Shown in pieces: positions 1 through 64,000 of a stretch of 64,000 nucleotides of DNA. A program made the translations under genes and the position numbers. The stretch covers positions 1 through 64,000 of the forward strand of contig JAQCLE010000006.1 in NCBI GenBank assembly GCA_027592755.1. The letters run 5' to 3'. Source of the DNA: Bacteroidota bacterium (GTDB taxonomy: Bacteria > Bacteroidota > Bacteroidia > Cytophagales > Cyclobacteriaceae). Below the pieces are notes generated by a model. The model was not told the DNA's origin. It made no database searches and worked only from the letters and a program-made list of their open reading frames with translations. Within the stretch, counting starts at the first letter, position 1. Every line of letters starts with the position of its first letter.

Positions 1-85
1 ATTCTAATTGCAAAACGTGGCAAACATTAAGCATTACGGGATATTGCAACTTTATTCATAAAGGTTCGGATGAGTGTGAAAACAA

Positions 86-976
86 ATGATTAAAGCCTGG
101 ATAAAGGCCGCAAGGCCCCGTACGCTACCCCTGTCACTATCATGCATTGGAATGGGTGCTTTTCTGGCAGCTTATCGGGGAAGTTTCGACGGGCTGATTT
201 TCACTTTCTGCATCCTGACCACGATTTTCTTGCAGGTGCTAAGCAATCTCTCCAATGATTATGGAGATTCAATCCATGGTGCTGATTCTGAAAACAGAGA
301 AGGTCCATCAAGGGCGGTCCAATCCGGTGAAATCAGTGCGGGTGCCATGAAAAATGCCATGGTGGTGTTCGCCATGTTGGCGTTAGTTTCAGGGTTGCTA
401 TTGCTCTGGTTTGCGCTAGGCAGCAGCAGTTTATTCTGGGTTTTTCTTGGACTTGGTATTGCGGCTATCGCAGCTGCAATCACCTATACTTCAGGGAAAA
501 AACCCTATGGCTACGCCGGTTTGGGTGATATTTCTGTCCTGATCTTTTTTGGGTTCATCGGTGTAATGGGGACATACTTTTTATTTACAAAGTCATTTGA
601 GTGGATCAACATATTGCCTGCATTGAGCTGTGGACTTTTCTCAGTTGCCGTCCTGAATGTTAATAATTTACGTGACATTGAATCGGACCGTGAGGCAGGA
701 AAAAAATCCATTCCAGTACGTATAGGACGGGAGATGGCCATGGTCTACCATTGGTTTCTTTTAACTGCCGGATTCTCTTCTGCGGTTGCCTTCACGCTTA
801 TTGAGTTTGCGACATACTACCAGTTTCTTTTTGTAATCAGCCTGCCATTGCTGCTGGCAAATGGGAGGGCAGTTACAAACAAGCATCAACCATCTGAACT
901 GGATCCGTACCTCAAACATATGGCGCTGACAACCTTGCTTTTTGTACTAACGTTTGGGATAGGGATGCTATTGTGA
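86..976 (+). CDS. menA: 1,4-dihydroxy-2-naphthoate polyprenyltransferase
   Basis: A 296-residue integral membrane prenyltransferase of the UbiA superfamily. MenA attaches the polyprenyl tail to 1,4-dihydroxy-2-naphthoate in menaquinone synthesis. The two Asp-rich Mg/diphosphate motifs are visible: NDYGD near residues 57-61 followed by D67, and NNLRDIESD near residues 193-201. About eight hydrophobic segments follow a basic N-terminus containing AARPRTLPLS, a typical MenA start. Length is normal for the family. It heads a forward gene run; mltG starts 54 bp later behind its own promoter-like box. The UbiA fold alone would not separate MenA from other prenyltransferases, but the N-terminal motif and NDYGD favour MenA. 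Confidence 0.93.
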   Translation: MIKAWIKAARPRTLPLSLSCIGMGAFLAAYRGSFDGLIFTFCILTTIFLQVLSNLSNDYGDSIHGADSENREGPSRAVQSGEISAGAMKNAMVVFAMLALVSGLLLLWFALGSSSLFWVFLGLGIAAIAAAITYTSGKKPYGYAGLGDISVLIFFGFIGVMGTYFLFTKSFEWINILPALSCGLFSVAVLNVNNLRDIESDREAGKKSIPVRIGREMAMVYHWFLLTAGFSSAVAFTLIEFATYYQFLFVISLPLLLANGRAVTNKHQPSELDPYLKHMALTTLLFVLTFGIGMLL

Positions 977-1015
977 CCATTGAGTTATGTTGGTAATGAG
1001 TTTATATGAATCTTC

Positions 1016-1023
1016 TATTTTTG
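1016..1023 (+). promoter_or_regulatory. TAnnTTTG promoter -7 box for mltG
   Basis: TATTTTTG matches the Bacteroidota -7 consensus TAnnTTTG. The mltG ATG lies only 7 bp after the box. With the usual 4-nt spacing to the start of transcription, the mRNA leader would be about 4 nt. No well-spaced -33 TTG was found. Confidence 0.4.
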
Positions 1024-1030
1024 CGACTCA

Positions 1031-2065
1031 ATGACAGTAAAAAATATTGTTGCGGCATTTATGATTGTGTTTACGGTGCTACTCAGCTCGTTCGCATACT
1101 ATGCCTACCAGGTTTACAACACCCCTAACATCCTTGTTGACAGAGAGGATGCCTATTTTGCAATACCGTCCGGTTCATCGTTCAGAGATGTTCAAGTGCT
1201 ACTATATGATGGGGGATATGTCCAGGATGCTGTTTCTTTTGGTCTTTTATCAAGGCTGAAGGATTATGACAAATTAGTTAAGCCAGGACTTTACCTTCTC
1301 AAGGCCGACATGTCGAACAATGATGCCATCAATTTATTAAGATCGGGTCAGCAAACGCCAACGAGGATCACTTTCAATGGTATTAGGAAACTTGAAGAGC
1401 TCCCGGAAAAAATTACATCCGGAATAGAGCTTACGCCAATGCAGTTTGAAAAATTGTTGTTTGATAAGGACCGAATGATTTCCTATGGTTTTGATTCCCT
1501 CAACTATATCAGTATGTTTTTGCCAAACACTTATGAGGTTTATTGGACAATTACTGCCGATGAGTTGCTGAAAAGGATGCATGAGGAGTACAAAAGATTC
1601 TGGAACGAAAGTAGGCGAGGAAAAGCAGAGTCGATGGGATTGAGCACTCAGGAAGTCTCTACTCTTGCCAGCATTGTTCAGTCTGAAACGGCCAAATTAG
1701 ATGAGGCCGATAGAATTACAGGAGTGTACCTAAACCGATTAAAGAGAGGTATGGCACTACAGGCAGATCCGACTTTGATTTTTGCACTGAATGATTTTAC
1801 AATTAGGAGGGTATTGAATACGGACAAGACCATAAAATCACCCTACAACACCTACATCAATAAGGGATTGCCTCCTGGCCCCATAAGAATACCCGATGGT
1901 CGGTACATTGATGCCGCCTTAAATTTTGAAGATCATAATTTCATCTACTTCTGCGCTAAAGAGGATTTCTCCGGTTATCACGCCTATGCTACCAATTTGA
2001 GCGATCATATGGTTAATGCGAGGAGATTTCAAAAGGCGATGAACCAATCTAAAATTTTCAGGTAA
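1031..2065 (+). CDS. mltG: Endolytic murein transglycosylase MltG (YceG family)
   Basis: A 344-residue inner-membrane protein with one N-terminal transmembrane segment (about residues 5-27) and a periplasmic YceG domain. MltG cleaves nascent glycan strands next to the divisome or elongasome and influences glycan length. The catalytic Glu is visible as E219 in the IVQSET motif, and the downstream LQADPTLIFAL signature is at about residues 243-253. The stop codon overlaps the next start by one base (TAATG), so translational coupling with the thioesterase is likely. Length is normal. Confidence 0.93.
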   Translation: MTVKNIVAAFMIVFTVLLSSFAYYAYQVYNTPNILVDREDAYFAIPSGSSFRDVQVLLYDGGYVQDAVSFGLLSRLKDYDKLVKPGLYLLKADMSNNDAINLLRSGQQTPTRITFNGIRKLEELPEKITSGIELTPMQFEKLLFDKDRMISYGFDSLNYISMFLPNTYEVYWTITADELLKRMHEEYKRFWNESRRGKAESMGLSTQEVSTLASIVQSETAKLDEADRITGVYLNRLKRGMALQADPTLIFALNDFTIRRVLNTDKTIKSPYNTYINKGLPPGPIRIPDGRYIDAALNFEDHNFIYFCAKEDFSGYHAYATNLSDHMVNARRFQKAMNQSKIFR

Positions 2066-2475
2066 TGTACGAAGTACAAACAAAAATTCGGGTTCGATAT
2101 GGTGAAACAGATCAGATGGGCTATGTCTACTATGGAAATTACGCAAGTTATTACGAGGTCGCCAGGGTAGAAAGTCTGAGACAATTGGGTTTTGCTTATC
2201 GTGAATTAGAGGAGATTGGTATTATGTTGCCGGTATTGGAAAATAAAAGTAAGTATCATAAACCGGCCAAGTATGATGAATTGCTAACAATTAAAGTCTG
2301 CATCCCCGAAATGCCTGCTTTAAAAATGAAATTTTGTTACCAAATCTTCAATGAAGAGAATTTACTTATCAACTCTGGAGAAACCACGTTGGTTTTTATT
2401 AAGAAAGCAACAATGAAGCCCTGTCGTATGCCAAAAGTCATGATTGGTTTACTCGAACCCTATTTTGTTGCTTGA
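2065..2475 (+). CDS. Acyl-CoA thioesterase, 4HBT/YbgC hotdog family
   Basis: A 136-residue hotdog-fold thioesterase. The 4-hydroxybenzoyl-CoA/YbgC signature is seen at residues 11-24, with the catalytic Asp of the family as D16 in YGETDQMGYVYYGNY. Such enzymes hydrolyse acyl-CoA or acyl-ACP; the physiological substrate cannot be read from sequence. The start codon shares a base with the mltG stop. In this clade a YbgC-like gene beside cell-envelope genes is common, but a link to the envelope here is only contextual. Confidence 0.85.
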   Translation: MYEVQTKIRVRYGETDQMGYVYYGNYASYYEVARVESLRQLGFAYRELEEIGIMLPVLENKSKYHKPAKYDELLTIKVCIPEMPALKMKFCYQIFNEENLLINSGETTLVFIKKATMKPCRMPKVMIGLLEPYFVA

Positions 2476-2497
2476 TGGCCTTTGTCCTCAAAATCTT

Positions 2498-2905
2498 ATG
2501 CCAGCTGGATATTCAGGAACACCTTTAATAAAGAAACTTGGCATAAAGCATGGTTTCAAGATCAGGATAATTAACGCTCCGGATAATTACTTTGAGCTGT
2601 TAGGGGAGCTGCCTGACAATGTTCAGATTATAGAAGACAGCACTCAATCCCTTGATTTCGTTCATATTTTCACCAATACCATTAACGAGATGGGTGATTT
2701 GTTGCAGCTTTATATGGATATAATTACCCGTAATGGTATGATATGGGTTTCATGGCACAAAAAAGCGTCAAAGTTGCCCTCTGAGATAACGGAAGACGAC
2801 ATAAGAAATGTGGCGTTATCATTGGGGATGGTTGATGTCAAAGTTTGTTCAGTTGATGAAATCTGGTCGGGTTTGAAAATTGTCATTCGAGTTGAGAACC
2901 GATAA
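2498..2905 (+). CDS. DUF3052 domain protein
   Basis: A 135-residue cytoplasmic protein of the DUF3052 family, function unknown. Family hallmarks are the N-terminal AGYSGTPLIKKLGIK, a central WVSWHKKAS, and the C-terminal VDVKVCSVDEIWSGLK. I chose the ATG at 2498 because the family begins at this MPAGYSGTP sequence. An upstream in-frame start at 2444 would add 18 residues with no family match and overlap the thioesterase gene. The stop overlaps the sirtuin start by one base (TAATG). Confidence 0.8.
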   Translation: MPAGYSGTPLIKKLGIKHGFKIRIINAPDNYFELLGELPDNVQIIEDSTQSLDFVHIFTNTINEMGDLLQLYMDIITRNGMIWVSWHKKASKLPSEITEDDIRNVALSLGMVDVKVCSVDEIWSGLKIVIRVENR

Positions 2906-3606
2906 TGAATAATAAAAAGAAAATTGTCGTTTTGACAGGAGCCGGTGTTAGCGCTGAAAGTGGAATAAAGACATTTCGAGATGCAGGAGGATTATGGGAA
3001 GGGCATGACGTCATGGAAGTTGCCTCATTTGACGGTTGGCTCCGTAATAAGGAGTTGGTGCTTGACTTTTATAATCAAAGACGGAAGCAGGCACTCACTG
3101 CCAAACCTAATCAGGGACATATTGGACTTGCAACACTTGAAAAAGACTTCGAGGTGGTCATTGTAACTCAGAATGTAGATAATCTTCATGAAAGAGCAGG
3201 TTCATCAAATGTGATTCATCTGCATGGGGAATTGTTCAAATCAAGAAGTACAGTGGATGAAAATCTTGTCTACGAAATAGATGATGGGGAGGTTAATATT
3301 GGTGATCACTGTGAAAAGGGATCTCAATTAAGGCCACATATTGTGTGGTTTGGGGAAATGGTGCCAATGATGGTAGTTGCAGCCCGGGAAGCTGTGAGTG
3401 CAGATATCTTTATCGTTGTGGGTACGTCTCTTGCTGTTTATCCAGCTGCCGGCTTAATTGATTATGTTGGCAGTGAGATCCCCAAATTCATTATTGATCC
3501 CAACATGCCCTCAATTTATCCACGGTCTGAGCTCTTTCTATTTGAAGAAAATGGATCGACAGGCGTGAAAAAGGTAGCGGATATACTCAGGAAAATATAT
3601 CTGTAA
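2905..3606 (+). CDS. cobB: NAD-dependent protein deacylase, sirtuin (CobB-like)
   Basis: A 233-residue Sir2-family enzyme that uses NAD+ to remove acyl groups from lysines. Visible motifs are GAGVSAESGI (residues 12-21), FRD, TQNVD (88-92) and the catalytic His107 in HLHGE. Tyr56 and Arg59 in FYNQR fit the Y-x-x-R pair that lets class III (SIRT5/CobB-like) sirtuins accept succinyl or malonyl lysine. The usual four zinc cysteines are absent: only C136 lies in that region. It ends the forward run from menA. Confidence 0.92.
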   Translation: MNNKKKIVVLTGAGVSAESGIKTFRDAGGLWEGHDVMEVASFDGWLRNKELVLDFYNQRRKQALTAKPNQGHIGLATLEKDFEVVIVTQNVDNLHERAGSSNVIHLHGELFKSRSTVDENLVYEIDDGEVNIGDHCEKGSQLRPHIVWFGEMVPMMVVAAREAVSADIFIVVGTSLAVYPAAGLIDYVGSEIPKFIIDPNMPSIYPRSELFLFEENGSTGVKKVADILRKIYL

Positions 3607-3652
3607 GTCTGTACGGGGTTTTGAATGGAAGCACCTGAGAATTTGTTACCCT

Positions 3653-3682
3653 AAAATAAGAAAAGCCACCCAATTGGGCGGC
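3653..3682 (-). terminator. Intrinsic terminator for the small secreted protein gene
   Basis: Read on the reverse strand, GCCGCCC-AATT-GGGTGGC forms a 7-bp stem with one G-T pair and is followed by TTTTCTTATTTT. It lies 31 bp downstream of the reverse-strand gene at 3713-4033 and between convergent genes. Confidence 0.75.
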
Positions 3683-3712
3683 CCTTCGAATCGCACTACC
3701 AAACCAGTTAGT

Positions 3713-4033
3713 TTAATTCTCTAAGTTGTTGTTTTTCGCCCTTCTGATGTGGCGATTGGCCCGATTTTGCTTTCTGGTCAAGCGGGCTTGTTCTCTACGT
3801 GTGACAACTCCATCTGCTTCTACTCTTCTTTCTGTTATTCTTATTTGGCGCTGCTCGCTGACAAGTGCGGCTCGCTCAGGTCTCGTTAATTGTCCATTGA
3901 CAGCTCCATCCGCAATCCTTGCTCTTTGAATTCGTTGTCTTTGATCATTCCCACTGTTTCTCATTGAATCCTGGGCACTGCCTATCGTTACAAACATGAG
4001 CAGAGCCGAAATCATTGTCTGTATCTTTTTCAT
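3713..4033 (-). CDS. Small basic secreted protein with two ADG-x-[VL]-T repeats
   Basis: A 106-residue protein with a Sec signal peptide (MKKIQTMISALLMFVTIGSAQ). The mature part is very rich in Arg and Gln. Two degenerate repeats are visible: ADGAVNGQLTRPERAAL (from about residue 41) and ADGVVTRREQARL (from about residue 73). The D-G-x-[VL]-T-x-x-E pattern resembles half an EF-hand or TerB-type calcium loop. A basic RKQNRANRHIRRAKNN tail follows. It is likely periplasmic. I do not recognise a function. It has its own terminator, so it is probably monocistronic. Confidence 0.7.
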   Translation of the reverse strand: MKKIQTMISALLMFVTIGSAQDSMRNSGNDQRQRIQRARIADGAVNGQLTRPERAALVSEQRQIRITERRVEADGVVTRREQARLTRKQNRANRHIRRAKNNNLEN

Positions 4034-4200
4034 GGTGTGTTATTAATTTGCCTTTAGACATTAGAATTACTTGAAGGTTTAATAGGGAATTAAAATTTTG
4101 TGAGTAATTGAAATTTACATGAATGATCGATTCAGTAGACTTAGTTTTACCAAGTGATTAACATAATTTGGACTGATCATTCTAAACGCTGATCTAAAAA

Positions 4201-5418
4201 ATGAATCTACCGTATTTTATTTCCAGCAGAATCAGAAATGAAGAGTTGGGGTCATTTTCATCAATCATAAGTAAGATTGCAATAGCCAGCATAGCCATTG
4301 GGCTTGCTGCCATGATCATCTCTTTTCTGATTCTCAGAGGATTTGAAAAGACTGTTACTCAGAAGATTTATGATTTCAGTGGCCATTTGCAAATAACCAA
4401 ATACACCTTAAGCGAGGCCATAGAGAATCAACCCATCAGTCTCAATTCGGAGTTTTATGCAAACTATCAGGATTATGACTTTATTGATCATGTTCAGGAA
4501 TATGCTCACAAGCCGGGATTGTTAAAGACCGATGAGGAAGTTCAAGGTGTTATTTTTAAAGGAGTTGCTAAAAACTTCGATTTGAGCCATTTTCAGCCCT
4601 CCATTGAAGAAGGCCGGTTCATCAATTTTCCTGACTCCACTTATTCTAACGAGATCATCTTAAGCCGTCGCTTGTGCAATAAACTCAAGCTGTCGAATGG
4701 CGATAATGTAATAGCCTATTTTGTACAAGACCCCCCACGGTTCAGAAGATTTGATGTTGTTGGAATTTACGATACAGGGCTAGAAGAATTTGATGAGAAG
4801 GTTGTTCTAGCAGATATTGATATGATCCGGAGGTTGAATAACTGGCCCGATTCTTTGGCAGGTGGATTAGAAGTTTTTGTGAAAGACACCGACCTAATTG
4901 ATGAGGCTGAGATGGAACTTTTTAGCACTATAGATTTTGACCTGTATGTCGATAAAGTATCAGACAAATACATTCAGATTTTCGATTGGTTAGGACTGAT
5001 CGGTCAAAATGTAATAGTCTTTCTGATACTTGTCCTCTTTATCGCATGTTTCAATATGGTTTCCATTCTATTAATTCTGATAATGGAGCGCACCCAAATG
5101 ATCGGGATGTTTAAAGCTCTAGGAGCTTCCGATGCTTTGGTTAGACGAATATTTTCACTTAATGGGATGTACCTGGTGATCAGGGGTATGGTAATTGGGA
5201 ATGTAATTGGTCTTGGTTTTGGTGTTTTGCAATACTATTTCAAAATAATTCCCCTTGACCCGGAAAATTATTACATGAGCTTTGTACCCATACATTGGGA
5301 TTTTCAAATTTTGATTTTGCTCAATGTGCTCACTTTTTTCTTAGTTAACCTGACATTACTTGTCCCAACAATTATCGTTTCACGGATTACTCCAATTAAG
5401 GCCATTCGGTTCAACTAA
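4201..5418 (+). CDS. LolC/LolE-type ABC transporter permease (FtsX family)
   Basis: A 405-residue inner-membrane permease: one N-terminal transmembrane segment at about 22-45, a large MacB-like periplasmic domain, then three C-terminal transmembrane segments (about 265-395) forming the FtsX domain. The N-terminal FISSRIRNEELGSFS and the TQMIGMFKALGAS coupling region are typical of LolC/LolE proteins, which extract lipoproteins from the inner membrane. No LolD ATPase gene is adjacent, so the partner must be elsewhere. Its 3' end overlaps the convergent GT2 gene by 8 bp. Confidence 0.82.
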   Translation: MNLPYFISSRIRNEELGSFSSIISKIAIASIAIGLAAMIISFLILRGFEKTVTQKIYDFSGHLQITKYTLSEAIENQPISLNSEFYANYQDYDFIDHVQEYAHKPGLLKTDEEVQGVIFKGVAKNFDLSHFQPSIEEGRFINFPDSTYSNEIILSRRLCNKLKLSNGDNVIAYFVQDPPRFRRFDVVGIYDTGLEEFDEKVVLADIDMIRRLNNWPDSLAGGLEVFVKDTDLIDEAEMELFSTIDFDLYVDKVSDKYIQIFDWLGLIGQNVIVFLILVLFIACFNMVSILLILIMERTQMIGMFKALGASDALVRRIFSLNGMYLVIRGMVIGNVIGLGFGVLQYYFKIIPLDPENYYMSFVPIHWDFQILILLNVLTFFLVNLTLLVPTIIVSRITPIKAIRFN

Positions 5419-6148
5419 CTTTCTCATAATTGGAAAACAGGCTAGAAAATTTCATCTGAATTACTCCAAGAAAAGCTTCTTTGAAAATTCCGGTTGACAT
5501 TTTCGATGTGCCCTTTGTTCTGTTGATAAATATGATTGGAATTTCCTTCAATCGAAAACCATGTTTCCAAACCCGGAATTTCATCTCGATCTGGAAGGCA
5601 TAACCCACAAATTTCACTTTATCCAGGTCGATCGTTTCCAGAACAGCTCTTTTATAACATTTAAATCCAGCTGTAGCGTCAGCAATTGGTAGGCCGGTTA
5701 TCAGTCTTACATAAGCGCTGGCCATATACGACATCAATACTCGCCCCATCGGCCAGTTTACAACGTTAACACCTTTAATGTATCTCGATCCAATTGCCAG
5801 GTCAGCACCGTCATTTTCACATGCATTGCGGAGGGAAATTAAGTCTTTGGGATTATGAGAGAAATCCGCATCCATTTCGAAAATGTAATTATAGTGCTTG
5901 CTCAGAGCATATTTAAAACCAGTCAAATAGGCCGTACCAAGACCCTTCTTCTCATTTCTTTCTAAGAGAAAAAGCCTATCACCATTTGTTTCCTGTAAGT
6001 TTTTGACGATCTGCGCTGTCCCATCAGGTGAATTGTCATCGACAACGAGAATATGAAAATCCATTTCAAGAGAGAGTATTTCAAGAATCAAGTCTTGAAT
6101 GTTCTCTTTTTCATTAAAAGTAGGTATGATGACCAGGCTATCACTCAT
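5411..6148 (-). CDS. Polyprenol monophosphomannose synthase-like glycosyltransferase (GT2)
   Basis: A 245-residue GT2 enzyme of the Dpm1/Ppm1 type, which transfers mannose or another hexose from a nucleotide sugar to polyprenyl phosphate. The GT-A fold is shown by VIIPTFNEKENI at the N-terminus, VVDDNSPDGT, and the metal-binding DADFSHNP. The C-terminus ends after the catalytic domain with no membrane anchor. I use the ATG at 6148; an upstream in-frame TTG at 6160 is less likely. Polyprenyl-P-sugar is the donor for GT-C transferases such as the one at 47099-48766, but no direct link is shown. Confidence 0.85.
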   Translation of the reverse strand: MSDSLVIIPTFNEKENIQDLILEILSLEMDFHILVVDDNSPDGTAQIVKNLQETNGDRLFLLERNEKKGLGTAYLTGFKYALSKHYNYIFEMDADFSHNPKDLISLRNACENDGADLAIGSRYIKGVNVVNWPMGRVLMSYMASAYVRLITGLPIADATAGFKCYKRAVLETIDLDKVKFVGYAFQIEMKFRVWKHGFRLKEIPIIFINRTKGTSKMSTGIFKEAFLGVIQMKFSSLFSNYEKVS

Positions 6149-6211
6149 TTTGCAAAACAATATTAAATCAATTCCATCTCTTGATATGGCGTTGCTTCTT
6201 AATTTGAGGAT

Positions 6212-6640
6212 TTATGTTTTCTTTAATGAGTTGAGTGCAGTCGCCATTTCATCCCATAAGAGGGTAACGCATTTAATTCTACCAGGATGTTGCTGTACTG
6301 CTGTGAACGCTTGAAAATCTTTGGGTATATCCAAAAGATGTTCCCCTGAAATCATAGACTCAAAAAGAATATAAACATTAAGTGCTTCATCGATTTTCCT
6401 GGATCCCATCAGCTTCATCATTATTGAACCTGATGCTTTTGAAATGGCACAGCCATAACCATGGTAGGAGAAGTTTGATATGGTATCATCTTTCAAATCA
6501 AAGTAGATTTTATATTGATCACCGCAAACAGGATTATAAGCCTCAATAACATACTGAGCTCCGGGATTTGATTTGAAATCAATGGGGTTTTCATTTAATT
6601 CCAGGATAACCTCTTTGTACAAGTCCCTCATTTTATCCAT
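6212..6640 (-). CDS. sufU: Fe-S cluster assembly scaffold / sulfur acceptor SufU
   Basis: A 142-residue IscU/SufU-fold protein. The zinc or cluster ligands of SufU are present: C39 and D41 in NPVCGDQ, C64 in GYGCAISKAS, and C124 in GRIKCVTLLW. SufU accepts persulfide sulfur from SufS. The start codon shares one base with the sufS stop (TGATG), so the two are translationally coupled and the pairing supports the SufS partner role. Confidence 0.92.
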   Translation of the reverse strand: MDKMRDLYKEVILELNENPIDFKSNPGAQYVIEAYNPVCGDQYKIYFDLKDDTISNFSYHGYGCAISKASGSIMMKLMGSRKIDEALNVYILFESMISGEHLLDIPKDFQAFTAVQQHPGRIKCVTLLWDEMATALNSLKKT

Positions 6641-7860
6641 CAGCTGAATATTTGCTTTACCTTATAAAGGCCTTTAACCAACACTTCAATCTCAATTTCT
6701 GTATTATAAATCGAAAAACTCACCCTGGTGGTTCCCGGAATGCCCAAAAGTTCCATTAAAGGCATGGTACAATGATGGCCGGCCCTCACGGCAATGCCTT
6801 CAGCATCGAGAATTGATGCGATATCATGAGGATGAATATCCTTCATTTGAAATGAAATGATACTGCCTCGATTTAAAGGATTGCCGATTATTTCAACGCC
6901 TTCAATTTCCTGAAGTAGGTCAAATGCCAAAGTGGTCAATGTCTCGGTGTACTCCTTCACAAAATTAAGATCGAGACCAATCAGGTAATCAATTGCCGCT
7001 CCCAGGCCAATCACTCCAGCTATATCTGGTGTTCCTGCTTCGAAATAGTGCGGATGATCTGCAAAGGTGGATTCTGTAAAACTGACCTTTTTAATCATTT
7101 CTCCGCCGAATTGGTAGGGTCTCATTTTCCCCAGAAATTCGTTTTTAATGTATAGCACCCCAATACCCGTCGGACCAAACATTTTGTGACCTGAAAAAGC
7201 ATAAAAATCACACCCCAAACCTGTTACATCAACGGGTTGATGCCCTACAGCCTGGGCGCCATCTATTAGGACGGGAACACCATTGCGATGTGCTATTTCA
7301 ACAACTTCTTTGACTGGGTTTATAGTGCCCAATGCGTTGGAAATATGCGTCAAAGCAACGAGTCTGGTGTTCGAATTTATCAGTTCTTCAACCTTGCTGA
7401 GTTCAAGATCACAGTCTATATTTATTGGTATAACTTTAAGCGTGCCTTGCTGTTTTTTAGCCAATTGTTGCCATGGAATCAGGTTGGAATGATGTTCCAT
7501 GGTTGTAATCAAGATTTCATCTCCAGGTTTGAAATTGGGAGCCAAAAAAGATGATGCTACAAGGTTAATTGCTTCTGTTGTTCCCCGTACGAAAATGATT
7601 TCCCTGGCAAATGAGGCATTAATAAATGTGCGCACCTTTTCCCTGGAGTCTTCATAATGTTCGGTTGCTTCCACCCCCAGGAAATGTACGCCTCTATGAA
7701 TATTGGAATTGTTGTTTTTATAATAATTTGAGATGGCATCAATGACTGCATTTGGCTTTTGAGTAGTTGCTGCGTTGTCCAGGTAAACGAGTTGATTATT
7801 AGATGAATTGTGTCTACCGAGTATTGGAAAATCCTTTCTGATATTTGCTGGAGAAAACAT
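6640..7860 (-). CDS. sufS: Cysteine desulfurase SufS
   Basis: A 406-residue class V aminotransferase-fold PLP enzyme that releases sulfur from cysteine for Fe-S assembly. The PLP lysine is K226 in SGHKMFGP, and the catalytic cysteine is C364 in RAGHHCTMPL, the short group II loop typical of SufS. Other motifs are YLDNAATTQKP near residue 26 and TTMEHHSNLIPW. It is directly followed by sufU; sufBCD are not in the window. Confidence 0.95.
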   Translation of the reverse strand: MFSPANIRKDFPILGRHNSSNNQLVYLDNAATTQKPNAVIDAISNYYKNNNSNIHRGVHFLGVEATEHYEDSREKVRTFINASFAREIIFVRGTTEAINLVASSFLAPNFKPGDEILITTMEHHSNLIPWQQLAKKQQGTLKVIPINIDCDLELSKVEELINSNTRLVALTHISNALGTINPVKEVVEIAHRNGVPVLIDGAQAVGHQPVDVTGLGCDFYAFSGHKMFGPTGIGVLYIKNEFLGKMRPYQFGGEMIKKVSFTESTFADHPHYFEAGTPDIAGVIGLGAAIDYLIGLDLNFVKEYTETLTTLAFDLLQEIEGVEIIGNPLNRGSIISFQMKDIHPHDIASILDAEGIAVRAGHHCTMPLMELLGIPGTTRVSFSIYNTEIEIEVLVKGLYKVKQIFS

Positions 7861-7952
7861 GAAGTTCTTGCGTATTTGCTTAATCCTATAAATAAGGGAA
7901 CAAGATATTGATAATTTTATGGATCACGGTTTAAAACTACTCGGAAATCAGC

Positions 7953-9041
7953 ATGAACGCTTCTAAAAATAAGATTTTGATAGCCACAGCCAAAGGACTC
8001 GTTGTCTATGAAATCAATTCCGGTAGGTGGACATACAATGGAACTCATTTTCTTGGTCAACCGGCATCAATGGTTTTTCATGATGACAGGAATGGTGCAT
8101 GGTGGGTGAGTTTGGCTCATCGCCATTGGGGTCAGAAGATGCATCGTTCAATGGATGAAGGAAGAACCTGGACAGAGGTGGCCACGCCCCAGTACCCGGA
8201 GGGGTCTGAAATAAGTCCCGGAAAGCCAGCAACACTGAAATACATCTGGTCGATTACTGGTGGGGGAATGAAACATTCAGAAAAGATTTGGGTGGGGACA
8301 GAGCCTGGAGGGCTTTTCTTATCCGAAGACAATGGTGAGAGTTTTAACCTGATACAAGCTCTATGGGAACATCCGACCCGGCCTGAGTTTTGGTTTGGCG
8401 GTGGCCGTGACAATGCGGGTATTCATTCAATTGTTGTTGATCCGGCGGATGATGATCATGTTTATATCGGTGTGAGCTGTGCAGGAGTTTTTGAGACATC
8501 GGATGCCGGAAAATCCTGGGAAATGAGAAATGATGGATTACGGGCAGATTATTTACCAAATCCACTATCAAAGGCTGGTCATGATCCACATGCTATTAAA
8601 ATATGCCAATCTGAACCCGATATTATCTGGCAGCAAAACCATTGCGGAATATTCAGATCGTTGGATGCGGGAAAAACGTGGTTGGACGTGACAGACAAAA
8701 ATGGTTTGGCAAAATATGGTTTTGCATTGGCTATTGACGATCGGGATTCTAACCGAGCCTGGGTAATCCCCGCGGTTAGTGACCAAATGAGAGTGGCTGT
8801 TGATCAATCACTATGCATTTGTCGAACAGATGACGGTGGTAAAACATGGCGGGAATACCGAAGAGGCTTACCTCAAGGCAATTGCTTCGACATTGTTTTA
8901 AGACATGCTTTTAACAAATGTGATGATACCCTGGTATTTGGGACTAACACCGGGAATTTATTCATCTCAAATGATGCCGGTGAATCTTGGGAGAACATAA
9001 ATAATTACCTGCCGACAGTTTTTGCATTGTGTTTTGCTTGA
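7953..9041 (+). CDS. BNR/Asp-box repeat beta-propeller protein (sialidase-like fold)
   Basis: A 362-residue protein with six Asp-box motifs of the form [S/T]-x-D-x-G-x-[S/T]-[W/F], for example SMDEGRTW, SEDNGESF, TSDAGKSW, SLDAGKTW, TDDGGKTW and SNDAGESW. This indicates a sialidase-type or VPS10/YCF48-like beta-propeller. There is no signal peptide (it starts MNASKNKILIATAKG), so it is probably cytoplasmic. Similar proteins are annotated as exo-alpha-sialidase or glycosyl hydrolase, but I see no sialidase Arg triad and would not claim activity. Its role is unknown. Confidence 0.75.
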   Translation: MNASKNKILIATAKGLVVYEINSGRWTYNGTHFLGQPASMVFHDDRNGAWWVSLAHRHWGQKMHRSMDEGRTWTEVATPQYPEGSEISPGKPATLKYIWSITGGGMKHSEKIWVGTEPGGLFLSEDNGESFNLIQALWEHPTRPEFWFGGGRDNAGIHSIVVDPADDDHVYIGVSCAGVFETSDAGKSWEMRNDGLRADYLPNPLSKAGHDPHAIKICQSEPDIIWQQNHCGIFRSLDAGKTWLDVTDKNGLAKYGFALAIDDRDSNRAWVIPAVSDQMRVAVDQSLCICRTDDGGKTWREYRRGLPQGNCFDIVLRHAFNKCDDTLVFGTNTGNLFISNDAGESWENINNYLPTVFALCFA

Positions 9042-9106
9042 TAATAGGCAAATATATTAGTACGGTTAACGGTTTCATCCTACCTTGGAGAGACAAACCT
9101 CAAGCT

Positions 9107-9793
9107 ATGGAAAAACAAGACACAATTAGTCTTTGGGCTATCTTATTGGTGTTATTTACATCATGTGGAAGTCCAAATGATAAAAAACAGAATGACTCAA
9201 ATTTTGAATTAGTCAAAGAAGCACCCTCAAGTGACACATTAATAAGTGAAGATTCAAAAAATGCAGTTTTTTATGCAACACTTGAGGTAGATGATTTTGA
9301 TACATGGCTAAAAAATTTCAACGCAATTGAGAAGGTTATGCTCTCTAAAATTTTTAGCGAAGTGAAGGCCCATCAAAGCATGGATGAGGAGAACCAGATC
9401 ATACTTATTGGTCGCTCAGAAAATCATGATGCTTCAAGAGATTATTTCCGAAACTCCGCATACCAGGTTAATTTTTTGGATTTGAAATGGGGTAGTGAGA
9501 ATACTCCGAATACAGATCAGGCCATATTTGTGAAACATGGAGTGGGGGACTATATTTCATGGCTCGACAAATTCAAAAGTAAGGAAGAAACAAGAAGGCA
9601 GAATGGTCTCTACACCATAGGCGTTGCAAGAGATTCTGATGACCCCACAAAGATTACGATTTATTTTGCTGTCGATGATATAGAAAAGGCACAAGCTTAT
9701 ATCAATCCGGAATTGATAAGGGCAATGGAGGCTTCAGGTGTTGATGGGAAGCCAGAGGGGATTCCGGTAAAAGTGCTTAAAACTCTTGGGTAG
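9107..9793 (+). CDS. Putative lipoprotein with two tandem alpha+beta repeats
   Basis: A 228-residue protein starting at the ATG at 9107. The longer frame from 9029 overlaps the previous gene and places extra residues before the signal peptide. A hydrophobic segment ending LFTSCGS suggests a lipoprotein signal. The mature part has two similar units: VFYATLEVDDFDTWLKNF...ILIGRSE and IFVKHGVGDYISWLDKF...IYFAVDD. Both read beta-strand, D-[FY]-x-x-W-L-x-x-F helix, then strands, as in dimeric alpha+beta barrel (ABM-like) domains. Function is unknown. The 3' end overlaps the convergent sulfurtransferase gene by 17 bp. Confidence 0.65.
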   Translation: MEKQDTISLWAILLVLFTSCGSPNDKKQNDSNFELVKEAPSSDTLISEDSKNAVFYATLEVDDFDTWLKNFNAIEKVMLSKIFSEVKAHQSMDEENQIILIGRSENHDASRDYFRNSAYQVNFLDLKWGSENTPNTDQAIFVKHGVGDYISWLDKFKSKEETRRQNGLYTIGVARDSDDPTKITIYFAVDDIEKAQAYINPELIRAMEASGVDGKPEGIPVKVLKTLG

Positions 9794-10631
9794 CCATTGG
9801 TTTATCATTCCTTGACCATTCACTCCAGGAGCCTACATAAAGTTTTGGAATTTCCAAGCCTCCATGTGCTATAGCTAAGAGTGTGTGGCAGGCTGTTACT
9901 CCTGATCCACAATGAACAATGACATTTTCGGGCGCCACATTTTCAAAAACAGCAAGATATTTGATTTTTAACTCCTGAGGTGACAGGAATAGCCCCTGGT
10001 CGTTTAAATTGGTTTGAAAAGGGACATTAACTGCACCCGGGATATGCCCTGCTACTAAATCAATAGGTTCTGTCAGGCCGTTGTAACGGTCGCTTTCACG
10101 AACGTCAATAACAATATGATTTTCATCCTGTGATACTTTTTCAACCTCATCGATACTTGAAAGTGGCAGTATCCACTGTCTGACCTTATAGGGTATTGTC
10201 CTTCTGGCAGATTCTGGTTTTGAACTGACTGGCAAACCCTGTTTTTCCGCCTCCTGCCAACCGCCATCAAGCACCTGGACCTTATCATGTCCGATGGCTT
10301 TAAGCATCCACCAGAAACGAGCTGCAGCGTTGGCCCCATATTTATCGTCATATACAACAACGTGGCTTTCTTCCGTGATACCAAGATTCGTCAACGTCTT
10401 AGAAAAATGTTCCATGGTCGGTAATGGATGTCTTCCCCCCATGGATGCATCTTCCTTAATGTTTGACAATTGGGTGTTTAGGTCGACGAACAAAGCGCCG
10501 TCGAGGTGCTTTGCTTCATAGTTAGCTCTTGCTTCCTTTCCGGTGCTTACGTCAACGATAACCAGATTTTCAGAATTGTATAATTCCTGAAGCTCGTTTG
10601 CTTGTATGATGGGTGGGACGTCTTTGGTCAT
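9777..10631 (-). CDS. sseA: 3-mercaptopyruvate/thiosulfate sulfurtransferase
   Basis: A 284-residue protein of two rhodanese domains in tandem. The C-terminal domain carries the active-site Cys241 in HCGSGVTAC. The CGSGVT loop is characteristic of 3-mercaptopyruvate sulfurtransferase, whereas classical rhodaneses have CRKGVT. The N-terminal domain is inactive, as usual. No signal peptide is visible, so it is probably cytoplasmic. The 3' end runs 17 bp into the convergent lipoprotein gene. Confidence 0.88.
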   Translation of the reverse strand: MTKDVPPIIQANELQELYNSENLVIVDVSTGKEARANYEAKHLDGALFVDLNTQLSNIKEDASMGGRHPLPTMEHFSKTLTNLGITEESHVVVYDDKYGANAAARFWWMLKAIGHDKVQVLDGGWQEAEKQGLPVSSKPESARRTIPYKVRQWILPLSSIDEVEKVSQDENHIVIDVRESDRYNGLTEPIDLVAGHIPGAVNVPFQTNLNDQGLFLSPQELKIKYLAVFENVAPENVIVHCGSGVTACHTLLAIAHGGLEIPKLYVGSWSEWSRNDKPMATQEF

Positions 10632-10661
10632 TGACTGAAGTTAAAGGCCTTATTTGCAACA

Positions 10662-12731
10662 TCAACTTATCTCCGCCCCATCATCCGCCTTATCACTAGG
10701 CTGTAATAATTTCAAAGCCCCATCACTATTTTCGGCCATTAGAATCATGCCTTGTGACTCAAACCCCATGATATTTCTGGGTGCCAGGTTCACCAATACG
10801 GTCACTTGTTTGCCAATCATTTCTTCAGGTGTATAATGTTTGGCAATACCACTTAGAATCGTTCTTTGATCGATTCCGGTATCTACCTTGAATTTAAGGA
10901 GCTTGTTTGATTTAGGAACGGCTTCAGCCTCCAGAATTGTACCAATCCGCATGTCCATCTTCATAAAATCATCAAAAGCTATGACTTCTTTTTGCGGAGC
11001 TACGCTTTTTGCGGTTTCTTTACCATTTTCCATTGCGGTACTTTTTAGTTTTTGAATTTGTTTTTCAATCACCTCGTCCTCTACTTTTTCAAATAGAAGC
11101 TCAGCTTCTCCAATTTCATGACCTGCTTTTAAGAGCTCAGATGAACCGCTATCGCTCCATTTTAATTGTTTACAATTCAGGATAGCGTTTATTTTCTTTG
11201 ATGAATTTGGCAGAAAAGGTTCTCCTAAAATGGAAAGGTTGGCAACTATCTGAAGGGCAATGTTCAGAATTGTATCTACCCGTTCAGGCGCTGTTTTTAT
11301 GAATTTCCAGGGCTCAGTTTCGGCCAGATACTTATTGCCAGTTCTAGCAAGATCAATGTATAGCCCAAGCGCTTCACGGAATTTGAATTCCTCCAGAGCT
11401 GAAGAAATTTTTTCAGGGAACGAATTGAGTACGTGAATTACTTCCTTATCGATTTCATAAAGCTCACTTTTAATCGGCACCTTACCATTACAAAACTTAT
11501 GTGTGAGCACTATGGCCCTATTGACATAATTGCCGAATATGGCTACCAGCTCATTGTTCACCCTGGCCTGGTAATCTTTCCAGGTAAATTCACTGTCTTT
11601 CGTTTCGGGAAGGATGCTGCAAAGGACATACCTCAGTTCATCCTGTTTATTGGGGAATTCCTCAAGGTATTCATGCAGCCAGACTGCCCAGTTTCTACTG
11701 GTGGAAAGTTTGTCTCCCTCAAGGTTTAGGAATTCGTTCGCAGGAACATTATCGGGAAGAATATACTCACCTGTCGCATTGAGAATTGTAGGAAAAATAA
11801 TGCAATGAAAAACGATATTGTCTTTCCCAATAAAATGGATCAATCTTGAATCGTTTTCACTTTTGGGCTGTTTCTTCCAGTAAGGTTTCCAATCCTTCCC
11901 ATTTTCTATGGCCCATTGCTTTGTTGCTGAGATGTATCCGATAGGAGCATCCAACCAGACGTAAAGTTTTTTCCCTTCAGCTCCGGGCAATGGTACATCC
12001 ACACCCCAGTCAAGGTCGCGGGTCATTGCTCGGGGTTGGAGCCCGGCTTTTATCCAGGAGCTGCATTGGCCGTACACATTACTCTTCCAATCATTTTTCT
12101 TGCCTCTAATGAGCCATTCTTCAAGCCATGGCTGGTACTTGTCGAGAGGGAGATACCAATGCTTTGTAGTTCTTATCAATGGTTCTTTTCCGCTCAAGAC
12201 TGACCGGGGATTTATAAGATCTGTAGGATTCAGTGACGACCCGCACTTTTCACATTGATCGCCATAAGCACTATCAAAGGCGCAATTTGGACATGTACCG
12301 ATAATATACCTGTCTGCCAGGTACTGATCATATTCCTCATCATAAAATTGGTCACTTTCTTTTTCAACGAATTCACCTTTTTCATAGAGGATATTGAAGA
12401 ATTCTTGTGAAGTTTCATGATGAATTTGTGCCGAAGTTCGATGATATATGTCAAATGAAATCCCAAATTCCTCAAATGAATTTTTTATTTTTTTGTGGTA
12501 CTTGTCTATTATTTCTTTTGGAGTAGTGCCGTCCTTTTTTGCCCTTAGCGTTATTGCAACACCATGCTCATCGCTTCCACATACAAAAACAACATCGCGA
12601 CCCTGTGATCTCAAGTATCTCACGTAGATATCTGAAGGTATGTAAGCCCCGGCAAGGTGACCAATATGCAATGGACCATTAGCATAGGGAAGCGCTGCTG
12701 TGACTGTGTATCGTTTATAATTCTTCATCAT
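10662..12731 (-). CDS. metG: Methionyl-tRNA synthetase
   Basis: A 689-residue class I aminoacyl-tRNA synthetase charging tRNA-Met. The HIGH motif is at residues 22-25 (PLHIGHLAG). The zinc knuckle has C147, C150, C160 and C163. The KMSKS-equivalent is KLSTS at 341-345, a variant that occurs in this family. After the anticodon-binding helices a C-terminal EMAP/Trbp111 tRNA-binding domain starts near residue 585 ([14 protein letters not shown]). Length and layout are normal for Bacteroidota MetG. Confidence 0.97.
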
Positions 12732-12745
12732 TGATTTTAGGGTGG

Positions 12746-12753
12746 CAAAGATA
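12746..12753 (-). promoter_or_regulatory. TAnnTTTG promoter -7 box for metG
   Basis: TATCTTTG on the reverse strand, 14 bp before the metG ATG. The predicted leader is about 11 nt. Confidence 0.45.
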
Positions 12754-12900
12754 AGTAATAAATGAAGGTATGGGAGTAGGTGGTTCTCGCGTTTAGAAAA
12801 ACCAGGACGTTAAAATATTTTATTTTGAGAATCTTAAAGGAGTCTTTAGTGGTTCTCATCTTTATTCATCCAACCAAAGTCCTCTTAATTTCATTATATC

Positions 12901-12908
12901 TACTTTTG
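12901..12908 (+). promoter_or_regulatory. TAnnTTTG promoter -7 box for the LptF/LptG-type gene
   Basis: TACTTTTG, 19 bp before the ATG at 12928. The predicted leader is about 16 nt. Confidence 0.45.
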
Positions 12909-12927
12909 AAGCGGTTTTTATAATTGA

Positions 12928-14001
12928 ATGAAACTCATTGATCGGTACATACTCAAAAAATTCCTGACCACATTTTTTTTCTGTGTTCTGCTGCTGACTC
13001 TTGTCATTGTTATCATTGATTTCACTGAAAAGATTGATAAGTTCAATAATGCCGGAGTTTCCAATGACGAGATATTAACGTACTATGCCAGTTTTATTCC
13101 ATTCCTTGCTGGCCTTCTTACTCCAATAACCACATTCATTGCTGTCGTTTTTATAACAGCAAAGATGGCCGCCCAGACCGAGATAATTGCAATATTATCA
13201 AGTGGTGTTAGCTTTAGACGGCTTATTGTGCCTTATTTGATGGGAGCTTTAATAATCGGTGGAATGAGCTTTTACCTTAACGGGTGGGTGATTCCGAATG
13301 CCAACAAATACAGAATTAATTTTGAGGTCACTTACCTTGATAAACCATTTTATTTCAACGATACGGACATCCACTTCAAAGTTGGAGATGATTTATACGC
13401 CTATATTTTTAGGTATAATAACAGAATAGATCGTGGCTATAAGTTCACTTTGGAGAAGTTTGAAGGTAGTAAATTGAAAAAGAAACTTACTGCCAATACA
13501 ATTTCATGGGATACTGTTACCAACAAATGGAAGCTGCAAAGCTGGCAATCAAGAATTTTTGAGGGCTTTAATGAAATAATAGAGGAAGGCTCTGCGATGG
13601 ATACTACCCTTAATATCCTACCATTGGATTTTGATAATAACTCTGGGTTAGAATCGGCACTGACTATTGATGAACTAAATAACCATATAGCCTTATTACA
13701 ATCTCGTGGTGCCGATGATGTTGGGTTATATCAGATAGAAAAATACATTAGGTACATGATACCCTTTACAACATTGATACTAACATTTATTGGACTAGTT
13801 GTATCTGCTCGAAAATCGAGGGGTGGAACCGGATTCCAAATAGCCCTGGGATTTTTGGTTGCCTTTCTTTTTATCATTCTTTTCATCTTCAGTAAGGCTT
13901 TGGCAGAAAAGAGTACCGGTGACCCAATTTATGCCATCTGGTCGCCGAATATATTGTTCACTTTCGTGGGTATTTTATTATATAAATCTATTCCTCGATG
14001 A
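12928..14001 (+). CDS. LptF/LptG family permease (YjgP/YjgQ)
   Basis: A 357-residue inner-membrane protein with N-terminal transmembrane segments (about 12-32, 55-80, 100-120), a periplasmic beta-jellyroll-like middle, and three C-terminal transmembrane segments (about 275-355). The opening MKLIDRYILKKFLTTFF is the typical start of YjgP/YjgQ proteins. LptF and LptG form the membrane part of the LPS export ABC transporter with LptB. Sequence alone does not let me decide LptF versus LptG. It overlaps the EamA gene by 4 bp (ATGA), implying coupling. Confidence 0.88.
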   Translation: MKLIDRYILKKFLTTFFFCVLLLTLVIVIIDFTEKIDKFNNAGVSNDEILTYYASFIPFLAGLLTPITTFIAVVFITAKMAAQTEIIAILSSGVSFRRLIVPYLMGALIIGGMSFYLNGWVIPNANKYRINFEVTYLDKPFYFNDTDIHFKVGDDLYAYIFRYNNRIDRGYKFTLEKFEGSKLKKKLTANTISWDTVTNKWKLQSWQSRIFEGFNEIIEEGSAMDTTLNILPLDFDNNSGLESALTIDELNNHIALLQSRGADDVGLYQIEKYIRYMIPFTTLILTFIGLVVSARKSRGGTGFQIALGFLVAFLFIILFIFSKALAEKSTGDPIYAIWSPNILFTFVGILLYKSIPR

Positions 14002-14897
14002 AGGCAGAGACCAAGGATCATCTGGAATTACATTTCCTGGTGATCATCTGGAGCTTTACGGGCATATTGGGCTTAGTGATTAAAGTTTCACCTCAGGAAG
14101 TGGTGTTCTATCGCACTTTAATATCAGTGGCTCTTTTATCGATCATTCTTTTAGTGATCAGGCAGAAATTAGCGATTAGTGGAGCGCACTTGATTAGATT
14201 GTTAGCAGGTGGTTTTTTGTTTGCGGGGCATTGGATCCTTTTTTTTGCTTCAGCAAGAGTTTCCAACATTTCTATTTGCCTTGTTGGTATGGCAACAATG
14301 GCCTTGTGGGCCAGTATCATTGAACCGTTAGTGGAAGGAAGAAAGGTAAGCACACTTAACGTGTTTTTATCAATGATTGCAATGGTTGGTATTTCAATAA
14401 TTTATCATTTCGAATTTGACTCTGCAATGGGATTAATGTTGGCATTGCTATCTGCATTGATGGGAGCTATTGGGATGATATTGAATAAGAATCTTGTCAA
14501 GTCCATGAATCCGTTCAAAATAATGTTTTATGAAATGGGGAGTGCATCCGGCTTGTCCCTGATATTCATCGTAATCTTTTCAAAATCCATGACAGGGAGT
14601 GTTCAAATACAGTTTCCTGATGAATTCGATGTGTTGTATTTATTTATTTTGGCAGGATTATGTACAGTTTATGCATATTCAATGTCTATAAAACTTATGA
14701 AGAGGATGACCGCTTTTACCGTTTCATTTGCAGTAAATCTTGAACCTGTATATGGCATACTCTTGGCGCTGTTGATTTTTGGAGAGAAAGAGTATATGGA
14801 TATTGGGTTCTATTTTGGTGCAGTCTTGATACTTATGTCAGTATTCAGCTACCCTTATTTGTCAAAAATGAAGCGAGTAAGTTTTTTTAAAAACTAA
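13998..14897 (+). CDS. EamA/DMT-family transporter
   Basis: A 299-residue protein with about ten transmembrane segments in two EamA repeats. The second repeat ends with the usual LEPVYGILLALLIFGE motif near residue 250. This family exports or imports amino acids, nucleotide sugars or other metabolites; the substrate is not readable. The start overlaps the upstream permease stop by 4 bp. Confidence 0.85.
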   Translation: MKAETKDHLELHFLVIIWSFTGILGLVIKVSPQEVVFYRTLISVALLSIILLVIRQKLAISGAHLIRLLAGGFLFAGHWILFFASARVSNISICLVGMATMALWASIIEPLVEGRKVSTLNVFLSMIAMVGISIIYHFEFDSAMGLMLALLSALMGAIGMILNKNLVKSMNPFKIMFYEMGSASGLSLIFIVIFSKSMTGSVQIQFPDEFDVLYLFILAGLCTVYAYSMSIKLMKRMTAFTVSFAVNLEPVYGILLALLIFGEKEYMDIGFYFGAVLILMSVFSYPYLSKMKRVSFFKN

Positions 14898-14939
14898 TTG
14901 ATGTTGAGTTTGTTCATCGAAAATTGAAATTTATAGCTT

Positions 14940-15638
14940 ATGTGCAGCAGATATGCCCTTACATCACCTTCAGAGAACCTTCATAAGCGATTTAAATTAG
15001 ATGTAACCGAAGCTTACAAACCTACCTACAATGCAGCTCCAACCAATCTATTGCCTGTAATCACGAATCAAAACCCAAAAGGATTTTCTTTTTTTTATTG
15101 GGGAGCTACTCCAAAAATGGCCAATGATAAAACCATTTCAGCAAAACTTTACAATGCCCGTTCAGATGAATTGACTGGAAAAGCTTCTTATAGAATTGCG
15201 CTTGAGTCAAGAAGATGTCTTGTTCCAGCCAATGGTTATTATGATTGGAAAAGAATCGGTAAAAAAGGAAGAATACCATACTGGATTTACCCCGAAACCC
15301 GTGACGAATTCAGTTTTGCCGGAATTTGGGAGGAATATGATGACGATGATGGAAGAACTGAACATGTTTTCAGAATTATTACGGTTCCTACGAATGGAAT
15401 CGTTGATTCGAATTCAGATCAGATGCCTGCCATCCTTAATAGTGAGGATGAAATTTTTTGGCTTAATAGCAATACACAAAAAAATGAATTGATGAGTTTT
15501 TTGAAAAGCTATCCATTGGGTAAAATGAGATCCCATTCAGTTTCAACAAGACTGAATAATACCTCGGTAAACGAGCCGAGCCTTATCGAGCATCTTCCGC
15601 CGACGGACCAGTTTGGGAACTACACTTTGTTCAGCTGA
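14940..15638 (+). CDS. SRAP-domain protein (YedK/HMCES-like, abasic-site crosslinker)
   Basis: A 232-residue SOS response-associated peptidase (SRAP) protein. Family proteins form a thiazolidine crosslink to abasic sites in single-stranded DNA through Cys2 after Met removal; Cys2 is present (MCSRYAL). The conserved YNAAPT, NARSDEL and CLVPANGYYDWK motifs are visible, with EHVFRIITVPTN later. Length is normal. No SOS box was identified upstream. Confidence 0.93.
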   Translation: MCSRYALTSPSENLHKRFKLDVTEAYKPTYNAAPTNLLPVITNQNPKGFSFFYWGATPKMANDKTISAKLYNARSDELTGKASYRIALESRRCLVPANGYYDWKRIGKKGRIPYWIYPETRDEFSFAGIWEEYDDDDGRTEHVFRIITVPTNGIVDSNSDQMPAILNSEDEIFWLNSNTQKNELMSFLKSYPLGKMRSHSVSTRLNNTSVNEPSLIEHLPPTDQFGNYTLFS

Positions 15639-15645
15639 ACTGCCT

Positions 15646-16161
15646 TCAATCGAACAACGATTTCAATTCGGTAGCATCTTCAGCTTTCATTCGTTTTGAT
15701 AGAATCAATCGCAATTGCCTCCTACGGAGTGCTCCTTCGTAGAGCTCTTTTTCTTTCTCATTTTCAGGGATTACCTCACAGACATCAATAGGCTTACCAA
15801 AACTGTCTACAGCGACGAAAGTATAAAAAGCGGTATTGCTGTCAATCCTTTCTCCTTTCGGGATGTTCTCTGCCATTACCTCAATAAAAACCTCCATAGA
15901 AGAATTAAAGGCCCTTGTTACTTGCGCAGTGAGGGTAACTACACTACCAAGGGTAATAGGCTTTGAAAAAGACACATTGTCGACGGAAGCGGTGACAACT
16001 ATCTGGTTTGAATGTTTTTGGGCTGCTATGGCTGAGACAATATCCATCCAGTGCATCAGTCGGCCTCCCATTAAATTATTAAGCGGGTTGGTGTCATTGG
16101 GCAACACCAGTTCTGTCATTGTAACATGACTTTCTTTTGCGGGTTTTTGTTTGGAGGTCAT
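15646..16161 (-). CDS. Acyl-CoA thioesterase, YciA/BFIT-like hotdog
   Basis: A 171-residue single-hotdog acyl-CoA thioesterase. Motifs include MTELVLPNDTNPLNNLMGG and MHWMDIVSAIAAQKHS, the latter containing the conserved Asp, followed by VTASVDNVSFSKPI. I start it at the ATG at 16161 because the open frame upstream to 16323 runs into the pcm gene and does not resemble the family, and a promoter-like box precedes 16161. The very charged C-terminal tail (ENEKEKELYEGALRRRQLR) is typical of this group. Confidence 0.88.
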   Translation of the reverse strand: MTSKQKPAKESHVTMTELVLPNDTNPLNNLMGGRLMHWMDIVSAIAAQKHSNQIVVTASVDNVSFSKPITLGSVVTLTAQVTRAFNSSMEVFIEVMAENIPKGERIDSNTAFYTFVAVDSFGKPIDVCEVIPENEKEKELYEGALRRRQLRLILSKRMKAEDATELKSLFD

Positions 16162-16183
16162 ACTGAATAATTTGTTCTCATAG

Positions 16184-16191
16184 CAAAAGTA
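16184..16191 (-). promoter_or_regulatory. TAnnTTTG promoter -7 box for the YciA-like thioesterase
   Basis: TACTTTTG on the reverse strand, 22 bp before the chosen ATG at 16161. It supports that start over the longer frame, whose start would be upstream of the box. Confidence 0.45.
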
Positions 16192-16225
16192 TGAGGTTTC
16201 AATTGGAAAGGGTTTGGAGAATAGA

Positions 16226-16882
16226 TTATTTGCTGGATTTCCAGCCAAATTCTCCAACAAGTGGAACAAAGCTGAAATTTGCGAACTCTTCTTTTGTGAA
16301 TTTGCCGTCCATTGTTTTCTCAATCCTAATCATTTTTTGAGATTTGTCATTTCCTACTGGAATTACCAATCTACCTCCTGGTTTCAATTGTTCGATCAAA
16401 CTCTTGGGAACAGTTGGTGCTCCGGCGGTGACTAAGATTGCATCATAGGGCGAAAAGGTCTTTAGACCTTTTGAACCATCTCCCATGAAAAACTGTGCAT
16501 TGTACCCCATTTTAATTAAAAAACTCTTCGCCTTTTGGAAGAGCGATTTATTGTATTCTATGGTATACACATCAGCTCCCAGTTCCATCAGGATGCAACA
16601 CTGATATCCCGATCCGGTGCCAATTTCAAGTACTTTGTCTCCTTTTTTGATTTGTAATAACATTGTTTGAAAAGCCACGGTATAAGGCTGTGAAATCGTT
16701 TGCCCTTCACCAATTGGAAAAGCTTTGTCCTGATAGGCATGGCCCAGGAATTCAGGAGAAAAGAAAAAATGTCGCGGGACGCGACCTAAAGCTTCCAAAA
16801 CGATAGCATCATCTATGCCTTTCCCTTTCAGTTTATTGACCAATGATCGTCGCAAGCCACGATGTTTGTAACTATCTATCAT
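16226..16882 (-). CDS. pcm: Protein-L-isoaspartate O-methyltransferase
   Basis: A 218-residue SAM-dependent methyltransferase that repairs isoaspartyl residues. The SAM motif VLEIGTGSGYQ and the family motif GEGQTISQPYTVAFQT are visible, as is the C-terminal GGRLVIPVG. The ATG at 16882 is preferred over an adjacent in-frame TTG at 16885. A TAnnTTTG box ends 5 bp before the ATG, so the message may be leaderless. It is divergent from ribE. Confidence 0.95.
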   Translation of the reverse strand: MIDSYKHRGLRRSLVNKLKGKGIDDAIVLEALGRVPRHFFFSPEFLGHAYQDKAFPIGEGQTISQPYTVAFQTMLLQIKKGDKVLEIGTGSGYQCCILMELGADVYTIEYNKSLFQKAKSFLIKMGYNAQFFMGDGSKGLKTFSPYDAILVTAGAPTVPKSLIEQLKPGGRLVIPVGNDKSQKMIRIEKTMDGKFTKEEFANFSFVPLVGEFGWKSSK

Positions 16883-16887
16883 CAAAC

Positions 16888-16895
16888 CAAAGTTA
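16888..16895 (-). promoter_or_regulatory. TAnnTTTG promoter -7 box for pcm
   Basis: TAACTTTG on the reverse strand. Its last G is at 16888 and the ATG begins at 16882, so the expected start of transcription falls about 2 nt before the ATG. Confidence 0.4.
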
Positions 16896-16944
16896 GCGTC
16901 AATTCAAATTGGATTGTTCGGTACATCAAATTAATTTCAAACAC

Positions 16945-17532
16945 ATGTTCACCGGAATTATTGAGACTGTTGGAAGGCTTAGAAACCTGGAAAAAAGTGG
17001 CGGAAATATCAATTTTTTCGTTGAGAGCACAATCAGCAAAGAACTCAATATTGATCAGAGTGTGAGTCATAATGGCGTTTGTCTAACAGTTGTTGACTTA
17101 ATAGACGGTGGTCATGTTGTGACCGCAGTTGAGGAAACTTTGACACGAAGTAATCTTGGCATACTAAAAGCAGGAGAAGAAATTAATCTCGAAAGGTCAA
17201 TGCCAGCATCAGGCCGGTTCGATGGCCATATTGTTCAGGGGCATGTGGATGAAGTTGGAATATGTTCAGAAATTTTGGAAAAGGACGGGAGTTTTGAATT
17301 TGAATTTCAGTATGCTCTGAATTCGAAAAACATAACAGTTGAAAAAGGTTCAATTTGTATAAACGGTGTGAGCCTGACTTGTTATGATTCAGGCCCTGAT
17401 AAATTTAAGGTGACAATAATTCCTTATACTTATGGGCATACCAACTTTAAATTCTTAAAATTGGGTAACAAAGTAAATCTCGAATTTGATATCATTGGTA
17501 AATACATTCAGCGGATTCTTTCACATAATTAG
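16945..17532 (+). CDS. ribE: Riboflavin synthase alpha chain
   Basis: A 195-residue enzyme that dismutates two 6,7-dimethyl-8-ribityllumazine molecules into riboflavin. It has two lumazine-binding repeats: MFTGIIETVGRL at the N-terminus and DGHIVQGHVDEVG in the second half, with CLTVVDL and SLTC each marking a site. The start at 16945 gives the canonical MFTGIIE; an upstream in-frame ATG at 16909 would add 12 unrelated residues. No FMN riboswitch is visible upstream. Confidence 0.96.
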   Translation: MFTGIIETVGRLRNLEKSGGNINFFVESTISKELNIDQSVSHNGVCLTVVDLIDGGHVVTAVEETLTRSNLGILKAGEEINLERSMPASGRFDGHIVQGHVDEVGICSEILEKDGSFEFEFQYALNSKNITVEKGSICINGVSLTCYDSGPDKFKVTIIPYTYGHTNFKFLKLGNKVNLEFDIIGKYIQRILSHN

Positions 17533-17555
17533 TTCAGATCTAAACAGTAACTGAG

Positions 17556-18254
17556 ATGAGTATAAAGTGCATGGTAGTTGATGACGAAACGATATCAAGA
17601 AAAATATTGAGCCGGTATGTTGAGAAAACGGAGTTTTTAACACTCAGTCATGAACTCACAAATGGGATTGAAGCTTCAAATATTTTACTTAAAGAGGAGG
17701 CCGATATTGACCTTATCTTTTTGGATATAGAAATGCCTGAAATGACTGGCCTTGAATTGATTGAGTCCCTTGATCGTTCATATCAGGTGGTCTTAACAAC
17801 TTCTGCGGAGCGATATGCCGTTGATGCCTTTGAACTTAATGTTATTGACTATTTAGTAAAACCTATTGAGTATCCCAGGTTCTTAAAAGCAGCACTTAAG
17901 GCCAGGGATAATCTTGATTCACTTATTAAAACCAGCGAAGGACAATCGACCATTTTCATTAAGTCAGATTCAAAATTGGTTAAATTGGATATTGAAGAAA
18001 TCAATTTTGTTGAGGCTCTGGCGGACTATGTGATTTTCAATACTACAAAAGGGAAGTTTATTGTTCACTATACAATGAAAGGAATTGAAAAGAGACTTTC
18101 ATCAAATGATTTTGTAAGGGTTCATAGATCTTTTATTATCAATACAAAGAAGATTAATGCCCTCGAAGATATGAATGTTACTATGACGGATAAGTCAATT
18201 CCGATTGGTGCTTCGTATAAAGAAAGCCTCTATAAACGACTCAACATTTTATAA
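17556..18254 (+). CDS. LytTR-family response regulator
   Basis: A 232-residue two-domain regulator. The receiver domain (about 3-120) has acidic D9/D10, the phosphoacceptor D57 in IFLDIEMP, the TSAE switch position and the K in YLVKPIEYP. The C-terminal LytTR DNA-binding domain (about 135-230) has the EALADYVIF and FVRVHRSFIIN motifs. No histidine kinase is adjacent, so it is an orphan here. It starts 24 bp after ribE. The 3' end overlaps the convergent PAP2 gene by 25 bp. Confidence 0.92.
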   Translation: MSIKCMVVDDETISRKILSRYVEKTEFLTLSHELTNGIEASNILLKEEADIDLIFLDIEMPEMTGLELIESLDRSYQVVLTTSAERYAVDAFELNVIDYLVKPIEYPRFLKAALKARDNLDSLIKTSEGQSTIFIKSDSKLVKLDIEEINFVEALADYVIFNTTKGKFIVHYTMKGIEKRLSSNDFVRVHRSFIINTKKINALEDMNVTMTDKSIPIGASYKESLYKRLNIL

Positions 18255-18796
18255 GGGAAGCGCTTCCAGGCAATAAAGAAGAGCCAACCTAAAAATAAAC
18301 CTATTATAGCTCCAATTATTACGTCTGTTGGGTAATGTACTCCGACGTACACGCGACTCAAGGCAATAAGGAAGGCCCACAAAAAGATAAAGAACCAACT
18401 CCGACCGTTTAATTTCATCACAGCAAAAATGAAAGTAGCAAGTGCAAATGAATTAGCACTATGACCTGAAGCGAATCCAAATTTGCCCCCACAATTAACC
18501 ATCAGGTGAATTACGGATGCCAGATTTGGTTCATAACAAGGGCGAGGCCGCTCGAAAAAGGGTTTCATAAAACCAGAAGTAAGTTGGTCTGTTACAAGAA
18601 TCAAAATAGCAATCGCAACAAAAATTGATATCCTCTGATCAGGAAAATTTTTAACAACAACAAATCCCCAATAAAGATACAGTGGCACCCATGCGTATTT
18701 ATTAGTTATCCAGAGCATAACGGTGTCCAATAAAGGCGTGTTCAGTCCATTTATTATTATGAATAGCTCACGATCTAAATCAATAAGGAATTCCAC
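18230..18796 (-). CDS. PAP2-family membrane phosphatase
   Basis: A 188-residue integral membrane phosphatase of the type-2 phosphatidic acid phosphatase family. The three catalytic motifs are visible: KPFFERPRP (motif 1), SGHSANSFA (motif 2) and SRVYVGVHYPTD (motif 3). Substrates in the family include undecaprenyl pyrophosphate, phosphatidic acid and phosphatidylglycerophosphate; which one applies here is open. It shares one base with the end of hemF, and its own end overlaps the LytTR gene. Confidence 0.87.
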   Translation of the reverse strand: MEFLIDLDRELFIIINGLNTPLLDTVMLWITNKYAWVPLYLYWGFVVVKNFPDQRISIFVAIAILILVTDQLTSGFMKPFFERPRPCYEPNLASVIHLMVNCGGKFGFASGHSANSFALATFIFAVMKLNGRSWFFIFLWAFLIALSRVYVGVHYPTDVIIGAIIGLFLGWLFFIAWKRFPYKMLSRL

Positions 18797-19692
18797 TATC
18801 TATTGATCCAGTCAATACCTTTTAATAAAAGACTTTGCGTCAACCATTCAGGAGTACCTTCCCTGGGATGAAAGTCGTATTTCCAGTTGGCCTGTGGTGG
18901 TAAACTCATCAGTATCGATTCAGTTCTTCCATTGGTATCGAGTCCGAATTTCGTACCTTTGTCATAAACAAGGTTGAACTCTGTGTATCGTCCACGTCTC
19001 AGATATTGCCACTCCCTTTGAGACTCATCAAATGGAATTGACCTGTTTTCTTCGGCAATCGCGGAATAAACCGGTACTAATGAATTTCCAATTTCCTTCA
19101 CGAACTCGAAAATTCTTTCTTTGCTATCGTTATCCTTACCTGCCAGTCGGTCAAAAAATATTCCACCAATCCCTCTGGTTTCATTGCGATGCTTGATATA
19201 GAAGTAATCATCTGCCCAGGTTTTGAACTTTTGATAGTAGGAACTATCATGATTGTCACATGCTTTTTTCAATTCTTTGTGGAAAAAGGATGCTTGTTTC
19301 TCTGAAATATAAATAGGAGTTAGATCGATACCTCCGCCAAACCACCAGGTGCCATCGCTCATTTCAAAATACCTCACATTCATATGTATGATAGGAACAT
19401 GAGGGTTTTTAGGATGGAGGACAATGGAGACACCCGTTGCGTAGAACATACTTTCCTTCAATTGTAATGCCTCGAGAATTTTTTGTGGGGTCTCTCCATG
19501 TACTTGTGAATAATTTACACCTCCTTTTTCCAAAAGATTCCCATTACTTATCACACTGGAATAGCCACCGCCACCACCACTTCTGGTCCATTCATCTTCC
19601 AGAAATTTTTCTTCCCTATCCAGAATCTCAAGAGAATTACAAATAGCCAGTTGCAGGTTGCGAAACCACCGGGAGATTGATTCCTTATTCAT
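18796..19692 (-). CDS. hemF: Oxygen-dependent coproporphyrinogen III oxidase
   Basis: A 298-residue enzyme that decarboxylates coproporphyrinogen III to protoporphyrinogen IX using O2. Typical motifs are SSVISNG (about 44-50), the HMNVRYFE core, WFGGGIDLTP, and NLVYDKGTKFGL near the C-terminus. It points to aerobic haem synthesis, fitting the peroxide-defence genes later. It follows gcvP by 26 bp on the same strand and is overlapped by the PAP2 gene. Confidence 0.95.
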   Translation of the reverse strand: MNKESISRWFRNLQLAICNSLEILDREEKFLEDEWTRSGGGGGYSSVISNGNLLEKGGVNYSQVHGETPQKILEALQLKESMFYATGVSIVLHPKNPHVPIIHMNVRYFEMSDGTWWFGGGIDLTPIYISEKQASFFHKELKKACDNHDSSYYQKFKTWADDYFYIKHRNETRGIGGIFFDRLAGKDNDSKERIFEFVKEIGNSLVPVYSAIAEENRSIPFDESQREWQYLRRGRYTEFNLVYDKGTKFGLDTNGRTESILMSLPPQANWKYDFHPREGTPEWLTQSLLLKGIDWINR

Positions 19693-19718
19693 TAAAACTG
19701 CTTTGACAATTGTTCATT

Positions 19719-22622
19719 TCAGACACCTACTTTGATTTCCTTTTCTTCGAACTCCTCGACAGGAATGCAGCTACAGAATAAATTTCTATCGCCGAAAGCA
19801 CTATCAATGCGGCCGACGGACGGCCAGAATTTGTTATGCTTCACCTCTAAAGAAGGGAAAGCGGCCTTTTCTCGTGAATACGGTTTATCCCAAATGTCAC
19901 TACACACAACCCTTTGTGTGTGCGGTGCGTTTTTCAGTACATTGTTTTCACGGGCATAAATACCATCTTCGATCTCCCTGATCTCGTTTCTAATAGATAT
20001 CAATGCTTCGCAAAATTTATTCAGTTCTGACAGGGATTCACTTTCGGTAGGCTCTATCATCAAGGTACCTGCTACTGGGAACGATACTGTTGGGGCATGA
20101 TATCCGTAATCCATTAATCTCTTGGCGATATCTTCCACCTCAACGCCAACGTCTTTGAACATACGACAATCAACGATCATTTCATGTGCACATCTGCCAT
20201 GTTGGCCCACATATAGTATTGGATAATGGGGCTTAAGACGTTCCATAATATAGTTTGCATTCAATATTGCAAGTTTGGTCGCATTAGTCAAACCAATGGA
20301 GCCCATCATGGCTATGTACGCATAGGAAATAGTCAATATACTGGCACTTCCCCAAGGGGCTGATGAAATTGACTCAATGGCGGAATTGCTGTCTGACTTA
20401 ATTATAGGATTTCCCGGCAAGAAAGGTATTAGGTGTTTTTTAACGGCTATTGGCCCCATTCCGGGTCCTCCTCCGCCGTGTGGGATACAAAATGTTTTAT
20501 GCAGATTTAGATGACATACGTCAGCTCCTATTTTGGCAGGACTAGTAAGACCAACCTGGGCATTCATATTGGCCCCATCCATGTATACCTGACCTCCATT
20601 GTCATGTATAATTTGACAGATATCTACTATGCCCTCTTCAAAAACTCCATGGGTTGAAGGATACGTAACCATTAATGCCGAGAGGTGGTCTTTGTTTTCC
20701 TGGGCTTTAGTGCGAAGGTCTTCAATGTTAATATTTCCTTTGTCATCACATCCAACGATTACAACTTTCATCCCCGTAATGACAGCGCTTGCAGGGTTTG
20801 TGCCATGTGCTGAAGATGGTATTAACGCTACATTGCGGTGACCTTGTTCAATACTTTTTTGATAAGCTCTGATTACCATTAAACCTGCGAACTCACCCTG
20901 AGCGCCACTATTAGGTTGAAGGGAAATGCCTTCAAATCCGGTAATTTCTCCTAACCATCTCTGAAGGTTGTTGAGTACTTCAGAATATCCAGTCGTCTGA
21001 TCTTGTGGTGTAAATGGGTGCATTTGAGCAAACTCAGGCCAACTAAGTGGTATCATTTCAGAAGTTGCATTGAGTTTCATGGTGCAAGATCCCAATGATA
21101 TCATTGAATGAACAAGCGAAAGATCTTTGTTCTCAAGGCGTTTGATATACCGCAGCATTTCATGTTCTGAATGATAGGAATTAAATACAGGATGGGTTAG
21201 GTATGGGGTAGTTCTCTGAAGATTTTCCAATAATTGAACTTCAATTTCCTCATGGTTGATTTTTATGGTCTCTTTTGAATAGATTCCTTCTTTTAACACC
21301 TGAAGTATAATTTTAACATCCTCGGGCATCGTGGTTTCATCTAATGTGATGCCGATTTTGTCTTTATCGAAAAACCTGAAGTTTATTCCATTTGCCTCGG
21401 CTATTTTCTTTATAGAGAGAGGATCAATTTTCTCGGGAACAACAATTTTAAGGGTATCAAAGAATTGTTCATTAAGTTGACTGAATCCCAATTTCTTCAA
21501 TTCAGTATTCAAAATGTTAGCCAATCTATTGATGTTCAAGGCTATATTTCTGAGACCTTTTGGCCCGTGATATACGGCATACATTCCCGCCATGACAGCC
21601 AACAAGACCTGGGCAGTACAAATATTTGATGTCGCCCGTTCCCGTTTTATATGTTGCTCCCTTGTTTGCAGGGCCATTCTATAAGCTTTGTTGCCCTGCT
21701 GATCTACAGATACGCCAATTATTCTTCCTGGAATTTGTCGTTTATACTCTTCGCGAGTGGCAAAAAAAGCAGCATGAGGACCGCCGTAGCCCATCGGAAC
21801 ACCAAATCTTTGGGTATTACCAATGACAACGTCGACTCCAAATTCACCAGGAGGTTTTAGTAGTGTTAGACTTAATAGGTCAGTAGCCACGGCTATAGCC
21901 AATTCGTTCTGTTTGACTTTGCTAAACAGCTCAGAGTAGTCGATTATTTCTCCATTACTATTAGGGTATTGCACAAATATTCCGAAAGCATCATCTAATA
22001 TTTCCAGTGGTTTGGTGAGATCGGTGATCTGAACCTCTATTCCAAGCGGTTCAGATCTTATTTTCAGAACAGAGAGTGTTTGTGGAAAAATATTGCAATC
22101 AACAATAAACCGCGATGCATCTTTTTTAAACTTTGGTTTTGAATGGAAAAGCATGACCATTGCCTCGGCAGCAGCGGTTCCTTCATCAAGTAATGATGCA
22201 TTGGCTATTTCCATGCCGGTTAGATCAGTTACCATGGTCTGGAAATTGATCAGTGCTTCTAAACGACCTTGTGCAATTTCTGCCTGATAAGGTGTATAAG
22301 CAGTATACCAACCAGGATTTTCAAGAATGTTTCTTTGAATAATAGCAGGGACAATACAATTATGATATCCCAGGCCTATATAGGATTGTAGAACTTTGTT
22401 TTTTGAAGCCAGTTCCTTGAATTTATTAATGAATTGAAATTCACTTAAGGGACTTGGAAGATTTAACGCATTCTCTAACCGAATTTTTAAGGGGACAGTT
22501 TGGTCAATAAGATCATCAAGAGTTGCGCATTGAATAACTTCTAGCATGTGATTTATATCACCCTGGGTTGCGCTATTGTGCCTTGATTCAAAGGTTCTTG
22601 CTTGAGGAAATCCTGTGTTCAT
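19719..22622 (-). CDS. gcvP: Glycine dehydrogenase (decarboxylating), P-protein
   Basis: A 967-residue fused P-protein of the glycine cleavage system; it decarboxylates glycine and passes the aminomethyl group to GcvH. The N-terminal half ([32 protein letters not shown]) and C-terminal half ([36 protein letters not shown] with the PLP lysine) are both complete. Length is normal for the single-chain form. No glycine riboswitch was recognised in its short leader. Confidence 0.97.
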
Positions 22623-22666
22623 TGTTAAAATAAGAATGCAGTTTGGAGGCGTAAAATTACGGAGGG

Positions 22667-22674
22667 CAAAATTA
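22667..22674 (-). promoter_or_regulatory. TAnnTTTG promoter -7 box for gcvP
   Basis: TAATTTTG on the reverse strand, 44 bp before the gcvP ATG. The predicted leader is about 41 nt. Confidence 0.45.
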
Positions 22675-22732
22675 AATAATAAGCCATAAATGCCCTATTG
22701 CATTGATCAACAAGATTACAGAATGGGGGGTA

Positions 22733-22745
22733 TTATCTGAGATAA
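22733..22745. promoter_or_regulatory. Perfect palindrome TTATCTGAGATAA
   Basis: A 6-1-6 perfect inverted repeat about 58 bp upstream of the gcvP -7 box. It has the size and symmetry of a repressor operator, but no cognate regulator is known. Confidence 0.3.
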
Positions 22746-22754
22746 AATGTAATA

Positions 22755-22790
22755 AAGATTCTTGAGGGGGACGTGCCCCCACAAGATCTT
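22755..22790. repeat. Strong orphan hairpin between gcvP and topA
   Basis: AAGAT-T-CTTG-A-GGGGG, loop ACGTG, then CCCCC-A-CAAG-ATCTT. It forms about 14 bp of stem with one bulge and one mismatch. The strand then reads TTTTCAACC on the plus side, and CTTTATTACATTTT on the minus side. Neither flanking gene ends here: both start away from it. It is either the end of an unannotated transcript, part of a structured RNA, or a repeat element. Confidence 0.6.
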
Positions 22791-23057
22791 TTCAACCAGC
22801 TATGGAAAGAAAGACTGTTACATCTTCCTATTACTAATATATATACTATTTCGACTAATGCTCGTTTATTTTAGACGAACACCTATTTTTTTTCGACAAA
22901 CAAGGGATAATGTTCGATAAGTAATTTGAATAGATATTAATGTACATACATGTATTGATGTGACTATAGCTTTTAGGCATCATTTCAGAATAGAGTTATA
23001 ACTCCATGATCCATAGAAGTATGAGTAAAATAAACAATTGAAAATTCTCTAAAATTA

Positions 23058-23166
23058 GGAACGCGATAATGCAACAGGCTTGAAATGATATTTGTAAGTG
23101 GCAGCATACTTTTGGAAGCTTGAAGGAGAGCACTTCGGTGAAGATTCAAGCAAAGTTCCCTTTTTT
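23058..23166 (+). ncRNA. Candidate structured RNA or topA leader attenuator
   Basis: A forward segment bounded by GGAAC (23058-23062) and GTTCC (23155-23159), followed by six T (23161-23166). Inside, GCTTGAA occurs twice (23078-23084 and 23118-23124), and a single TTCAAGC (23145-23151) can pair with either copy, giving two exclusive folds. The 3' hairpin has CAC-TTCG-GTG, a UUCG tetraloop, at its tip. No gene ends upstream on this strand, so the RNA must start inside 22623-23110. It could be a small RNA or the topA leader. I could not match it to SRP, 6S, tmRNA or RNase P RNA. Confidence 0.45.
23114..23166 (+). terminator. Intrinsic terminator-like hairpin before topA
   Basis: The stem GGAA-GCTTGAA pairs with TTCAAGC-(AAAG)-TTCC, contains an inner CAC-TTCG-GTG hairpin and is followed by TTTTTT. 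The topA ATG lies 41 bp after the T-run, so topA transcription from upstream would have to read through it. Confidence 0.5.
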
Positions 23167-23207
23167 AATTTTATTTGCCCCTCATTCCTGTATTTCAAAA
23201 AATCATT

Positions 23208-25514
23208 ATGCCGAAGAATCTTGTCATAGTCGAGTCGCCTGCGAAGGCCAAAACAATTGAAGGATACCTGGGGAAGGACTTTAAAGTGGCGTCGAGTTAT
23301 GGCCATGTGAGAGATTTACCAAAAGGTGGTCTTTCGGTTGATGTTGATAATGGTTTTCTCCCTACCTACGAAATACAGGCAGATAAGAAAGCAGTAATTA
23401 AGGAGCTTAAAAAATTAGCCAAAGATGCAGAGATAATTTATCTAGCGAGTGACGGCGATCGTGAAGGGGAAGCAATTTCATGGCACCTAAAGGAAGCCCT
23501 TGACTTAAATGATAGTCAAACCCGTCGGATTGTATTTCACGAGATCACTAAAAATGCGATTCAGAATGCACTGCAAAATCCAAGGGGCATTGACCTGAAC
23601 CTTGTGAATGCCCAACAAGCCAGGAGAGTGCTCGACAGGTTGGTCGGATTTGAAATATCACCAATATTATGGCGTAAGATAAAGGGAGGGCTATCTGCGG
23701 GAAGAGTACAATCCGTAGCCGTGAGGCTAGTGGTAGATAGAGAAAGGGAAATTGATGGATTCAATTCAAGCTCTAGCTTTAAAATAACGGCCCATTTCAT
23801 TATCGAAAAAGGTAAAATATTAAATGCAGAACTTCCCAAAAAGTTTGAATCTGAAGACCAGGCACTGGCTTTTTTGGAAAAGTGTATTGAGGCGGATTTT
23901 TTTATTGAGAAGTTGGAGACAAAACCATCAAAGAAATCACCGGCTCCTCCTTTTACGACATCAACTTTACAACAAGAGGCAAGTCGAAAATTGAGCTTTT
24001 CTGTATCTCAAACCATGACATTGGCACAAAAACTTTATGAGTCAGGTAAGATTACCTACATGCGTACTGATTCCCTGAATTTGTCGGAAGAAGCCATAAA
24101 TGCTGCCGCATCAGCCATCACAGGGGATTTTGGATCGGAATATTCACAAAGCAGGAGGTATAAGACGAAATCGAAATCAGCTCAGGAGGCACATGAAGCC
24201 ATCAGGCCTACTGATTTCAGGGTAAGCAGCGCAGGTAAGGATTACAACGAAAACCGGTTGTATGAATTGATATGGAAAAGAGCTATTGCTTCACAGATAA
24301 GTGATGCTCAAATAGAAAAAACAATTGCAACAGTTGGAATTAGCAATAATGACCTGAAGTTTACGGCATCAGGAGAGGTGATTAAGTTTGATGGATTCTT
24401 GAAAGTTTATATTGAGTCAACCGATGACGAGAATTCAGATGAGCAAAAAGGAATGCTTCCTCCATTGGCGGAAGGCCAGGTCTTGGAATTGAAAGATTTG
24501 ACTTCCAGGGAGACTTTTACAAGACCTGCACCAAGATATACAGAAGCCTCTCTTGTTAAAAAGCTCGAAGAAATGGGAATTGGTCGTCCTTCAACTTACG
24601 CACCAACTATTTCGACTATTCAGAAACGAGGATACATCTCAAAGGAAACCAGAGAGGGAAGAGAAAGAAAATTTATTCAATTGGTTTTGGCCAATAGAGG
24701 TATTGAACGAACCATCAACACTGAAACGACTGGATATGAAAAGCAGAAATTATTCCCGACTAACATCGCAATGGTTGTCAATGATTTTTTGGTAGATCAT
24801 TTCCCGAATGTTGTCGATTTCTCTTTTACTGCAAACGTTGAAAAGGAATTTGATGAAATTGCATTGGGTGAGAAACCTTGGGATTCTATGATTAGTGATT
24901 TTTATAGTAAATTTCACTCAACTGTTGAAGAAACTAAGCTGGTGGAACGTTCCGAGGTTAACAAGTCCAGGGAATTAGGTAAAGATCCCGCTTCTGAAAG
25001 AAAGGTATATGCCAGACTTGGCAAATTCGGTCCAGTAATTCAGATAGGAGAAAGCGATGACGACGATAAGAAATTCGCAAGTATGCGCCAAGGGCAGTTT
25101 ATTGAAAGCATATCCTTGGAAGAAGCCCTTGATCTTTTCCAATTGCCCAGAAATGTCGGTGTTTATGAGGAAGAAGAAGTAATTGCTGCTATAGGTAAAT
25201 TTGGACCTTATGTTAAACACAATGGCAAGTTTTATTCTTTGGGAAAAGAGCTTGATCCGCTGTCAGTTTCAATAGATGAAGCAACAGCGCTAATTAATAC
25301 GAAAAGAACAGCTGATGCAAACATGGTTATTAAGGCATTTGAAGGAAATGATGAAATCCAGGTTTTGAATGGAAGGTACGGGCCTTATATTAAAGCTGGA
25401 AAGAAGAATGTAAAAATACCAAAGGATCAGAAGCCCGAGGATTTAACACTTCAAGAGTGCGTTGATTTAGCAGAAAAAACGCCTGAAAAGAAATTCAAAG
25501 GCAAAAGAAAATAA
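23208..25514 (+). CDS. topA: DNA topoisomerase I
   Basis: A 768-residue type IA topoisomerase relaxing negative supercoils. The Toprim domain starts at the N-terminus (VIVESPAKAKTIEGYLG) with ASDGDREGEAISWHL. The catalytic Tyr is in KITYMRTDS. After the core there are three topoisomerase I C-terminal repeats of the [KR]-[FY]-G-P-[YV] type (LGKFGPVIQIGE, IGKFGPYVKHNG, NGRYGPYIKAGK) and a basic tail; the Cys4 zinc fingers of enterobacterial TopA are absent, as is usual in Bacteroidota. The ATG at 23208 begins the conserved MPKNLVIVES; an upstream frame adds 11 unrelated residues. Confidence 0.97.
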   Translation: MPKNLVIVESPAKAKTIEGYLGKDFKVASSYGHVRDLPKGGLSVDVDNGFLPTYEIQADKKAVIKELKKLAKDAEIIYLASDGDREGEAISWHLKEALDLNDSQTRRIVFHEITKNAIQNALQNPRGIDLNLVNAQQARRVLDRLVGFEISPILWRKIKGGLSAGRVQSVAVRLVVDREREIDGFNSSSSFKITAHFIIEKGKILNAELPKKFESEDQALAFLEKCIEADFFIEKLETKPSKKSPAPPFTTSTLQQEASRKLSFSVSQTMTLAQKLYESGKITYMRTDSLNLSEEAINAAASAITGDFGSEYSQSRRYKTKSKSAQEAHEAIRPTDFRVSSAGKDYNENRLYELIWKRAIASQISDAQIEKTIATVGISNNDLKFTASGEVIKFDGFLKVYIESTDDENSDEQKGMLPPLAEGQVLELKDLTSRETFTRPAPRYTEASLVKKLEEMGIGRPSTYAPTISTIQKRGYISKETREGRERKFIQLVLANRGIERTINTETTGYEKQKLFPTNIAMVVNDFLVDHFPNVVDFSFTANVEKEFDEIALGEKPWDSMISDFYSKFHSTVEETKLVERSEVNKSRELGKDPASERKVYARLGKFGPVIQIGESDDDDKKFASMRQGQFIESISLEEALDLFQLPRNVGVYEEEEVIAAIGKFGPYVKHNGKFYSLGKELDPLSVSIDEATALINTKRTADANMVIKAFEGNDEIQVLNGRYGPYIKAGKKNVKIPKDQKPEDLTLQECVDLAEKTPEKKFKGKRK

Positions 25515-25538
25515 TCCTTATTTTCTCTTTATTTATAG

Positions 25539-25557
25539 ATGAATGGCTAACATTCAT
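25539..25557 (+). terminator. Weak hairpin between topA and murB
   Basis: ATGAATG-GCTAA-CATTCAT is a perfect 7-bp stem 24 bp after the topA stop, with only a short T stretch after it. It may partly terminate topA or may be incidental. Confidence 0.3.
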
Positions 25558-25577
25558 TTGCTAACTTGGCCGTATCC

Positions 25578-26594
25578 ATGGTCATTGAGAATAATATTTC
25601 GCTTAAAGGTTTCAATACTTTTAACATCGATGTCACAGCATCTCACTTTGTGACCATTGACAGCCATGAAGTATTGAAGCAACTTGTCCGACATCCATTA
25701 TTTGAGAATGGGAATGCCTTGGTACTTGGCGGTGGGAGTAATGTGCTTTTTACCCGGAATTTTGATGGTATTGTTGCAAGGAATACAATTGGAGGCATCG
25801 AAATCCTCAGCGATAATGGAATCATTGCGACCATCAGAGCGGGTGCCGGTGTAAACTGGCATGATTTAGTGGCTTATGCACTTAATAATAACCTAGGGGG
25901 TATTGAGAATCTTTCGCTAATTCCGGGAACTGTAGGAGCAGCCCCCATGCAAAACATTGGAGCATATGGCGTTGAAATCAAAGATGTATTTGCGAATCTC
26001 GAAGCTGTGAATCGTCAAACAGGAATTTTCCAGATTTTTGATGATCAAGACTGTCAGTTTGGCTATAGAAACAGCATTTTCAAATCTGAATTAAAGGATA
26101 AGTATATAATCAGTTCGGTAACGTTGAATCTTACTCGTAATCACGAGATCAACACTTCCTATGGGGCCATTGAAGAGACCTTGAAAGAATGGTCGATTAA
26201 CAATCCCACCATCCAGGATGTGAGTGAAGCGGTAATATCGATTCGATCCACCAAATTGCCTGATCCGAAAAAAATTGGCAATGCAGGAAGTTTCTTTAAA
26301 AACCCGGTTATCACACTTGATCAATATTATGACTTAAAAAAAACATGGACTGGTATGCCTGGCTATACTGATAGCGAAGGGCATATCAAAGTTCCAGCAG
26401 CATGGCTTATCGAAAAGTCGGGTTGGAAAGGAAAGCGACGCGGTGAAATTGGAGTTCATGAAAACCAGGCCCTTGTTTTGGTAAATTTCGGGCAGGGGAG
26501 TGGCAAGGACTTATTTTATCTCGCCGAAGAAATACAGAAATCTGTTTATAAAAATTTCAGGATTACGCTGGATCCAGAAGTCAATATTATTTAA
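25578..26594 (+). CDS. murB: UDP-N-acetylenolpyruvoylglucosamine reductase
   Basis: A 338-residue FAD-dependent reductase making UDP-MurNAc in peptidoglycan synthesis. The FAD-binding motifs LGGGSNVLF and LSLIPGTVGAAPMQNIGAYG are visible. GNAGSFFKNPV carries the conserved Ser that acts as proton donor. VPAAWLIEKSGWKGKRRG and HENQALVLVN are typical of the E. coli-like (type I) enzyme. The ATG at 25578 is preferred to an in-frame TTG at 25566. Its end lies 7 bp from the convergent permease gene. Confidence 0.96.
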   Translation: MVIENNISLKGFNTFNIDVTASHFVTIDSHEVLKQLVRHPLFENGNALVLGGGSNVLFTRNFDGIVARNTIGGIEILSDNGIIATIRAGAGVNWHDLVAYALNNNLGGIENLSLIPGTVGAAPMQNIGAYGVEIKDVFANLEAVNRQTGIFQIFDDQDCQFGYRNSIFKSELKDKYIISSVTLNLTRNHEINTSYGAIEETLKEWSINNPTIQDVSEAVISIRSTKLPDPKKIGNAGSFFKNPVITLDQYYDLKKTWTGMPGYTDSEGHIKVPAAWLIEKSGWKGKRRGEIGVHENQALVLVNFGQGSGKDLFYLAEEIQKSVYKNFRITLDPEVNII

Positions 26595-26601
26595 TCTCTC
26601 T

Positions 26602-29037
26602 CTACTCATTGCGTAGTGCATTCACGGGATTTGTTCGGGCTGCTTTCAATGATTGAAAACTCATCGTTAACCAGGCGACAACGAATGAAAGTACACCGGC
26701 TGAAAGGAATGTTGTGATCTTCAATTCTGTTCTGAAAGCGAAATCCTGAAGCCACCAATCCATGGCATAATAGGCAATGGGAACTGCCAATACGAATGCA
26801 ATGATCATCAGTTTAATAAATTCTTTTGACAAGAGACCCATAATCCCGGCGATGGTTGCTCCGAGTACTTTTCTCACACCAATTTCTTTATTTCGTTGTT
26901 CGGCAGTAAAAGCGGCAAGTCCAAAAAGTCCTAGAAGAGCGATGAATATGGCTAAAAATGCAAATACACCAAAGATGTTACCGATCTTCTGCTCATTTTC
27001 ATAAAGCGCTGTAAACCTTTGATCCATGAAGCTATATGCAAATGGTTGTCCAGGTGCAAATTCGTCCCATTTGGATCTGAGGTCATCAATTGTTCCCTGC
27101 AAATCCTCAGACTGTATTTTAAATGAAATATATCCACGGTTTGGACTCAGATACATCACAAGAGGATTAATGTTGGTTCGAAGAGACTCATGATGAAAGT
27201 CTTTAACAACACCAACAATTTTATAAGAGACCACATGAACGTCATCAGCCGAATTGCCATCAAATGTTGAAACTGTTTCACTGATAGGTTCATTGAAACC
27301 AAATTGACGGGCAGCCGCTTCATTAATTATTATCGCAGAGCTGTCGCTTGGAAAATCTTTCGAAAAATTTCTTCCTGATGCCATTTCCATTCCAAGTGTA
27401 GGTATATAGTCATAGTCAACCTACCATTTGTTCATGATATAAGTATTGGATTCAGAGGGATTTGAACCGGGAAAAAATGCACTACTACTATTGGAGATGC
27501 CAACGGGAAGAAAGCCAGTTATCGTCCCATTAAGAATACGTGGATTCCTTAAAGCCTCAACTTTAAAGGACTCTAATTGATCGCCCATCACCCAGGGATC
27601 CTGAAGCATGATAATATGATCCTTATCGAAGCCCAGTTTCTTGCTTTGGATGTACTCCAATTGATCAAAGACAACAGCCGTACCTACGATCATAATAATT
27701 GAAAGCCAAAACTGGAATACAACCAGAATGCTTCGCAACCCACCACTTTTCATTCCGAGATTTAATTTTCCTTTAAGAACTTCCACGGGCCTGAAACCAG
27801 AAAGGAAAAAGGCAGGATAACTACCAGCTGTAACACCGACAATTATCATCATGATTAGCAATAAACCGATGAAAGAGGGATTCATTATATCGGTCAGTTG
27901 CAAATTCTTCGCAGCCAGATCGTTGAAATTTGATAAAAGAAGACCTGCAAATACAAAAGCAATTACAAATGAAATCAAGGTAAGAATCAGCGCTTCAGTA
28001 AGGAATTGACTGATTAATTGGACACGATAAGCGCCCATGACTTTACGCAGACCTACTTCTTTAGCCCTGTTCGCAGATCGGGCAGTGGACAAGTTCATGA
28101 AATTAATGCATGCAATAAGTAATATGAATATTGCAACAATCGAAAAAATGTAGATGTACTTGATGTCGCTGTTTGGTCCCAATTCTCCAAGTTTGTCAGA
28201 GAAGAGGTGGATGTCTTTCATCGGAAATAGAAAGAAAGCCGCACTGTTGCCAGAATCTTCAAATTCATCCATGGATTTACCTAAAAATCTTTCTACTTCA
28301 GGTCCTATGTATTTTTCGATTAGTAACGGAAACTTCGCCTCCAAATCTTTAGGATTTGTACCGGGTAAAAGTTTGAAATAGGTATTGAAATTGAAACTCA
28401 ACCACACAGGAGACTTTGCCTCATCAAGTCCTTCCATGGAGAGAAGAACGTCATATCGAAAATGTGAATTTGAAGGAAAGTCTTTATAGACCCCAGTCAC
28501 CTCAAAGTCAGTATCATTGTCAAAGGTGAGTACCTTCCCAATGGGGTCTTCATTTCCAAAATATTTTATTGCTGCCGACTCACTCAAAGCGAGCGTGTTG
28601 GGAGCACTGAGGACTGTTTTTTCACTCCCTTTTAACAACTCAAAATCGAAAAATTCAAAGAAGTTGGCATCTACATAGACATTGTTTTCTTCTTTAATCG
28701 TTTCAGTACCACCTTTTCTTTTCACAAGATTACTGCCTCTTTGGAGAAACCTGATACCCTCGAGAACTTCTGGAAAATCTGCAACAAGGGCATCTTTCGC
28801 TGGGGCGCTGGAGACCGCTATGATGAAGTCATCACCATTTAAGAAACCATCAAAATCGAAGCGGTAGATGTTTTCAACCCCTTCATGAAAATTGTCATAG
28901 CTTAACTCATGCTGTACATAAATAAATATCATCAGAAAGCAAGTCACACCGACCGACAACCCGAGGATATTTATTCCGGTATAAAACTTGTGTTGAAGTA
29001 GGTTACGGAAAGCAATTCTGGCGTAGTTTTTTAACAT
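26602..29037 (-). pseudogene. MacB-like FtsX-family ABC permease interrupted by an in-frame amber codon
   Basis: One reading frame of about 811 codons encodes a two-module MacB/FtsX permease, with a single TAG at 27421-27423. The first part (27424-29037) covers an N-terminal transmembrane segment, MacB periplasmic domain, FtsX domain and part of the second module. The second part (from 27420) continues directly with VDYDYIPTLGMEMASGRNF and ends with the C-terminal FtsX domain (EIGVRKVLGA, three transmembrane segments). No frameshift is needed. Both halves are otherwise well conserved, so this is a recent nonsense change, a sequencing error, or a readthrough case. Such permeases are usually paired with a MacB-type ATPase, not seen here. 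Confidence 0.85.
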
Positions 29038-29198
29038 GTCCTTATGATTTGATTGGGTAATTGGTTTTGACCTGGGGGTTTGGCTTGTAGTTTGTAATAC
29101 ACAGTACCTGTAAACGACTCTAACTTAATTATTGCAAAAAGGTTTTGTAATCAGATGAATAATTATGGGTTTTGGTTGCATTATCTTTACCTGTGCCT

Positions 29199-29699
29199 AT
29201 GAGACAACCACAAATATTCTTTGGTTACTTCTTATTGGGTATTTTTCCTTTGGTATTTAATGTCAATGCTCAGAAGAAATTACCCGATTCATTACCGGAT
29301 TTTAATTTTCCAGGGGTAGGAGTGGATTCTGTCAAGAATAGCTTCTTTGGCAAAGGCCGTCCATTGATTGTATTCTATTTCGATCCGACATGCTCGCATT
29401 GTGAAAAACAGGCGCAATGGATTTCTGAGTCAATTGAAGGATTTGAAGGGGTAGATCTTCTTTGGCTGGCGTGGGAGATTAATGACGCCATCCCCGTATT
29501 TAAAGAGCACTATTTCTCACAAGCCTCTGATAATTTATACTTTGCAATTGATCCTAATTACAGTTTCGATGGAATATTTGGGTTTAGTGAAATTCCAACA
29601 GTTTTCATTTTTGATGGTAAAAATAATCTGATGAGAAAATTCAAAGGTGAAATTAAAGCTGAAAGACTATTAAAAATATTGAATCGTAATTCACAATAA
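29199..29699 (+). CDS. Secreted thioredoxin-fold (TlpA-like) protein
   Basis: A 166-residue protein with a signal peptide (FFGYFLLGIFPLVFNVNAQ) and a thioredoxin-like domain with CxxC as CSHC in DPTCSHCEKQ. The cis-Pro loop is EIPTVFIF. It is likely periplasmic and acts in thiol-disulfide exchange or as a peroxiredoxin-like AhpC/TSA member; the CxxC motif favours the former. I start it at the ATG at 29199, immediately before the signal peptide. Confidence 0.8.
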   Translation: MRQPQIFFGYFLLGIFPLVFNVNAQKKLPDSLPDFNFPGVGVDSVKNSFFGKGRPLIVFYFDPTCSHCEKQAQWISESIEGFEGVDLLWLAWEINDAIPVFKEHYFSQASDNLYFAIDPNYSFDGIFGFSEIPTVFIFDGKNNLMRKFKGEIKAERLLKILNRNSQ

Positions 29700-29818
29700 A
29701 TAATACCCAGATATGCCAGGCTATCCTTTGAATTGAATTGGTTTAGCAAAATTTAAACGATGTGTCAGTTTTATTGAGCAGAAAGTTGGCAGATAGTGTA
29801 AATGAGAATCTAAAAGTC

Positions 29819-29826
29819 TAACTTTG
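29819..29826 (+). promoter_or_regulatory. TAnnTTTG promoter -7 box for typA
   Basis: TAACTTTG, 20 bp before the ATG at 29847. The predicted leader is about 17 nt. Confidence 0.45.
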
Positions 29827-29846
29827 CGGCCGAATTTCAGATTTGT

Positions 29847-31646
29847 ATGCAGAGTATCAGAAATATAGCCATCATTGCTCATGTTGACCATGGTAAAACT
29901 ACCTTAGTCGATAAAATCATTCATGAGTGTCATCTTCTAAGGGATAATCAAGATAAAGGAGAACTTATCCTTGATAGCAATGACCTTGAGAGAGAAAGAG
30001 GGATAACTATCCTCGCAAAGAACATTGCAGTTGAATATAAGGGAGTAAAGATTAACATCATTGATACTCCCGGTCACGCTGATTTTGGAGGTGAGGTTGA
30101 AAGGGTATTAAAAATGGCCGATGGGGTCCTTTTATTGGTTGATGCCTTTGAAGGTTGTATGCCACAAACCAGGTTTGTTCTTAACAAAGCGCTTCTATTG
30201 GGCTTGAAACCAATAGTTGTGGTCAATAAGGTAGATAAAGAAAATTGTCGGCCAGATGAGGTACAGGAACAGATTTTTGAACTCATGTTTAACCTTGATG
30301 CCACTGAAGAACAGCTTGATTTTGTAACAATTTACGGTTCGTCAAAGCAAGGCTGGATGGGGCGAGACTGGAAGCAACCTGGAACGGATATTACTCCTTT
30401 GCTCGATACCATTCTGGAAGTCATTCCTCCCGCTCCAAGTCCTGAAGGCAAACCACTTTTCCAGGTAACCTCATTGGATTACTCCTCTTTTGTTGGTCGC
30501 ATTGCAATTGGCAGGGTTTATCAGGGTACTTTAAATGAAGGACAACAACTAGGTTTGTTGAAAGCTGATGGCTCCATCAAGAAAGTTAAAATCAAAGAAA
30601 TCCACATTTTTGAAGGTCTTGGTCGCCTGAAAGTAAGTGAAGTGAAAGCCGGAGATATTTGTGCTATCACCGGCATTGAAGGATTTGAAATTGGAGATAC
30701 AATAACTGATTTTGAAAACCCACAGGCATTGCCTCGAATCCCGATTGATGAGCCTACAATGAGTATGCTTTTCACCATTAATAATTCACCGTTTTTTGGA
30801 AGAGAAGGGAAATATGTAACCTCGAGGCATCTAAGGGATCGATTATTCAAGGAGTTAGAAAAAAATCTTGCATTAAAAGTACATGAAACGGATACTGAAG
30901 ATAAATTCATTGTTTTTGGAAGAGGAGTTCTTCATCTATCCGTCTTAATTGAGACCATGAGACGTGAAGGGTATGAATTACAGGTTGGCCAACCACAGGT
31001 AATTTTTCGTCAGATTGATGAGGTGCGTCATGAGCCAATTGAATCACTTGTTGTGGATGTAACCGAGGAATTTGCTGGAAGAGTTATTGAAATGGTTACA
31101 CAGCGAAAAGGCGAAATGAAGATAATGGAGCCGAAAGGCGATATTCAGCATCTCGAATTTGAAATTCCATCTCGCGGGTTGATCGGTTTAAGGACAGGCA
31201 TGTTAAACAGCACAGCAGGTGAGGCAGTAATGAGTCATAGGTTTATGGATTACCAACCATACAAAGGCCCTATTACAGGACGCGTTAATGGCTCCTTGAT
31301 CTCAATGGAGAGCGGTGCTGGTACAGCATATTCTATAGATAAACTTCAGGACAGAGGAGTGTTTTTCGTTGATCCGGGTGAGGAATTATATACGGGACAA
31401 GTCATTGGAGAAAGTACCCGTGCCGGAGACATAATTGTGAATGTCCAAAAGGGTAAAAAAATGTCAAACGTCAGAGCTTCAGGCACTGATGATAGTGTGA
31501 AGATTATCCCCAAGAGAAGGTTCTCGCTTGAAGAGGCACTGGAATACATCCAAAAAGATGAGTATGTTGAAGTAACACCCAAATCAATAAGGATGCGCAA
31601 AATTTACCTCAGCGAGAACGAGAGAAAGCGAATGAATAATGCTTAA
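29847..31646 (+). CDS. typA: Ribosome-associated GTPase TypA/BipA
   Basis: A 599-residue translational GTPase. G1 AHVDHGKTTL, the RERGITI effector region, G3 DTPGHADFGGEV and G4 NKVDKE are present in the N-terminal G domain. Domains II, III and V and the BipA-specific C-terminal domain follow (LRTGMLNSTAGEA, RKIYLSENERKR). BipA helps 50S assembly and stress growth. It ends only 4 bp from the convergent thrC, with no visible terminator between. Confidence 0.97.
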   Translation: MQSIRNIAIIAHVDHGKTTLVDKIIHECHLLRDNQDKGELILDSNDLERERGITILAKNIAVEYKGVKINIIDTPGHADFGGEVERVLKMADGVLLLVDAFEGCMPQTRFVLNKALLLGLKPIVVVNKVDKENCRPDEVQEQIFELMFNLDATEEQLDFVTIYGSSKQGWMGRDWKQPGTDITPLLDTILEVIPPAPSPEGKPLFQVTSLDYSSFVGRIAIGRVYQGTLNEGQQLGLLKADGSIKKVKIKEIHIFEGLGRLKVSEVKAGDICAITGIEGFEIGDTITDFENPQALPRIPIDEPTMSMLFTINNSPFFGREGKYVTSRHLRDRLFKELEKNLALKVHETDTEDKFIVFGRGVLHLSVLIETMRREGYELQVGQPQVIFRQIDEVRHEPIESLVVDVTEEFAGRVIEMVTQRKGEMKIMEPKGDIQHLEFEIPSRGLIGLRTGMLNSTAGEAVMSHRFMDYQPYKGPITGRVNGSLISMESGAGTAYSIDKLQDRGVFFVDPGEELYTGQVIGESTRAGDIIVNVQKGKKMSNVRASGTDDSVKIIPKRRFSLEEALEYIQKDEYVEVTPKSIRMRKIYLSENERKRMNNA

Positions 31647-31650
31647 TATT

Positions 31651-32943
31651 TCAATCCAGCAAAAATCCTTTTAAATCATCAAACTTGTTACCCATTGAGA
31701 TTGAGATTTTCTCCTTGCCCATAACTTCCTTTAATCGGTAAGGCATTTCCACTTCTTTCCCGGTTGCCTTAATGACAATGTCAAAGAATTTGGCTGGATG
31801 AGCCGTTCCGAGGCATATTCCTGAGAGGTCATGATGTTCGGCCAGGTAGTTTTTTAAAGCTCCATATCCGATAGCAGTATGCGGGCAAACAAAGTAGTCG
31901 AACTTTTTATGTACCTCCGAGATGATTTCAAGCGTTTGCTCATCATTATGGAATGCTCCGATCAGGTAATTCCTGATATTGTCATAATCACCAAGAAGCG
32001 CTTCAATCCTTGGGAAGTTAGAAGGGTTTCCAACATCCATTGCATTGGCTATAGTCTGGACAGACGGCCTTGGATTGAATGATCCTGAATCAAGGTACTC
32101 GGGTACAATCTTGTTGATATTAGTTGCAGCAATAAAACGGTTTACTGGCATCCCCATTTTCGCGGAAATCAATCCACCACAGAGATTTCCAAAATTACCA
32201 CAGGGTACACTGAAAATAACTTCTTTGGCTGGTGCTTTAGTTCTTGACCAGGCATACATGTAGTAAAATGATTGGGGAATTAGCCTGGCAATGTTGATAC
32301 TATTTGCTGAAGTGAGATAAAGACTCTTGCTAAGTTCTGGATCAAGGAAAGCTTGTTTAACCATCTTTTGGCAATCATCAAATGTTCCACTAACCTCGAT
32401 AGCAGTTATATTTTGCCCTATGGTAGTCAACTGCATTTCCTGTAAGCCGCTCACTTTACCACTCGGATAGAGAAGGGTGACGCTGATTCCAGGAACACCA
32501 ACAAATCCCTGAGCAACAGCGCTACCAGTATCTCCTGAAGTAGCTACCAATATGTTTACTTCCTGGGTTTCAGTTTCAAGGAAGTGACTCATGACCCTTG
32601 CCATAAATCGTGCACCAAAATCTTTGAATGCATGCGTAGGACCATGAAAGAGTTCAAGTACTTGAATGTTTTCATCAAGTTGTGCCAAAGGGACGTTGAA
32701 ATCAAAAACATCAATGACTATTTCCTCCAACTTGGCCCGGGATATTTCATCACCAATCAAGGCGTAAGCCATGATATGAGCTATTTCGGTGAAGGTCATT
32801 TTATTGAAAGACGAAAGGATTGATGCCTCGAGTTGGGGGATGATTTTCGGCATAAACAAACCATTGTCATTGGGCAAACCTTTAAAAGTGGCCTGTTTAA
32901 AGGTTACGTTAGGGCTTTGATGATTTGTACTATAGAGTTGCAT
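31651..32943 (-). CDS. thrC: Threonine synthase
   Basis: A 430-residue PLP enzyme converting O-phosphohomoserine to threonine, the last step of the pathway. The PLP lysine lies in HAFKDFGARF; ATSGDTGSAVAQG and SVPCGNFGNLCGG are the phosphate and cofactor-binding loops. It is the third gene of a thrA-thrB-thrC operon, 33 bp after thrB. Confidence 0.96.
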   Translation of the reverse strand: MQLYSTNHQSPNVTFKQATFKGLPNDNGLFMPKIIPQLEASILSSFNKMTFTEIAHIMAYALIGDEISRAKLEEIVIDVFDFNVPLAQLDENIQVLELFHGPTHAFKDFGARFMARVMSHFLETETQEVNILVATSGDTGSAVAQGFVGVPGISVTLLYPSGKVSGLQEMQLTTIGQNITAIEVSGTFDDCQKMVKQAFLDPELSKSLYLTSANSINIARLIPQSFYYMYAWSRTKAPAKEVIFSVPCGNFGNLCGGLISAKMGMPVNRFIAATNINKIVPEYLDSGSFNPRPSVQTIANAMDVGNPSNFPRIEALLGDYDNIRNYLIGAFHNDEQTLEIISEVHKKFDYFVCPHTAIGYGALKNYLAEHHDLSGICLGTAHPAKFFDIVIKATGKEVEMPYRLKEVMGKEKISISMGNKFDDLKGFLLD

Positions 32944-32976
32944 TAATGTTGGTCTGAAAAACTTTTGTAAAAAAAA

Positions 32977-33906
32977 TTACAACACCTTAGGACCGCATTG
33001 ATTTATTTGCGAAATGAACAATTGATGTCCGATTTTATTTTCAATGTAATAGACACTCATTGCTTTCCCTATTTCCAAAGCTGATTCTTCAGAAGTACAA
33101 AATGCGAACATGGTTGGACCGGATCCTGATATGCTAAAGCCCATTGCTCCTGCATCCATTGCAGATTTTTTACACTCATTGAAACCGGGAATGAGTCTTG
33201 ATCGGTAAGGTTCTGCCACATAGTCTTTCATTGATCTTGAAATGAGTGCTTTGTCATTGCTCATGAAACCTGCTATGAAGCCGGCAACATTACCCCATTG
33301 TTTAGATGCCGTTTTCAGTGGTATTTCATAAGGAAGGAGACTTCTCGCTTCCGATGTTTTAATCTCCACTTCCGGATATAACAAGACAACCCATAAATCT
33401 GAAGGAACTGGTATTTTAATCACGTCAAATGGGCTGTTGCTCCTAATTAAAGTCATGCCGCCATAAAGGCATGGAGCGACATTGTCGGCATGATGGGCAC
33501 CGCTTGCGAAAAACTCTCCCTCCATTGCAAATTCCAGAACTTTTTCAATAGGATAAGGTTGTCCAAATAATTCATTCGCCGCGAAGGCTCCTGCCACAGC
33601 ACTCGCAGCACTCGAACCCAGACCACTGCCAAAAGGCATATTTTTAAAGAGTTCAACCTCCAGGCCAGTTTCCCTTCCAAAATCCTTTAGAAAGGCGTCA
33701 ATAGCGATTGTCGCTGTGTTCTTTGTAGGGTTTGTCGATAATTGGCCGTTGTCACCGGCTATAGATTTGATAACGACACCAGGCTTCTCCGTTTTGCGCA
33801 AAAGTAATTCATCACCTGGTTTCTCAACGGCAAAGCCAAGCACGTCAAAACCTACACATGAATTTCCAACTGATGCAGGAGCAAATACTTTAATGCTATC
33901 AGCCAT
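32977..33906 (-). CDS. thrB: Homoserine kinase
   Basis: A 309-residue GHMP-family kinase phosphorylating homoserine. The ATP-binding glycine-rich loop is PFGSGLGSSAASAVAGA near residues 91-107; the N-terminal APASVGNSCVGFDVLG and C-terminal GFSISGSGPTMFA motifs are also present. The start lies 8 bp inside the thrA 3' end, so the two are translationally coupled. Confidence 0.96.
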   Translation of the reverse strand: MADSIKVFAPASVGNSCVGFDVLGFAVEKPGDELLLRKTEKPGVVIKSIAGDNGQLSTNPTKNTATIAIDAFLKDFGRETGLEVELFKNMPFGSGLGSSAASAVAGAFAANELFGQPYPIEKVLEFAMEGEFFASGAHHADNVAPCLYGGMTLIRSNSPFDVIKIPVPSDLWVVLLYPEVEIKTSEARSLLPYEIPLKTASKQWGNVAGFIAGFMSNDKALISRSMKDYVAEPYRSRLIPGFNECKKSAMDAGAMGFSISGSGPTMFAFCTSEESALEIGKAMSVYYIENKIGHQLFISQINQCGPKVL

Positions 33907-36376
33907 TATTCAATTTCATGTTTTCAGGTGAGAGGTAATTACTTATACTAATAATTTCAGCAAATACACCGGCGGCAGTTACCTCGGCACCCGCGCCAGG
34001 ACCTTTGACAACAAGTGGTCGCTCATTATAGCGACGTGTTGTAAAAGATATGATATTATCACTTCCAGAGAGGTTGTAAAAAGGATGATCAGGCCCAATC
34101 TTTTCAAGTTTAATACTTGCCGATCCACCGGATGTTGATGCGATGTACCTCAACACCATTCCTTGTGATTCTGCTTCCTGTCTAAGTTTTTCAAGTAGGT
34201 CATCTACCAGCTCCAATTCTTTAAAGAAATTATCAACGGATGAAGCATTAAAACATGCTTCAGGAAGAATTGGTTCAATACTAATATCACTCAATTCTAA
34301 TGGCTGGCCGGCTTCCCTCGATAAAATGAGAATCTTTCGAGCCACATCCATACCATTAAGATCATCTCTTGGGTCAGGCTCGGTAAGTCCGTTTTTCTGA
34401 GCTTCTTTAACAATTGATGAGAAACTTGAACTTCCATTGAAATTATTAAAAATGTAAGAAATTGTTCCAGAAAGTATTCCTTCAATTCGTTGGAATTCAT
34501 CGCCACTATTTTTTAGATCATTCATTGTTGAAATTATTGGCAAACCTGCACCGACATTTGTTTCATACAAAAATTTTACGCCATGATCAAAAGCAGTCTT
34601 TTTAAGTTTTTTGTAGCTTATATGGGTGCTAGAATTAGCCAGTTTGTTTGGGGTGACTATCGAGATGCTCGATTCGAGGATTTGTTGATAAAAACTGACA
34701 ACTTCTTCACTAGAAGTACAGTCTATAAACACACTATTGGGCAAGTTCATTTTAGTCATTTCGGCAATAAATGAACCGGTGCTAGCCCGGCGGCCTGGAT
34801 AGTCTATTTTTTCTTTCCAACCGCTCAATTCCATCCCTTCTTCATTGAAATGTTTATGGCGGCTATTAGTTATCCCAATCAGATTAATCTTTAAATGCTG
34901 TTCTTTGAATAAATCTTTGGATTTCGCTTTAATCTGCTCGAGTAAAGTACTACCTATGAGACCGATTCCTGCAAGAAATAAATTCAATTGCTTTTGATTG
35001 GAAAGGAAAAAGGCCTCATGAAGGACATTAAGAGCTTTCGTTAGATTTGAAAAACTAATTACAATTGAAAGATTTAATTCTGACGAACCCTGTGCAATTG
35101 CTACCACATTGATGCCATTACGACCTAATGAAGTAAACATTTTGGCTGCTATACCAGGAGTGTTCCTCATGTTTTCGCCTATTACGGCTAGAACAGAAAG
35201 ATTATTTTCAATTTTGACATCGTCTATTTGTCCTCGGTTAATTTCAATTTCAAATTCCGAACGAATGGTTTTTCCTGAGATCTTTGCCATATCTGGTTTT
35301 ACAGCAAACGTGATGGAATGCTCCGATGAAGCTTGGGTAATCAAAATGACATTAATATTTTTATCGGCCAAGGAACCAAAGAGTCTTGATGCGACACCGG
35401 GTACACCAATCATTCCACTGCCTGAAACACTAATCAATGAAACCTCATCAATGGAGGAAATACCTTTTACAAGAAAATTGGACTTCTCTGGTTGCTCAGT
35501 AATCAACGTTCCAATAAAATCGGGATTAAAAGTATTCCTGATTTTCATTGTGATTCTTTTTGCAATAGCTGGTTGTAAAGTAGGGGGATAGATCACTTTC
35601 GCACCGAAATGTGACATTTCCAAAGCTTCATTAAAAGTTAACGACGGCAATGAATATGCCGCTTTAACTTTTCTCGGATCAGCCGTCAATACCCCATCAA
35701 CATCTGTCCAGATTTCAATTTCATTGGCATCAATTGCCGCTGCAATAATCGCAGCTGTATAGTCTGATCCACCCCGTCCGAGGGTGGTTGTTTGATTTAG
35801 TTCGGAGCTGGCAATAAATCCTGTAATCACAGGAATACCCTTATTTGTTCTAAAGAATTCATTAATGTTTTTATTGGTGACCTTGAAATCAACATTGGCA
35901 TTTCCAAAGTGATCATCTGTGCGGATCAAACTTCGAGCATCAATGGACTCCGATTTTAAACCAGATGAGGTTAGAAATTCGGCGATTATTACCGATGCCA
36001 AACGCTCCCCAAAACTTTGAATAAGATCGAGGGTTCTGGGAGAAAGCTCCTGTAGCAAGTAAACGCCTGTCAGAATAGCTTCGAGTTCATTAAATGATTT
36101 AACAATCTGAGTTACAGCTTTACTTTCGGTTCCAATTAACTTCTTCGCGGTTTCAAGGTGAGATTTTCTCAGGTTGATAATTTCACTTTTCCATTCTTCA
36201 TCTGCTTTTGATGATCGTTCCCCAATTTTGATAAGCCTATTGGTTACTCCGCTCATAGCTGAAACCACAACAGCCACCTTCTCACCAGCCTGATGATAAT
36301 TTTTTATTATTTCGGCAACCTGACGGATGTTTTGTTGCGAACCGACTGATGTTCCCCCAAATTTTAAAACCTTCAT
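33899..36376 (-). CDS. thrA: Bifunctional aspartokinase / homoserine dehydrogenase
   Basis: An 825-residue fusion. The aspartokinase domain comes first (MKVLKFGGTSVGS, then GRGGSDYTA). Two ACT regulatory segments lie near residues 315-460, then the NAD(P)-binding homoserine dehydrogenase (LFLAGIGLIGSTLLEQI from about 465). The C-terminal catalytic segment has GTISYIFNN and GLTEPDPRDDLNGMD. It makes aspartyl phosphate and later reduces aspartate semialdehyde. The ACT domains suggest threonine feedback. No leader peptide rich in Thr or Ile codons was seen upstream. Confidence 0.96.
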   Translation of the reverse strand: MKVLKFGGTSVGSQQNIRQVAEIIKNYHQAGEKVAVVVSAMSGVTNRLIKIGERSSKADEEWKSEIINLRKSHLETAKKLIGTESKAVTQIVKSFNELEAILTGVYLLQELSPRTLDLIQSFGERLASVIIAEFLTSSGLKSESIDARSLIRTDDHFGNANVDFKVTNKNINEFFRTNKGIPVITGFIASSELNQTTTLGRGGSDYTAAIIAAAIDANEIEIWTDVDGVLTADPRKVKAAYSLPSLTFNEALEMSHFGAKVIYPPTLQPAIAKRITMKIRNTFNPDFIGTLITEQPEKSNFLVKGISSIDEVSLISVSGSGMIGVPGVASRLFGSLADKNINVILITQASSEHSITFAVKPDMAKISGKTIRSEFEIEINRGQIDDVKIENNLSVLAVIGENMRNTPGIAAKMFTSLGRNGINVVAIAQGSSELNLSIVISFSNLTKALNVLHEAFFLSNQKQLNLFLAGIGLIGSTLLEQIKAKSKDLFKEQHLKINLIGITNSRHKHFNEEGMELSGWKEKIDYPGRRASTGSFIAEMTKMNLPNSVFIDCTSSEEVVSFYQQILESSISIVTPNKLANSSTHISYKKLKKTAFDHGVKFLYETNVGAGLPIISTMNDLKNSGDEFQRIEGILSGTISYIFNNFNGSSSFSSIVKEAQKNGLTEPDPRDDLNGMDVARKILILSREAGQPLELSDISIEPILPEACFNASSVDNFFKELELVDDLLEKLRQEAESQGMVLRYIASTSGGSASIKLEKIGPDHPFYNLSGSDNIISFTTRRYNERPLVVKGPGAGAEVTAAGVFAEIISISNYLSPENMKLNNG

Positions 36377-36517
36377 TTCTTCAGATGAACTTTAAGGCGG
36401 CAAAATTGTGGAATTAAGCAGAAAGACTATAATATTCCGGGAACTATTACGGCATTACTCCTTGGATTGAAATATTTTTTGGGGAATTCTGATTTCATTT
36501 ACCAGGCAGTATAATGG

Positions 36518-37372
36518 TTAATAAGTAAGTAGCTGATCCTTCACTTCCTCCATTAACCACATTGGAGTAGAAGTTGCTCCACATATCCCTATGGTGTCAT
36601 TTTTGTTGAACCAGTCGCTTTCAATCTCGCTTTTGCTTGTAACGAAATAGGTATTAGGATTGGTCTCCTTGCAAACGTTGTAGAGTACCTTGCCATTGGA
36701 AGACTTGGTTCCCGAAACGAAAATTATCCTTTTGTATTTAGCGGCAAAGAATCTAAGGTCTTTGTCCCGATTAGAAACCTGTCGACAAATGGTGTCATTA
36801 AAACTGACATTCACACCATATGATTCAAGTGTTTCGCGTATGTTGTAGAGGTTGTCGGTCCTTTTTGTGGTTTGGCTGTAAAGCGTGATTTCACTTGGGA
36901 GTTTATCGATTTCTAATTCAGAAATATCCTGAAAGACGACAGCTTCATCATTTGTCTGACCAACTAATCCCTTCACTTCCGCATGACCATGTTTTCCATA
37001 AATGTATATTGGTCGCCCTTCATCATGAGAGTTTTTAACCCTATTCTGAAGTTTAAGCACTACGGGACAAGAAGCGTCAATGAGTTCAATGTTATTTTTT
37101 AGAGCCAACTCATAAGTTGAAGGATGTTCCCCATGCGCTCTAATTAGAACTTTCGCATCATGTATTCGCTCAAGGTCGTCATGGCTAACTATTTGAAGGC
37201 CTTTATCTTCCAATCGCTTCACCTCCTGGTCATTATGGACAATATCACCGAGGCAATATAAATGACCTTCTTCGTCCAGGATATCTTCGGCCATCTCAAT
37301 GGCATAGACTACACCAAAACAAAATCCAGAGCCTGGATCGATATCAACCGATAGGTTCAATTTATCTGCCAT
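36518..37372 (-). CDS. ispH: 4-hydroxy-3-methylbut-2-enyl diphosphate reductase
   Basis: A 284-residue Fe-S enzyme, last step of the MEP isoprenoid pathway. The three cluster cysteines are visible: C18 in GFCFGV, C102 in ASCPVV and C196 in DTICRQVSNRD. SGTKSSNGKVLY fits the substrate-diphosphate loop. A TAnnTTTG box ends 5 bp before the ATG, so the mRNA may be leaderless. It provides the precursor for the polyprenyl chains used by MenA. Confidence 0.95.
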   Translation of the reverse strand: MADKLNLSVDIDPGSGFCFGVVYAIEMAEDILDEEGHLYCLGDIVHNDQEVKRLEDKGLQIVSHDDLERIHDAKVLIRAHGEHPSTYELALKNNIELIDASCPVVLKLQNRVKNSHDEGRPIYIYGKHGHAEVKGLVGQTNDEAVVFQDISELEIDKLPSEITLYSQTTKRTDNLYNIRETLESYGVNVSFNDTICRQVSNRDKDLRFFAAKYKRIIFVSGTKSSNGKVLYNVCKETNPNTYFVTSKSEIESDWFNKNDTIGICGATSTPMWLMEEVKDQLLTY

Positions 37373-37376
37373 AGTG

Positions 37377-37384
37377 CAAATGTA
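37377..37384 (-). promoter_or_regulatory. TAnnTTTG promoter -7 box for ispH
   Basis: TACATTTG on the reverse strand, 4 bp upstream of the ispH ATG. The predicted transcript starts about 1 nt before the start codon. Confidence 0.4.
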
Positions 37385-37440
37385 TAAACTAAAGGGGATT
37401 CATTGATTGCGATGGATTTAAGTGATTCCCGACCGATAAC

Positions 37441-38016
37441 TTAAATAAATTTTTCAGTAAATGGTTTACTTATCGATTTCATAGATCTCATTTTAGAAAG
37501 GAGTTCATCTACATTATCCGATTGAACAAAGAATTTCAAATTAGCAGGTTTTAATAGCTGTTCTTCTACCATTTGATTAAACTGATCAATGAGATGGTCA
37601 AAATATCCGTCAACATTAAGGATGCCTATTGGCTTATTGATAATATCCAATTGTACCCATGTTAATATTTCGCACAGCTCCTCAAGAGTCCCGAATCCAC
37701 CCGGTAAAGCAATAAAACCATCCGCTAATTGAGACATTTTCAATTTTCTCTCATGCATCGACTGAACGACAATTAATTCACTGATACCATTGTGGGCTAT
37801 TTCATCTTTTGCAAGGAATTTTGGAATGATACCGGTAACCAATCCACCATTTTTCATACATGCATCGGCTACAAGTCCCATCAAACCAATTTTTCCTCCG
37901 CCGAATACTAATGAAATATTTCTTGCTGCCAGTGTTTCACCCAACTGGATAGCTGCTTCGGAAAAGATGACTTTTTTCCCTTTGCTAGATCCGCAAAAAA
38001 CACAGATCGATTTCAT
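37441..38016 (-). CDS. LOG-family nucleotide 5'-monophosphate phosphoribohydrolase
   Basis: A 191-residue Rossmann-like protein of the LOG (LONELY GUY) family. The diagnostic PGGFGTLEE motif and GGGKIGLMG loop are present, as is the N-terminal CVFCGSSKG. Family members cleave ribose 5-phosphate from nucleoside monophosphates such as cytokinin precursors; many bacterial ones were mislabelled lysine decarboxylases. It follows ispH and DUF547 on the same strand. Confidence 0.92.
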   Translation of the reverse strand: MKSICVFCGSSKGKKVIFSEAAIQLGETLAARNISLVFGGGKIGLMGLVADACMKNGGLVTGIIPKFLAKDEIAHNGISELIVVQSMHERKLKMSQLADGFIALPGGFGTLEELCEILTWVQLDIINKPIGILNVDGYFDHLIDQFNQMVEEQLLKPANLKFFVQSDNVDELLSKMRSMKSISKPFTEKFI

Positions 38017-38112
38017 CTGGTAATATTTTGATGCCTGGGGTCAATCTGATGTTTCATGCCTTAAATGTACATTGAACCATGAATTGGAAAAAACATTGAA
38101 CTGGAATTGCTT

Positions 38113-38862
38113 TTACCGAAGAACAGCCTGATCATTAAGATTCCAGTTATATTCCAGAAACCCAATGTCCGCATCTTTTGAAATTCGGACTTTAGAATAT
38201 TTATTGAGGAATTCCCTGAGCGTAGTTTGTTTCTTAAAATCACTGCCAAACCAACTGAATATTTTTGATACAGACACGCTATTTGGGGCGATTTGATTCT
38301 TTTGTTTATCGTTAATAAAATCTATGGCTGCGGCTTCCAACTGTTGGTCAAGTGTTTCAGCAATGTAGGCATTACGCCCCAATTTTGGGCAACTGTAAGA
38401 AGCACAAACAATAGCGAAATGAATCCGGGGTTCTTCAAATTCTCCACGGAGAATATCGTGTTCAATATTATTCAGGTCGTATTTTCTTCCCTCTATTTCG
38501 ATGAATTCTATATCCCACGGAGTATTAACAAAAGGAATTTGAAGCCAACTTCCAATATCTTTTATACTTTCAATCGGGTAATTATCTAAAATGAGTTGAA
38601 GGGTAAAAGCGTTGTAGGCGTTGATCCAATAGGCAATTTGCTCTTCCTTAGACCAGGTATCTTCGGGGTGATTATTTCTCAGGATGTAGAGGTAATTATC
38701 TAATTTATCTCTGTTTTGGCCCAAACCAACATAATCAACCCAACCCTCATCATTGACGAACTCCTTGAGTAGAAGACTATAAGTTGCATGAGATGGTTGT
38801 GCCTCGGTCGAATAACTTATCAGTTCGAGGCAAAGGAATATTGATAAATGAGAAAATTTCAA
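38113..38862 (-). CDS. DUF547 protein with signal peptide
   Basis: A 249-residue secreted protein of the DUF547 family, function unknown. The signal peptide (FSHLSIFLCLELISYSTEAQ) is followed by the domain signatures YWINAYNAFTLQLILDNYP, DIEHDILRG-like NNIEHDILRGEF, and HFAIVCASYSCPKL with conserved Cys. No upstream in-frame ATG exists before a stop, so a TTG at 38862 is the likely start. Confidence 0.83.
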   Translation of the reverse strand: MKFSHLSIFLCLELISYSTEAQPSHATYSLLLKEFVNDEGWVDYVGLGQNRDKLDNYLYILRNNHPEDTWSKEEQIAYWINAYNAFTLQLILDNYPIESIKDIGSWLQIPFVNTPWDIEFIEIEGRKYDLNNIEHDILRGEFEEPRIHFAIVCASYSCPKLGRNAYIAETLDQQLEAAAIDFINDKQKNQIAPNSVSVSKIFSWFGSDFKKQTTLREFLNKYSKVRISKDADIGFLEYNWNLNDQAVLR

Positions 38863-38900
38863 ATTATGAAATACTAAGGTTTATGATAGCCCCTTTAAAT

Positions 38901-38932
38901 ACGAAAACCAATCAATTTTGATCGGTTTTCGT
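38901..38932. repeat. Long dyad upstream of the DUF547 gene
   Basis: ACGAAAACC pairs perfectly with GGTTTTCGT, with the inner ATCAA-TT-TTGAT extending the stem after one mismatch. About 14 bp of stem in total. It is 39 bp upstream of the DUF547 start. It could be an operator or RNA hairpin; the flanks are not T-rich enough for a classic terminator. Confidence 0.5.
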
Positions 38933-39068
38933 CATCCATAGCTACAAAGACCCTGTTTAACAGTGATATTTTTTTGAACTTAGTGATTTTATGTGATTGA
39001 TAATTTAAGATACGTGTTTGCAATTCAACTTCCATTTTAATTCGATGAGTCATTCTTATTGATCGATT

Positions 39069-39083
39069 AACTGAATATCAGTT
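39069..39083. promoter_or_regulatory. Perfect palindrome AACTGA-ATA-TCAGTT
   Basis: A 6-3-6 inverted repeat 80 bp before the dgt ATG. It looks like a regulator-binding site, but no regulator is assigned. Confidence 0.3.
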
Positions 39084-39162
39084 GTAGGCAAATTTTAATC
39101 GTAGAGCTATTTGACAATATGTCTTTTGAAGGATTCAATAATTTAAGCATCTTCGAGCCATA

Positions 39163-40527
39163 ATGAATTGGCTACAACTTTTATCTCATCGTCGTCTTGG
39201 AGAAGGAAGAAGAGGTGATGGCCTTGATCAAGCCAGGAGCGCTTTTGAGGTTGATTATGACCGCATTATTTTCTCTCATCCATTTCGGCGCCTTCAGGAT
39301 AAAACACAGGTGCTTCCTCTCCCTGAGCATGATTTCGTTCACACAAGATTAACGCATAGCCTGGAGGTAAGTAGTGTTGGGAGATCACTAGGTAAAAAAG
39401 TGGGCGAAGAATTAATTGTTAGGCATGAAGAACTTCTTTCAAAACAATATACATCCTTTGATTTTGGAGCAATAGTCGCTGCTGCCTCATTGACTCATGA
39501 TTTGGGTAATCCACCGTTTGGCCATTCAGGTGAAGCTGCCATTTCGGATTTCTTTTTGAATAATCCCAATGGCAATGGATTTAAGGAAAAAGTAAACGAC
39601 AAAGAGTGGGCCGACCTCACTGCATTTGAAGGTAATGCCCAGGGATTTCGTATTCTTAATAAGAAAGGTGCCCATGGTTTGAAGTTAACTATGGCTTCTT
39701 TAGCCGCATTTTCAAAATATCCTCGCGAGTCATTGATCGATAATCGAGATGCCAACAGAACAAGCCAGAAGAAGTATGGGTTTTTTCAATCTGAAAAAGA
39801 ATCGTTTGCTGAGTTAGCCAATGAACTTGGTTTAGTCAATTTATCTATTGGTACCGATCTGGCATGGTGCCGTCATCCACTATCATTTTTGGTTGAAGCA
39901 GCTGACGATATCTGCTATGGTATTATTGACTTCGAAGATGGCTGTAGACTAGGATTAGTGAGCTATGAACAAACTGTTGAACTCCTCTCTGAAATAATTG
40001 GAGGTTTGTTTGATGAGTCGAAATTGAAGAAGATTCCAGGAAGAAATGAAAGAATTGGTGTTTTAAGAGCAATGGCGATCAACGAATTGGTGCAACAGGT
40101 CTCAATTGTTTTTTTGGCCAATGAAGCAGATATCCTTTCAGGATCATTTGATTCAGCACTCACAAATCGCATACCGGCTTCAGACAAATTGAAAAAAATT
40201 GAGAGACTTTCAGTTGAGAAAATATACCGGTCAACACAAGTTATGGAACGAGAGGCTGCGGGTTTCCAAATTATTGATGGGCTTCTGAATGCATTTTCAC
40301 AGGCTACCATCAACAAAATTTTTGATCAAAAATCATTTTCTAGTAAGCAAAAGAGTGTCTTCCGGTTACTTCCTGAAACATCAATTTACGAGATTGAGAA
40401 TCAGAAATCTCCGTACGAAGTGTTGCTTTGTGTTACGGATTTCATTTCGGGGCTCACTGATTCCTATGCACTCACCTTATATCAAAGAATTAACGGTATG
40501 TCGGTACCTGGCAGTCGCCGATTATAG
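39163..40527 (+). CDS. dgt: Deoxyguanosinetriphosphate triphosphohydrolase (dGTPase)
   Basis: A 454-residue HD-domain enzyme hydrolysing dGTP or other dNTPs to the nucleoside and triphosphate. The HD metal ligands are in HTRLTHSLEV (about residues 65-74) and LTHDLGNPPFGHSGE (about 111-125). FEGNAQGFRIL and DDICYGIIDFEDG are further family signatures. The N-terminal HPFRRLQDKTQV is also conserved. dNTP hydrolases of this type help nucleotide-pool control and in some bacteria limit phage; no defence neighbours are seen here. Confidence 0.94.
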   Translation: MNWLQLLSHRRLGEGRRGDGLDQARSAFEVDYDRIIFSHPFRRLQDKTQVLPLPEHDFVHTRLTHSLEVSSVGRSLGKKVGEELIVRHEELLSKQYTSFDFGAIVAAASLTHDLGNPPFGHSGEAAISDFFLNNPNGNGFKEKVNDKEWADLTAFEGNAQGFRILNKKGAHGLKLTMASLAAFSKYPRESLIDNRDANRTSQKKYGFFQSEKESFAELANELGLVNLSIGTDLAWCRHPLSFLVEAADDICYGIIDFEDGCRLGLVSYEQTVELLSEIIGGLFDESKLKKIPGRNERIGVLRAMAINELVQQVSIVFLANEADILSGSFDSALTNRIPASDKLKKIERLSVEKIYRSTQVMEREAAGFQIIDGLLNAFSQATINKIFDQKSFSSKQKSVFRLLPETSIYEIENQKSPYEVLLCVTDFISGLTDSYALTLYQRINGMSVPGSRRL

Positions 40528-40574
40528 GCATCAGCCCTTTGGCTTCTTAGATTATATAAGCACCTAACTTTAAT

Positions 40575-40582
40575 TACATTTG
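40575..40582 (+). promoter_or_regulatory. TAnnTTTG promoter -7 box for the RND/MMPL gene
   Basis: TACATTTG, 14 bp before the ATG at 40597. The predicted leader is about 11 nt. Confidence 0.45.
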
Positions 40583-40596
40583 CAAGCTTGCGTCCA

Positions 40597-42996
40597 ATGT
40601 GGAGTTTTCTAGCCCATATCATCTTAACCTATCGTAGGATTTTAATTGCCACCCTTGCAATTATCACAATCTACATGGGTCAAAAAACGCAAGAGGTTGA
40701 ATGGTCATTTGACCTTGCGAAGACTGTTCCTACCGCAGATCCTGAAATGATCTTCTTTGAAAAGTTTAAGGAGCAATATGGGGAAGATGGGAATATGTTG
40801 GCAATCGGCCTAAGGGATAGTTCGATTTACGAAGTTCTAAATTTCAGACGTTTCAAATATCTTGTTGATGAGTTAGCTAAACTCAGTGGTGTAAATAATG
40901 TCCTGGCGTTACCCAATTTACCCAAGTTGATCAAGGATAATAATTTAAAAAAATTCCGCCTTCAGCAGATATTCCAACAAATTCCAGACAATCAGGACTC
41001 GTTGAATATTTTATTGAGTGAAGCGTCAAAACTTAAATTTTATGGCCAACTCATTAATGAAGAGAATGGCGCTACTATTCTTCTTGTTTACATCAATAAA
41101 GAAGTTCTGAATTCAAAAGGCAGGGATCAGCTCATAGAAGACATCAGGTTTGCCGGGGATGCTTTTTCAAAGGTAACAGGCATAGACTTGCATTATGCAG
41201 GTCTACCATATGTCCGAAGTGTTTCAACAGGAAAAATTAAGAAGGAACTGGTAATGTTTCTTATACTCTCAGTAGCTATAACCGGACTCATTCTCTTTTT
41301 GTTTTTCCGTTCAATAAATGCTGTAGTTATTCCACTAATCATTATTGGAATTGTTGTTATTTGGTCGATTGGGACAATTGCGCTTCTGGGGTATAAGATT
41401 ACTTTATTATCTGGTCTGATTCCGTCGATTATCGTTGTAATTGGGATCCCAAACAGTGTGTATCTTTTAAACCGTTATCATCAGGAATATGCGCATAATG
41501 GGAATAAGAACATGGCGCTAAGTCAGATTATCAAGAAAATAGGTATTGTGACATTTATCACAAATTTTACAACAGCAGTTGGTTTCCTGGTACTAATTTC
41601 TACGGATATCGTTATTTTAAGGGAATTTGGCATTGTTGCAGGAATCAATATTATGGCAACGTTTGTAGTAAGCATCATACTTATTCCAGCGGTTTATTCT
41701 TATCTACCTGATCCCACATCTAAAAACTTGAAACACCTCCAATTCAAGCCGCTTGAAAGTGTATTAACCGGATTTGATCGATTAGTTCATAGTCAGCGAG
41801 TGTTGATCTTTGTCATCACAATTGGGCTTGTCATCTTTTCGGTTTTTGGAATTATGAAGGTTGTGGCTGTCTCTTATATGGTGGATGACCTTCCTGAAAA
41901 AAGTGACATCAAACAAGACCTTCACTTCTTTGAAAATAACTTTAGTGGTGTGATGCCTCTTGAAATAATTGTAGATACGGGAAATAAAAAAGGAGTTCAA
42001 AATCTTAAAAACCTTCGGAAAGTTGAAGAGTTTGAATTGTTCTTAGACAGTATTGAACATATTTCTCAACCTGTATCAGTAGTCAGTTTTATTAAAGCCG
42101 CCAGGCAGGCATATTACAATGATAATCCTGCGTTTTATTCTCTCCCCAACAACAGGGATCAGGCTTTTATATTAAGGTATTTAGCAGCAGACGTTGATAG
42201 CCTGGGCGTATCTTCTGCTTTTATTGACTCCACAAATCAAAAGCTGAGAATTTCACTAAGGGTTGCAGACATTGGTTCATTGAAAATGGATTCCCTGGTT
42301 TCACAAGTTATTCAGCCAAGAATTAAAGAAATTTTTTCTGAAGGAAAAATGGGCGCCACTGTTACAGGCACCACCCTGCTCTTTATTAAGGGAAATAAAT
42401 TCCTTATTGAAAACCTCCAAACGAGCTTTCTCTTTGCGTTTCTGATCATTGCGATCATTATGGTTATCCTGTTTCGTAATTTTAAAATGATCATTATCTC
42501 CTTGGTTCCAAACGTCATCCCTTTGATGATAACGGGAGGGCTAATGGGTTACTATGGCATTCCTCTTAAACCTAGCACTGCAATAATCTTTAGTATTGCT
42601 TTTGGTATTTCGGTGGATTACTCCATCCATTTTTTGGCTAAATACAGGCAAGAGCTTTTTGCCAATAACTTCGTGGTGACTGTGGCCATAACCAAGAGCA
42701 TAAGAGAGACAGGTGCCAGTATGATCTATACTTCAGTGATTTTATTTTGCGGTTTTATCATTTTTGCTTTATCTGATTTTCTTGGAACAGTTGCTCTTGG
42801 CGCATTAACCTCTACCACCTTACTAATTGCCATGTTTACAAACCTTATAGTACTTCCTTCCCTTTTGCTTTCATTTGATACTGGAAAAAGAAACCTCGCG
42901 AGTCATCCGCTAATTGAAAAATTGGATGAATTCCATGATGAAGATGTAGATGAGGAAATCGATCATGACCTCTTGGAAATAGGGGAAAATAAATAA
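40597..42996 (+). CDS. RND/MMPL-superfamily exporter
   Basis: A 799-residue membrane protein with the RND half-transporter architecture twice: one transmembrane segment, a periplasmic loop, then five or six clustered segments (about 220-360 and again about 610-760). The second cluster includes FGISVDYSIHFLAKYRQE, the conserved GxxxDY region of RND proton relay segments, and a similar stretch occurs in the first cluster with an Asn-Ser in place of the Asp (GIPNSVYLLNRYHQE). The C-terminus is acidic. Substrates may be lipids or hopanoids, by analogy only. The ATG at 40597 is preferred over a TTG at 40588. Confidence 0.85.
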   Translation: MWSFLAHIILTYRRILIATLAIITIYMGQKTQEVEWSFDLAKTVPTADPEMIFFEKFKEQYGEDGNMLAIGLRDSSIYEVLNFRRFKYLVDELAKLSGVNNVLALPNLPKLIKDNNLKKFRLQQIFQQIPDNQDSLNILLSEASKLKFYGQLINEENGATILLVYINKEVLNSKGRDQLIEDIRFAGDAFSKVTGIDLHYAGLPYVRSVSTGKIKKELVMFLILSVAITGLILFLFFRSINAVVIPLIIIGIVVIWSIGTIALLGYKITLLSGLIPSIIVVIGIPNSVYLLNRYHQEYAHNGNKNMALSQIIKKIGIVTFITNFTTAVGFLVLISTDIVILREFGIVAGINIMATFVVSIILIPAVYSYLPDPTSKNLKHLQFKPLESVLTGFDRLVHSQRVLIFVITIGLVIFSVFGIMKVVAVSYMVDDLPEKSDIKQDLHFFENNFSGVMPLEIIVDTGNKKGVQNLKNLRKVEEFELFLDSIEHISQPVSVVSFIKAARQAYYNDNPAFYSLPNNRDQAFILRYLAADVDSLGVSSAFIDSTNQKLRISLRVADIGSLKMDSLVSQVIQPRIKEIFSEGKMGATVTGTTLLFIKGNKFLIENLQTSFLFAFLIIAIIMVILFRNFKMIIISLVPNVIPLMITGGLMGYYGIPLKPSTAIIFSIAFGISVDYSIHFLAKYRQELFANNFVVTVAITKSIRETGASMIYTSVILFCGFIIFALSDFLGTVALGALTSTTLLIAMFTNLIVLPSLLLSFDTGKRNLASHPLIEKLDEFHDEDVDEEIDHDLLEIGENK

Positions 42997-43025
42997 GGAA
43001 AGGTCGATACTTCTCTGAAAAGGAA

Positions 43026-43033
43026 TAATTTTG
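43026..43033 (+). promoter_or_regulatory. TAnnTTTG promoter -7 box for ileS
   Basis: TAATTTTG, 23 bp before the GTG at 43057. The predicted leader is about 20 nt, which supports GTG over the TTG at 43045. Confidence 0.45.
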
Positions 43034-43056
43034 CACCCCTAATTTTGGAGTTTATT

Positions 43057-46000
43057 GTGAAATACAGAGAGTATAAAAATCCTGATTATCCTACAATTGC
43101 CACCGAGATTCTTAAGTACTGGGAGGAAAGGGATATTTTCCATAAATCCATTTCCCTAAGGGAAGGAAGCGAGTCTTTCACTTTTTATGAGGGACCGCCC
43201 TCGGCAAATGGAACACCTGGAATTCATCATGTGATGGCCAGGACAGTTAAAGATCTCTTTTGCAGATACAAAACCCAAAAGGGATTTCAGGTAAAAAGAA
43301 AGGCAGGTTGGGATACACATGGACTCCCCGTTGAGTTGCAGGTGGAGAAAGAACTTGGAATTACCAAGGAAGATATTGGAAAGAAAATTTCTGTTGAGGA
43401 TTACAATCTGAAATGCCGTGAGGCAGTGATGAAATTCAAAGATGAATGGGATGACCTGACCAGGAAAATTGGTTATTGGGTTGACCTCGACGAACCCTAC
43501 ATCACATTTGAGCATAAATATGTAGAGACGCTCTGGTATTTGCTCAAGCAACTCTACAAGAAGGGATTACTGTACAAAGGATACACTATTCAGCCATTCT
43601 CTCCGGCAGCGGGCACAGGCCTTAGTTCACATGAATTAAACCAACCAGGTACTTATAAAAATGTAAAGGATACATCAGTTACGGCCCAGTTTAAAGTAAT
43701 AAGAAATAAACAGTCCGAATTTTTATTTGATGGTGACAAGCCCGTTTATATTCTGGCATGGACAACAACACCATGGACCTTACCTGGAAACTGTGCCCTT
43801 GCAATAGGCAAGAAGATTGAGTATTTAATAGTAGAGACTTACAATCCCTATTTATTTAATGAAATTAGAGTTGTAATAGCGAAGGATCGGTTGAGTTCCT
43901 ATTTCAATGAGAAGACGGGCGAAGTTGATTTTGAAGATTACAAACCCGAGGATAAACTCATTCCTTTCAAAATTATTGATTCCTTTTCCGGAGATAAACT
44001 CCTGGGAATTGTTTATGAGCAGTTACTGCCTTATGTCCAACCCGAAGGAAAAGCTTTTACAGTAATTCCCGGGGACTTTGTAACTACCGAAGATGGCACT
44101 GGTATCGTTCATACTGCCTCACTATTTGGGGCTGACGACTTCAGGGTTTGTAAAGAGAATGATATCGCGTCCATCACCGTTAAGGATGAGAATGGTTTTG
44201 ATGTTCCGGTTGTTGATAGGCAAGCGAGATTTGTGAAGGAAATTACTGACTTTGCCGGTCGCTATGTCAGGGAAGAATTTTACGACGATAAGTCAAGGAA
44301 TGACCCTGAATTTAAACCAACCGATGTGTTGATTGCCATCAAGTTGAAGGAAGAAGGTAAAGCCTTTAAGGTTGAGAAATATGAACACTCCTATCCTCAC
44401 TGCTGGAGAACCGATAAGCCGGTGCTTTACTATCCGTTGGATTCCTGGTTTGTGAAAACAACTGCTTTGAAAGGCAGAATGGTTGAATTAAATGATACCA
44501 TCAACTGGAAACCGAAATCCACGGGAGCTGGTCGTTTTGGAAATTGGCTTGAAAACCTTGTGGATTGGAATTTGAGTCGTTCAAGATTTTGGGGAACGCC
44601 ATTACCTATTTGGGCGACCGAAGATCGTAAAGAAGAGAAGTGCATCGGATCAGTGGAAGAATTGACAACCGAAATGCAAAAATCCATCAAAATCGGGTTC
44701 ATGGTCAAATCTCTATTTGAAGGAAAGGAAGTCGATTTGCATCGCCCTTACGTTGATGAAATAATTCTGGTAAGCGACTCTGGTCAGAAGATGTTCCGGG
44801 AACAGGACCTAGTAGATGTTTGGTTTGATTCAGGTGCCATGCCCTATGCGCAATGGCATTATCCCTTTGAAAACCAAGATAAGTTTGAAGCTAATTACCC
44901 AGCGGATTTTATAAGCGAAGGTGTCGATCAGACGCGTGGATGGTTTTTTACATTACATGCCATTGCAACATTGGTTTACGACAGTGTTGCATTCAAGAAC
45001 GTAGTTTCTACCGGACTTGTATTGGACAAGAATGGTAACAAAATGTCTAAACGATTGGGGAATACTATTGACCCGTTGGAGACGCTTAGGAAGTTTGGGC
45101 CGGATGCTACTCGATGGTATTTGATTGCCAATGCTAATCCCTGGGATAATTTCAAATTTGATCTTGATGGGGTGGCAGAAGTTCAGCGAAGATTTTTTGG
45201 CACACTCTTCAACACGTATTCATTTTTTGCACTCTATGCTAACCTTGACCGATTCAGTTTTAACGAGTCAAAACAAATTCCCTTAGGAGAAAGGACTGAA
45301 AGTGATCGATGGATCATTTCAAAGCTCAATACCCTTAAAATGGAAGTAAATATAGCGTTAGATGATTATGAGCCAACAAAAGCTGCCAGAGCAATTCAAA
45401 ATTTCGTTAGCGACGATTTAAGTAATTGGTATGTACGGTTAAATAGAAAGAGATATTGGGTTGGGGACTATAATGATGACAAAAAAGCTGCATACGAAAC
45501 GCTATATGAATGCCTTCTGACCATCTCCAAATTGGGAGCGCCAATTGCCCCATTTTACATGGAAAGGCTTTATCACGACCTTGAAAAGGTCAGCGATCAG
45601 GAAAGGTGTGAATCTGTACATCATTGTTTTTTCCCTCAGGCAGACACCACTTTGATCGACCAGGATCTTGAGGAAAAAATGCAACTTGCACAGAATATTT
45701 CATCACTTGTACATTCATTGAGACGCAAGCACAAGATAAAGGTCAGACAACCACTTTCAAAAATTATGGTGCCGGTACTGAACAATAAGACGCGTGAACA
45801 AATCAGTGCCATTGAAGAATTAATTGCGTCGGAAGTAAATATTAAAACCATTGATTACATTGATGATGCCTCAGGTATCATTAAAAAGAGGGTTAAACCT
45901 AATTTTAGCAAACTTGGAAAGCGGTATGGGTCTAAAATGAAATCAATTGCTGCCGCTGTTAGCCAAATGTCAGGCAATTCAATATCAGAGTTAGAAAGAG

Positions 46001-46404
46001 ATGGTGCTATTGAATTGGGTATTGATGGTGAAATGATCAAGTTAGGATTGGAAGATGTTGAGATATTCTCTGAAGACATCCCCGGATGGTCTGTTGCCAG
46101 CGATAATGGTCTAACAGTTGCTCTTGATATAACCCTTACCGATGATTTGAAAAAGGAAGGAATAGCACGTGAATTGGTAAATCGAATACAAAACATACGA
46201 AAGGATCTGGGGCTGGATGTTCAGGACAAGATCGTCATAAAGACAGCCGCAGACGACAATTTCGTCCAAATGGCATTACAGGAATATGAAACCTATATTT
46301 GCCGCGAAACTCAGGCAACTGAACTTAAGATTTTGGAGAAGTTGGATGAAGGTCAGGAGGTTGAACTCAATGATTATCGCGTGAAGGTACTAGTGAAGAA
46401 ATAA
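43057..46404 (+). CDS. ileS: Isoleucyl-tRNA synthetase
   Basis: A 1115-residue class I synthetase with an editing domain. The HIGH-like motif is GIHHV in GPPSANGTPGIHHV; KMSKR is in NGNKMSKRLGN. TTPWTLPGNCAL marks the CP1 editing domain, and DVWFDSGAMPYAQWHYP is present. The long form without the bacterial C-terminal zinc finger resembles the eukaryote-like IleRS type 2, which is often mupirocin-tolerant; that last point is family knowledge, not shown here. I place the start at GTG 43057 (KYREYKNPDY), typical of the family N-terminus. Confidence 0.95.
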   Translation: MKYREYKNPDYPTIATEILKYWEERDIFHKSISLREGSESFTFYEGPPSANGTPGIHHVMARTVKDLFCRYKTQKGFQVKRKAGWDTHGLPVELQVEKELGITKEDIGKKISVEDYNLKCREAVMKFKDEWDDLTRKIGYWVDLDEPYITFEHKYVETLWYLLKQLYKKGLLYKGYTIQPFSPAAGTGLSSHELNQPGTYKNVKDTSVTAQFKVIRNKQSEFLFDGDKPVYILAWTTTPWTLPGNCALAIGKKIEYLIVETYNPYLFNEIRVVIAKDRLSSYFNEKTGEVDFEDYKPEDKLIPFKIIDSFSGDKLLGIVYEQLLPYVQPEGKAFTVIPGDFVTTEDGTGIVHTASLFGADDFRVCKENDIASITVKDENGFDVPVVDRQARFVKEITDFAGRYVREEFYDDKSRNDPEFKPTDVLIAIKLKEEGKAFKVEKYEHSYPHCWRTDKPVLYYPLDSWFVKTTALKGRMVELNDTINWKPKSTGAGRFGNWLENLVDWNLSRSRFWGTPLPIWATEDRKEEKCIGSVEELTTEMQKSIKIGFMVKSLFEGKEVDLHRPYVDEIILVSDSGQKMFREQDLVDVWFDSGAMPYAQWHYPFENQDKFEANYPADFISEGVDQTRGWFFTLHAIATLVYDSVAFKNVVSTGLVLDKNGNKMSKRLGNTIDPLETLRKFGPDATRWYLIANANPWDNFKFDLDGVAEVQRRFFGTLFNTYSFFALYANLDRFSFNESKQIPLGERTESDRWIISKLNTLKMEVNIALDDYEPTKAARAIQNFVSDDLSNWYVRLNRKRYWVGDYNDDKKAAYETLYECLLTISKLGAPIAPFYMERLYHDLEKVSDQERCESVHHCFFPQADTTLIDQDLEEKMQLAQNISSLVHSLRRKHKIKVRQPLSKIMVPVLNNKTREQISAIEELIASEVNIKTIDYIDDASGIIKKRVKPNFSKLGKRYGSKMKSIAAAVSQMSGNSISELERDGAIELGIDGEMIKLGLEDVEIFSEDIPGWSVASDNGLTVALDITLTDDLKKEGIARELVNRIQNIRKDLGLDVQDKIVIKTAADDNFVQMALQEYETYICRETQATELKILEKLDEGQEVELNDYRVKVLVKK

Positions 46405-46434
46405 GATGAGGGAAAGAAAAAAGATTAATCTAAA

Positions 46435-47097
46435 GTGAGATATTTTCAGTACTACTTAATCAGTTTCGTTGTAATTGGCATTGATCAGGCTGTAAAAATG
46501 CTTGTTCATTTTAATATGGAAATGGGTGTAGCAGGGCAGATCCACCTCATTGATGACATCTTCAAACTCCACTATCTCACAAATCCCGGGATGGCCTTTG
46601 GCATGGAACTGGGCTCTGATTACGGAAAGCTCTTTCTTACACTATTTAGGCTCGTTGCAATGGGGGGCATAAGTTATTATCTCTATCTATTGATACATAA
46701 AAAAATACATAGAGGTTTAATTTTTTGCGTAGCTCTTATTCTTGGTGGAGCCGTTGGGAATGTCATTGACAGCACATTTTATGGTGTTCTTTTGGATAAC
46801 GCTCCGTATAACGCTGCCTCTCCATGGTTTCATGGCCAGGTAATTGACATGTTTTATATTGATATTTGGGAAGGGAGACTGCCTGCATGGATACCTTTCT
46901 GGGGTGGTCAATATATGGCACTGTGGCCTGTTTTTAATATTGCTGATTCTTCCATTTTTATTGGTGTCTCAATAATCCTGATTTTTCAAAAACATTTTTT
47001 TGTTGAAAAGGTAATTGATGCACCGGCAGAAACCCCTGTAGAAATCAACGATCCCGAGCCTGTTTCAGTAGGTTCTGAGCCCGAGAATCCAAGCTGA
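46435..47097 (+). CDS. lspA: Lipoprotein signal peptidase II
   Basis: A 220-residue inner-membrane aspartyl protease that cleaves prolipoproteins before the lipidated Cys. The catalytic aspartates lie in GGAVGNVID and FNIADSSIF. NPGMAFGM and four transmembrane segments are visible. A long acidic Pro-rich C-terminal tail (about 25 residues) is common in Bacteroidota. It starts with GTG 30 bp after ileS, so the two probably form an operon. Its role matches the many lipoproteins nearby. Confidence 0.93.
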   Translation: MRYFQYYLISFVVIGIDQAVKMLVHFNMEMGVAGQIHLIDDIFKLHYLTNPGMAFGMELGSDYGKLFLTLFRLVAMGGISYYLYLLIHKKIHRGLIFCVALILGGAVGNVIDSTFYGVLLDNAPYNAASPWFHGQVIDMFYIDIWEGRLPAWIPFWGGQYMALWPVFNIADSSIFIGVSIILIFQKHFFVEKVIDAPAETPVEINDPEPVSVGSEPENPS

Positions 47098-47098
47098 A

Positions 47099-48766
47099 TT
47101 ATTCTTTTAGTTTTTCTCGTGGTGTGGCATCTTCCGTTATTTTAAAAATGGCCAATTGTTCCACCGGACCAGTGCTTATACTATAAGGTAAAACTCCGAA
47201 GCAGTGCGCCATATTGGAGTAAAAGCTTGCTTCAGCTCCAGGTGTAAAATGATGCATTGTTTTGATCGGTACAGGTACCGACATAATTGTATCCTTCACA
47301 TATTCCAAAATTGGCAAGATATGCTCATGGATTTCTTCGTGTCTTATCAAACCACCATCTATTAAAAATTCTCCTTTCTTGAGGTCATCGGCATAATACT
47401 CGTAAGGGGTATAACCTTTCTTCATCATATAATATTGGTAGCCCCAATGACCCGTAAATCTGATCTTTGTGGGATCCTCATTTTTCAAATTTTGCTCTGT
47501 AAACTGTGCCATGTTTTTAGTAAGCAAGGCAAATTGTAAGTCTGCATAGGATATGTAGATACCCCATAGGAAAGTAGCCACGATCATTCCCCTAATGGCT
47601 TTCTCTGAATAATGTTTCTCCACTTCATTTGTAAAGAGAATAATTAGTGGTGGCGTAGCAATGAGCATATATTTTACGGCGGTATGGATGCCAGAGAGGT
47701 GAAGGACAATGGTTCCCATGACCCAGCAGATCATGAAAATCTCGTCTTTGGGAAGCGTATCGAAAGACTTAATCTTCGAAATGGTAATCGATAATTGCTG
47801 GATCGTGATGTAGATAAAGGTGCCAATCAGGAAAACTGCAAGAATTATGTTTGGAATTGAATATAAAGTCTTTTCATAAAGGTGAACCCAATAGACCATC
47901 GCGGAAACAGCATAAGAACCCGCAAGTACAAACCAGGCATGTTTTCGATAAATACCAAACGCTATTAAAGCAAATGGAAAAATTGAGGTCCCGCCGAGAA
48001 AACTAAAGTTGGATAAAATAAAATCCAGCAATCTCGAGAAAAAGAACCCATGCTCGAATGACTGATAGTTCATTTGAGTTGAGAAATGCTGGGCACCATA
48101 ATGGAATTGTGTGTACCAATTCCATAGAAAAAAACCCATGGCACCCGCAATTGGAACAGCTATTGAAACTTTCCATCGCTCACGATAATTCAATACATAG
48201 TCCAATAATATCAACGGAATGATGCTTAGTCCGTTATATCGCATTAAAGGAACCATTGCCGCAACAAGTGCCGCGATAACTATAAGGGCAGCGCTTCTTT
48301 TTCGATTACCCCACAGGTATGCGGTGAGGGATGCCAAATACAATGACAACAAGCCAACATCTGGCATAAGCGTAGTTGCCATAACCATGAATGCAGGTGT
48401 AGAAACGAGCAAAAGTGTGGCAGGTAGGGGCGTTACTTTATAGTATTTGCAGAGCCAATAGAACGAAAATGCCGCCAGGATTGAAAAAAGAAGAAAGAAG
48501 GCATGTGTCGCGGGGATATTTTCCCCAACAATTTTGGCTACAAGTGCGATGAAATATCCGAGAGCAGGTGGATTTGAAAAATATACCCAGAGTGGCTGGG
48601 TACTTGAAAACCAGTTAACTTCCAGCAGGTAGGGATCACCGCCATTTGCAATCTGATGGCCCATCCAGAAAAACAATGGATCATCTATCGTCAGTGGTTT
48701 ATTGATAAAAGGGATTTGACTTGCTAGAATAAATCCGAGAATAATCAGGATATGTTTTCTGGACAT
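47099..48766 (-). CDS. GT-C family membrane glycosyltransferase (PMT/ArnT-like)
   Basis: A 555-residue protein with about 12 transmembrane segments. The first periplasmic loop carries the D-D pair typical of the GT-C/PMT_2 family (LTIDDPLFFW, D28-D29). These enzymes transfer a sugar from a polyprenyl-phosphate donor to protein or lipid A. A donor synthase-like GT2 lies at 5411-6148. The soluble C-terminal domain (from about residue 430) is short. Acceptor and sugar are unknown. Its 3' end is 1 bp from the convergent lspA stop. Confidence 0.75.
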   Translation of the reverse strand: MSRKHILIILGFILASQIPFINKPLTIDDPLFFWMGHQIANGGDPYLLEVNWFSSTQPLWVYFSNPPALGYFIALVAKIVGENIPATHAFFLLFSILAAFSFYWLCKYYKVTPLPATLLLVSTPAFMVMATTLMPDVGLLSLYLASLTAYLWGNRKRSAALIVIAALVAAMVPLMRYNGLSIIPLILLDYVLNYRERWKVSIAVPIAGAMGFFLWNWYTQFHYGAQHFSTQMNYQSFEHGFFFSRLLDFILSNFSFLGGTSIFPFALIAFGIYRKHAWFVLAGSYAVSAMVYWVHLYEKTLYSIPNIILAVFLIGTFIYITIQQLSITISKIKSFDTLPKDEIFMICWVMGTIVLHLSGIHTAVKYMLIATPPLIILFTNEVEKHYSEKAIRGMIVATFLWGIYISYADLQFALLTKNMAQFTEQNLKNEDPTKIRFTGHWGYQYYMMKKGYTPYEYYADDLKKGEFLIDGGLIRHEEIHEHILPILEYVKDTIMSVPVPIKTMHHFTPGAEASFYSNMAHCFGVLPYSISTGPVEQLAIFKITEDATPREKLKE

Positions 48767-48798
48767 TGGATGATAATTCGATAAACAATTTAACTAAG

Positions 48799-48806
48799 CA
48801 AAGTTA
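48799..48806 (-). promoter_or_regulatory. TAnnTTTG promoter -7 box for the GT-C gene
   Basis: TAACTTTG on the reverse strand, 32 bp before the ATG at 48766. The predicted leader is about 29 nt. Confidence 0.45.
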
Positions 48807-48854
48807 TAAAGTAGAATGCCACTAATTTAGGGCATCTTTTTACCAGACTTTGGA

Positions 48855-50876
48855 ATGACTTTAAATGAGCTAATTAATCTTACAAAAATCCGTCAAGCGA
48901 TCAATTCAATTATACTAACCGAACCTGAAAGGAATGTGGGGTTGGGTTTTGTATTGGCTATTCTCACATTTTCAGATTTGGCACCTGTGTATACACAGGG
49001 TATTGATCCACCCCTGGTCTGGGCATTCAATTATTTCCTAGTCAACGATATTCATCTGTTTGACAATTTGATTTTCCCTCATGGCCCATTGGCATTTTTA
49101 ATGTATCCCGTTCCTTTTGGATACAATTATATCATTACTGAAATTCTACATTTTTTCTTAAAAGTTTACCTGGCCTATATCGTGTTGGCGAGTTATAAAG
49201 GAGTAGCGGGATTGCGTCTGATGATGCTGTGCCTGTTTCTTTTCCTGCTCTTTCAGATCACACCAATCGGACATTTTATGATGATTGCAGCTGCGGGGAG
49301 TTATCTGATGTATTTCAGATCCGGTAAGCTCAAATGGCTGATAGTTCCACTGGTAGCAAATGTTATTGGGATGTTGATGAAGATCAACATCGGAGCGACG
49401 ATTTCGGCACTCTCAATAGGTTTTGCGGTGATCGAAGTTTTCTTTAACAAAAGACCATTGAGAGTGCTTGCTTTTGCTTCAGTAGGGATTGCCTTGTTTT
49501 TTGCGGTTTGGTTCTCACTTTCGCGAGACTTTACGGCGATGTTAAGGTTTTTTGAGGGACATTATTACCTTTCAACTGGTAATTCATCAGCTGTTTCCTA
49601 CTATCCCGACAATAATTGGTACCTTTTAATGCTGGTGTTTATTTGTTTCATCGGGATTCTTATTTACAATAAGACACTTGAGATCACCCGATTCTTTATC
49701 CTTTTCACCTTAGCTCTTTTTACAATTTGGTTGCATGGGATGTCACGTCAGGACGGTATCCATACGGGACAAATGTTTATCTTCCTTGTCTACCTCGGGA
49801 TTCTCCTTTTTGCTGAAATTGAGAAACAGCGGTTCTATAATTTCCTGGTAATCATTGTTATGCTATCCGCGTTCTTTGTAAATCTTCGAAACACAAGCCA
49901 TTTTGGTGGATTTACAACGGAAGTAAAGCCGAATGGGCCGTTGAAGCTGGGACAGTTTCTATTTTTTCATGAATCGATCAAAGAGTATTATGCAAAGATA
50001 TCATATGATAGCATTGTGCGGAACAGGGTTAATCCAGAAATAAGGAAGCTGATAGGCAACAGTACCGTCGATGTATATCCCTGGGATTACTCCTATATTG
50101 TAGTGAATGATTTTAAGTGGCAGCCTAGGCCTATTTTGCATAGTTATGCCGGTTATAATAGTTGGCTTGACGAACAGGATAAAAACCACTTCGAATCGGA
50201 TATTGCTCCAGACTATTTAATACTTGATCTCTATTGCGTTGCCAGAAACTACCTCGATGGTTTTTTTGAAAGCATCGATTATCGTCACTTATTAAACGAT
50301 GAACCCAAAACTATAATGGCAATCCTCAACAATTATGAGATCATTCATAGTGAACGAAAAATGATGCTGTTTAAAAAAACCAGTGGAGGAAGACTATCGG
50401 GTTCAGAAATTATTGGGTCGGGAACAGTTGGCTTCGATGAAAGACTACCGGTCCCAATTGTATCAGATGGTATTCTTAGGATAAAATGCAACTTTCAACC
50501 AACGGTAAAAGGAAGAATAAAGCAGCAGTTATATAAAGGAGATGATATTGTGATGGACTATTACTTAGAATCCGATAGTTCAAAATGGCATAAGATAGTC
50601 AAAGCTAATGCTGATGATGGCTTGTGGATAAACCCGTTTATTTTTCCGAAAATGAAGACTGTGGGCGATGAAACTGGGTTTATCAAATTTCGAAGTAACC
50701 TGACAGAGAATTTCATCAATGAAATTGATTATCAATGGGAGCTTTATCATATCAGTGAGTCTGTATTACCACCCGGTCTTGATACCCTGGAATATCGATT
50801 CAAAAAAGCTAACGCCCTATTTGGTAAGTATAGCGACCAATATAGTGGAGAGCCCCTGATAATTGGAGGCGGTTAA
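48855..50876 (+). CDS. Large polytopic membrane protein, possible GT-C-like enzyme
   Basis: A 673-residue protein with about ten transmembrane segments in the first 350 residues and a soluble domain of about 300 residues after them. The first loop has DIHLFDNLIFPHGPLAFL, an Asp/His-rich loop recalling, but not matching, GT-C donor loops. The C-terminal part has WDYSYIVVND and WQPRPILHSY, as in some putative glycosyltransferases of this phylum. I do not recognise a named family with confidence. It is divergent from the GT-C gene 88 bp away, so they may share regulation. Confidence 0.65.
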   Translation: MTLNELINLTKIRQAINSIILTEPERNVGLGFVLAILTFSDLAPVYTQGIDPPLVWAFNYFLVNDIHLFDNLIFPHGPLAFLMYPVPFGYNYIITEILHFFLKVYLAYIVLASYKGVAGLRLMMLCLFLFLLFQITPIGHFMMIAAAGSYLMYFRSGKLKWLIVPLVANVIGMLMKINIGATISALSIGFAVIEVFFNKRPLRVLAFASVGIALFFAVWFSLSRDFTAMLRFFEGHYYLSTGNSSAVSYYPDNNWYLLMLVFICFIGILIYNKTLEITRFFILFTLALFTIWLHGMSRQDGIHTGQMFIFLVYLGILLFAEIEKQRFYNFLVIIVMLSAFFVNLRNTSHFGGFTTEVKPNGPLKLGQFLFFHESIKEYYAKISYDSIVRNRVNPEIRKLIGNSTVDVYPWDYSYIVVNDFKWQPRPILHSYAGYNSWLDEQDKNHFESDIAPDYLILDLYCVARNYLDGFFESIDYRHLLNDEPKTIMAILNNYEIIHSERKMMLFKKTSGGRLSGSEIIGSGTVGFDERLPVPIVSDGILRIKCNFQPTVKGRIKQQLYKGDDIVMDYYLESDSSKWHKIVKANADDGLWINPFIFPKMKTVGDETGFIKFRSNLTENFINEIDYQWELYHISESVLPPGLDTLEYRFKKANALFGKYSDQYSGEPLIIGGG

Positions 50877-50922
50877 TAAACTAAATGATAAGGTAACTAT
50901 TTCGTAATAAAGTTAGCAAACC

Positions 50923-50948
50923 CATGCTTATTAGTCGGATCAAGCATG
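50923..50948. terminator. Bidirectional hairpin between convergent genes
   Basis: CATGCTT pairs perfectly with AAGCATG around a 12-base loop, between the ends of the membrane protein gene and oxyR. The flanks hold only modest T/A runs, so termination strength is uncertain. Confidence 0.4.
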
Positions 50949-50973
50949 AGCCTTATTTCATTAAATTATCGTA

Positions 50974-51903
50974 TCAATTCCAGATAAATTCCACTATTGA
51001 TTGCCTCTCCAAAAGCCTCTTTGGAATAACTTTTTGAATGGCATCTTTTAGTCGATGAATAACTGATTCTTTGATATAGCTGCTGTGAACTACAATACTC
51101 ACTTCTCGCACTGGTTCGGGGTGAGTAAATCTTCTTACGTGTACAGAATTCAATTCGGTGACCACCGAAAGTTCGGGCACGAGGGTATAACCCACTCCAT
51201 TTTTAACCAGACTTTTTAGAGATTCAATGGAGCCACTTTGGTAATCAAAGCCAATAGATGAACCATGTTTTGCACGCTTGCAGATAGAAAGTGCTTGTTC
51301 TCTAAAACAGTGCCCCTCTTCCAGAACCAGAACTTCTCTGGGATCAAGATCTTCGGCCAGCATGAGTTTTTCGCTAAGAAATCTATGATTTTCAGGCAGA
51401 TAAAGGAGAAATGGTTCATAGAATACGGGTATTTCTCTGATCGAGGACTCATTGAGAGGGGTCACCAACAATCCTATATCAATGATTCCATTTTCCAGGT
51501 GCGAAATAATCTGACGAGTTTGAAGTTCCTGTATTTTCAAATGAACCTTTGGATTATCCTTTATAAATATGGGAAGAAAATTGGGTAGTAAATACGGAGC
51601 AAGTGTTGGAATAATACCAATTGTAAATTCTCCTTCCACCGATTCCTTTTCATGGTTTACGAACTCTTTGAGCTGCCTGGCCTCCCTGAGTATTTGTCGG
51701 GCCCGAAGAATTACTTCTTTTCCTATTTCAGTTGGCTGAAGAGGCTTTTTATTTCGATCAAATATTCTAACCCCAATTTCTTCCTCCAGTTTTTTTACCT
51801 GCATGGTAAGATTTGGTTGAGATACAAAACACTGTTGAGCAGCGGTCACATAATGCCTGTATTCATCCAGTGCCTTAATGTATTCAAGTTGTTGTAATGT
51901 CAT
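50974..51903 (-). CDS. oxyR: Hydrogen peroxide-sensing LysR regulator OxyR
   Basis: A 309-residue LysR-type regulator: N-terminal winged helix-turn-helix (AAQQCFVSQPNLTMQVKKLE, residues 21-40) and a C-terminal effector domain. The redox pair is conserved at C199 and C208 (GHCFREQALSICK), the same spacing as E. coli OxyR. It senses H2O2 by forming a disulfide and activates peroxide-defence genes. Divergent position beside katG supports this role. No signal for other inputs is visible. Confidence 0.95.
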   Translation of the reverse strand: MTLQQLEYIKALDEYRHYVTAAQQCFVSQPNLTMQVKKLEEEIGVRIFDRNKKPLQPTEIGKEVILRARQILREARQLKEFVNHEKESVEGEFTIGIIPTLAPYLLPNFLPIFIKDNPKVHLKIQELQTRQIISHLENGIIDIGLLVTPLNESSIREIPVFYEPFLLYLPENHRFLSEKLMLAEDLDPREVLVLEEGHCFREQALSICKRAKHGSSIGFDYQSGSIESLKSLVKNGVGYTLVPELSVVTELNSVHVRRFTHPEPVREVSIVVHSSYIKESVIHRLKDAIQKVIPKRLLERQSIVEFIWN

Positions 51904-54217
<2,314 letters not shown>

Positions 54218-54280
54218 TTTTCGGGCTATGAGGCAAGACCAATGGTCATTGAGAAGCAGAGTGGTTGTAGCGTTTAGTTG

Positions 54281-54312
54281 AAAGAGGTGGCCTGGTAATG
54301 GCCTCCTTTTTT
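54281..54312 (+). terminator. Intrinsic terminator of katG
   Basis: AAAGAGG-T-GGCC, loop TGGTAAT, GGCC-T-CCTTTTTT. An 11-bp stem with one T-T mismatch and a T-run, about 64 bp after the katG stop. Confidence 0.8.
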
Positions 54313-54439
54313 ATTTCCACATCTTTCAGTCATAGGATCGCTCGATGCAATTTGTGAAAATATTGCTCCTGCCATCACTAATAAAAGTGGCATAAGTCCA
54401 TTCCTATAGTAGTGACCTCAAAGCTGTTTCATTTATTTA

Positions 54440-55246
54440 TCATTTGAAAGCCTCACCAACCCAAGCGTTCAGTTCAGAATGTACGGGATCATTACTCACT
54501 TGCTCATTAATTCTTGCTACGATTGTGGTCTTAATAGTTTGTAGTAGCTCAGGGCCTTCCTTTAAAATTTCATGAATAATAGCATTGCCTTCCACAAAAC
54601 CAATGGCCGCATCCATGGCAGTAGGACTTTGGCCTTCTAAAGTGATCTTTTGCACTGTTACATTTTCAAAACCTGCGACCTCCGCATAGGACCGTAGCTC
54701 CTCGGGATTATTCATTGAAGAATAGGCTCTTCCAAAAAATGGAGGCGGAGTGGCTTTTAATAGATGCAGGATTGTTTGCTGGCTGATATGGAGTGTTATA
54801 TTGTTTTCCGCCTTATCCCAGGTAACAAATAAGAATTGTCCACCAGGTTTTAAAACCCGCCATGCTTCATTAAATCCTTTTTGTTTTTCAGGCAGAAACA
54901 TAAAACCAAATTGGCAAACTACGAAATCAAAACTGTTATCAGGGAAAGAGAGATATTGGGCATCCGCTACTTGAAATTCCACATTTGGCTCATTTACCTT
55001 CAGCCTGGCAATATCGAGCATAGCTGGATTGATATCTATTGCAATAAGCTTTGCATCCAAACCGATCTTTTTAGCAAGGTGATTGGTTAGTCTTCCAGTG
55101 CCAGCTCCGATTTCCAGTACATGTTTTGGTCTGTCTTTTATCTTATTGGTAACATAAAGAGCATAAGGTTCATAAAGGTAGGGTCCTAAATATCGTTCGT
55201 ATACACCAGGTATCGTTTTTTCAAACGGAACACTTTTTTCACTCAT
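54440..55246 (-). CDS. Class I SAM-dependent methyltransferase (UbiE/COQ5-like)
   Basis: A 268-residue Rossmann-fold methyltransferase. Motif I is VLEIGAGTGRLTNHL (about residues 41-55), with the acidic SAM ribose contact in IAIDINPAML and motif NSFDFVVCQFGFMFLPE. This resembles the Methyltransf_11/UbiE group, but the true substrate is unknown; ubiquinone or menaquinone specificity is not supported. No signal peptide, so cytoplasmic. It is alone on this strand here. Confidence 0.8.
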   Translation of the reverse strand: MSEKSVPFEKTIPGVYERYLGPYLYEPYALYVTNKIKDRPKHVLEIGAGTGRLTNHLAKKIGLDAKLIAIDINPAMLDIARLKVNEPNVEFQVADAQYLSFPDNSFDFVVCQFGFMFLPEKQKGFNEAWRVLKPGGQFLFVTWDKAENNITLHISQQTILHLLKATPPPFFGRAYSSMNNPEELRSYAEVAGFENVTVQKITLEGQSPTAMDAAIGFVEGNAIIHEILKEGPELLQTIKTTIVARINEQVSNDPVHSELNAWVGEAFK

Positions 55247-55413
55247 TCTAAAATAATTTTGGTGGGATCAACGTCTTTCGAAATTAATACAAACCGGAAT
55301 AAGATTTTTATAAGATTTAAATCAGGATATTATCATCCTGGAATTGAAACTACTTTAGAATTAATACTGCATCCTCCCATCCATTGGGGGGTGTAAGTGC
55401 ATGGCTCTGATCC

Positions 55414-55881
55414 TTATTGAAAATTTCCGGCAGTGGCTGTGTTGCCACTACTTGGATCGAACCATGTAGCGATGGCACTTCTTTCCAAATCATTACCCGT
55501 GACGCCTTTGACAATCCCTTCAGCCATAGAACGATGAATAGGACGTGTTTGAATATTCTTATTATAGTTATCGGGATCAGTGTGCCCGGTCACGATCCAG
55601 ATAATGTTTTGTTCGTTTTTGTATCTCGAACCGAGAAACTCTCCATACTTGAATTCCCAAGTCATTTTTACAGCGGGCAACCAATTCCCTTTATTGTCTG
55701 CTAAATATGATAGGCAATCACATTTTCCAATTAGTGGTTGAAAATCTTTAATTTCGCTGGGAGCTTTCGGGTTTGGCATACCATATGGATTAATTGATGT
55801 AGGTTCGTACTCATTTTGTGCCATTACAAATGAGCAGTTGAGTAATACTACTAGAAAGATTGAAATGTTTTTATTCATCAT
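55414..55881 (-). CDS. Unrecognised secreted protein, possibly truncated
   Basis: A 155-residue protein with a signal peptide (ISIFLVVLLNCSFVMAQ). The mature N-terminus (PNPKAPSEIKDFQPLIGKCDCLSY) looks like the beginning of DUF1579-type secreted proteins, which usually continue for another 60 or more residues. Here the frame stops after GNTATAGNFQ. The rest of the sequence does not match that family well in my reading. It may be a short family member or a decayed gene, and I assign no function. Confidence 0.45.
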   Translation of the reverse strand: MMNKNISIFLVVLLNCSFVMAQNEYEPTSINPYGMPNPKAPSEIKDFQPLIGKCDCLSYLADNKGNWLPAVKMTWEFKYGEFLGSRYKNEQNIIWIVTGHTDPDNYNKNIQTRPIHRSMAEGIVKGVTGNDLERSAIATWFDPSSGNTATAGNFQ

Positions 55882-56063
55882 GACGAATTCGATTAATTTA
55901 TACGATTCCCTCTTAGTAAGAATCGCTTGTTAATTGTGAAAGGAACTGACTTTCCATTTAGGATCTTCTTTGGCTCACCTCCTGTTTCAACTTTGTATTT
56001 TTAACCGCGTAAATAAACGGGCATAAACGGATATACCCGCTTAAAAAAACGGAATAATTGGAA
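55882..56063. promoter_or_regulatory. Spacer with phased ATAAACGG repeats
   Basis: Two exact ATAAACGG copies start at 56013 and 56023, 10 bp apart, and AAAAACGG starts at 56045, about two helical turns later. A short dyad (GGGCATA / TATACCC) overlaps them. This may be a binding-site array before the zinc-ribbon gene. Confidence 0.3.
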
Positions 56064-56459
56064 ATGAAATGCCTGGAATGCGGCCAGCAAACGGTTGGAT
56101 GAATTGATAAGAAGTATTGTGACGACCAATGTCGGAGCATCTACAACAACAATGTAAAGCGGGAGCATGAACGAAAAATTCAACTGGTGAACCATCACAT
56201 CCGAAAAAACCGCAGGATACTGAGGCATCTATGCCCCGAAGGCAAAGCCACAGTAAGGAAAGACATCATTGATGCCATGGGCTTTGACTACAATTATTTT
56301 TCTCATTTGTTTAAGACAGTCAACCAGCTTTATTATTTCAGCTATGATTACGGTTTCTGTCCTATTATTGAAAATGGTAAGCCAAAAGCGGTTATAGTCC
56401 AACAGCAGCCGTATATGGACAAATTTTCCCTTGATCCCTGGAATTTTAAAAAACTTTGA
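56064..56459 (+). pseudogene. Small zinc-ribbon protein gene with in-frame TGA
   Basis: An ATG at 56064 opens MKCLECGQQTVG, then TGA at 56100-56102, then IDKKYCDDQCRSIYNNN and on to a stop at 56459, all in one frame of about 131 codons. The family in Bacteroidota has GRIDKK[FY]C at this point, so CGA to TGA (Arg to stop) is the simplest change. The two Cys pairs, CxxC before and CxxxC after the stop, would make a zinc ribbon. The intact C-terminal part contains KNRRIL and GFDYNYFSHLFKT. A GTG at 56187 could restart a 90-residue product without the zinc ribbon. Function of the family is unknown. Confidence 0.75.
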
Positions 56460-56539
56460 TTACTTCTCGGTAACTTCATCAGCAATGACTTTACCTCAGC
56501 CCCACTTTATTAGGGGATCAATCAATTTAGGAGGGGAAC

Positions 56540-57382
56540 TCACTCCAAATACTCCGGGTACTTAGGCAATAGCTCATAATGCTCCCGCTCATGCTGGATG
56601 ACGACCCTGGCATTGTATTTTTCAACCAGGGCTTCAAACTTTTCCATTGATTCAATCGTCATGGCAACATCGGTGTTGAATTTTGGAATGCGACGATTTC
56701 CCCGCTGTTCAATGAAATGGTACAGGTCACCCGACAGCATCAGTGGCCCTGATTTCGGTAGATTAATCAGGAGGCTGCAATGACCGGGTGTATGGCCGGG
56801 CAGCGAGAGAATAACGACCGAACTGTCACCAAACACATCATAATCACCGTCAAATTCAATTCTCTTCGCCATTCTCAACGAATCATAATCTCCCCGGCGA
56901 CTTGTCATCATTAGTTGATATTCGTTTTGATGGACCAACCACGTGCTGTTCGAGAAATAATTGCCATTGCCCACATGGTCACCATGAGAATGGGAAATCG
57001 AGAAAAAATCGATGCTGTCAGGGGTGAGCTGCATTTGAGCCAACTGATCTATTAATTTCTCCCTGATGTAATTGATGATCCAGAAACTGGTATCAACATC
57101 CTCAGGTTTCTGGTCGGCAATGGCATCCGGTAACCCTCCGTCCCATATCAGTCGGCCCTTTTCATGTTCGATTAAAAATACCGGGTCGTCAAGGTATTTG
57201 CTCTGTCCATCGTAAACGCTGTCCTGTGTAAAATAGCTGAGGTCTTTGATAAGCATGTAGCCACCATCTAAAACATACACACGGGGATACGATTTTTCTT
57301 CAGTTGAATTGTTAACGGTGGAACTCGGCTTGCACGATAATATTACTAGAAACAGCAATAGAATTGTGCGAGAGTAATTCAT
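56540..57382 (-). CDS. Metallo-beta-lactamase-fold hydrolase, lactonase-like lipoprotein
   Basis: A 280-residue lipoprotein (lipobox ILSC, C17) with a metallo-beta-lactamase domain. The zinc motif is SHSHGDHVG with H131, H133, D135 and H136; another metal His sits in LPGHTPGHCSL, and SGDLYHF follows. This pattern resembles AHL-lactonase-like hydrolases, but the substrate is unknown. It lies 17 bp after the sulfatase stop and is the last gene of the reverse-strand cluster, and the lipid anchor places it in the envelope or on the surface. Confidence 0.8.
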   Translation of the reverse strand: MNYSRTILLLFLVILSCKPSSTVNNSTEEKSYPRVYVLDGGYMLIKDLSYFTQDSVYDGQSKYLDDPVFLIEHEKGRLIWDGGLPDAIADQKPEDVDTSFWIINYIREKLIDQLAQMQLTPDSIDFFSISHSHGDHVGNGNYFSNSTWLVHQNEYQLMMTSRRGDYDSLRMAKRIEFDGDYDVFGDSSVVILSLPGHTPGHCSLLINLPKSGPLMLSGDLYHFIEQRGNRRIPKFNTDVAMTIESMEKFEALVEKYNARVVIQHEREHYELLPKYPEYLE

Positions 57383-57399
57383 TGAACATTTAAGTTAGG

Positions 57400-58935
57400 T
57401 CATTGGATAAAAAACGTCTCGCCTTCATTTTGCTGTGGCTCGCCAGGTGTACTTCTTCCGTTTTTAACATAGGATTCCATCAATTGAGTCAATTGGTTAA
57501 CAATCTCAGGAAATTCATTGGCGACATTTGTTATTTCCTCAAGATCATCTTTTAGGTTGAATAGCTGAACAGGAGGGAAAGTACCCGTTTCAACTTCTTC
57601 AGTGGTGGGACTACTCCACCCTCCGGATCCTGGGCAAAAAACCAGCTTCCAATCCGCCTGTCTGATGGAAAAACATCCTTCAATCGAATGATGAACGGTT
57701 CCTTCTCTGATAGACTCATTAAAGTCTTTGTGCATCAATGCGGGTAATATATTGTAACTGTCTTCACCGGCATTGGGTGGGAGAGTTTCGCCAAACAACG
57801 CGGCTACAGTGGCCAGCATATCGGTGAGGCATATGGTCTGATCAATCGTTCTGGCTTCCTTAATTTTATTGGGCCAGCTGAAAATAAACGGCATCCGGTG
57901 GCCGCCTTCGTAGATATCTGACTTATAACCCCGGTAGAGGTAGCTGGGATAATGGCCGGCACTTTCATGGGCTTCAAAATCCGCATATGGCGCAAACCCG
58001 TTATCACTTGTGAAGACAACAATGGTGTTCTCACGAATACCTGAATTGTCCAAGGCACTGAGAATTTGGCCCACAACGTCATCAACCATCAATACGAAAT
58101 CGGCATAGGAGGTTAGCTGACTTTTTCCCTCAAATGCTTCGGTAGGTAATATTGGAGTATGTGGCGCAGGTAAGGGGAAGTACAGGAAGAAAGGATTGGC
58201 TTTGTTCGCATGCTCTTCGATGTATTCGGTCGCCTTTTGAGTGATTTTCGGAAGGACCTCCACATGTTTGAAATCATTCCCAATAGGTCCTGTTCTCCAG
58301 AACTCTGGTAGGGGTGAAGCGGCCACAGTATCAATTTCGGTTGCTGTTATCTTGTCATTTTCGATGTAGAAATAAGGGGGAATGTCAAGTGATGCAGCAA
58401 TACCGTAGAAATAATCGAATCCCAGGGTATTCGGCCCATTTTTTATAGGCTCAGTAAAGACCAGGCTATCCAAAGCATCCCTTGCCCAGTCTACACCAAG
58501 GTGCCATTTTCCAATACAGGCAGTATTGTATCCCTTTCCCTTGAGGTATGAGGCCACAGTCATACGCGAACTGTCAATAATGTGATCGTCATAGCTCCAT
58601 GTCACACCACTTTTCAACGTCGACCGCCAGGAGTATCTTCCGGTCAGGAGTCCGTAGCGGGTAGGGGTACAAACCGATGAGCCACTGTGTGCATCAGTGA
58701 AACTGATACTCCTTTTTGCAAGGGAGTCAATATTAGCTGTTGAAATTTTGGAATCCTTGTTGAAAAAAGAGACATCCCCAATCCCCAGGTCATCGGCAAG
58801 GATGATGATTATATTCGGCGATGCGTCAATTGTTGCTTCTTTTGTCTCATTGTCATTGCAGGATTGCAGCAGTATGAGACAGCAAAAAAGAAATACTGGT
58901 AGAGTGAGACTTTTAGCTTCCCGGCTGTTCATCAT
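57400..58935 (-). CDS. Sulfatase, arylsulfatase A-like (family S1), lipoprotein
   Basis: A 511-residue sulfatase. The formylglycine-precursor motif is CTPTR with C89 (SVCTPTRYGLLTGR). The calcium-site DD pair is in IIILADDLG near residue 48, and TSDNGFAPY occurs later. A lipobox (LLQSC, C26) shows an outer-surface or periplasmic lipoprotein. Start chosen at ATG 58935; a TTG at 58944 is less likely. It overlaps the preceding sulfatase by 23 bp, so coupling is likely. Activity needs a maturing enzyme not found in the window. Confidence 0.9.
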   Translation of the reverse strand: MMNSREAKSLTLPVFLFCCLILLQSCNDNETKEATIDASPNIIIILADDLGIGDVSFFNKDSKISTANIDSLAKRSISFTDAHSGSSVCTPTRYGLLTGRYSWRSTLKSGVTWSYDDHIIDSSRMTVASYLKGKGYNTACIGKWHLGVDWARDALDSLVFTEPIKNGPNTLGFDYFYGIAASLDIPPYFYIENDKITATEIDTVAASPLPEFWRTGPIGNDFKHVEVLPKITQKATEYIEEHANKANPFFLYFPLPAPHTPILPTEAFEGKSQLTSYADFVLMVDDVVGQILSALDNSGIRENTIVVFTSDNGFAPYADFEAHESAGHYPSYLYRGYKSDIYEGGHRMPFIFSWPNKIKEARTIDQTICLTDMLATVAALFGETLPPNAGEDSYNILPALMHKDFNESIREGTVHHSIEGCFSIRQADWKLVFCPGSGGWSSPTTEEVETGTFPPVQLFNLKDDLEEITNVANEFPEIVNQLTQLMESYVKNGRSTPGEPQQNEGETFFIQ

Positions 58936-60526
58936 AAAGATCAATGTATTTCTGGTTCAGTTCATCAGAATCTTTGTACTTCACGCGTAATTCTTCGAGT
59001 TTTATTTTCAGTTCTTCCACAGTTGACGCATAAGCTGGATCATCGTACACACTGAGCATTTCCTGGGGATCTTTCTTCCTGTCATAAAGTTCCCATTCGT
59101 CCACGTCATAATAGAAGTGAACCAGCTTAAAATCTTCCGTGACAATACCATAATGTCTTTTTACCATGTGCACTGCAGGATACTCATAATAATGATAGTA
59201 AACGGCCTCCCTGAAATTTTCGATTTCACCCTTGAATAAAGGTACCAGGCTTTCGCCCTGCATATCATCAGGTGCAGGAATCCCAGCAACATCAAGGAAA
59301 GTTTGTGCAAAGTCAAGATTTTGAACCATTTGTGTATTGACCGTTCCTGGTTCGATTGTACCTGGCCATTTTACTAAAAGTGGAGTTTTGAAGGACTCAT
59401 CATAAATGAATCGCTTGTCAAACCAGCCATGCTCACCAAGATAAAAACCCTGGTCGGAGGTATATACCACAACAGTATTTTCGGCAAGGCCACTTTCATC
59501 GAGATAATCTAATACTCTTCCCACATTGTCATCAACTGAAGATATAGTACCCAAATAATCCTGCATGTAGCGCTGGTACTTCCATTTCATTTTTTCTTCA
59601 TCAGTCATTGAAGGCCAGTTGGTCTGAAAGTCCTTATTGATTAAATCAATTATCGGATCATATAGTGCCCGCTGCGAGTCATTCATGCGTCCGTATGGCC
59701 CCTCAAATCCCCTTGGAATTCCGGGAACTTCGGGTTGTACATTTCCCATTTCCTCAAGTGTTGCAGGTCTTATCTTACTGTCGTGGGGATATTGCATATG
59801 AGTGAGTAAGTTCATTTCGGCTGTTTTAGCGGCTGTTCCCCTATTAGCGTAGTCATCAAACAAATTGGAAGGTTCCACAAATTCCTTTGTATTGAATTCT
59901 TTAAATTTTTCAGGACTTGGCCACCATGGGCGATGTGGAGCCTTATGCAGGTAGGCCATCATAAACGGTTTTTCAGGATCGCGATCTTTCTCCAACCATC
60001 CCAGTGTAAGATCGGTAATTATGTCTGTGACATAGCCGGTAATGGTTGTGTCACCTGTTGCTGTAATGAATCGGGGATTTATATAGTTTCCCTGACCGGG
60101 CAGGATCATGAAATCATCAACTCCTTTCGGATTGTTACCAAAATGTAACTTTCCAAACATGGCTGTCTGGTAACCGGCCTCCTGGAATATTTGAGGGAAA
60201 GTGACATTGGTGGTATCAAATGGAAATCGGTTGTCTATTTTCCCATTGAGGTGGCTGTGCTTGCCTGTCAAAATCACAGCACGGGATGGGGCACAAATGG
60301 AGTTGGTGACACAAGCATTTGTGAAGAGCATACCTTCATTGGCAATCCTATCAATATTTGGGGTTTTAATTAGTCGGGTGTCATATGCACTAATCGCCTG
60401 GTAGGCATGATCGTCAGACATGATGAAAAGGATGTTAGGCCGCTTAGCAACCTCTTTTACTTCCGGGTTGCACGAAGTAAAACAAAGGGTAAAGATTAGT
60501 CCACAGAGGGTCCAAATGGTTTTCAT
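58913..60526 (-). CDS. Sulfatase (family S1, possibly N-acetylglucosamine-6-sulfatase-like), lipoprotein
   Basis: A 537-residue sulfatase. The formylglycine motif is CAPSR with C78 (NSICAPSRAVILTGKHSH). The DD metal pair lies at 38-39 in FIMSDDHAYQ, and TSDQGFYLGEHGWFDKRF is present. That C-terminal run resembles S1 subfamily 11 (N-acetylglucosamine-6-O-sulfatase type), but I cannot run a family assignment. The signal ends FTSC with C19 as lipid site. It precedes the second sulfatase by overlap and follows the glycosidase on the reverse strand. Confidence 0.9.
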   Translation of the reverse strand: MKTIWTLCGLIFTLCFTSCNPEVKEVAKRPNILFIMSDDHAYQAISAYDTRLIKTPNIDRIANEGMLFTNACVTNSICAPSRAVILTGKHSHLNGKIDNRFPFDTTNVTFPQIFQEAGYQTAMFGKLHFGNNPKGVDDFMILPGQGNYINPRFITATGDTTITGYVTDIITDLTLGWLEKDRDPEKPFMMAYLHKAPHRPWWPSPEKFKEFNTKEFVEPSNLFDDYANRGTAAKTAEMNLLTHMQYPHDSKIRPATLEEMGNVQPEVPGIPRGFEGPYGRMNDSQRALYDPIIDLINKDFQTNWPSMTDEEKMKWKYQRYMQDYLGTISSVDDNVGRVLDYLDESGLAENTVVVYTSDQGFYLGEHGWFDKRFIYDESFKTPLLVKWPGTIEPGTVNTQMVQNLDFAQTFLDVAGIPAPDDMQGESLVPLFKGEIENFREAVYYHYYEYPAVHMVKRHYGIVTEDFKLVHFYYDVDEWELYDRKKDPQEMLSVYDDPAYASTVEELKIKLEELRVKYKDSDELNQKYIDLYDEQPGS

Positions 60527-60661
60527 ACTCGCTAGGTTTGGTTAAATTGAAGGTTAAGATAGGAAAAAAAGCGGATTCTGAACTCTGGATGTGTGGAGGA
60601 AATTCCCGGCGTTGGGAAAAAAATCCAGCGGTCGCTAAGCTCCAGCCTAGTGAGGAATTAG

Positions 60662-62149
60662 TTAGTTCCTTGTAATCCTCAAAGCAAGTTCTCCATCAGG
60701 AATTTCAACATCAAGGTTTAAAAGCCCATCAACAGCAGCAATTTCTTTTGCCTCAGACATGGCTCCGGTGGTTGTATTTAATGTCCGCACAAGATATGTT
60801 CCATCACCTGTTTTTAATCTGAGGCTTGATTTTTCCGTACCGATGGCTCTCAGGAAGATGGCATAAGCGTTATTGCCATCCGATAAAATATACGGTATCA
60901 ATCCCGGTGAACTTGTAACGGAGGTGTAATTCGGCCTCATTTTCTCTAACTCAAAACTGTGGATGAAGTCACTTAATACTTTGAGTTGCTGGCGCAAGGC
61001 TCTGCTTCCCCCTCCCGGTGCCTGATTTTCTCCAAGCCCGTCTTCATTTCCAACGAAGAAGGAGTAGTCCAAACTATTAAACAAACCACCACCACTCAAC
61101 ATGAACTGCCAGGCTTGTCTTCGGTAGACCTGGTCCCCTGAGCCTGCAAATCCTGATTCATCAAATCCAATGACTTTGTTATAGTGATAGTTCCATACAA
61201 CAGCCTCCGGCCAGGCATAGTGGAAATTGATAATTGAAATATTGTCACCCACTGATGGAATGGGCGCTTTGAAGTTGGTGTAATTTTGAGCAATGAGGTG
61301 CTTTTGATCGAGTTTGGATTCCTCATCAACAATTGCGTCAGCAAGTTTTTCGTGCCAGGCCATAGAGGCTTCATTAGCAAAATCTGCTTTATAGGTCCAG
61401 TCGTTATTTCTGAGGTCTTCTTTGTTGACAATGTTGTAAACCGGAATTGCATGATCAGCCCATGGTTCATTTTGAATTTCAAAGAAGAAATTATCGTATT
61501 CATTCAACTCAGTAACCATCTTCCTAACGAAACTTCCCTGATACTGAAGAAGGGTTCCATTATTTAAAGTTTGTGCCTCCTGTCGGCTGACCTCATGAGC
61601 AATATTGATATTGTTTTCCGGATTCTGGGGACTTATGTCCCAGTGGCCATCACGATAAATCGATGAGAATAGGGTGACCTCAACAATAATATTGTTATCT
61701 GCGGCCAATGAGATGAAATCCTTCAATCTGGCAAAATATGCTTCATTCCAGGAGGAAAGGTCGTATTTGATATCTCCTGATAAATCAGATACAACGATAG
61801 GCCAGGGGGTGATGACCCTGTTTTTCATGGGTGCTAATGTATTGTTGTTGATGCCAAAACTCTCTCCGGGTATTTCAAAATAGGTACCGGTGAATATTCG
61901 GGTATAGTTCATTCCATCCTGTGAGAGGGTTGATATATACTTTTTATAATCGAAATCGAGATTCAATACAGCGCCATAATGTTCTGCAGAGGTGATGAGG
62001 GCCAGTGGTTTTCCTTTGAAAAGAAAATAATGAGGGTTCTTCGGGTGCAGTTGAATGGGACCGTCAATTGGTAAATCTGTGATGCGGTTTTGGTTCGTCT
62101 GACAGGAGCAGAGAAAGAAAGCCAGCAGGAGTGTGAGGATCTTATTCAT
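60662..62149 (-). CDS. Glycoside hydrolase with clan GH-A (cellulase-like) fold, lipoprotein
   Basis: A 495-residue lipoprotein (LLAFFLCSCQTN) with a TIM-barrel glycosidase look. The likely acid/base Glu is in FFFEIQNEPWAD, the NEP motif of clan GH-A; the likely nucleophile Glu is in GFDESGFAG. A small beta-rich C-terminal part (LRLKTGDGTYLVRTLN) follows. The true start is ATG 62149; the frame reaches 62209 but the earlier residues lack a signal. Substrate is unknown. With two sulfatases downstream, a sulfated glycan is plausible. Confidence 0.75.
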   Translation of the reverse strand: MNKILTLLLAFFLCSCQTNQNRITDLPIDGPIQLHPKNPHYFLFKGKPLALITSAEHYGAVLNLDFDYKKYISTLSQDGMNYTRIFTGTYFEIPGESFGINNNTLAPMKNRVITPWPIVVSDLSGDIKYDLSSWNEAYFARLKDFISLAADNNIIVEVTLFSSIYRDGHWDISPQNPENNINIAHEVSRQEAQTLNNGTLLQYQGSFVRKMVTELNEYDNFFFEIQNEPWADHAIPVYNIVNKEDLRNNDWTYKADFANEASMAWHEKLADAIVDEESKLDQKHLIAQNYTNFKAPIPSVGDNISIINFHYAWPEAVVWNYHYNKVIGFDESGFAGSGDQVYRRQAWQFMLSGGGLFNSLDYSFFVGNEDGLGENQAPGGGSRALRQQLKVLSDFIHSFELEKMRPNYTSVTSSPGLIPYILSDGNNAYAIFLRAIGTEKSSLRLKTGDGTYLVRTLNTTTGAMSEAKEIAAVDGLLNLDVEIPDGELALRITRN

Positions 62150-62297
62150 ATTTATTTGAATTTCAATTCTATAGTAGTTGTTTTTTGGATGAAACTCAAC
62201 TTCTCTCACTCCTCGACATCGCTTGAGTCGTGTATTACTATAAACATTCTGAAAAGGTGATAATTCAAATTAAATTGGCGACCAAATATTACATGTT

Positions 62298-63908
62298 ATG
62301 ATTAATTCCAATCGTCGTCAATTCATTAAATTTTTTGGGAGAACCGGTGCAATGGCCGTAGGTATATCGGCTTTGCCTGGATGTGTTCTGAATACTGACG
62401 AAAAAACAGCTAATCAGATTGGCAAACTGCCTTTTACACCAATTGATCCGATTGATAGCGATAACCTCGTACTACCATCAGGATTTAATTACCACGTGAT
62501 TGCCAAACAAGGGGATGCCATCACTGATACCCAGACATTTGGTGATCATAACGACTATACTGCTTTTTACCCTTTAGATGATAGCGGGAATGATGGTCTT
62601 CTTTGGGTCAATCATGAAAATGTTTCCTCTCTTTTAGTTTCCGGTTATCAGGGTAGTAGGAGTGGTGTTGAAAAAACCCTCGAGCAGGTTAATCTTGAGA
62701 TGGAGGCCGTGGGTGGCTCCATCATCCGGGTCAGGAAAAACTCACAGGGTAAATGGGAAATGATTAAAAACGATCCCTATAACCGAAGAATACATGGCCT
62801 TACGCCTATCCCTTTTAATTGGGATGAACCGATTCTCGGTAAAACTGAAGCAATAGGCACATTAGCAAATTGTGCCGGTGGAATTACACCCTGGGGCTCA
62901 GTATTGACGTGCGAAGAGAACTACCATAATTTTTGGGGAGAGCGGAATTTTGAGACGGGAGAAAGCAGTGGATCACCGAAAAGATGGGACAAATATTATG
63001 ATCATCCTCCTGAACACTATGGCTGGGTTGTCGAAGTGGATTTCAAAACAGGTGAAGCAAGCAAGTTGGTGGCCCTGGGGCGTTGTGCGCATGAAGCTGC
63101 ACCCGTACACCAGGAGAAAAATGGCATTTGCGTTGTGTATACTGGAGACGATAAGGAAAATGAATGCCTCTATAAATTCATTGGCAATGAACCAAATAGC
63201 TTAAAAAAGGGTACGCTCTATGTAGCAAACACAGAAAAAGGCCAGTGGATTTCAATGGACATCAATGAACAACCGGCATTGAAAGAGAATTTCAAAGATC
63301 AGACTGAGGTTTTAATAAGGTTAAGAGAAGCAGCAAAACTTGTTGGGGGCACACCACTTGACAGGCCGGAAGACATCGAGTTTGATCCAATAACGGGTAA
63401 TGTTTTCATGACTTTGACCAATAACAAAGGCAAAGGCAATTACCATGGTTCTATTTTGAAAATCATTGAAAAAGACGGTAACAAACTGGCCATGGAATTT
63501 ACAACAGAGACTTTTATTGTTGGCGGCGAGGAAATGGGTTTCTCTTGCCCTGATAACATTGCTTTTGATAAAAAAGGAAATCTATGGGTTTGTTGTGACA
63601 TCGGCGGAGGGGAATTGAACAAACCACCCTATGAAAAGTTTAAAAATAATGGTTTATACTTTATTCCGATGTCTGGACCAATGGCTGGCATGGTATTTCA
63701 GGTTGGTAGTGCTCCGGTAGCTGTTGAACTCACCGGATTGACATTTTCACCAGATTTTAAAACGCTTTTTCTGAGTGTGCAGCATCCCGGGGAAACAAGC
63801 CGTAGCCTCGACGAACTAACAAGCCATTGGCCTGATGGCGGAGACAGCCTTCCCCGGTCGTCTGTTGTGGCCATACATGGTGAAGCATTGGACAAATTGA
63901 TGGGATAA
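62298..63908 (+). CDS. PhoX-type alkaline phosphatase (DUF839)
   Basis: A 536-residue protein with a Tat-like signal (NRRQFIKFFGRTGAMAVG) and a possible lipobox Cys in ALPGC. The PhoX hallmarks are visible: LTCEENYHNFWG, GRCAHEAAP, YTGDDKENECLYKF, PEDIEFDP and SCPDNIAFDKKGNLWVCCD. PhoX hydrolyses phosphate esters with Ca and Fe cofactors under phosphate limitation in marine bacteria. It is divergent from the glycosidase. No Pho box was identified. This family also includes proteins of unknown activity, so the enzyme role is by similarity. Confidence 0.85.
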   Translation: MINSNRRQFIKFFGRTGAMAVGISALPGCVLNTDEKTANQIGKLPFTPIDPIDSDNLVLPSGFNYHVIAKQGDAITDTQTFGDHNDYTAFYPLDDSGNDGLLWVNHENVSSLLVSGYQGSRSGVEKTLEQVNLEMEAVGGSIIRVRKNSQGKWEMIKNDPYNRRIHGLTPIPFNWDEPILGKTEAIGTLANCAGGITPWGSVLTCEENYHNFWGERNFETGESSGSPKRWDKYYDHPPEHYGWVVEVDFKTGEASKLVALGRCAHEAAPVHQEKNGICVVYTGDDKENECLYKFIGNEPNSLKKGTLYVANTEKGQWISMDINEQPALKENFKDQTEVLIRLREAAKLVGGTPLDRPEDIEFDPITGNVFMTLTNNKGKGNYHGSILKIIEKDGNKLAMEFTTETFIVGGEEMGFSCPDNIAFDKKGNLWVCCDIGGGELNKPPYEKFKNNGLYFIPMSGPMAGMVFQVGSAPVAVELTGLTFSPDFKTLFLSVQHPGETSRSLDELTSHWPDGGDSLPRSSVVAIHGEALDKLMG

Positions 63909-63936
63909 CAGAATACCTCTGAATTTCAACTGTAAT

Positions 63937-63956
63937 ACTCCTCTCCTCGGAGGAGT
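63937..63956. repeat. Inverted repeat after the PhoX-type gene
   Basis: ACTCCTC-TCCTCG-GAGGAGT is a perfect 7-bp stem, followed by TGGGGTG with no T-run. It resembles short CTCC/GGAG-type intergenic repeats common in Bacteroidota. It lies about 30 bp after the stop; it may stabilise or partly end the mRNA. Confidence 0.45.
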
Positions 63957-64000
63957 TGGGGTGTGTTAATCCCTATTCACCAAGTCTAAGTTCTTTGCTC

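Follow-up and report, generated by a model that had tools for sequence, protein, structure and literature searches.

The gap between gcvP and topA

The divergent genes gcvP (minus strand, 19719-22622) and topA (plus strand, from 23208) enclose a gap at 22623-23207 of the window, i.e. of the whole 64,000-nucleotide stretch analysed, and the question raised by this locus is whether the gap encodes an RNA and, if so, on which strand. The source genome (G000) is 4.2 Mb in size and 98% complete. Both gene calls were backed by Pfam (GDC-P, E 5e-192; Topoisom_bac, E 6.5e-117), in agreement with a sequence-only reading of this DNA, which had the flanking genes starting outward from the gap. The same reading held that the gap conceals an unannotated RNA, and this was borne out, as a conserved minus-strand element with promoter and terminator signals was found there. 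Judged from sequence comparison, the gap very probably encodes an RNA of about 78 nt on the minus strand, opposite to the strand that had been proposed. Known families did not account for it: neither the window nor 20 loci holding divergent members matched Rfam 15 at the gathering threshold, permissive thresholds returned eukaryotic families only (E 0.5-8, i.e. noise), and a search for tRNA and tmRNA found none. The features considered are as follows.

23114-23166, plus strand: terminator-like hairpin of the sequence-only reading, judged from its z and the lack of a counterpart in relatives to be ordinary sequence outside the RNA
22752-22829, minus strand: predicted small RNA gene, 78 nt, 5′ end near 22829 and 3′ end near 22752 (conservation at unrelated loci, covariation, orientation statistics)
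22834-22841, minus strand: putative -7 promoter box TATATTAG, one mismatch to the published consensus TAnnTTTG
22808-22829, minus strand: predicted 5′ hairpin AGGAAGAU-GUAACA-GUCUUUCU
22790-22808, minus strand: conserved core TTTCCATAGCTGGTTGAAA, which may serve as a seed or binding module (near-invariant columns, exact 16-mer across the order)
22754-22791, minus strand: predicted intrinsic terminator, hairpin plus short U-tract (folding z, covariation)

The earlier proposal was a forward-strand small RNA, or a long topA leader, ending at the hairpin at 23114-23166. A hairpin followed by T6 can be drawn on the plus strand, with the T-run starting 9 nt past the main stem, but its identity as a terminator was not upheld: plus-strand 23107-23170 folded at -13.1 kcal/mol with z = -0.36, 64 of 200 shuffles being equally good, a terminator scan found none at this position, and the region upstream of topA in 20 relatives held no counterpart. 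The argument for a forward transcript that has to start within the gap leaned on this weak feature, and the orientation counts for the conserved element, given below, point to the reverse strand. As for a topA leader, excess folding and conservation were both lacking, and the element adjoins genes for M28 peptidase, dihydroorotase, DEAD-helicase or gcvP, rather than topA, in those relatives that were examined. A forward transcript ending at this hairpin is therefore extremely unlikely.

On the minus strand, the G/C-rich hairpin of about 14 bp noticed earlier at 22755-22790 proved genuine, since 22748-22795 folded at -19.7 kcal/mol with z = -4.1 and none of 200 shuffles was equally good; the longer segment 22748-22832 had a folding z of -3.6. 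A stand-alone small RNA had thus been rightly suspected, but its strand and anatomy had been misjudged, the G/C-rich hairpin being the predicted terminator of an RNA running on the minus strand from about 22829 to 22752. The RNA ends were placed from the positions of promoter and terminator, and in the predicted fold the 5′ hairpin is followed by the exposed core UUUCCAUAGCUGGUUGAAA and then by the terminator. Hairpins of unrelated sequence occupy the 5′ part in the window's subclass and in several others, and some members have none. With CUUUAUU, the copy in the window has a short U-tract; a strict U-tract test excluded many RNAs of this subclass.

The -7 box consensus of Bacteroidota is TAnnTTTG (PMC6847099, PMC9723704). 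The RNA in the window is probably transcribed from a promoter of this sigma-ABfr type, with its -7 box at 22841-22834, where relatives show TATATTTG or TACATTTG. The mismatch in the window affects a T that hardly varies, and nothing clearly resembling a -33 box was seen upstream of this copy, so that it may be weakly expressed.

Conservation, orientation and covariation of the element

When the gap was used as a query against 98 relatives, two main kinds of matches were obtained, one to the start of topA (query about 607-661) and the other covering 22777-22841 at loci unrelated to topA. The latter segment is found again elsewhere in the genomes of many relatives, with identity up to 94%, and the aligned matches have in common a hairpin and, in plus-strand reading, GATCTTTTCAACCAGCTATGGAAAGAAAGA. 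Read on the minus strand, the order is a -7 box (TAnnTTTG), a fixed core, and a G/C hairpin with a U-run; in divergent members the core is followed directly by very different terminators, e.g. CCGGAGACATATGTTTCCGGTTCTTTTTTT.

Orientation was counted over 124 core matches, of which a few are chance hits in coding sequence and many come from related genomes, so that they are not independent events. Terminators lay on the same strand as the core in 91 cases versus 18 on the opposite strand, strong terminators in 69 versus 3, and TAnnTTTG boxes in 44 versus 3. The RNA was assigned to the reverse strand because this strand-specific evidence points there.

A covariance model (R1), built from ten sequences comprising the window RNA and relatives, matched 47 places in the collected loci. 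Two-sided changes were present in all nine modelled pairs of the terminator helix, with 93% of cells paired, and over the whole modelled structure 94% of cells pair, compared with 37-62% when the partner was slid, related genomes being included in these figures. Compensatory changes in relatives, which the sequence-only reading had suggested looking for, thus keep the stem. The upstream helix of R1 (GUCUUUC with GAAAAGAU) is a choice of RNAalifold and was not relied on. At the level of sequence comparison, these results establish a conserved RNA, its strand, its terminator and the existence of paralogs.

In relatives, the element lies between a gene for an M28-like peptidase on one side and one for a DEAD-box helicase or dihydroorotase on the other, or, alternatively, gcvP is paired with the helicase, dihydroorotase or, in the window, topA; we take these gene names from reading the translations. 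A genome of the same genus (G001) has topA without the arrangement seen in the window. These neighbourhoods bear on whether the minus-strand hairpin could be a cis-acting leader or attenuator controlling read-through into gcvP. The element in the window is on the same strand as gcvP, 130 nt upstream of its start, and it also adjoins gcvP at two other loci (L013 and L029); however, in most relatives it is located elsewhere, often after the DEAD-helicase gene and facing the M28 peptidase gene, paralogs occur at unrelated loci, and neither a glycine riboswitch nor any other Rfam match was found. With the element upstream of gcvP at three loci and most loci lacking this arrangement, a gcvP riboswitch or attenuator was rejected as quite improbable.

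Copies, subclasses and distribution

In the genome of the window, the element occupies three intergenic sites, and a terminator lies on the same strand at each, as follows.

C172, minus strand: copy in the window
C34:25374, minus strand: second copy, terminator with T7
C45:34074, plus strand: third copy, terminator with T8

In this genome, 57 places differ from the 15-mer core at no more than two positions; all of the 28 inspected, except the three intergenic copies, lie within ORFs of at least 113 aa. One core match on contig C82 (L031) was rejected as a copy, being a chance occurrence inside an ORF.

Among Cytophagales carriers, the copy number ranged from 1 to 10 per genome. Ten exact matches to AACCAGCTATGGAAA were found in G110, nine of them from a second subclass (TTTTCCATAGCTGGTTCTTAATGA), and five exact core matches in G016, while G075 had three tandem copies and G013 and G388 tandem pairs. 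The nine second-subclass copies of G110 (L246-L254) have a fixed 5′ end, GTGAGTATCTATTTTCCATAGCTGGTTCTTAATGA, and lie alongside a single copy of the window's subclass, a FopS-like expansion within one genome. It was also observed that tandem copies at L068, L079, L091 and L186 are spaced by about 110-390 bp and have their own terminator each; a terminator is likewise present in the copy at L279.

Several dispersed copies per genome, in tandem in some, would also be expected of a mobile or REP-like repeat without RNA function. Such a repeat is very improbable here, as the copy number is low (1-10), paralogs have only the core in common and differ in their terminators, promoter and terminator signals are strand-specific and accompanied by compensatory changes, and the window's subclass recurs between the same few neighbour genes in different genera.

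Within the bacterial family of the source genome, 37 of 196 genomes were hit by model R1, and the hits lay in several different gene neighbourhoods. Across the order, 72 of 291 genomes, from 42 of 116 genera, contain the exact core 16-mer YCATAGCTGGTTGARA, and a reversed-pattern control gave 0 in all. In a phylum sample of 395, the 16-mer had six matches besides G000, all inside long ORFs; outside the order this amounts to six matches in 380 genomes. When 84,980 species were scanned with a 19-mer, 43 stretches were returned, mostly from Cytophagales or from MAGs so labelled, the few scattered others being without a strong terminator. A tally allowing two mismatches (157/291) was set aside in favour of the exact one as inflated, because the TTTTCATNGCNGGRTGAAA type that is frequent elsewhere in the phylum sits in coding sequence, which in translation we presume to be trpD. 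The actual share of carriers is higher than the exact tally, since there are subclasses with altered cores. Near-core matches in other orders (L159, L162-L170) fall in a conserved coding sequence resembling trpD and form a trap for searches by pattern alone.

Neither the open-access literature nor Rfam 15 yielded a relevant description of the core or of Cytophagales sRNAs, and this is apparently an undescribed, multi-copy RNA family of the order Cytophagales. Its almost fixed core, present in at least a quarter of the order's sampled genomes, allows it to be annotated at once; the predicted strand, start and end are available, and some carriers are in culture, e.g. Reichenbachiella agariperforans DSM 26134 and Ekhidna lutea DSM 19307.

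Possible mode of action

To our knowledge, the regulatory RNAs of Bacteroidota are little known outside Bacteroides and Flavobacterium. The hallmark of trans-acting sRNAs is a set of paralogous RNAs of about 65-90 nt that each have a promoter and a terminator of their own and expose one conserved core. We therefore infer transcription, action in trans and targeting of start codons, and 22829-22752 (minus strand) is best read, with somewhat better than balanced confidence, as the gene of a FopS-like trans-acting sRNA for which start-codon pairing is the most likely mechanism; action in trans via base pairing is likewise fairly probable, whereas pairing specifically at start codons is a tentative proposal by analogy. 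Transcription from a sigma-ABfr-type promoter would yield an RNA of about 78 nt, in which the 5′ hairpin and the terminator would leave the core exposed. The start-codon region of mRNAs would then be bound by the core, whose complement CCAGCUAUGGAAA contains AUG (within CUAUGRAA), and the pairing would block translation initiation in the manner of FopS. Start-codon pairing was ranked first because of this AUG and because the seed of the FopS sRNAs of B. thetaiotaomicron pairs beside the susC start codon and blocks translation (PMC11697453).

The FopS and GibS sRNAs of Bacteroides thetaiotaomicron (PMC11697453, PMC7366714) are, like the Cytophagales family, paralogous and short (about 65-70 nt for FopS), with a terminator at the 3′ end and a conserved single-stranded seed; they have their own sigma-ABfr-type promoters, as is probable for the Cytophagales RNAs. 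Several paralogs per genome, a feature of FopS, also occur here, with three in G000 and ten exact core matches in G110, and the TAnnTTTG promoter of FopS is enriched in the Cytophagales set, although the copy in the window departs from it as described above. The stretch UUUYCAUAG is common to the FopS seed and the Cytophagales core, but the FopS R1′ consensus (GTGTTTTTCATAGTATTAGATTTAAGGTTAACAAA; PMC11697453) is otherwise not found and the remaining seed is unlike (CAUAGUAUUAGAUUUAAGG against CAUAGCUGGUUGAAA); the nine-base similarity may be a coincidence. FopS has been described in Bacteroidaceae, in contrast to the present family in Cytophagales, and is bound by the RRM-1 protein RbpB, whereas searches for RRM_1 (RbpB-type) proteins found none in G000 and G001. 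They were found in 30 of the 59 genomes searched; as the search of G000 gave none, an RbpB-type partner is not general. Rfp18 of Flavobacterium psychrophilum (excerpts of PMC9723704) is comparable in being described as conserved, intergenic and from the same phylum, and targets in trans have been suggested for it; these excerpts place its pairing region in the third stem-loop and mention no paralog family. If the family does act like FopS, blocking of start codons by paralogous sRNAs would be a phylum-wide theme, of ancient or repeated origin.

Alternatively, the core (GCUGGUUGA) might dock an RNA-binding protein that is titrated by the RNA, in the manner of CsrB/RsmY. It is conserved over 16-19 nt, exceeding most seeds, it occurs joined to a wide range of terminators and 5′ parts without relation to one another, and the repeated exposed binding motif of these sponges is possibly echoed in some members, in that a second GCUGGUU lies 40-44 nt upstream at four loci (L072, L080, L111 and L143), apparently within the same RNA, which suggests that the motif itself is bound. 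In contrast to CsrB and RsmY, the RNAs are short and mostly carry a single core, there is no candidate protein, and neither CsrA nor Hfq was found in 19 genomes, G000 included; a sponge is thus unlikely. A broader and still rather doubtful idea, slightly less so than the sponge, is that the near-fixed core of 16-19 nt, placed on unrelated terminators and 5′ hairpins and sometimes twice per RNA, is an order-wide binding module. Its partner would be either a protein that binds RNA or a motif common to start codons, and the outcome a post-transcriptional network specific to this order, in bacteria for which searches for Hfq and CsrA gave nothing.

Regarding the preferred pairing at start codons, some matches to the core complement do sit at starts (L222, L226/L227, L242 and L276), in a context that is commonly A-rich anyway, and are kept as candidate sites without bearing on the mechanism. 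It was also noticed that in two genomes of one genus (L226 and L227), AACCAGTTATGAAAA is located at the start codon of apparently orthologous secreted proteins, a possible conserved target.
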